In this document: positions 1 through 26,390 of the stretch, piece by piece
How positions within the stretch are numbered: the stretch's first letter is position 1
Layout: each line of letters begins with the position of its first letter
IMG/VR virus record: IMGVR_UViG_3300027722_000025
Coordinates: 1 to 26,390 of that record
Origin: a virus
Reading direction: 5' to 3' (one strand)
DNA length: 26,390 nucleotides
Translations under genes and position numbers: made by a program
Notes under the pieces: generated by a model
What the model was told of the DNA's origin: nothing
Database searches by the model: none
The model's input: only the letters and a program-made list of their open reading frames with translations

Positions 1-231
1 TCGATGTCGTTCGCGCGAAACGCGATGCCCTGCCGGGCGAGTTCGGCCACGACGTGCACGAGGTGGCTGCGGCCCTGCACGAGGATCCCGATGCGTGCAT
101 GTGCATCCGCTGCGAGTCGTTCGTGCACGCTTGCGGCGACCTGCTCGGCCTCGTACTGGCGGCTGCGGCGCAGCAGCGCGTGTACCTGCACGCCGCCCTC
201 ATCGCCTGCGTCGGGCCGCGCGACGGACCCT
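1..231 (-). CDS. Fragment resembling a UvrD/RecB-AddA type helicase-exonuclease, out of frame with the tape measure gene
   Basis: In the -1 frame relative to the tape measure ORF, bases about 225 down to 1 encode a well-formed protein stretch: GGVQVHALL, then EAEQVAASVHERL, then ARIGILVQGRSHL, then AELARQGIAFRANDI at the window edge. This order (a regulatory-looking spacer, an 'xILVxxRSHL' strand, then 'GIxFRAxDI') is what I recall from the C-terminal half of bacterial UvrD-fold helicase/exonuclease V beta (RecB/AddA-like) proteins, which are host repair enzymes. In the tape measure frame the same bases give an R/C/S/T-rich string with no protein character. The frame is open from base 398 to the edge, but the helicase-like part begins only near 200-230. 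It is probably not phage DNA. The family call rests on remembered motifs without a search. Confidence 0.5.
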
Positions 232-2425
232 GTTGCGCCATCGCCTGTTGCTGTTGCGGCGTCCTGACATGCACGCTCTCGCCGGGGGTGACCCGAAACA
301 TGGCCAGCTTGGAATCCGTCCCGCCGGCACCGCCGACCGTGAATGAGCCGCCGGTGGCAAAGCCGGGGAGTTGGAGCCGGTTCGAGTTGGCCACATAGTC
401 AAAGCCGTTGGCGCCGCCGAAGATTGCGGACAAGAACCCGCCGGTTCCGGATCCGATTGATCCGCTCGCGACGCCGGACTTGATCGCCTCGAGCGCGGCC
501 ATTTTGATGATCAGCATCGAGATGTCCACCATCATGCGCTCGGCCATTTGGCCAAACGATTGTTCGCCCTCGAGTGCGGCGTCGAGAAAGGACTTGCCGA
601 TGCCGCCGAGTGCGGAGCCCCATGCTTCGGCAGTCTTGTCCGCGGCCTCCTGCGCGCTCTTGACGATCTGCGCGTCGTTTTTTTCGATGTCCTCGCGGTT
701 CTTGTTTAGGATCTCGTTGACCTGGTTCTGGACCATGATGTCGGCCTCGTCCAGCACGCCGATGCGCTCGGAGATTCCTTTTTCGTTCTCGGTTTGCTGC
801 GCAAGCCCTGCCGCATCGTCGAACTCATGGAGCGCACGCTGCTGCGCCTTGAACTGCGCATCCCATGCCGCAGCGCCGTCGCGCACAACCTGATTGATGT
901 CGATCAACTTCTGTTTGACCGCTTCGGCTTTCTTTGGCGATTCAGGTGCCACGAACCACGGATCGACAGCCTTAGCGAGAGCGAAGAACCCATCGCTAGC
1001 AAAAGCTTCTGCGATACCGACAACCGCGCCGCTGAGTTGGCCCATCGCCTTCGTGGCAGCGGTTGCGCCCGCCACAATGCTGCCTTGTAGCGCGTTGCGG
1101 GCCGATTCGGAGATCCGGGCGAACCCCTCAGCGGTACGAGTCAGCGCCTGATTGAAGGTCGGCAGATCGACGATCGACGCCTTGTAGAAATCACTGCTCT
1201 CGGCAAGCATCACCATCTGACCGACGTACGGACGGAGCGCCGCCTCGCCGCCCTCGAGCACGCTGAATGCCATCCGTGTCCGTGTCTCTAGATCGATCGA
1301 CGCGTCGGCCGTGCGAGCAATCGCCTCGCGCGTGGCGTCCATTGAGTTCTTCCCCTCGCCTTTGGCTAGCTCAAACGCTGCCTTGTACTCCTCGCGCCAG
1401 CCCGCGGTCGTGCGCTGGTTACGCTTCATCTGCTCGTCCATTTTGCCGCCGCCGTCGATCAGGACGCGGACAAGCGTCTCGATCGGCAGCTTGCCTTCTG
1501 ACGCCAATTTCGTGAGTTCATTTCGTGTCATGCCGAGCGACGACGTCCACAGGTTGGCGATCTCCGGTGCCTGTTTCATGATCGTCTCCATCTCGAGCGC
1601 AGAGATCGAACCGGACGCCATCGCGTAGCTGAACTTGGTCATCACGCCGCTGGCTTCGCCGATGGACTTGTTTGCCAGGATGAACCCCTCGCCGAGTGTC
1701 TTGGTCAGTCGCAGTTGCTCCTCGTGCGACAGATTCATCTCGTCGACACCATCGCGCACAGCGTCGTACAGTCCGATCGTCTCACCTAGATTGGAATGAA
1801 GATCGTGCGCTAGCGCCTGCTGTTCGCCGAGAATCTGATTCGTATCGTATCCACCATCCGTGAACTTCCGCGCCGCATTTGACAACTCGATGTAGTTATC
1901 CTTGACTGCGATCACCTTCTCGCGATGCGCGGTCAGCGCCTCGGACACGCTGCCGATCGCCGAGCCGAGTTCGCCGAGTGCAGCCACCGCACCGCCAACG
2001 AGTCCGCCGCCAACGAATGCACCGATAACGCCGCCGCCCGGCATCGCGCCCGCGAGATCCATTGCGGCGCTGGCGCCTCCTCCGCCGCTCGGCATCGATC
2101 TCGGCTCTGGCGTTGCCGCAATCTCTTGATTCAACCGCTTCACCTGCTCGGCGTAGTGCTGCGTCGAGATTACGTTCTTGTGGAGCAGCGCGTCGAGCGT
2201 CTGCAGATCCTGGGTGTAGCGGCGCGACGGACCATGAATCCGATCGAGCATATCGTGCTCGCGTTTGAGCGCTTCACTGAGCTTGCCGAACGCGCCTGCG
2301 AGCCCGGTCGTGGACCGCTCGGTTGACTTGCCCCAGCTTTCGACCTGCTTGAGCCCACGCTCGACCGCGGTGATCTTTGCGAGCGAGTCACCTGGATCTA
2401 CCTTGATATGGACGTCGAGGCTCAT
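2..2425 (-). CDS. Tail tape measure protein, runs off the left edge
   Basis: Tape measure proteins line the tail tube lumen and set tail length in siphoviruses. About 740 residues read as tape measure. The N-terminus is coiled-coil-like, followed near residues 125-155 by a Gly/Val/Ala-rich hydrophobic stretch (VIGAFVGGGLVGGAVAALG). Residues ~270-320 match the conserved tape-measure domain (EMETIMKQAPEIANLW, then GMTRNELTKLASEGKLP). A charged helical region follows, then a lambda-like C-terminal signature (FATGGSFTVGGAGGTDSK, then VTPGESVHV) at residues ~688-720. The ATG at 2425 overlaps the TGA of the chaperone extension (ATGA) and is preceded by GGGAGA at good spacing, so translation is coupled. 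Past about base 240 the frame stays open but loses protein character while a helicase-like frame takes over. The true end is therefore probably missing or fused to foreign DNA. Confidence 0.9.
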   Translation of the reverse strand, partial: MSLDVHIKVDPGDSLAKITAVERGLKQVESWGKSTERSTTGLAGAFGKLSEALKREHDMLDRIHGPSRRYTQDLQTLDALLHKNVISTQHYAEQVKRLNQEIAATPEPRSMPSGGGGASAAMDLAGAMPGGGVIGAFVGGGLVGGAVAALGELGSAIGSVSEALTAHREKVIAVKDNYIELSNAARKFTDGGYDTNQILGEQQALAHDLHSNLGETIGLYDAVRDGVDEMNLSHEEQLRLTKTLGEGFILANKSIGEASGVMTKFSYAMASGSISALEMETIMKQAPEIANLWTSSLGMTRNELTKLASEGKLPIETLVRVLIDGGGKMDEQMKRNQRTTAGWREEYKAAFELAKGEGKNSMDATREAIARTADASIDLETRTRMAFSVLEGGEAALRPYVGQMVMLAESSDFYKASIVDLPTFNQALTRTAEGFARISESARNALQGSIVAGATAATKAMGQLSGAVVGIAEAFASDGFFALAKAVDPWFVAPESPKKAEAVKQKLIDINQVVRDGAAAWDAQFKAQQRALHEFDDAAGLAQQTENEKGISERIGVLDEADIMVQNQVNEILNKNREDIEKNDAQIVKSAQEAADKTAEAWGSALGGIGKSFLDAALEGEQSFGQMAERMMVDISMLIIKMAALEAIKSGVASGSIGSGTGGFLSAIFGGANGFDYVANSNRLQLPGFATGGSFTVGGAGGTDSKLAMFRVTPGESVHVRTPQQQQAMAQQGPSRGPTQAMRAACRYTRCCAAAASTRPSRSPQACTNDSQRMHMHASGSSCRAAATSCTSWPNSPGRASRFARTTS

Positions 2426-3173
2426 TTTCTCATCTCCCTTTCGCTCGCGATGCGTTCGCTACGCTGCACGTCGAGATACCGAATGACGTCGAGGAGGATC
2501 ATGGTCAGCTCGCGATCGACACCCTGCCAGCGACACCACTCCAAGATCGCGGTGTACGGGACCGGACCCGCACCGGAGAATCCGTACGACCGACACGAGT
2601 CAAGGTCGTGCCAGCATTCGAGGCACAACTCGCACGCATCGTCGATCTCCGGTTTGTTGCGGTCGAGCGTCTCCTGTTCAATCGCGGTCGGCGGGCGCTC
2701 TTTGATGCGTAGCTGACGGCGGATGCCTTCGGTGCCCCGCTCCCATGTGAGCCACGCATCTACTCTTTTCCCAGGTCGACCGCCTCGACGATCGGCTCGC
2801 GGTAGTTATCGGGGTTCATCGCCGCCGCGATCGCGTAGTCGACCTTTTCGGCACGCTTGGCACGGATGAGCTTGTGCAGCACCTCGGCGCCGAGTTCGGC
2901 CGAGTAAACGACCGGAACGCCATTCTTGGAAACGTTTTGCCAGCCCACGATCGCCAGCTTCGCGAGCAGCGTTGCCGCGCGCTCGGTTGCCGCCGTAGCA
3001 TCCGCGAGCGGCTTGAGCTTCATCATCGCATTCCAGTACGGAGATCCCTTGCCAGCAAACTTCGCGGTGAGCACGACAGGCTTGTCGCTGTCGCGCGGGA
3101 TGTGCACGTCGTGGAGCACGATGTCGAACGTGCCGCGCGGGGTCAGGTGATCGAACAGGTCATCATCGAACAT
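2422..3173 (-). CDS. Tail assembly chaperone, frameshifted long form (lambda GT-like)
   Basis: A -1 shift at the slippery site near 2766-2772 joins the 136-residue G part to a 114-residue extension ending at the TGA at 2422, giving a product of about 250 residues. The extension starts RVDAWLTWERGTEGI and continues through CELCLECWHDLDSCRSYGF, GPVPYTAILEWCRWQGV and LLDVIRYLDVQRSER. The 'PxxYxxIxxWxRxxGV' pattern is typical of the T part of tail chaperones, which contacts the tube subunit. The extension has no credible start of its own; the frame is open far upstream of its only TTG, and the ORF overlaps G. It ends in an ATGA overlap with the tape measure. The exact frame, position and family behaviour (lambda G/GT) agree. 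Only the shift efficiency is unknown. Confidence 0.8.
2760..3173 (-). CDS. Tail assembly chaperone, short form (lambda G-like)
   Basis: This 137-residue protein lies immediately upstream of the tape measure gene, the invariant place for the tail assembly chaperone in siphoviruses, where it coats the tape measure before tube polymerisation. The sequence fits: an N-terminal FDIVLHDVHIPRD beta segment, a helical ATAATERAATLLAKLAIVGW segment, and VYSAELGAEVLHKLI near the C-terminus. No strong Shine-Dalgarno precedes the ATG at 3173. Instead a TAATCGACCC motif sits 36 bp upstream and overlaps the stop codon of the upstream HNH gene. The last codons (CTG GGA AAA GAG TAG) contain a slippery heptamer that permits a -1 shift into the longer form. 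Confidence 0.8.
   Translation of the reverse strand: MFDDDLFDHLTPRGTFDIVLHDVHIPRDSDKPVVLTAKFAGKGSPYWNAMMKLKPLADATAATERAATLLAKLAIVGWQNVSKNGVPVVYSAELGAEVLHKLIRAKRAEKVDYAIAAAMNPDNYREPIVEAVDLGKE
2766..2772 (-). promoter_or_regulatory. Programmed -1 ribosomal frameshift slippery site GGGAAAA
   Basis: On the minus strand the reading frame is CTG GGA AAA GAG TAG, so the heptamer is G GGA AAA, the X XXY YYZ form and one base from lambda's GGGAAAG. Slipping back one base places the ribosome exactly in the open frame encoding the chaperone extension. A modest hairpin can be drawn in the next ~40 bases (GATGC pairing with GCATC, with GCTC/GAGC inside), but it is not strong. Confidence 0.85.
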
Positions 3174-3209
3174 GTTGGGTGGAAGAGATTTTCACTCCGG
3201 TTGGCGAGT

Positions 3210-3219
3210 GGGTCGATTA
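3210..3219 (-). promoter_or_regulatory. TAATCGACCC motif upstream of the chaperone gene
   Basis: Read on the minus strand this is TAATCGACCC, ending 36 bp before the ATG of the chaperone gene at 3173. Its first three bases are the TAA stop of the upstream HNH gene. It is one of six copies in the window. Candidate late promoter or operator. Confidence 0.5.
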
Positions 3220-4059
3220 CCGTACTGCCATCAATCCGCCGAGTTCTTTCCACGACCGCCCAGTGCACAACGCAGCAACGGCGGCCTTTGTAACCCCCAT
3301 CCTCGCCGCGACTGAAATTCTCGATTCACCGTTTCGTATACTATCAAGAGCCTCTTTGGCCAGCGCGAGTGTTAGCTTGCACTGCCGCGAATTCCGGTTC
3401 TGCTCGGTGGCCGTCGCCCATCGACAGTTCCCCGGCGAATACCCTAGCGCGTTGTTGCGCCTGTCGATGGTCGTCCGATATGGGCGTTCCCCCATGTCCG
3501 CAAGAAAATCATCGAACGACAGCCAGCGCTCGCATACATCGATGCCTCGAGCGCCGTACTGCGCGTAGTCGGTATGCTTAGGATTCGAACATCGGCCGAT
3601 CATCTCACGCCACGACCCGTAGGCCCTCATTGCACGCATCGATCTCGCAGTATCAGCACGACGAAAACGCTCAGCATCGATGACGGCGCGATCACGTTCT
3701 CTTTTTTCTTTGGACTCCCTACGAACGCATCCACAGGACCACATGCCGCTCCGCAGTCTCTGCGAGTAACAGGATTTGGTGACGCCGCACGAGCACCGAC
3801 ACTCGACTTTCCCGCCGCCCAGATCGGCAATCACGGATAACCGTCCAAACCGCTGCCCAACTAGCACAGACGGCGCCAGCGGATGACGGCAGGCACTCGC
3901 CATTCGCAAGTTGCTGCCATAGACAACCTGCTCGTAGCCGCATTCACAACGGCAAAGCCAGCGAGTGCGAGTAAACCCCCGATAACGGTCGTCTGGAGCT
4001 CGCGTGATTACCGTCAGCTTGCCGTATACATGACCTGTTCGGTCAACAACTCTCCCCAT
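3217..4059 (-). CDS. HNH-type homing endonuclease with duplicated Cys-rich module and C-terminal HTH
   Basis: This is a 280-residue protein if started at the ATG at 4059; the frame also stays open to a TTG at 4092. Two similar N-terminal modules each have a 'GxxFGxLxVI' lead and a CxCxCG cluster (LCRCECG near residue 35; ECRCSCG near 86, closed by SCGC). These look like small zinc-binding DNA-contact modules. The nuclease core follows: SWREMIGRCSNP, YGARGIDVCERW, FLADMGERP, then TIDRRNN and GYSPGNCRWA, as in phage HNH proteins. The C-terminus (ISVAARMGVTKAAVAAL) is an HTH of the kind that follows homing nucleases. It sits alone between the tail tube and chaperone genes with no structural role implied, so a free-standing homing endonuclease is the likely reading. 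Confidence 0.8.
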   Translation of the reverse strand: MGRVVDRTGHVYGKLTVITRAPDDRYRGFTRTRWLCRCECGYEQVVYGSNLRMASACRHPLAPSVLVGQRFGRLSVIADLGGGKVECRCSCGVTKSCYSQRLRSGMWSCGCVRRESKEKRERDRAVIDAERFRRADTARSMRAMRAYGSWREMIGRCSNPKHTDYAQYGARGIDVCERWLSFDDFLADMGERPYRTTIDRRNNALGYSPGNCRWATATEQNRNSRQCKLTLALAKEALDSIRNGESRISVAARMGVTKAAVAALCTGRSWKELGGLMAVR

Positions 4060-4199
4060 GTACGCATCATAGTGCGCGAATCGAACATGCAACAGACATA
4101 CAAACAGTTCGATTACCCGTTACCCGAGGGACCCGGCGCGTGAGGCGCTGGCCGGGGCAGCGTGGCTCTAGCCTACTTGGGGGAAGCCGGCGAACCGCC
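4060..4199. other. Gene-free spacer between the tail tube and HNH genes
   Basis: There is no ORF with protein character here. It contains TAATCGAAC (minus strand, 4107-4115), a one-base variant of the repeated TAATCGACC motif, and short GC-rich stems just after the tube gene stop (GGCG/CGCC with a 3-base loop). These are too weak to call a terminator. Confidence 0.4.
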
Positions 4200-5741
4200 T
4201 CACGACTCGCTGCCCGGTACGTATCCGAAGATGCACAGCTGGCCAGCCACGTTCGTCGATTCCGAACCGAAGGCGGGCGTCTCGAAGCTGAGCTTGACCT
4301 GCATGTTTGCCTCGTATTGGCGATTGTCGTTGCGCATCGCGCAGGCGGGCAACCGGAACGCGAACGCGAACTGGTGATTCCACAGACAGACGTCAAAGTC
4401 CAAGTCGCGGTTGTCGGCCGCGGCCGCAACCTGATCGGAGTCCGTGTAGTACGCGGTCGTCGTGAGCTTGTGCGTGAACTCGCCGACGTGGTGACCGACG
4501 GCGCCTGGCGTCCCCTGCACCTCCTTCGGCGACACCGCGTTGCCGATCGTCAGGTTCCAGTCGTTGACCTCGGCGAGCAGCGCGCCACCGGAGTCACGGA
4601 TGCGGATGAACGCGAGATCGTTCGCCGTATCCATGAGCGCGGTCGCGAGCGGCGAGTAGGCTTGCGCGGGGGAATCACCGGCGACCGAGCCCGCCCCGCC
4701 CACGCGCGACGCGACCGCTACGGGATCGCTGGCGTCGGTGCCGATCATGCTGAGCGTCGCCGTGATCTTGGACTTGAGCGGTGCAGCAATCTCGAGTGTG
4801 TTCGGCAGGAGGCCCTCGAGATACTGGTACCGCGTCGTGCTGTCGGCGCCCGCAAGCGGCTCCTCGAGCTCGCCAGCAAGCAACTTCTTGGCGTAGGCCG
4901 CATCGTCGATCGCGTAGTTGCGATAGAGCGACGAGGCAAAGATCTGGATCGTCTTGCCTGTGCCGGTGTCCGCCGCCGGAGTGAACGTCCAGCCCTCGAG
5001 CTCGATCAGGTTCGCGGTCGGCGTCGAGGCGATGTAGGCCCATCCGTTGATCGCGGCGGTCGCGAAAAACGTGTTGGATGCCGTGCCGCCGATCTTGAGC
5101 AACATGCCCTTCTTGAGATCGAGCGTCGTGAAATCGAGCACCGTGGAGGTCAAGTGCCCCGATGCGTTCATCGTGATGTCGGCAGACGCGCCCTGGAACC
5201 CAACCACGTCGAGCGTGGCATTGGCCGGAGCAGTCGCTTCGGCGACGAGCGTTGCGGTCGCGACCTTGATCGCCGTCGCGGTGGACGTTCCCGCCGTGAC
5301 AAACAGTGCGTTATTCGCCGTGTTCGTGAATCCGCGCGCGTAGATTAGGACGCCGTTGGGAAGGGCGCCGTTGGACGGGACAGTGAACGAGTCGTTGGAG
5401 CCGCCGCCGTCGACGACCACCGTTGGGCGATAGACGCGCTGATCGGTGCCGCCGGGATGCTGGCCTACACAGCGGAACGCAGGCTCCGCAACGAGATCCA
5501 TGAAATCTTTGTTGCAGTCGTGGGCGAGCGCGGGCGACACGCTCCAGCCCACGACATCGCCCTTACGGGGCACCATGAACTTGGAGTGGATGTTCCGCTC
5601 GACAGTCTGGAGCGTCTTTTTCCAGTTCTGGAGCGACGCCTTGTCGATCTGGAGTTGTGCCCAACCGGCCGTCGGGTCGGTCCCGAGCGTCGGCTGCGGG
5701 GCCATGCGGATCGCGATGCTCTCGGATAGGACGTCACCCAT
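4200..5741 (-). CDS. Major tail (tube) protein
   Basis: This 513-residue protein lies upstream of the chaperone/tape-measure block, where the tail tube subunit is encoded. N-terminal features are ERNIHSKFMVPRKGDVVGW and DFMDLVAEPAFRC, the pattern of tube proteins that carry a long arm and a beta barrel. The central ~200 residues are T/A/G/V-rich with an Ig-like or decorative-domain look. The C-terminal part has DWNLTIGNAVSPKEVQGTPG and VGEFTHKLTTTAYYTDSDQV, as expected for a second tube-fold segment. It is longer than typical tube proteins, so an inserted surface domain is likely. The ATG at 5741 has no Shine-Dalgarno; an AAATCGACCC motif lies 28 bp upstream in the divergent intergenic region. 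Confidence 0.75.
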   Translation of the reverse strand: MGDVLSESIAIRMAPQPTLGTDPTAGWAQLQIDKASLQNWKKTLQTVERNIHSKFMVPRKGDVVGWSVSPALAHDCNKDFMDLVAEPAFRCVGQHPGGTDQRVYRPTVVVDGGGSNDSFTVPSNGALPNGVLIYARGFTNTANNALFVTAGTSTATAIKVATATLVAEATAPANATLDVVGFQGASADITMNASGHLTSTVLDFTTLDLKKGMLLKIGGTASNTFFATAAINGWAYIASTPTANLIELEGWTFTPAADTGTGKTIQIFASSLYRNYAIDDAAYAKKLLAGELEEPLAGADSTTRYQYLEGLLPNTLEIAAPLKSKITATLSMIGTDASDPVAVASRVGGAGSVAGDSPAQAYSPLATALMDTANDLAFIRIRDSGGALLAEVNDWNLTIGNAVSPKEVQGTPGAVGHHVGEFTHKLTTTAYYTDSDQVAAAADNRDLDFDVCLWNHQFAFAFRLPACAMRNDNRQYEANMQVKLSFETPAFGSESTNVAGQLCIFGYVPGSES

Positions 5742-5769
5742 GCGCCAAGGGTGCGGATCCGGGGCGGGC

Positions 5770-5779
5770 GGGTCGATTT
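5770..5779 (-). promoter_or_regulatory. AAATCGACCC motif, minus-strand copy for the tail tube gene
   Basis: Minus-strand AAATCGACCC, 28 bp upstream of the ATG at 5741. It forms the left arm of the inverted pair. Confidence 0.5.
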
Positions 5780-5802
5780 CGGACGTCGCGCGCTACCTGA
5801 TG

Positions 5803-5812
5803 AAATCGACCC
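5803..5812 (+). promoter_or_regulatory. AAATCGACCC motif, plus-strand copy for the fibre cassette
   Basis: Plus-strand AAATCGACCC, 30 bp upstream of the ATG at 5843. It is the only plus-oriented copy in the window, and it sits before the only multi-gene plus-strand block. Confidence 0.5.
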
Positions 5813-5842
5813 CGTGCACCTCCTGGCGCGACGCTCCTAAGC

Positions 5843-6172
5843 ATGAGCGATCCAGTTCCCCCCGTTCAGGGTGTGGTCACCGCCGTCATTCAACCCATCC
5901 GATTCAAGGACGTGAACATCGGCAAAGCGGACGCAGGGGCAAAAGGCTCAGCGCTCTACCTGCCGAACTTCGTCACGCCGCCGACCAAGGACGCTAACGG
6001 CGTCGTCGATACCGACTCGATCGAGTGCGTCCCGCTCACGCTCGAGAAGGCAGGCGAAGCAGCCGAGCGTGTCATCGCGGCGCTCGAACGACTTCCTCTG
6101 TCGGAGTCGACGGTCGACGTCATGAATCTCGCCTTCGCCGTTCTTCACTATCAAAACAAGGGAGCTAAGTAG
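5843..6172 (+). CDS. Hypothetical phage protein, first gene of the plus-strand cassette
   Basis: A 109-residue protein I do not recognise. The N-terminus is proline-rich (SDPVPPVQG), the middle polar, and the C-terminal third helical (EKAGEAAERVIAALERLPLS, then VMNLAFAVLHYQNK). No signal peptide or membrane segment. The ATG follows an AAATCGACCC motif by 30 bp and has no Shine-Dalgarno. The stop is 2 bp before the next ATG, so it is co-transcribed with the tail fibre-like genes. A structural or chaperone role for the fibre cassette is only a positional guess. Confidence 0.75.
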   Translation: MSDPVPPVQGVVTAVIQPIRFKDVNIGKADAGAKGSALYLPNFVTPPTKDANGVVDTDSIECVPLTLEKAGEAAERVIAALERLPLSESTVDVMNLAFAVLHYQNKGAK

Positions 6173-6174
6173 CC

Positions 6175-6630
6175 ATGACCGCAATCGCTGGAAAAACCGA
6201 CGAATGGGAAAACGGCCTGCTCCTGCTCCTGTTCAACAATACCGATTTCACTCTCGTCGGTGACGCCGGTGGACTCCGCGGCAGCGCGACCGCTGGATCG
6301 CTGTACGTCTCGCTGCACACCGCCGATCCGACCGAGGAGGCGGCCGACCAGACCGCGAGCGAGATCACGTACACGTCCTATGCGCGTGTCGCGAAAGCGC
6401 GATCCTCTTCGGGGTGGACGGTGTCCGGCAGTTCGGTGATCCCAAACGGCGCGATCACATTCCCGGCAGGCACCGGCGGATCCGGCACCGCGTCATTCTT
6501 CGGTGTCGGCACTGACTCGGCGGGCGGGTCTGGCAAACTGCTCTATGCCGGCGCGATATCACCGACCATCGTGTGCGGCGCAGGCGTTACGCCACAGTTG
6601 ACAACTGCCACAACGATCTCCGAGGCGTGA
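6175..6630 (+). CDS. Phage virion/tail fibre-associated protein ('LHTADP' family)
   Basis: A 151-residue protein with the pattern of a common phage structural family: ENGLLLLLFNNTDFTLVG, then YVSLHTADPTEEAADQ, TYTSYARVAKARSSSGW, a central AITFPAGTGGSG, and a glycine-rich C-terminus (GGSGKLLYAGAI). Homologues usually sit beside tail fibre or tail tip genes and are annotated as tail fibre or virion proteins; the biochemical role is unknown. GGGAG lies upstream of the ATG (12-base spacing), and the gene is second in a tight plus-strand operon. Confidence 0.75.
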   Translation: MTAIAGKTDEWENGLLLLLFNNTDFTLVGDAGGLRGSATAGSLYVSLHTADPTEEAADQTASEITYTSYARVAKARSSSGWTVSGSSVIPNGAITFPAGTGGSGTASFFGVGTDSAGGSGKLLYAGAISPTIVCGAGVTPQLTTATTISEA

Positions 6631-6662
6631 GCCTCGCCGGCTAACTGCCGGTGAAAGGACTC

Positions 6663-7004
6663 ATGTCTCAGTGGCGAATTTACTACGACGACGGGTCAAC
6701 GTACGACGGGCCCGTCGATCTCGCGCCGTGCGACGGCGTGATCGTCGTCGCGCAAGCGGACGCCGACGTTGGCCGCGAGATTCTCCACCTCAAGGACTTC
6801 TACTACTGGGAGCGCGATCGCTGGTTCGGCTGCGATCTCTACGGGCTATGGGATTACCTTCGTCGACCCGGATGGAAAAAGACGCTCGCGGGTCGCAACA
6901 CCGAGCATCGCAACTACTCGGCGATTTACCAGCGCGCGCTCGACGATGACGACCTGCCGCCAAAGTCGGCGCGCCATATGAACGAGGCACCGCGTCGTGC
7001 CTAA
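6663..7004 (+). CDS. Conserved phage protein of unknown function (YYW..WFGxDLYGLWDYL)
   Basis: A 113-residue protein started at the ATG at 6663, preceded by AAAGGA. A GTG at 6651 in frame would add four residues. The N-terminus WRIYYDDGSTYDGPVDLAP and central DFYYWERDRWFGCDLYGLWD are characteristic of a small conserved phage family I have seen near tail or fibre genes, but no function is established. The end overlaps the start of the repeat-fibre gene by 8 bases in another frame, indicating translational coupling. Confidence 0.75.
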   Translation: MSQWRIYYDDGSTYDGPVDLAPCDGVIVVAQADADVGREILHLKDFYYWERDRWFGCDLYGLWDYLRRPGWKKTLAGRNTEHRNYSAIYQRALDDDDLPPKSARHMNEAPRRA

Positions 7005-8751
7005 TGTTTTCGCATGTACCGCACGTGCGTTCCGGTTCTACGAGGACGGAACAGAAGCCGGCTCTGTCGCGATCGACGCCGAATCAACGAACATCACGCG
7101 TCTCGTTACGTCGGACTCGAACCTGCTATTGCGCTACGGCATTCAGGAGTCCGGATCTGGATCGATCAGCGGTGCAACCACTGACGACTATCAGCTTCAG
7201 TACGAGCTAAACGACAGTGGCTCGTGGGTGAGTGTGACCGCATCGTCGGCGGTCGTGAAGGGCTTCGCCTCTGGCAGCTTGACCGACGCCGGTACGACAA
7301 CGAATCGACTATCGGCCGGCGGCGGCTCATTCGTCGCGGGCGAGATCAGCGAGGTCGGACTCGTCACCGATCGGCAGTTGACGGCGAACAACCACACCGA
7401 GATGCTCTACGCGATCACGCTGGTCTCGGCCGATCTCAGCGACGCCGACACGCTCGACTTTCGCGTGCTGCTCAACGGTAGCGTGTTCGCGGCGTACACG
7501 GTCACGCCGCGCATCACTGCCGACAAAACTGCTGCGCCGACCGAGGCAGATGGATCGTCCGCTGGATCGTCAACTGCAAGTGCAGTTGGTGAATCCACGG
7601 CCGCCAGCAGCGGAACGGCCACCGGTGTCGGTTCGGCGAGTGCGGCTGGAGAAAGCACGGCAGAGTCGAGCGGAACGTCTGCCGGCAGTGCGACCGCAAG
7701 CGCTACCGGGGCGTCCGTCGCAGAGTCGTCAGGTACGGTATCCGGATCGTCGTCCGCCAGCGCCGTCGGCGAGTCCGTGCTCGCAGGAACTGGCACGGCC
7801 GCAGGCACATCGATCGGCGCAGCGACGGGCGAGTCCACGGCCGCGAGCAGCGGCACATCCGCAGGCATCGCGAGTGCATCTGCCGCTGGCGAATCGACGG
7901 CGACGAGCAGCGGCACCGCCTCAGGATCCGCTACCGCCGCAGGTGTTGGCGCATCCACTGCCGCAAGCTCTGGATCCTCGGCAGGCGAGTCGACCGCATC
8001 GGCCGTCGGCCTGGCTGTCATCGAGGCGGCCGGATCGGCGGCTGGCACGTCGGCAGCATCGGCAGCCGGTGAATCGACTGCGACATCGAGCGGAACCGCG
8101 GCCGGATCGGCGGCAGCGTCTGCAGTCGGAGAGTCGACCGCGGCGTCATCAGGAACCAGTGCCGGTACCGCAACCGCGGCAGGCGCTGGCGAATCAACCG
8201 CGACCGCGAGCGGTACGAGCGCGGGGATTGCGAGCGCGACAGGCACCGGCGCGTCTGTCGCCGAGTCGTCTGGATCTGCTGCCGGTACATCGACCGCGGT
8301 AGGCGAAGGCACCACCGTCGGCGGCGATACCGCGACCGGCACGAGCGCGGGCACGTCCACTGCCGCGGCGACCGGCGAGTCCGTAGCGGCGAGCTCTGGC
8401 AGCTCGGCGGGAACCGCAACGGCGACCGGCACAGGCGCGGCGACCGTTGCGGCGAGCGGATCGGCAGCCGCGGAGTCGTCAGCGTCAGGTGTCGGGGCAT
8501 CGACCGCAGCAGCGAGTGGCACTGCGGCGGGCGACTCCAGTGCGACAGGGGTCGGCGCGAGTACGGCCGAGGCGACCGGCTCGGCCGCGGGCACGTCGAC
8601 GGCAACCGGCGAAGGAACTACCGCGGGTATCTCGGCGTCCTCGGGCAGCGCGGCGGGATCGTCGACAGCGGCAGCGGTCGCGTACGTCCCCCGCACCATC
8701 ACTCTCTCCAACCCCAGCGCGCGCACGATGACCCTCACGGAGACACCATGA
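6997..8751 (+). CDS. Repeat-rich virion/fibre-like protein with ~18 copies of a 20-residue A/G/S/T repeat
   Basis: A 584-residue protein. Residues 1-180 are a mixed beta-looking domain ([15 protein letters not shown], then [44 protein letters not shown]), which is probably the virion attachment part. From about residue 186 to 560 there are roughly 18 tandem units with consensus AxGESTAxSSGTxAGxATAS. Each unit is two related ten-residue halves. Two units carry a two-residue insertion (both begin GEGTT). The repeat uses almost only A, G, S, T, V and E. The C-terminus returns to ordinary sequence ([13 protein letters not shown]). No enzymatic motif. It is likely an extended fibre, spacer or decoration. 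The stop overlaps the next ATG (ATGA). Confidence 0.8.
7552..8676 (+). repeat. Coding tandem repeat, 60-bp period (20 residues), ~18 units
   Basis: Period-60 units are kept in frame. Amino-acid conservation is much stronger than nucleotide identity, with serine, glycine and alanine codons varying freely. This indicates an old or purified repeat rather than a recent expansion. Two units near 8305 and 8615 are 66 bp. Confidence 0.8.
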
Positions 8752-9071
8752 GCCTCGTACTCTACAAAGGCGAAGACTGGACCTGGACCGGAACGTGTAC
8801 CAACGATGACGACGGGACGCGCACAGATCTCACCGGAAAAACCGTCGTACTCGAACTGCGTCGGCGCACAACCGCACCCGTCCTGATCTCGCTATCCATT
8901 GGCGCGGGCGCGACGCTCCAGCCACAATCGGGGGATACCGTCGGCATGGTGGACTTCGTGATCACGGGCGCGCAGAGCGCGAATCTCGCCGCGCGCAATC
9001 ATCACATCCGCGTGCTCGTCGACGGCGAAACGGCGCTGCCACCGCTCAAGCTGCCGGTGCGGGATCCTTAG
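8748..9071 (+). CDS. Hypothetical phage structural protein, beta-rich
   Basis: A 107-residue protein with the look of small phage tail or baseplate beta proteins: [18 protein letters not shown], then [27 protein letters not shown] and [14 protein letters not shown]. The 'kGdd..W.G......G....DLTGk.v...lr' opening is often seen in proteins encoded next to fibre genes. The function is unknown. It is coupled to the upstream repeat gene by an ATGA overlap, so it is probably made in step with that fibre and may fold or anchor it. Confidence 0.75.
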
Positions 9072-9091
9072 CGCGGTGGTAGGCTGGCGGC

Positions 9092-9409
9092 GTGATCGAT
9101 TACATGAACCAAATGCAGGAGAGCATCGAGCAGGCGATAGCCGCACAGATGGAGCCCATAGATGCTGCCTGTCAGGCCGTACTGGAGCTTGGTTACACGG
9201 CAACCGACTGCGTTATAGAGCGGCATGATCTCGAGAACGGCATCGATCGTCGAGACGTTCTCGTCGTGCACGGCGTACCAGTATTCGAGGTCGTCACCAG
9301 ATACGGCACGTTCGAACCCGTAAAAAACAACGGGGTCACGGTGGACTACGGCATGCAGATTACGGTTACACCGAAGATGCTGAAGTGGCCGGGCATGCGC
9401 CGCGTCTAG
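9092..9409 (+). CDS. Hypothetical protein, last gene of the plus-strand cassette
   Basis: 105 residues from a GTG at 9092; an in-frame ATG at 9104 would give 101. Not recognised. The N-terminal part is helical (YMNQMQESIEQAIAAQME). The rest is mixed alpha/beta with CVIERHDLENGIDRRD, VLVVHGVPVFEVVTRYG and VDYGMQITVTP. No membrane segment or metal motif. Its TAG overlaps the TAG of the convergent terminator gene (CTAG), leaving no room for a terminator between the two transcription units. Confidence 0.65.
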   Translation: MIDYMNQMQESIEQAIAAQMEPIDAACQAVLELGYTATDCVIERHDLENGIDRRDVLVVHGVPVFEVVTRYGTFEPVKNNGVTVDYGMQITVTPKMLKWPGMRRV

Positions 9410-9846
9410 CGCGTGTCGGTGTACGCGAATGGCACGATCACGACAGCCATCGACCACACCCCATCCTCGACGCCCTCCTCGGTCCGTCCGGCATAGGTCC
9501 GCAGCTCATCGACCCGGAACCCCTCCATCGCAGTACGCACGTCGTCGGCGAGCTCGGCGCGTAATTGAACACCGGCGTCGATCGGCGCGAACAGCTGAAC
9601 GTAGATATTGCCGCGCCGCTCGAACTTGCGCGACGGCGCCGATCCCATGGTGGTCTGCTCGGCCGCGGTATGGATCACGTTGATGCGCGCCCACGCCCCG
9701 AGCGCGCCGAGCTCTGAGGTCTCGTGCGCTTCGTTGCCTGCGTACCACGGGACACAGTCCGGATCGCTGGTGTCCTCGGGATGCAGCGCCTCCCATTCAT
9801 CCTCCCAGTGCACCAGGATCGCTTCGATGGCTTCCCGCTCGGTCAT
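9406..9846 (-). CDS. Tail terminator-like protein
   Basis: A 146-residue protein matching the tail terminator/DUF4128-like pattern: EREAIEAILVHWEDEWEAL at the N-terminus, then GAWARINVIHTAAEQTTMG, FERRGNIYVQLFAPIDAGV, and LADDVRTAMEGFRVDELR. The 'G.i.VqlFaP...G......LaDdvr..meGf' core is the usual signature. Tail terminators cap the tube and join it to the head connector. Its position, last in the neck cluster and just before the tail genes, fits. The start overlaps the stop of a 57-residue ORF (ATGA). Confidence 0.75.
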   Translation of the reverse strand: MTEREAIEAILVHWEDEWEALHPEDTSDPDCVPWYAGNEAHETSELGALGAWARINVIHTAAEQTTMGSAPSRKFERRGNIYVQLFAPIDAGVQLRAELADDVRTAMEGFRVDELRTYAGRTEEGVEDGVWSMAVVIVPFAYTDTR

Positions 9847-10016
9847 GATTGCGCCCTCCGTGGGTCGTTACAGAGCCGACGTGTCAGCCGGTCCGCGCCA
9901 TCCTTGAGCAGCTGCTCGCCCATTCTGCACGGATGACGGCGATCGCGCATGCACGCGACGCAGGTCGCCATGTGCTCCAGAAATGGAGCCATCGGCTCAT
10001 CCCACCGGACGCTCAT
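9843..10016 (-). CDS. Small Cys/His protein (57 aa) in the neck gene cluster
   Basis: A short ORF tightly packed by ATGA overlaps at both ends: its ATG at 10016 overlaps the TGA of the HK97 gp10-like gene, and its TGA overlaps the ATG of the terminator gene. The sequence begins MSVRWDEPMAPFLEHMATC, then ACMRDRRHPCRMGEQLLKDG. The H..C..C......C spacing suggests a small zinc-binding fold, as in short phage proteins with a CxxC near the N-terminus. No function is known. The double coupling and conserved-looking spacing argue that it is real despite its size. Confidence 0.7.
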   Translation of the reverse strand: MSVRWDEPMAPFLEHMATCVACMRDRRHPCRMGEQLLKDGADRLTRRLCNDPRRAQS

Positions 10017-10483
10017 TCGTCACCGCCAAATGGCGAGTACGCGCTGGCGAGGTTCTCCGCGCCCCTGGAACCGACTTCGTCCTGGTAGGACGCCCGGAGC
10101 GCCGATACGTCGATGTGCTTGCTGCCGCGAGCCTGCGCACGCTGGAGAGCAAGGTCGACCGCACGCTCGATGAATCCGGCGGGAGCCTGCTTGGAGTGCC
10201 CGTAATTGAGCCGGTTGATGTAGGCCACGACGTTGGACAACCACAGCGGTCCGGCCTCGAGCGAGTAGGCCAGCGCTTGGGCGATGCCCTGTACGCGCTC
10301 CGCATCGGACGCCGCCTCCGTGGTGTGCGGCTGTCCCACCGACGGGATCCAGTTGCGCCGCGCATGGCCCGTATCGATCGGGGTTGCGCGGCGGAGCTCG
10401 CGATCGATGTCGAGCGCGATTGCCTTGATCTCCCGGGCCGCCTCAGCGCGGAGACGGGCTCCGATCTGAGCAGCGGTGGCCAC
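10013..10483 (-). CDS. Neck/minor tail protein, HK97 gp10-like
   Basis: A 156-residue protein with the HK97 gp10 family pattern: ARLRAEAAREIKAIALDIDR, then RRATPIDTGHARRNWIPSVG, and AYINRLNYGHSKQAPAGFIE. The 'TPVDTGxARxNW ... Y...N.GhSkQAPaG' motif pair is diagnostic of this tail completion/neck group, which joins head and tail. The start is GTG at 10483 with GAGG seven bases upstream. The end is coupled to the 57-residue ORF. Confidence 0.8.
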   Translation of the reverse strand: MATAAQIGARLRAEAAREIKAIALDIDRELRRATPIDTGHARRNWIPSVGQPHTTEAASDAERVQGIAQALAYSLEAGPLWLSNVVAYINRLNYGHSKQAPAGFIERAVDLALQRAQARGSKHIDVSALRASYQDEVGSRGAENLASAYSPFGGDE

Positions 10484-10487
10484 TGGG

Positions 10488-10796
10488 TTACCTCGCGCGG
10501 CGTTTGCGATTGGAACGGGGCGTCACGACTTCGAGCAGCTCGCCGGGTGCAGCCGGACGAGGTAGCGCGATTTCGCCGTGCGGCCTCTCGGCGCCCTGCG
10601 GCGGATCCCCGATGCGCTCGTGGCCGATCGCGCGCTGCATCCACAACTGGTGGACCTTGCGCGCAACGAGCTTGAGTTCGCGCCACGGGAACAGATCGCC
10701 CTTCTTGAGCGTCCGATTCCAGCCTTTGAGGGACGGCGCACGGACGTACAGCGGCTGATCGAAATCGAGCGCTCGATGTCCGAGGACGCGGGCCAT
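10488..10796 (-). CDS. Conserved phage protein of unknown function between capsid and neck genes
   Basis: A 102-residue basic protein: RAPSLKGWNRTLKKGDLFPW, ELKLVARKVHQLWMQRAIGH, then a low-complexity tail ending RSNRKRRAR. The 'kGdlFPW' and 'RkvxqLwxqR' motifs recur in small proteins downstream of major capsid genes, with no function assigned. It starts three bases after the capsid gene stop and ends five bases before the next start, so it belongs to the head-neck operon. Confidence 0.75.
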   Translation of the reverse strand: MARVLGHRALDFDQPLYVRAPSLKGWNRTLKKGDLFPWRELKLVARKVHQLWMQRAIGHERIGDPPQGAERPHGEIALPRPAAPGELLEVVTPRSNRKRRAR

Positions 10797-10799
10797 CGC

Positions 10800-11801
10800 T
10801 TACCCGATGAGCGTGGCGATGAATGCGCCGGCGTCGGGCGCGACCACCTTGGGGACCCAGCTCGACTCGTTCTCGACGACGTCAGAGGCAACGTTCTCGT
10901 CGCGATACTTCTTGATGCGCCAGCCCCCGGCGGTTCCGCCGACGTCCTGCCAACACATCGTGTAGCCGGCCGAGACCTCTTCGATCATCGGGGTGGCCTG
11001 ACGGAAGAGCAGGATGCCGGACTTGCCGGCGATGTACGCCGGGGTCGACGTGCCTGCTACGTTCTCGTCCTCGGTCTCCTCGAGCGCCGACATCACGATG
11101 ATCTCGTCGAGCTCGAACAGCTGGGCAACCATCTGCGTGGTCACCTTGGAGAGCGTGCCCTGCAGCTGGCCGCCGTACTTGAGCAGATCGAGAATGTCGG
11201 GGTGAATCTTGAGGACGTCCCACACCTCTTGACCGCAGGCGAACACGTTCGGGCGCGCGGCGCCAAGCGTGAGCTTGTCGATCGCCGTGGTCGCAGCGTG
11301 GATGTTCGCGATCGGCGTCGAGCCGGCGCGGTCCCACTGCTCCCATTCGCCCGCGGACGGGGTATCGGAGGCAACGCCCGTGATGTCGGTCGACCACACG
11401 GACGCGACCAGTGCCGCGGCCGCGAACCGCTTCTCACGAGCGAGCAACGCTTGCTGCGTGACGAAGCGCATCGCTGCGCGGTCCTGATTGAGCGGGTTGT
11501 CGCTGTTGCGACGGAGCCGATCAGGGATCAGCTTCTTGACCGCTTCGGTGATGCAGTGAAACGAGTCAGTCGTGATGCCGTACCCGCCCTCGGCGGCCGG
11601 AGTGCCGACAGCGCGCGGCTTCATCGCAAGGCGCGCCCATTCCGACTTATCGAACTTGAAGTAGCTGTTACTCTCCTTGTCCGACGTGACGACCGGGAAT
11701 AGCCGATCGGCCGCGAAGCGGGTCTGCGCCTGCGCGTAGAGCACCGACATATTCGTCAGCGGTGCATTGACGTGGACGTCGCCGGGGGTAGGTAGAGACA
11801 T
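10800..11801 (-). CDS. Major capsid protein
   Basis: A 333-residue protein. The N-terminus VHVNAPLTNMSVLYAQAQ followed by FAADRLFPVVTSDKESNSYF is a well-known major capsid signature of siphoviruses with a Mu F-like protein. The central part includes KKLIPDRLRRNSDNPLNQDR and helices of the capsid core, then PNVFACGQEVWDVLKIHPDI, and the C-terminus GWRIKKYRDENVASDVVE. HK97 fold is expected from the family, not shown here. It lies directly after the decoration gene and is preceded by AGGAG about ten bases from the ATG at 11801, so strong expression is likely. Confidence 0.85.
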   Translation of the reverse strand: MSLPTPGDVHVNAPLTNMSVLYAQAQTRFAADRLFPVVTSDKESNSYFKFDKSEWARLAMKPRAVGTPAAEGGYGITTDSFHCITEAVKKLIPDRLRRNSDNPLNQDRAAMRFVTQQALLAREKRFAAAALVASVWSTDITGVASDTPSAGEWEQWDRAGSTPIANIHAATTAIDKLTLGAARPNVFACGQEVWDVLKIHPDILDLLKYGGQLQGTLSKVTTQMVAQLFELDEIIVMSALEETEDENVAGTSTPAYIAGKSGILLFRQATPMIEEVSAGYTMCWQDVGGTAGGWRIKKYRDENVASDVVENESSWVPKVVAPDAGAFIATLIG

Positions 11802-11833
11802 GACTCAGTTGCTCCTGTGTTGGCTGTCGCCCG

Positions 11834-12805
11834 TTACGAGACGGTCACGCTGGTGAGTTGAATCGGGACCCATCGAAGCCCGTCCCATTGGACGGTCGCC
11901 AGGTCAGCAATCGCGTTCATAACGAGATCGACGCCGTCGGCCGATCCGTCCTCGTCGTAGAAGAGGCCGGAGATCGTGCCCGCGGGGATATTGTCCGCCG
12001 TCGAGACGATGAACGATTGCGTTTCGCCGGGGACTTCGCCGCTCGGCAGGATCCAGTCGTCGGTCCCGTCGATCGCGATGATGTGCGTGCGCACGAGAAG
12101 GTTGAGCGTCGACGCTGCGGCAGGCGTGTCGGTGCCGGCTTCGCGAACCGTCATCAGCTTCCAGCCGCCGGTCATCCACATGAGCTCGAGCATTTGCCCG
12201 ACCGCGTTGAAGACCCAGGCCGTAGGCTCGCCGGTGGCGGCGTCATTGAGCGTCACGGTGCCGGCCGGGATGGACGCGGCCACCGTGCACTCGATGCGCT
12301 TGCGCTGGCCGACGTACGAACCATCGGCGAGCGTGTAGGCCACCGTGCCGGTGACCGAGAGGAACGTGGTGAGAATGCCGGGATTCAGTGCGCCGGCATC
12401 CGCGATGGTCTCGACATCGCCGGCCTGGCCGACCGCGCCGCTCGGTGTGAGCAGCACTGCGGCGTATTCGCCGGATGCGACCGTGCCGAGCGAGACGCAG
12501 ATGCCGACCACGAATGCGGAGCCGGTGGCCGCGACAGCCTTGCCTGCCGCATCCGATGCGACGCCCGCGCCGCTCGTGATCGTGCCGCCCGCGAGCACCT
12601 TGGCAACGCCGGCGATCTGGAGTTGACCTGGGCGGTCCTCCGCCGCCGGGTCATCACAAAGAACGCCAGCGACGCGCGTGCCGGATCCGGCCAGCGTGAG
12701 CTTGCCGCTCGTGATATCCATGAAAAAGTATTGCTTCGTCGACAGATCGGAGCCGGCAGGCCGCGAGATGTACGTCGGGGATTCGATGAGCGCGATGTTC
12801 GCCAT
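11834..12805 (-). CDS. Capsid decoration/cement-like protein
   Basis: A 323-residue protein placed between the protease-scaffold and the major capsid genes. The N-terminal ~120 residues follow the DUF2190-like cement pattern: YFFMDITSGKLTLAGSGTRV, GVLCDDPAAEDRPGQLQIAG, then TITSGAGVASDAAGKAVAAT and a 'GxxxAVLLTPSG' strand. The C-terminal ~200 residues are an extra beta-rich part with a repeated theme, as in AWVFNAVGQMLELMWMTGGW and DLATVQWDGLRWVPIQL, so a second surface domain is likely. AGGAG lies eight bases before the ATG at 12805. The family call is by pattern only. Confidence 0.65.
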   Translation of the reverse strand: MANIALIESPTYISRPAGSDLSTKQYFFMDITSGKLTLAGSGTRVAGVLCDDPAAEDRPGQLQIAGVAKVLAGGTITSGAGVASDAAGKAVAATGSAFVVGICVSLGTVASGEYAAVLLTPSGAVGQAGDVETIADAGALNPGILTTFLSVTGTVAYTLADGSYVGQRKRIECTVAASIPAGTVTLNDAATGEPTAWVFNAVGQMLELMWMTGGWKLMTVREAGTDTPAAASTLNLLVRTHIIAIDGTDDWILPSGEVPGETQSFIVSTADNIPAGTISGLFYDEDGSADGVDLVMNAIADLATVQWDGLRWVPIQLTSVTVS

Positions 12806-12829
12806 GTTCAGATCTCCTGTGATCGGCGG

Positions 12830-13525
12830 TTACGCCGGGGCTCCGTTGCGGTTCTGCTTGCGCTTCTCGATCTGCGCGTAGAGCGCAGCGCCCTCGGTCG
12901 TGTCGAACACGAGACCGCGAGCTTTGACGATGTCGATCTTCTGCTCGGTCGCAATCTTCTGGGCGAGCACCTCGACCTGAGACTCGAGCGACTCGGGCTG
13001 CGGATCGGTTCCGGGGTTGATCCCCTTGGCGACGCGCCCCGCGCGGGTGAACTCTTTCGAGCTCCGCAGCGTGGTCATCGCCTTTTCGATCATCGCGGCA
13101 TCGCCGCCGCCCTTGCGGATGGACTTGACGATGTAGGCGTGGGTCTCATCGTCGCCGGCGACGCCCTCGAGCGCCTCCTTTGCGACCCTGGCGATCTCTG
13201 CTTTCTCGATCGCCTCGTCGCGCTTGGCGAGCGACTCGGCCTGCTTGTCGAGCATCTCCGCCATGTCGACGATCCCGCTCGAGCGGTCCGACTCGCGGAA
13301 CACACGGCCCGACGATTTCGCGGTGTACACGATCGGGTTTGCCTTCTCGACCGCGTCGAGCACCACCTGGCGCTCGTCGTGCGACTTCGCGAGAAAGCCG
13401 TCAGCGTCAGCGCCCGACTTGCTCTTGTAGTGCATACGCTGCGCGTCCGTGAGCGTTGCAAGCTTGCTCACGTGCTCGAGCTGCTTGGTGAGTTCGGCGA
13501 TCGTCTTCTCGGCATCGTTGGCCAT
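12830..13525 (-). CDS. Nested in-frame scaffold product (proposed internal start)
   Basis: AAGGAG lies six bases before an in-frame ATG at 13525 (MANDAEKTIAEL), exactly where protease sequence ends and coiled-coil scaffold begins. An AAATCGACCC motif at 13573-13582 lies 32 bp before an ATG at 13540 and 47 bp before this one. The product would be 231 residues. Phage lambda Nu3 within C is the known precedent for a scaffold made from inside a protease gene. Proposed from the sequence only. Confidence 0.6.
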   Translation of the reverse strand: MANDAEKTIAELTKQLEHVSKLATLTDAQRMHYKSKSGADADGFLAKSHDERQVVLDAVEKANPIVYTAKSSGRVFRESDRSSGIVDMAEMLDKQAESLAKRDEAIEKAEIARVAKEALEGVAGDDETHAYIVKSIRKGGGDAAMIEKAMTTLRSSKEFTRAGRVAKGINPGTDPQPESLESQVEVLAQKIATEQKIDIVKARGLVFDTTEGAALYAQIEKRKQNRNGAPA

Positions 13526-14359
13526 GGTCGGCTCCTTCATCGTGAGGACAGGTTTGCTCGGTTCGATCGGACGGGTCGATTTCATGCCCGGGGCGTTTGC
13601 CTGGACGACCACAACGGCGTCCGGTGCGACGACAACAAGCGACGCCTGACCCTCGGCCAGCGTGTGCTTGTGGCCGCTGTCGGCGAGAATCTCCAGCGTG
13701 CTGTTCTCGCCGCGGATGATGCCGTGGCTGTGGCTGTACTCGGCGCCCGCCATGGTGGCGTGCTCGACGTAGAGCGAGCCGTCATCGAAGAAACAGATCT
13801 TGTGTTGATGACCGTCAACCTCGTCGGTGTAGAGCGCGGTCTTGAGCACGCGGGCCTTGCGCGCCTGGACGCGCTCCCCGATGCCAGCAATCGAGACGGC
13901 CGTGTAGGTTCCGTCCTTGAGCTTGGCCATTGCGTCGGCCGATGGGCGAATCGCCACCATCAGCCCGCTCGTCTTGGACTCGACTCCGTACGCCTTTGCG
14001 ATCTCAGGCGTCATCGGCATCGCGAACACCACGCGCCCCGTCGCCTCGGAATCGTGCATCTCGTCCACTGCGCCGCCGCTCTCCATGAAAGCGGCCGCGG
14101 CCTTGATCATCTCGTCGCCTGACATCACCTGATCGCCGTGCAGGTCGTAATGCTCGCTGCCGTCGGGATTCGTCGTGGTGAATGCCCAGAAGAACGCGAG
14201 CCCGAGTTCGTCATTGGTCTTGACGAGCCGTGCGGTCGCGGTCACCTCGTCGGGCTTGCCGGCCCGCTTGATGAGCAGACACTTGGCGTTCGGCTGAGCT
14301 GGATCGTCTACGAGCGAGACGAAATCGAGCTGCTTGAGCTTGAGCTTGTACCGTGCCAC
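12830..14359 (-). CDS. Head maturation protease (XkdF-like) fused to scaffold
   Basis: A 509-residue protein from a GTG at 14359. Residues ~45-165 match XkdF-like putative serine proteases: DLHGDQVMSGDEMIKAAAAF, GGAVDEMHDSEATG (candidate His102), and TYTAVSIAGIGERV (candidate Ser156). Residues ~175-235 hold three His motifs (GHQH, HSHG, GHKH), an unusual linker domain. From Met279 the sequence becomes charged and coiled-coil-like (EKTIAELTKQLEHVSKL, AEMLDKQAESLAKRDEAIE), as expected of a scaffold. The order protease then scaffold directly before decoration and capsid genes is standard. No Shine-Dalgarno is clear, but an AAATCGACCC motif lies 29 bp upstream. Confidence 0.8.
   Translation of the reverse strand: MARYKLKLKQLDFVSLVDDPAQPNAKCLLIKRAGKPDEVTATARLVKTNDELGLAFFWAFTTTNPDGSEHYDLHGDQVMSGDEMIKAAAAFMESGGAVDEMHDSEATGRVVFAMPMTPEIAKAYGVESKTSGLMVAIRPSADAMAKLKDGTYTAVSIAGIGERVQARKARVLKTALYTDEVDGHQHKICFFDDGSLYVEHATMAGAEYSHSHGIIRGENSTLEILADSGHKHTLAEGQASLVVVAPDAVVVVQANAPGMKSTRPIEPSKPVLTMKEPTMANDAEKTIAELTKQLEHVSKLATLTDAQRMHYKSKSGADADGFLAKSHDERQVVLDAVEKANPIVYTAKSSGRVFRESDRSSGIVDMAEMLDKQAESLAKRDEAIEKAEIARVAKEALEGVAGDDETHAYIVKSIRKGGGDAAMIEKAMTTLRSSKEFTRAGRVAKGINPGTDPQPESLESQVEVLAQKIATEQKIDIVKARGLVFDTTEGAALYAQIEKRKQNRNGAPA
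13573..13582 (-). promoter_or_regulatory. AAATCGACCC motif inside the protease gene
   Basis: Minus-strand AAATCGACCC within the coding sequence (Lys-Ser-Thr-Arg), upstream of the nested scaffold start. It is the only copy inside a gene. Confidence 0.4.
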
Positions 14360-14388
14360 GCACCTACCGTGCGGCGACGGGCATTAGC

Positions 14389-14398
14389 GGGTCGATTT
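14389..14398 (-). promoter_or_regulatory. AAATCGACCC motif upstream of the protease-scaffold gene
   Basis: Minus-strand AAATCGACCC, 29 bp upstream of the GTG at 14359, in the gap between the protease gene and the divergent plus-strand gene at 14427. Confidence 0.5.
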
Positions 14399-14426
14399 CA
14401 CCGCGGAACGCGGGTAGAGTCGGCGG

Positions 14427-14732
14427 ATGACGACGCCCAGAAAGCTTGTCACCGTCGCCGGGCTTGAGCGGTTCGTGGGTCAGATCGGCGCGCGGCATCG
14501 GCGAACCGGACGGGTCAGCAGCGATCCGCTTCCGCATCACGTCCGATTCTTCCAATCGAACCCAGACGGGACATGTGTCGACCACGGGATCGTTGACGAA
14601 ACCACGTGGCGCGATCTCATCAGCGCATGGCAGGCCGACCCGCGAACGCTGTACGCGGATCCGGTGCGGTTAACGGATGGGCGAGTCTCGTACGTGCTGT
14701 ACGAGGTCCGCGCAGCTACGCCCCGATCGTAG
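14427..14732 (+). CDS. Hypothetical plus-strand protein inside the head operon (moron-like)
   Basis: A 101-residue ORF with good protein character and high G/C third positions: PRKLVTVAGLERFVGQIGAR, PHHVRFFQSNPDGTCVDHG, TTWRDLISAWQADPRTLYA, and DGRVSYVLYEVRAA. Not recognised. It is the only plus-strand gene among the head genes, and its 3' end overlaps the stop of the minor head protein gene by 17 bases. A competing minus-strand ORF at 14364-14585 has poorer character. The position and orientation suggest a separately acquired gene. Confidence 0.55.
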   Translation: MTTPRKLVTVAGLERFVGQIGARHRRTGRVSSDPLPHHVRFFQSNPDGTCVDHGIVDETTWRDLISAWQADPRTLYADPVRLTDGRVSYVLYEVRAATPRS

Positions 14733-15663
14733 TTGCGAACGTGCACCGACAGTTCGCTGTGTTCGCCGCGCCGCCTGCCGGATCTCCTGGGTATTTCATG
14801 CGCGCACCGTCGGGCATCGCGAACGCCTCGCCGAACCGAACCGTCTTGCCATCCATGGCCACGTGGTCCGCGCGCGAGCGGCCGCGACCGGCGTGGATCC
14901 ATTCCTTAACCAGCGACTCGGCATCGATCTCGCCGCGCTCGACGGCCTGCGTAAGTGCCTCGTCGAGTCCCGCGTGTGCGTTCCGCGCCGACTCGGTGCG
15001 CGCGATCGTCTCCGCTCGATAGGCTATGTAGTTGCGCCGGTACTGCTCGGTCATCTTGTCGATCTGCGCCGGCGTCAACGAGCCGTCTTCGCCTGCCAGT
15101 CGGCGCAGCATCCGATCGCTTCGAGCGTCATGCAGTTCGCGCCCCATCGCGTTGGCAAAATCGCCAGACTCGAGCGCACGCCGGTAGTTCGCCACGTGTC
15201 GCGACTGCTCGGCGGTGAGCCCGAGCCCCTCGCGGATATCGCGCGCTACCTCGCGCGGATTCGCATTGCGCCGCTGACCTTCAATGATCGCGGTGTGGGC
15301 CATCGTGCGGGTGTCATTGGTAACGCCGACGACCCACTCCAACTCGTTGCGCTGCGCCGCGCGAATCGCTCGGGCGTTCGTCACGTCGAATCGCACGAGC
15401 TTGTCGGCGAGTGCTGGCTGCGCGTCGAGCCACTTCGCGCCGGCCTTGCCTGCAGTCGTAAACGCGCCGTGGGTCTCGGCGGCGAACATGCGCGCGGCTT
15501 GCTCGACCTCTTTGACCACGCCCTGGACGTCGCCACGAATGAGTCGCTCCTCGATCGCGTCGAGCGAGTTCTGACTACGCAGCCAATCCGACACGTCGAG
15601 CCATGACGCGCCAAGCGCCTTCTCGATGATGGCGAGCAGCTTGGCCATTTCACGCTCGCTCAT
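14716..15663 (-). CDS. Minor head protein, phage Mu F/SPP1 gp7-like
   Basis: A 315-residue protein started at the ATG at 15663; the frame is open much further upstream, but that part overlaps the next gene and lacks protein character. The C-terminal half is diagnostic of the family: YRAETIARTESARNAHAGLD, EWIHAGRGRSRADHVAMDG, AFAMPDGARMKYPGDPAGG, and NTANCRCTFA. The earlier part is helical (SEREMAKLLAIIEKALG, SRHVANYRRALESGDFANAM). Mu F-like proteins are minor head proteins needed for head assembly. The ATG overlaps the stop of the preceding gene (ATGA). Confidence 0.88.
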   Translation of the reverse strand: MSEREMAKLLAIIEKALGASWLDVSDWLRSQNSLDAIEERLIRGDVQGVVKEVEQAARMFAAETHGAFTTAGKAGAKWLDAQPALADKLVRFDVTNARAIRAAQRNELEWVVGVTNDTRTMAHTAIIEGQRRNANPREVARDIREGLGLTAEQSRHVANYRRALESGDFANAMGRELHDARSDRMLRRLAGEDGSLTPAQIDKMTEQYRRNYIAYRAETIARTESARNAHAGLDEALTQAVERGEIDAESLVKEWIHAGRGRSRADHVAMDGKTVRFGEAFAMPDGARMKYPGDPAGGAANTANCRCTFATTIGA

Positions 15664-16169
15664 GTCCCCATCAATCCTCTCGCGACGTCCTCGTCCATCA
15701 CGACGCACAGCGTGCGCAGTAGCGTGTCGCGCGTCAGCATCTGCGGCAGCCCATCGCGCAACCCACGATCGTAGAGGTACGGCGCGAGCCGGTGATCGCT
15801 GCCGGGCGCTACCTCGCTGTGTGGGTCGATCGGCCGCACGCCGTCCGCGGTGACGAGCTCGAGCGACTCGTGCATGCAGTATCCCGCCCACGCCGCGGCC
15901 ATCCATGCCTGCGCGAGTCGCACGCCGGGGAAGTAGCAGAGCCGAACCGACGACACGGCGAATCGATCGCGGCGGTGGCCGTCGACGGTATCGCGCGTCC
16001 AGTCGAGGCCGACCGAGAGAATCGGCGGCAACCCATTGGCGAGCTTGAGCACCACGACGCTTTCGCGGTTGGGATGCTCGAGTCGCATCGGCGCGAATGC
16101 GTCCCGCCACAGCACAAACAGCGACGACGGGGAACCCGACTCGACGAGAATCAGCTGCGACACAGGCAC
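15660..16169 (-). CDS. Hypothetical phage head-region protein
   Basis: 169 residues from a GTG at 16169; an in-frame GTG at 16163 would remove two. Not assigned to a function. Notable segments are SSLFVLWRDAFAPMRLEHPN, LAQAWMAAAWAGYCMHESLE, GVRPIDPHSEVAPGSDH and YDRGLRDGLPQMLTRDTLLR. The 'AAW.GY..HE..ELVT..G..piDPH' string looks conserved, with His and Glu residues that could bind metal, but no known active site is evident. It overlaps the upstream gene by 19 bases and the Mu F-like gene by ATGA. Confidence 0.7.
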   Translation of the reverse strand: MPVSQLILVESGSPSSLFVLWRDAFAPMRLEHPNRESVVVLKLANGLPPILSVGLDWTRDTVDGHRRDRFAVSSVRLCYFPGVRLAQAWMAAAWAGYCMHESLELVTADGVRPIDPHSEVAPGSDHRLAPYLYDRGLRDGLPQMLTRDTLLRTLCVVMDEDVARGLMGT

Positions 16170-16519
16170 TCGAACACCGCTCCTGCCGGGTCGCGGTCGA
16201 CGCCGACGACGTTCTGCGTGAGCCCTTCGATCGTGATGCGATCTTTCGTTGCAGGCGCCACATCGCCCAACGAGGAGCCGAACAGCATCACGACGCGATC
16301 GGTCTTCTCGACCAGCGTCCCGCCGATCTTCTCTTTCGTCGTCGACTTGACCAGGCCTTGACAGGTGACGCTCGTGGTCGTCGGGTTCGTCCCCGCCGAT
16401 GGCTGACCGACCGTGCGCGTGCCGGGCGTAACACGAATCAACGTCGCCGCCTTGGTCATGCCGGCCGACGACAGCGCCGAACCGACGGCTTGTTTGATCA
16501 GTGCGAGGGTGTCAGGCAT
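16151..16519 (-). CDS. Head-tail connector/neck-type protein
   Basis: A 122-residue protein with the pattern of a small neck or connector group: SAGMTKAATLIRVTPGTR, then TSVTCQGLVKSTTKEKIGGT, LVEKTDRVVMLFGSSLG, and RITIEGLTQNVVGVDRDPAG ending VFECLCRS. The 'iggTlVekxDRvvxlfG..l......D.ItI.G......vdRDPAGA.y.c' layout is a beta-barrel seen in proteins between portal-proximal adaptor and minor head genes. A stopper role is plausible but unproven. It overlaps both neighbours. Confidence 0.65.
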   Translation of the reverse strand: MPDTLALIKQAVGSALSSAGMTKAATLIRVTPGTRTVGQPSAGTNPTTTSVTCQGLVKSTTKEKIGGTLVEKTDRVVMLFGSSLGDVAPATKDRITIEGLTQNVVGVDRDPAGAVFECLCRS

Positions 16520-16712
16520 TGCGCCGCTCCTGTCTTTTCCGTGCGGCCGCGTTCAACGCGAGACCTTCGATCTCGACGCGCCGCTCCGCCGCGGCGACCG
16601 CTCGGTACGCGTTCTCGAGATCGAGAAACAGATCGTCCGAGATCTCGAAATCTCCGTCATCTTGGCCGGGGCCATAGATCAGGACCTCGTAGTTCCGCGC
16701 GACGAACTTCAC
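16512..16712 (-). CDS. Small hypothetical protein (66 aa)
   Basis: It begins at a GTG at 16712 that overlaps the TGA of the membrane protein gene (GTGA), giving KFVARNYEVLIYGPGQDDG and then DLFLDLENAYRAVAAAERR, ending in a basic tail. The frame continues upstream, but that part lacks protein character and lies over the previous gene. Not recognised. Its acidic first half and helical second half, and the coupled position in the connector operon, argue for a real small protein. Confidence 0.65.
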   Translation of the reverse strand: MKFVARNYEVLIYGPGQDDGDFEISDDLFLDLENAYRAVAAAERRVEIEGLALNAAARKRQERRNA

Positions 16713-16867
16713 CGCGTCACCGCAGCGTGAACCAAACCGATCGCGAGCATCACGAACGCAAACGCGACCGACCATCGCGGCAACACGATGTCAGTCGGTT
16801 CGGCGAGCCTAACGCTGCGCCGCCACCTGACCGACTCCACCGCTCGACCCCACCGTCGCCCCGACAT
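16709..16867 (-). CDS. Small single-pass membrane protein (52 aa)
   Basis: The ATG at 16867 overlaps the stop of the upstream connector gene (TGATG), and the stop overlaps the next start (GTGA). The N-terminus is very basic (SGRRWGRAVESVRWRRSVR), followed by a hydrophobic segment near residues 32-48 (WSVAFAFVMLAIGLVHAAV). It would insert with the basic end inside. A membrane protein amid connector genes is unexpected; a superinfection-related or holin-like role is possible but nothing shows it. Confidence 0.65.
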   Translation of the reverse strand: MSGRRWGRAVESVRWRRSVRLAEPTDIVLPRWSVAFAFVMLAIGLVHAAVTR

Positions 16868-17397
16868 CAGTACGGCTCCTCGCGATCGTAGTCGTTGCAG
16901 TCCGAGAACGGCGATTCGCAATCGCCATCCTGCGAGTAACCACCGATCACGGTCACGCCCGCGCTGCCGAGATACGCACCGATCAGCCGCTGCACGATCG
17001 GCGGCAGCTTGGTCGCGGTGCCCGCCTCGAGCGTGGCCGGGGCGAAATATTCGACGCCTGCGCCGCCGGCAGACACCGATCGAATGTTCGAGCCCGCGGA
17101 CAGCGACGACGTCAGCGACGCATCGGCAAGGATTAACACTGCGAGCTCGTACTGCGCGGTCGCGAACGCCGCGATCAGGTCGCGCTCCGCGAACGTGTCG
17201 GCGTCCTCGTTCCATACCTGGGAGTTGAGGTAACGAACCGCGGCAGCGAGCGTGCGCTTCCTGAGATCGTCCGTAGCGAGCGCCGTCCACGCGTCGTACG
17301 TCGATCCGTACGACATCGCGATGTATGTCTGCGCGGCTGCATACGTCCCGTGGATCGTCTCGCTGGCCCCGCCCGTGAGTGTGATGACTTCGCTCAT
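16867..17397 (-). CDS. Head-tail connector, DnaT-like/adaptor protein
   Basis: 176 residues from the ATG at 17397, which overlaps the portal gene stop (ATGA). The sequence ASETIHGTYAAAQTYIAMSY, then DAWTALATDDLRKRTLAAA and VRYLNSQVWNEDADTF, followed by DLIAAFATAQYELAVLILAD, is the helical adaptor pattern ('tY.t.aqA..Y......y..W.al..d.rk..l..A.ryL') annotated as DnaT-like ssDNA-binding or head-tail connector protein. The position directly after portal supports the connector reading over a replication role. Confidence 0.75.
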   Translation of the reverse strand: MSEVITLTGGASETIHGTYAAAQTYIAMSYGSTYDAWTALATDDLRKRTLAAAVRYLNSQVWNEDADTFAERDLIAAFATAQYELAVLILADASLTSSLSAGSNIRSVSAGGAGVEYFAPATLEAGTATKLPPIVQRLIGAYLGSAGVTVIGGYSQDGDCESPFSDCNDYDREEPY

Positions 17398-18857
17398 GCC
17401 GCGGCCTCCTCGGTTTCCGGATCGTCCTCGTCGAGCAGATCCTCGGCACCCGTCGGATCCTCTGTGTCGTCGATTTCTGGATCCGGATCGAGCGCGGCGG
17501 GCGCGCGCGGGGACTCTATTTCGATCCGCTCGGGCTGAGGCGGCAACCGCAACCGACCGCGCAGCACATCGGTCGCCGGGTCGTCGGGCATCAAGCCGGC
17601 TTGCGTAATCAGCGCCAGCGAGCGGCACGCGGTCTCGACGGCGTCCGTACTGATCGGCTCGGCCACGAGCCGCGGTGCGCACGTGTCGGGGTCGAGCCCG
17701 TTGCGCGCGACCAGCCGACGACCAAGCTGCATCGTGGCAAACCAGCCGAGCTCGTTCAGGGTCGTTTGAATGTTGGTCTCGAACGTCGAGGTCTTGTCGT
17801 CGTGCATTGCATACGAGCCCGAGCTATCGGCACCCATCAACGCGAACTCGATCCCGAGCACGCGCGCGATCTGGAGCTCGACACGACGGATGGCGATGTC
17901 CGTCGGTCCCATGTTCGCGGTCTCGCTGCGAACGATCTCGAGCGCCCACTTGGCGATTGCGGTCGGCGTGCCGTCGGGGTTCTTGTACGTGCTCGAGTCG
18001 AGCAGCAGATACATCGCCTCTTCGGGCGTCTTGTTGCGGTTCACCATCACGGTGCGAAGCGCGAGCGTCGCGGCATCGATCTGTGTCTGCACCGTCGCGG
18101 CATCGGACGTCCCGAGTTGTGCGACGATCTCGGCAATCGGTGCACGGCCAAGCGGCGTACCGCCCATGTCGCGCACGAGCGCAGAACCCTCCATCTTCTC
18201 GAGCACGGCGAGTCGACGAACGTGCTCGATCACGTGACGGAGCAACCCGACGCCGTCGGGTGAATCGGCGAGCGTGTCGTCGACGCAATAAAAGCATTCG
18301 TCGAGCGGAATCTCGATCTCGAGACCGGACTGACGCGTCCGCTGGATCACCGCGTCGAATGGGGCGCGCTCATCCTTTCGCAACCACCGCTCGATCGAGT
18401 GCTGGGGTCGGTGCTCGATTTCAGAATAGACGATCATGCCGTCCGGTCGACGACGCATCGATGTCGCATGCAACGAGAACCCGAGCAGCCGATACATTGC
18501 CGCCTTGCGAACCACCGAACTCCACGGCCGTAGCATCGGCGTTTGGATGAGCCCCTGCTCGACGATGTCGACTCCCTTGCGTGCGCCCTTGCCGCCAGCC
18601 TTGTTCTCTTCGATGTGCCACTCCGTGCCGGACAGCAAATTGCCAAAGTATCGGATCCCGGTGGCCACGACCGGCGTGTTGTAGCTCTCGCTGTACGTAA
18701 GCCACTTGCGTGATCCGGTCAGGTCTCCGTGTCGCTCGCCTGACGCGATGAATCCAGCGTAGGCGACGACGTCGGTAGTGCCACGAGCGGCGGCCTTGGC
18801 GATGCCGCGTCCCGCTGGGTTCGGCGACGGCCCGCCTTTGGTCCACGGCTGTTTCAC
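17394..18857 (-). CDS. Portal protein
   Basis: A 487-residue protein from a GTG at 18857. It follows the large terminase gene, as portal genes do. Supporting features are YNTPVVATGIRYFGNLLSGT and EWHIEE near residues 60-85, EQGLIQTPMLRPWSSVVRKA, then the core ECFYCVDDTLADSPDGVGLL and RHVIEHVRRLAVLEKMEGS, DIAIRRVELQIARVLGIEFA with DSSGSYAMHDDKTSTFETNI, and a very acidic C-terminus (GAEDLLDEDDPETEE). The pattern resembles DUF935-like (Mu gp29-type) portals. The portal forms the dodecameric DNA gate of the head. There is no Shine-Dalgarno; TAATCGACCC lies 29 bp upstream. Confidence 0.8.
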   Translation of the reverse strand: MKQPWTKGGPSPNPAGRGIAKAAARGTTDVVAYAGFIASGERHGDLTGSRKWLTYSESYNTPVVATGIRYFGNLLSGTEWHIEENKAGGKGARKGVDIVEQGLIQTPMLRPWSSVVRKAAMYRLLGFSLHATSMRRRPDGMIVYSEIEHRPQHSIERWLRKDERAPFDAVIQRTRQSGLEIEIPLDECFYCVDDTLADSPDGVGLLRHVIEHVRRLAVLEKMEGSALVRDMGGTPLGRAPIAEIVAQLGTSDAATVQTQIDAATLALRTVMVNRNKTPEEAMYLLLDSSTYKNPDGTPTAIAKWALEIVRSETANMGPTDIAIRRVELQIARVLGIEFALMGADSSGSYAMHDDKTSTFETNIQTTLNELGWFATMQLGRRLVARNGLDPDTCAPRLVAEPISTDAVETACRSLALITQAGLMPDDPATDVLRGRLRLPPQPERIEIESPRAPAALDPDPEIDDTEDPTGAEDLLDEDDPETEEAAA

Positions 18858-18886
18858 ACCAGAACAGTCGGCGAACAGGCGGATCA

Positions 18887-18896
18887 GGGTCGATTA
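18887..18896 (-). promoter_or_regulatory. TAATCGACCC motif upstream of the portal gene
   Basis: Minus-strand TAATCGACCC in the 52-bp gap between terminase and portal genes, 29 bp upstream of the portal GTG. Confidence 0.5.
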
Positions 18897-18909
18897 CACA
18901 GCTTCGTGG

Positions 18910-20403
18910 CTATCCCACGAACCCGCCGTGGATCACCTCGGCGTTGCCGCCCTGCACCAGCCGCGCATAGCCGCGCGACAGCGCGTCGATCCGATCCTTG
19001 AACATGCCGCGCGGAAACGACTTGGCTTCGTTGACGAACCCGCGGTTCCACGCGCCGCGCACCAGGATCAGGTTCTTGGCCTTGCACTGCGATGCGATCG
19101 GCTGCGCGCGATGTTCTTTCGAGCCGGATTCCGGAGAGAACAGAAACGTCCGGCCATGGAACCGCCGCGCCATTGCGGACACCTGCACCTTGCCAGCCTG
19201 GCCCGGATCCTGCGGCACGTCGATAATCGTATCCTGCGCATCCGCGTTGCAGGTCATCGCGACATGGTCCTCGAGCCCCGCGGCCTCGATCCGATCGCAC
19301 GTGACATCGAGCAGGTACAACTTGCCGTTGGGGGCGCGCTTGATCTTCGTCGACGCCGTGAACGGCGACGTCTTGCGCACCGAGCCGGCGAAGTCCCATG
19401 AGCGTACCGTGACACCACCGGCGGGCACCTCGTCGAGCTCGCAGACTTGATCGAACCACTCTTCGGCGAACATGCCTCCACCGCGCGGGATCGGTAACTG
19501 GTCGAGCTGGCCTGCAACCGCGTAGTCACCACCCCACGACGCAAGCTGGATCTTGAGCGCATCGACACCCTCGCGCGAGAACCGCTCAGGGAACGCCAGC
19601 TCGCCGTCGACCGTGCGTGGATCACTCCAGCTGATCGCCGTCGGCTTGTGCGCATAGGCGATGTACGGGTGGCCCGTGCGCCACTCCATCGGAATGCACA
19701 GGTGCACGTCCCCGAAGTGGCTCGACAGGATGTGACCGGACACGTCGCGATCGCCCGTGCGCTGCATGATCGTGACCTGCGCGAACGTCTGCTCGTCGTT
19801 GACACGCGTAGGTAACACCTCGGTCAAGAACTGCAGCGCGCCGTCGAGTTTGGCGTCGGAGTCAACGTCCTTGGTGTTGTTCGGATCGTCGAGGATCGCT
19901 CGATCGCCGCGCTTGCCCATGACGGCGCCGCCGACCGAGGTCGCGAGCGCGAACCCGGTCCGAGTGTTCTCGAACATCGTCTTGGCGTTCTGATCGTCGG
20001 CGAGTTTGACGCGATTCCCCCACAGCGCCTGATAGGTGTCGCTCTCGACGAGCCGGCGTAGCTTCATGTTGTTGGTCACAGTCAGCGACCCGACGTAGCC
20101 GGCGAAGATGTAGCGAAGGTCGGCGCGATTGCGCGGGCCCCACTCCCATGCGGGCCAGAACACGCACGTGGCCAGCGACTTCATGAATCCCGGCGGGACG
20201 TTGATCAGCAGGCGCTTGATCTCGCCCGACGTAACCGCTTCGAGATGCTCACAGATCGCATCGATCGCCCAGCCGCGGATGAACTCGCGACCAGGCTCGA
20301 CGACCGGCCACAGCATCCGGATGAAGTTGACCAACCGATCTTCGGCGAGCGACTTCTCGATCGCCGCGCGATGCCAGCGCAGCTCAGTGCTCGACAGGTT
20401 CAT
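18910..20403 (-). CDS. terL: Terminase large subunit
   Basis: 497 residues from the ATG at 20403; a TTG one codon earlier is less likely. The ATPase has a Walker A-like loop LLINVPPGFMKS (residues 65-76, with Lys75 Ser76) and a Walker B segment RAILDDP (168-174). The nuclease half has the expected acidic residues: VRSWDFAGS (Asp337), IIDVPQDPG (Asp395/Asp399) and KDRIDALSRG (Asp470/Asp473). It cuts concatemers and pumps DNA into the prohead through the portal. The start overlaps the small subunit gene by 20 bases. The family call is firm. The packaging mode (cos or pac) cannot be read from the sequence. Confidence 0.93.
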   Translation of the reverse strand: MNLSSTELRWHRAAIEKSLAEDRLVNFIRMLWPVVEPGREFIRGWAIDAICEHLEAVTSGEIKRLLINVPPGFMKSLATCVFWPAWEWGPRNRADLRYIFAGYVGSLTVTNNMKLRRLVESDTYQALWGNRVKLADDQNAKTMFENTRTGFALATSVGGAVMGKRGDRAILDDPNNTKDVDSDAKLDGALQFLTEVLPTRVNDEQTFAQVTIMQRTGDRDVSGHILSSHFGDVHLCIPMEWRTGHPYIAYAHKPTAISWSDPRTVDGELAFPERFSREGVDALKIQLASWGGDYAVAGQLDQLPIPRGGGMFAEEWFDQVCELDEVPAGGVTVRSWDFAGSVRKTSPFTASTKIKRAPNGKLYLLDVTCDRIEAAGLEDHVAMTCNADAQDTIIDVPQDPGQAGKVQVSAMARRFHGRTFLFSPESGSKEHRAQPIASQCKAKNLILVRGAWNRGFVNEAKSFPRGMFKDRIDALSRGYARLVQGGNAEVIHGGFVG

Positions 20404-20803
20404 CAACCGGCGCCACGATCAGCTCGATCTCGGTGAGCGCCTCGAGCAGCTTCTCGCGCCGATCCTCGGGCACCTTGGACCAGTCGACGGGCGATTCTTC
20501 GCTGCCCTCGATCACCACGGTCTCCTTGGGCTTGCCGAGCAGCCGCACGCCGGCTTCCCCGGCGGCGTAGATCCAGTTCGAATCCCTGGGACCCTGCGGT
20601 CCGGCGAACGCAACCGGTAGGATCATCGCCCACCACTTCGCGCGTGCCTCCGCGGGTGTCGTCGGCAGCGACGGATCGATCGCCCCCGCCGCCCTGAGAT
20701 CGTTGACGATCGACGGGCGTCCGCCTGCGTTGCGCCGCGGATCCGCGCCCTTCCGAAACGGCCCTCCGCCCTTGCCGAGTAACTGCTTACCGTCGCTGCT
20801 CAC
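20384..20803 (-). CDS. Probable terminase small subunit
   Basis: 139 residues from a GTG at 20803, overlapping the large subunit gene by 20 bases. The first segment (GGGPFRKGADPRRNAGGRP) is the basic phage-packaging style N-terminus. It is followed by helical RAKWWAMILPVAFAGPQGP and WIYAAGEAGVRLLGKPKET, and an acidic C-terminus (LTEIELIVAPVDEPVEH). There is no classic HTH that I can see. The assignment rests on gene order and size, and a different packaging accessory is possible. Confidence 0.6.
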   Translation of the reverse strand: MSSDGKQLLGKGGGPFRKGADPRRNAGGRPSIVNDLRAAGAIDPSLPTTPAEARAKWWAMILPVAFAGPQGPRDSNWIYAAGEAGVRLLGKPKETVVIEGSEESPVDWSKVPEDRREKLLEALTEIELIVAPVDEPVEH

Positions 20804-20835
20804 ATCCCTAGCGTGTGCCCGCGCGCGCGAGATGC

Positions 20836-21576
20836 CTATTTCGACACCAGCCTGGCCAGCGCACGGAGCCGCTTGTCCTGCACGCGCTCGCGCGCCTGCC
20901 GAACTTTGGCTTGCTCGGCGTCGCGACGCTTGTGGTAGCGATGGCGCTCGACGATCTCCTCGCCGGCGCGCAAGGCCAGGGTAAGCTGACCGAGCGCCGC
21001 CATCCGAGCGGCGTCGCGATCTGCATCGGTCAGCGCTTTCCCCTCGGGGGATGCCAGGTAGGCCACTCCCTCGCGGTAGCGCTCTATGCCGGTGTCGAGG
21101 ATCTTGCGGTCGAAGTCGTCGCAGTCGTCGATCGACGGGGCGCCGCGCTTGCCGCCGCGCAACCGGATGCGTCCCGCGTTGGTCGGCGAGTTCTCCCACG
21201 GGATCATCCGGGCGGAGAGACGATCTCCCTTGTTATCAACACTGCTATCAACACCCGGTTTGCGTGCCCGACCGGACGCGATCAGGCATACCGCGCACCG
21301 CGATCGGCCCTTAACGCGCTCACGCCGACAGCACAGCAGGCACAGCGCATTAGACTTCGTGCGCCGACGCTCTTGATAGATCCGGCTGCTCTCATTCAGC
21401 GCGGCGCGGTGCTCGCTACAACGTAGGCAGTCCTCGTCGGCGAGATTCGGACAGCCCCGTTGAACGCATCGCCCAGACTCCTTGCGGGCCTGGTAGCTGT
21501 TATCAACACTGGCATCAACACCGTCGTCGGACACCGATGAAACGAGCGTTGCACAGGACCCAGAGAACAGCGTCAT
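20836..21576 (-). CDS. Cys-rich protein with two zinc-binding modules
   Basis: A 246-residue protein. The first Cys cluster (RCVQRGCPN...CLRCSEH) and the second (ALCLLCCRRERVKGRSRCAV, with a final C) each resemble a small zinc knuckle. Twice the sequence contains GVDxSVDN, encoded by near-identical 25-bp DNA repeats. The C-terminal half is helical and basic (IERYREGVAYLASPEGKAL, then EEIVERHRYHKRRDAEQAK). GGAGGGG lies just upstream of the ATG at 21576. Function is unknown. The position just before the terminase genes and the zinc modules suggest nucleic-acid binding, possibly in packaging or regulation. Confidence 0.7.
   Translation of the reverse strand: MTLFSGSCATLVSSVSDDGVDASVDNSYQARKESGRCVQRGCPNLADEDCLRCSEHRAALNESSRIYQERRRTKSNALCLLCCRRERVKGRSRCAVCLIASGRARKPGVDSSVDNKGDRLSARMIPWENSPTNAGRIRLRGGKRGAPSIDDCDDFDRKILDTGIERYREGVAYLASPEGKALTDADRDAARMAALGQLTLALRAGEEIVERHRYHKRRDAEQAKVRQARERVQDKRLRALARLVSK
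21232..21256 (+). repeat. 25-bp direct repeat, copy 1
   Basis: GTTATCAACACTGCTATCAA followed by CACCC, itself two TATCAACAC units 12 bp apart. It matches the second copy at 21499 in 22 of 25 bases. It lies inside the Cys-rich gene and encodes GVDSSVDN on the minus strand. Confidence 0.75.
21499..21523 (+). repeat. 25-bp direct repeat, copy 2
   Basis: GTTATCAACACTGGCATCAA followed by CACCG, 267 bp after copy 1. It encodes GVDASVDN on the minus strand. Confidence 0.75.
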
Positions 21577-21620
21577 TCACCCCTCCGCGAGACACCGTGC
21601 CGATATGTAGTAGTGAGTCG
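21577..21620. other. Short spacer upstream of the Cys-rich gene
   Basis: Contains the ribosome binding site (GGAGGGG on the minus strand) for the ATG at 21576 and a modestly AT-rich TACATAT. No AATCGACCC copy. Confidence 0.4.
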
Positions 21621-21875
21621 CTAGCCCGTCCTGCGGAGCCGGAGATCTCCGCTGCACTCGGCCCGATGAAAGCCGGCGGCGAGACACTCAGTGCACCACG
21701 GCGGTGTCGGGTAGGGCATTTCGCGAACGCGCGCGGCCTTGCCGGCTTCCCCGGCGCGGCACATCTCGCAGCGGAACATCCCGGGCAGCGCCGGCCGGAG
21801 ACAGCACTGCCCGCACAGACCTCGAGCTCGAGCATCGTCGCGGCGCCTTTTCTGGTACGCGGAGCGCTCCGTCAT
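21621..21875 (-). CDS. Small zinc-finger-like protein
   Basis: 84 residues from the ATG at 21875. The frame is open upstream but overlaps the next gene. The arrangement SAYQKRRRDDARARGLCGQC, then CLRPALPGMFRCEMC, then PPWCTECLAAGFHRAECSG, gives two CxxC...CxxC/H-type knuckles. Its first half aligns with the second Cys module of the neighbouring 246-residue protein (Y-Q-x-R-R, then LCxxCCxR, then G..RCxxC), so the two genes carry related modules. The role is unknown; nucleic-acid binding is plausible. Coupled to the upstream gene by ATGA. Confidence 0.7.
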   Translation of the reverse strand: MTERSAYQKRRRDDARARGLCGQCCLRPALPGMFRCEMCRAGEAGKAARVREMPYPTPPWCTECLAAGFHRAECSGDLRLRRTG

Positions 21876-22246
21876 CGACACCTCGGACAGTAGTGCCCCT
21901 TCGGCGTCGTCGCCCACCCGAGTGCGAACACCACCGTGGCCAGTGCATCCTCGTCGGGCATCGGGTCGAACGCCAAAGCGCTCGGACATCGCGCCCCGTC
22001 GCACCGTACGGCGACCGGCCACACCCGCTGTGCACTCGCGGCCTGCGCGATGTCGCGCGCCTCACGTGCTCGCTCGGCCTCGTGGACGAGCCGCCGGTTG
22101 TCTTGGCGCGTCACCTCGAGTTTGCTCTGGACGTCCAGGAGCTCGCGCGCGAACGCATCGGCGAGCGACCGATCGTTCGGGCTGTGCTCTAGCCACCGGA
22201 CCGCCGCCTCTGCCGGGGTCACGATCTCCGCCGTATCAGTTCGCAT
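21872..22246 (-). CDS. Coiled-coil protein with a C-terminal zinc ribbon
   Basis: 124 residues from the ATG at 22246. The N-terminal two-thirds is helical and charged (AEAAVRWLEHSPNDRSLADA, LLDVQSKLEVTRQDNRRLVH, AERAREARDIAQAASAQR). The C-terminus is a ribbon: VRCDGARCPSALAF, then FALGWATTPKGHYCPRC. Such 'CxxxxC...GW....HYCPxC' tails occur in small phage regulators and unknown proteins. It overlaps the nucleotidase gene end by 28 bases and the next gene by ATGA. Confidence 0.7.
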   Translation of the reverse strand: MRTDTAEIVTPAEAAVRWLEHSPNDRSLADAFARELLDVQSKLEVTRQDNRRLVHEAERAREARDIAQAASAQRVWPVAVRCDGARCPSALAFDPMPDEDALATVVFALGWATTPKGHYCPRCR

Positions 22247-22779
22247 AGCTCGCTCCAATCGTTCGTTCGGGGACCGGCGTCGCTGTCGTTCTGGTTGTGC
22301 GGCGTCGACCACACGACACCCAACGCGTCTGGATACTCTGCGCGCCACAGCTGCACCGTCGATACCTTGTCGTCGATCAGCACGTCACCACGGCACACGT
22401 GCTTGGCCGCCGTGTGGATCACGCGCTTTGCCGGGATGTCGAAGTGCTTCTGGAGCCACCATTCACGGTCATGGGTCCAAGTCGGATTTGAGTTCCACGG
22501 CGACGTGACGACGTAGACATCCGCGATCCGTTGCAGCGCAGCGACCCCGTCGCGGCTCCCCGGATACACCGCGAGCGCGGTCGCCAGCGCGGGCGATTCA
22601 CCGACGGCGCGCTTGACGAGCGACGCGTCGGACGCCGACAGGCCGATTGACTTGTTGATGTCGAACTCGGTGACCTGCTCGGGAACGAACCGCAAGCCGG
22701 TGACGCGGTTGACGATGCGCAGATAGGCAGAGATAAAGTCACTAAGAATCCCATCACAATCCAAAAGGACGCGTGTCAT
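22219..22779 (-). CDS. 5'(3')-deoxyribonucleotidase, HAD superfamily
   Basis: A 186-residue protein with all HAD motifs: motif I LLDCDGILSDF (Asp7, Asp9), motif II VVTSPW (Thr92/Ser93), the lysine at AKHVC (Lys126), and motif IV DVLIDDK (Asp136/Asp137). This is the cytosolic 5'-nucleotidase type C family, which dephosphorylates deoxynucleoside monophosphates and is common in phages for nucleotide-pool control. Its ATG overlaps the TGA of the upstream HNH gene (ATGA). Its first ten codons encode the same residues as the first ten of that HNH gene, with nine synonymous differences, so it looks like a restored gene start after endonuclease insertion. Confidence 0.88.
   Translation of the reverse strand: MTRVLLDCDGILSDFISAYLRIVNRVTGLRFVPEQVTEFDINKSIGLSASDASLVKRAVGESPALATALAVYPGSRDGVAALQRIADVYVVTSPWNSNPTWTHDREWWLQKHFDIPAKRVIHTAAKHVCRGDVLIDDKVSTVQLWRAEYPDALGVVWSTPHNQNDSDAGPRTNDWSELCELIRRRS
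22750..22779 (-). repeat. Recoded first ten codons of the nucleotidase
   Basis: Codons ATG ACA CGC GTC CTT and onward encode the same ten residues as 23319-23348, with 9 of 30 bases different, all silent and with more A/T at third positions. Confidence 0.8.
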
Positions 22780-23348
22780 CGTAGGCGCTCCATGTCCGCA
22801 AGCACACGGCGCATCTCGTCAAGCGTGGCGTTGTTCTTTAGCGTGTTCGCGCGATTTGAGATCACGCGGAGGTTGCTAGCGACGTAGCCAAGATCGGGAA
22901 CGATGCGATCGAGTGACGGGCTGTTCGGTGCATGCTTGCCGCGCTTTGCGTAGTAGAAGATCTCGATCCCGAGGACCGGACAAATGTCCGGCAGAACGAG
23001 ATCGGGAATCTCATGGTCAAACGGAAACCCTTCGCGCCGAGCACGAACGCGTGCCGCGCGAAACGTCTCCGTCAACCACCACTGCCTTGGGTTCGCTGCA
23101 TAGGCCGCAACGCGCTTAGCCGCACGCTCACGAGTGACGCGAGCCTTATTTTTCTTCCACCACTTCTTGCGGTGCGCGGCCACTCTCTCCGGGTTCTGGT
23201 CGCGCCACTCATAGACCTTCGCAAGATGATCGTCTGCTCGACGCTGGTAGGTCGCGCGATTCCGTGCTCTACGAGCGGCAACAGCCGGGTCAACGAGAAC
23301 ACCCGGAAGCGCGGCCTGACCGTCGCAGTCGAGGAGTACGCGCGTCAT
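22776..23348 (-). CDS. HNH/endonuclease VII-like homing endonuclease fused to a nucleotidase start
   Basis: 190 residues from the ATG at 23348. The first ten residues (MTRVLLDCDG) are the start of a nucleotidase, not of a nuclease. From residue 11 a typical phage HNH protein follows: basic repeats (RNRATYQRRADDH, NPERVAAHRKKWWKKNKAR), then DICPVLGIEIFYY, SPSLDRIVPDLGYVASNLRV and ISNRANTLKNNATLDEMRRV. The ATG overlaps the stop of the upstream gene (ATGA) and GGGGAG lies before it, so the nuclease uses the target gene's own translation signals. Its stop overlaps the restored nucleotidase ATG. A longer in-frame start at 23363 is less likely. Confidence 0.85.
   Translation of the reverse strand: MTRVLLDCDGQAALPGVLVDPAVAARRARNRATYQRRADDHLAKVYEWRDQNPERVAAHRKKWWKKNKARVTRERAAKRVAAYAANPRQWWLTETFRAARVRARREGFPFDHEIPDLVLPDICPVLGIEIFYYAKRGKHAPNSPSLDRIVPDLGYVASNLRVISNRANTLKNNATLDEMRRVLADMERLR
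23319..23348 (-). repeat. Original first ten codons of the nucleotidase, retained in the HNH gene
   Basis: Codons ATG ACG CGC GTA CTC and onward encode MTRVLLDCDG. The GC-rich third positions match the surrounding genes. It is the partner of 22750-22779. Confidence 0.8.
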
Positions 23349-23569
23349 CGGATCTCCCCGCATCGCAACTTCGCTTCGGCCTCGGCTCTGGTCTCACGCC
23401 AGTTACCGCAACCGAGTGAGGCGACGAGCGCGCGACGTGCGAGCAGCAGCGAATCCGGCCGCGTGAATCCCAGCCGATCGTGAATCTCGCGCAGGGTCTC
23501 GCCGGTACCGCTGGCACAGATCGCGAGCAGCTCGACGGCGCCGTAGGTGGTGCGTTGGGTGGGCGTCAT
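23345..23569 (-). CDS. Small HTH-like hypothetical protein
   Basis: 74 residues. PTQRTTYGAVELLAICASG then TLREIHDRLGFTRPDSLLLA looks like a compact winged-helix or HTH (helix, turn, recognition helix). It is followed by ALVASLGCGNWRETRAEAEA. Not assigned to a named family. Coupled at both ends by ATGA overlaps: with the ribbon-helix-helix gene upstream and with the HNH/nucleotidase start downstream. Confidence 0.65.
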   Translation of the reverse strand: MTPTQRTTYGAVELLAICASGTGETLREIHDRLGFTRPDSLLLARRALVASLGCGNWRETRAEAEAKLRCGEIR

Positions 23570-23709
23570 GGCTTGGATCCGTTCGGCGCGACGCTGTCCA
23601 GCGCTCGCTCGATCAGTTTCCCGGGCGGTACACCCTCACGCTTCGCCAGAGCACGGATACGCTCGTACGATTCGGCGGTGACAGATACAGATCTTTTCTT
23701 ACTCGGCAT
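23566..23709 (-). CDS. Ribbon-helix-helix DNA-binding protein (47 aa)
   Basis: A short ORF with a strong ribosome binding site (GGAGGT, five bases before the ATG at 23709). The sequence KKRSVSVTAESYERIRALAK then REGVPPGKLIERALDSV is a textbook ribbon-helix-helix: a beta strand (RSVSVT), helix A (ESYERIRALAKREG), a turn, and helix B (PGKLIERALDSV). These act as dimeric repressors or antitoxin-type regulators. No toxin partner is visible next to it. The stop is coupled by ATGA to the next gene. It is a candidate regulator of the early genes. Confidence 0.8.
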   Translation of the reverse strand: MPSKKRSVSVTAESYERIRALAKREGVPPGKLIERALDSVAPNGSKP

Positions 23710-23971
23710 GGACCACCTCCGTCGCGACGAGCCCGAGCTTCCGCTCGATCATCGCCAAGTCGTCAGGGCGCACACCCGGCGCGTGCTCGCGCCAAACGCC
23801 CACCGCGACGTGGAGATCGTTCATCGCGTTGCGGTAGTCCGTCCCGATCGCCTGCGCGATCTCGACGACACGCTGGCGCTCGGCAACGACGCTGAGTAGA
23901 AGTTCTTTGTTTCGCTTGGCTGCCTCGAGGTTGTCGAAGCGCATTTGTTTTAGTGCTTTGGCTGCTTTCAT
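23699..23971 (-). CDS. Coiled-coil hypothetical protein
   Basis: 90 residues, nearly all helical: KAAKALKQMRFDNLEAAKRN, LLLSVVAERQRVVEIAQAIG, MNDLHVAVGVWREHAP, and DDLAMIERKLGLVATEVVH. Not recognised. Its ATG overlaps the methyltransferase stop (ATGA), and its TAA lies 11 bases inside the ribbon-helix-helix gene. An oligomerising accessory protein is possible. Confidence 0.7.
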   Translation of the reverse strand: MKAAKALKQMRFDNLEAAKRNKELLLSVVAERQRVVEIAQAIGTDYRNAMNDLHVAVGVWREHAPGVRPDDLAMIERKLGLVATEVVHAE

Positions 23972-24690
23972 GACTCCACCTCTCGTGTCGAAAACATATC
24001 AATCTGCAATGGCCTCTTGAGTCGCCTCACGGCCTCGCGATACGCATCCGCGTCCATCTCCGCGCCCACGGCGCGACGGCCGTGCGCCAGCGCTGCGGCC
24101 ATGAACCCACCCCACCCCGCCATCGGGTCGCAGACCAGGTCGCCGGGTCGCGAGTAGTCCCGCACCAGCGCATGCTCGAGCGCAGCCGGTTTGCCGCGCC
24201 CTCCGCCTCGGGGTGATCCGCCGGCGCGCCCATTGCCCTCGGCCCCGACCACGTACGCTCCCGGATTCGTCCAGCCGCCCACGAACGCCTCGGTTCGAGG
24301 CCTGCCCACCATGGCGTAGACTACCCAACTCGATGGTCCATCCCCCTGCATGCGACAGGACATGCCGCGGATCACGCAGGGAACCGGCGCGAACGCGTAC
24401 CGGCCCACGGACTCATAGGCTGCCCTGTACGCGGGGATCAGCTCGTCATCGCAAAGGCAGACCATCCAGCCGGAAACGCGCGCTGACCACGAGCGCACGA
24501 ACGCGTGGACGTCATCCGGGGTCCACGGGGCGTAGGCAGGGGTCAGGCCGGCCGGATCGGTGTCATCGTTGCGGGTGGTGACAGCGGCGTGGGTGCGCGC
24601 TGAGTAGGGCGGATCGGTGATCAGCGCGGAGCATGTGATGCCAGGTAGGACATCCTCCCACTTGCCCGGGTGTAATGTAGGCCGGCTCAC
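23968..24690 (-). CDS. DNA methyltransferase (N6-adenine or N4-cytosine), solitary
   Basis: 240 residues from a GTG at 24690; the open frame extends to a TTG at 24753, but that part lacks protein character. Motif IV TDPPYS (residues 25-30) comes first and the SAM-binding motif I (LVCDPMAGWGGF, 185-196) near the C-terminus, preceded by DYSRPGD and followed by AVGAEMDADAY, so the order is that of beta-class enzymes. DPPY favours adenine-N6 methylation. There is no restriction partner. A phage enzyme of this kind usually protects the phage genome or tags it. The Gly-rich segment RAGGSPRGGGRGKPA is a likely loop. Confidence 0.85.
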   Translation of the reverse strand: MSRPTLHPGKWEDVLPGITCSALITDPPYSARTHAAVTTRNDDTDPAGLTPAYAPWTPDDVHAFVRSWSARVSGWMVCLCDDELIPAYRAAYESVGRYAFAPVPCVIRGMSCRMQGDGPSSWVVYAMVGRPRTEAFVGGWTNPGAYVVGAEGNGRAGGSPRGGGRGKPAALEHALVRDYSRPGDLVCDPMAGWGGFMAAALAHGRRAVGAEMDADAYREAVRRLKRPLQIDMFSTREVES

Positions 24691-24851
24691 AGTACACCCA
24701 GATGTGTGAGACCGACCGTGACAACATGGCGCGAACGGCGTTCGGCCGCCCAACCTGTCCCGACGGTAGAGACGGACGATAGGCTATTGAATTCACAATA
24801 TGAATCTACCGAATCCGTCCGCTTGTCCCGTCCTAACAGGGGTCCAGGACT

Positions 24852-24857
24852 ATTATA
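24852..24857 (-). promoter_or_regulatory. Possible -10 box for the early leftward operon
   Basis: A perfect TATAAT on the minus strand in the AT-rich gap, about 160 bp before the methyltransferase start. No recognisable -35 box at 16-18 bp. Confidence 0.3.
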
Positions 24858-24902
24858 TGTTTTATTATTATGAAGTTCTTTAGATTCAATAAGGTTGGGA
24901 CG

Positions 24903-24931
24903 TTGGGACAGAACAGAGATATAGGTATAAT
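24903..24931 (+). promoter_or_regulatory. Possible sigma70-like promoter on the plus strand
   Basis: TTGGGA, 17-bp spacer, TATAAT. It points into the antisense of the primase gene, so it is either spurious or drives an antisense RNA. The -35 box overlaps one of the TTGGGAC repeats. Confidence 0.25.
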
Positions 24932-25006
24932 AATCATCCGGTTGACCGTGACCCAACCTGATTGATTTCAGATTGGACCGTCTCGACCTAAGTGGGACGG
25001 GCAGGA

Positions 25007-26390
25007 TCACGACTGGAACCCCCACCGCCGCTGTGTTCCTGGCCGGATGTACCGCCAGCGCCTGTCGCCGGTCGATTCGCGCTGCCGCTCCCACCCAAGC
25101 GTCTTCAGGATCCTCGCGACACGCATTTGGGCCGCGCGGTCCTGGCGTGCCGCGTCAAGCTTGAGCGCATCCCGCAAGAGCGCCGAGATTGAAACCTCCG
25201 CAACCGTGGGTGCCGCGATGAAGTCGGCAATTGTGTCCAGCCATACATCTTCGTTCTCGAACTCGATATTCGATTCCTCGCGCTCCTCGTCGAGCTTTCG
25301 GTCGAACCACCACGGCTCTTGTGATTCGTAGGCGACGCGCGCCTCGGCCCAGAGCTGATCCCGAGCATGGGCGAGCTGTTCGCGATCGATCGGGCCAGCC
25401 ACCGGGACGATCCAGAACCGGCGCGACCCGGTGTCGTCGGTCAGGATCTCCTGTCGATTCGTGGAGCCGCACAGCGCCACCCCGCGGGCCTTGCGCACGA
25501 CGCTGCGCGCGTAGGGTGCGCGGAACATGTCGTGGGTGGACGTCATGAACGCCTTGAGCCGGGACTCCGCACGGCCGGTGACCACGTTCTCGAGCTCGGA
25601 GAACTCATAGATCCATGCCGCGTGAATCTGCTGGAAGGAGTCTTTGTTGGAGATATCAATGGCAGAGTCCGAGTGCCACTGTCCGCCGAGGATCGCAAAG
25701 AACGTCGATTTAAAGAATCCCTGTTTACCGAACAGCATCAGAGCAGTGTCGAGCTTGCATCCTGGCTCAAGAGCTCGTGCGATGGCCCCGATCATCCAGC
25801 GACGAATCATCTCGGCGTGGAGTTTGGAATCCGATCCGAGATAGTCGAGCGCCATGGATGCGAGGCGTTGGGTTCCGTCCCAGTTGATCGAGTCGAGGTA
25901 TTGTCGAATCGGATGAAAGGGGCGCTGCTCAGCCGCCTTTGCGATCGCGGCGTGCACGTCGGACGGCGTCGGCGAGTACCCGAGCACGTGATCGGCGTGC
26001 GCTCGGATGTCGTGGACGAGCGTCTCTTTCATGGGCGCCCCATCGATCCAGACGTCGCCGGTCATCTCGTTGAGCGTCCACCGCCCGCGGTAGTCGGGGT
26101 GATGACACACGAATCGCTGCACGTTGACGTATGCGCGTTTGAACGTGAACCCGTCGGACTTGAACGCGCATCCCGCGCGCCAATCGACGTCGTGCTCGTC
26201 CGGCAGCGGCGGAGCAGCGGCGGCGGCGTGTTGTGTCGAGTAGATCGGTCGAGCGTCCGCTTTGAGTAGGTAGCCACGCTCGCGCTGACAGCGCACTGCG
26301 ACGGACTGTATTTTGTGGGCGAGTTGTTTTTCGTTCCACGGAGGATCGCAGCGTGGGTTGTAGTCGCTGGCGATGATTGACAGCGTGGTA
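25007..26390 (-). CDS. Primase-helicase with VapE-type ATPase domain, 5' end outside the window
   Basis: The frame is open to the right edge; 460 residues are visible. The first visible residues (SDYNPRCDPPWNEKQLAHKI) look like the end of a primase C-terminal domain, so the missing part is probably a primase. The VapE ATPase (PF05272) follows: FHPIRQYLDSINWDGTQRLA, Walker A LFGKQGFFKST (about 25699-25731), ISNKDSFQQIHAAWIYEFSE (Walker B region), MFRAPYARSVVRKARGVALC and DDTGSRRFWIVPV (sensor region). The C-terminus ends in a basic winged-helix-like segment (RVARILKTLGWERQRES). It is a replication protein of phages and satellites that unwinds DNA at the origin. Confidence 0.88.
   Translation of the reverse strand, partial: TTLSIIASDYNPRCDPPWNEKQLAHKIQSVAVRCQRERGYLLKADARPIYSTQHAAAAAPPLPDEHDVDWRAGCAFKSDGFTFKRAYVNVQRFVCHHPDYRGRWTLNEMTGDVWIDGAPMKETLVHDIRAHADHVLGYSPTPSDVHAAIAKAAEQRPFHPIRQYLDSINWDGTQRLASMALDYLGSDSKLHAEMIRRWMIGAIARALEPGCKLDTALMLFGKQGFFKSTFFAILGGQWHSDSAIDISNKDSFQQIHAAWIYEFSELENVVTGRAESRLKAFMTSTHDMFRAPYARSVVRKARGVALCGSTNRQEILTDDTGSRRFWIVPVAGPIDREQLAHARDQLWAEARVAYESQEPWWFDRKLDEEREESNIEFENEDVWLDTIADFIAAPTVAEVSISALLRDALKLDAARQDRAAQMRVARILKTLGWERQRESTGDRRWRYIRPGTQRRWGFQS

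Follow-up and report, generated by a model that had tools for sequence, protein, structure and literature searches.

The window analysed here, a stretch of 26,390 nucleotides, comes from a freshwater phage and carries the locus under study entirely on the minus strand, in the order small HTH-like gene, HNH endonuclease gene, NT5C-type 5'(3')-deoxyribonucleotidase gene and more genes toward the terminase. The HTH-like gene upstream of the HNH gene (P0003; 23345..23569, minus) gave no Pfam or PHROG match, and its stop overlaps the HNH start in the ATGA at 23345-23348. The HNH gene (22776..23348, minus) encodes a phrog_3322-like protein of 190 residues that starts with copied NT5C codons, and its stop overlaps the NT5C start in a second ATGA at 22776-22779. 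An ATGA overlap at both junctions had been claimed in the first-pass annotation of this DNA, and both overlaps are present. The NT5C gene (22219..22779, minus) is intact and encodes 186 residues. Upstream of the HNH gene, GGGGAG at 23354..23359 (minus) is the likely RBS of the original NT5C start and would now serve the HNH gene, while a GGAG at 22788..22791 (minus) lies 8 nt before the NT5C start, within the 3' end of the HNH gene.

A second record of 55.6 kb, IMGVR_UViG_3300009157_000022, contains this sequence too, differing by one 1-bp indel and leaving the first 204 bp of the window unmatched; it is evidently the same virus. We considered misassembly and rejected it: the sequence recurs in the two records, which makes a chimeric assembly unlikely, although the records may share one sample.

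The HNH protein matched the PHROG endonuclease profile phrog_3322 (1.4e-30) and the endonuclease VII profile phrog_1035 (2.3e-15), with no match in Pfam. Its structure model is confident (mean pLDDT 85.9) outside residues 1-14, which are predicted to be disordered, and a Foldseek search of the PDB returned PacI (prob 0.90), the Geobacter (Gme) HNH nicking enzyme, the Cas9 HNH domain and ColE7, all with E values of at least 0.16. Homology to the nearest full-length relative, the HNH of locus L385 described below, begins at approximately residue 15, after the copied NT5C codons and four joining residues, QAAL (23307..23318, minus; placed by alignment to the L385 HNH). The HNH reading frame contains no ATG, GTG or TTG between codon 1 and GTG56. 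As read from its sequence, the HNH gene lacks any other plausible start and depends on the captured NT5C start. The NT5C protein matched PF06941 at 61.7 bits (cut-off 24.8) and retains the conserved HAD residues D7, D9, K126, D136 and D137. A self-splicing intron or intein was rejected because NT5C forms a complete open reading frame that begins at an ATG of its own, overlapping the HNH stop, and thus needs no splicing.

The start of NT5C is present twice at the locus. Copy 1 (23319..23348, minus), now the HNH start, reads ATG ACG CGC GTA CTC CTC GAC TGC GAC GGT from 23348 to 23319, and copy 2 (22750..22779, minus), which forms codons 1-10 of the present NT5C gene, reads ATG ACA CGC GTC CTT TTG GAT TGT GAT GGG from 22779 to 22750. 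Both encode MTRVLLDCDG, so that the HNH protein does open with the first ten NT5C residues, as had been proposed; the proposal of nine silent differences is likewise borne out, with 9 of the 30 bases changed and all of the changes silent. When nine random substitutions were placed in copy 1 by simulation, all were silent in one of 2,000,000 trials. Independent draws from the codon usage of the phage gave a mean of 5.4 differences, compared with the nine observed (P 0.024). We also screened related loci totalling 2.03 Mb for start codons separated by 200-2500 nt, filtering repeats by eye, and among 1.59 million such pairs the window pair was the only 9/9 match outside repeats and low-complexity open reading frames. 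Since all nine differences are silent, both copies appear to have diverged under protein constraint. Most simply, given that the protein sequence was kept in both despite the silent change, the copies would have diverged as two functional NT5C starts before coming together.

Codon usage separates the two copies. With the 50 called genes of the 55.6-kb record as the reference, copy 1 is ordinary and in the usual codon style of the phage (deviation 0.02). NT5C codons 2-19 (22723..22776, minus) deviate by -12.4, the lowest value among the 50 gene starts (next -7.1) and within the lowest 0.14% of all 18-codon windows, and usage is ordinary again in codons 20-37 (deviation +2.3). A change-point test on GC3 placed the border at NT5C codon 20, where GC3 rises from 0.39 to 0.82 (p 0.008). 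The deviant tract is therefore about twice the length of the duplicated part. The first-pass annotation had proposed that the HNH gene inserted at the NT5C start and took over that start, with a synonymously different 5' end behind it, and these features stand; its proposal that the HNH gene brought this end with it is a probable reading. It had confined the recoding to codons 1-10, and this part must be extended, as the unusual codons reach codon 19. Because copy 1 is ordinary and codons 2-19 are outlying, the native NT5C start of the phage appears to be the copy inside the HNH gene, and the one that NT5C now uses appears foreign or rewritten.

Selection for translation could also make an NT5C start A/T-rich, through a need for an unstructured start or for coupling from the HNH gene, with neither a foreign origin nor resistance involved. 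Gene 5' ends are often A/T-richer, and some neighbouring genes do show milder 5' GC3 drops. However, the NT5C start is an outlier among the 50 gene starts, copy 1 has normal codons even though it is the former start, and most HNH-free NT5C genes, several of which overlap their upstream neighbour, have no drop. We regard this explanation as highly improbable.

The account that we favour, and consider probably correct, is that a free-standing HNH homing endonuclease targeting motif I came to lie at the NT5C start, with a recoded 5' end then keeping NT5C intact. Seen directly in the sequence are the captured start of the HNH gene, the recoded start and completeness of NT5C and, across loci, the recurrent association with NT5C; cleavage, resistance and donor origin are predicted. 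The nuclease would cut an NT5C gene that has no insert, at or close to the codons for motif I (LLDCDG), and repair of the break from an HNH-bearing donor would copy in the HNH gene together with the donor's divergent NT5C 5' end, as far as about codon 19-20, where the sequence would return to the resident NT5C. At the opposite border, codons 1-10 of the resident gene would stay and be joined in frame to the HNH gene. Translation of the HNH gene would then begin at the former NT5C start, in coupling with the upstream gene, and NT5C translation would re-initiate at the ATGA. The divergent 5' end would preserve NT5C function and is probably no longer a match for the nuclease. We infer the donor and the direction of exchange, as DNA and protein searches of phages, IMG/VR and GTDB species genomes found no donor phage or close relative, with or without the HNH gene. 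The nearest terminase relative (L010) is without NT5C.

A search with the NT5C-start motif found a second such locus, L385, in a 194-kb virus record from a virus unrelated to the window phage, in which the stop of an HNH gene from the window's family falls within the start of NT5C. This HNH is the best match to the window HNH among those collected (132.9 bits; next 96.8), with 41% identity over 174 residues, while the NT5C proteins of the two loci are only ~36% identical. The L385 gene order is MazG-HNH-NT5C, and at L101 a MazG-like gene is followed directly by NT5C, with no HNH; the two MazG homologues are just 36% identical. The L385 HNH and NT5C starts have only MRP in common, and we find MRKPE in L101. 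These short shared starts are suggestive, and both were set aside as too short to count. For the GC3 change point in the L385 NT5C gene, p is 0.015 with one of two candidate start codons and 0.06 with the other.

We then ranked 43 GC-rich NT5C genes by how far GC3 falls across the 15 codons surrounding motif I. The three largest 5' drops were those of L378 (-0.44), the window (-0.41) and L385 (-0.26), against a mean of -0.06 (SD 0.13). At L378 the nuclease was not known at the time of ranking, and later inspection revealed an HNH_3 gene (PF13392, 1.2e-17) with an ATGA junction at either end, upstream to a DNA polymerase gene and downstream to NT5C. The nuclease belongs to a different family (HNH_3) from those of the window and L385. 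Ranks 1-3 are thus occupied by the three HNH-overlapped NT5C genes; the chance of three given genes filling these ranks is 8e-5, or 0.001 when the window is left out, in a test that was devised during this analysis. The deviant tract ends at codons 16-20 in the window, L385 and L378. A long copy 1 is not retained at L378 or L385.

These loci bear on two further explanations. In the first, the HNH gene was inserted, the NT5C start was duplicated, and escape from the resident nuclease then drove silent changes in the recognition site within copy 2, in place. The deviant tract of ~55 nt round motif I has a size like that of homing recognition sites, its end falls at a repeated position (codons 16-20) in all three cases, and leaving the preferred codons of a GC-rich gene necessarily lowers GC3. 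This route requires many silent changes and zero non-silent ones, however, and copy 1 has kept its protein sequence exactly without a known constraint as a tail of the HNH protein. Codons 11-19 are deviant too, even though they lie outside the duplicated part. We consider such rewriting unlikely. It shares with homing the outcome of a nuclease living beside a recoded target.

In the second, two NT5C alleles were mixed by ordinary mosaic exchange, and the border happens to hold an HNH gene that does not target NT5C. Copy 2 would then simply be a divergent allele, and nuclease genes are frequent at the borders of phage-phage exchange (PMC10448857), which is consistent with such an origin. Against this, the start of NT5C is also where the closest collected relative of the window HNH is located in an unrelated virus, and a second HNH family has a member at this site, again accompanied by the 5' codon shift. 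Recombination without homing is therefore very unlikely in our view.

Several observations at other NT5C genes are less easily placed. L107 has an HNH-like gene (2562-2984) that lies 11 nt upstream of NT5C without overlap, and the NT5C gene shows a GC3 drop of -0.17 (rank 9 of 43). A partial NT5C gene in L388 (~13820, reverse complement) shows a GC3 dip of -0.39 with no upstream nuclease; it either contradicts the pattern or is what remains after a nuclease was lost. In L092 the first five NT5C codons form an A/T-rich run, also without a nuclease. A scan of the other genes upstream of NT5C gave a weak HNH match (PF01844, 8.6e-5) in one of them. We also tried TGT, in place of TGC, at motif I as a codon diagnostic of resistance. 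TGT is present in 3/3 HNH-linked genes, but also in 4/12 HNH-free GC-rich NT5C genes, and so it is not diagnostic.

Taken more broadly, phages might harbour a class of HNH nucleases from at least two families that insert exactly at the NT5C start, take over that start and repair the target by means of a recoded 5' end that resists cleavage, making them natural home-and-rescue elements. This generalization is tentative, and we hold it to be possible rather than probable. The MTRVLLDCDG start, whose occurrence in unrelated contexts the first-pass annotation had named as an observation that would speak against insertion, is absent from all HNH relatives collected; an A/T-rich start without an HNH gene, named there in the same sense, is not the rule among the HNH-free NT5C genes collected. 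As a similar arrangement is found in two unrelated phages, it resembles, by analogy, a natural 'cut, insert and repair' gene drive.

The closest known parallel is that of the WHO elements of the yeasts Torulaspora and Lachancea, in which the nuclease swaps the 3' end of FBA1 for a resistant copy and the old 3' end is left behind (PMC7282813). As in the window, with its putative homing nuclease, a homing nuclease gene lies beside a conserved enzyme gene, one end of the target is a divergent copy that conserves the protein, and part of the old allele, now displaced, is kept beside the nuclease. The WHO elements differ in acting in the yeast nucleus at a 3' end, with an intein-derived zinc-finger nuclease, fragments of ~400 bp and proven resistance. 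In the phage the proposed exchange is at a 5' end, the nuclease is of the HNH type, the displaced fragment is 30 nt long and is the nuclease's own start, and resistance is putative. Since WHO and HO proteins combine an intein-like region with a zinc finger, the window nuclease is not their homologue, and we regard the locus as an analogue of WHO, its 5'-end phage counterpart, and not as a member of that group.

Other systems share part of the arrangement. Mobile endonuclease ORFs in the fungal mitochondria of Allomyces and Glomus arrive with a foreign piece of the host gene (PMC3630166), and in these and in insertions in Tremella (PMC7315562) the native piece stays as a duplicate, with differences that are often silent. 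The Allomyces and Glomus cases are mitochondrial, involve longer pieces and affect C-termini (PMC3630166). The Tremella duplications are N-terminal, as in the window, but they are mitochondrial and longer, and lie in predicted introns, with splicing confirmed in one case only (PMC7315562). Among phages, the free-standing seg and mob nucleases of T4-like phages lie beside genes of nucleotide metabolism or replication, and are often translationally coupled to the gene before them, as its overlap suggests for nrdA/mobE; the sites that they are known to cleave are hundreds to thousands of bp distant, and the passages of that source covered here describe neither a recoded 5' end nor a captured start (PMC2988022). 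The hidden HNH genes of the ShiLan type in phage methylase genes are also insertions that are neither introns nor inteins, yet they lie within the gene, out of frame, and are tolerated as a loop with no repair copy (PMC11855218). The engineered HomeR drive homes into a gene, carries a re-coded rescue of the missing part and uses the expression signals of the target, but it is a synthetic CRISPR construct that acts in flies at a 3' end (PMC7968924). In the open-access literature searched, no phage was described in which a nuclease uses a captured start and its target has a recoded 5' end. The kind of arrangement is thus already known, and what is new is that it occurs in a phage and at the 5' end of a gene, and that the nuclease starts on the displaced fragment.

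If this reading is true, phages have independently reached the logic of the WHO elements and of engineered home-and-rescue drives, in which a conserved gene is cut, an element is inserted and a recoded patch is supplied. It would explain how a selfish nuclease can occupy the start of a conserved coding sequence and leave the gene working, and repeated homing could swap gene ends and generate mosaic alleles in phage metabolic genes. It also provides a search rule, namely to look behind nuclease genes for genes that open with odd codons, and L378 was found in this way.

Beyond these loci the pattern is restricted. The window's HNH family adjoined NT5C in none of the 192 NT5C loci from the first searches, and no start duplication was found in ~88 other HNH loci, where the other high scores were compositional. 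A general effect of HNH neighbours was considered and rejected: the genes behind 35 HNHs of the window's family show no 5' GC3 drop on average relative to other genes, which confines the claim to NT5C.

Some individual HNH genes are of note. In L237, an HNH gene of the window's family (2878-3288) has no ATG, GTG or TTG before codon 46 and ends in ATGA on a gene with a 5' GC3 drop of -0.26; it is possibly another start-dependent nuclease. In L174, L192, L228, L229 and L246 the HNH stop lies a few codons into the next gene (L174: ATGAGCCGTAAACAC), so that the opening bases of each neighbour also belong to the nuclease gene. Roseobacter phage CRP-7 (L176, 94-2712) has an HNH of the window's family between two pieces of a ribonucleotide reductase gene. 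In the window phage itself, a second HNH-type gene (3217-4092, minus) with a IDRRNNALGYSPGNCRWA motif and low GC3 (0.60) is likely a further mobile nuclease, and a long repeat-containing open reading frame (6997-8751, plus) runs against the direction of most genes. In IMGVR_UViG_3300009157_000022, the longer record of the window virus, an integrase-like gene (47995-49047, minus) suggests a temperate phage.
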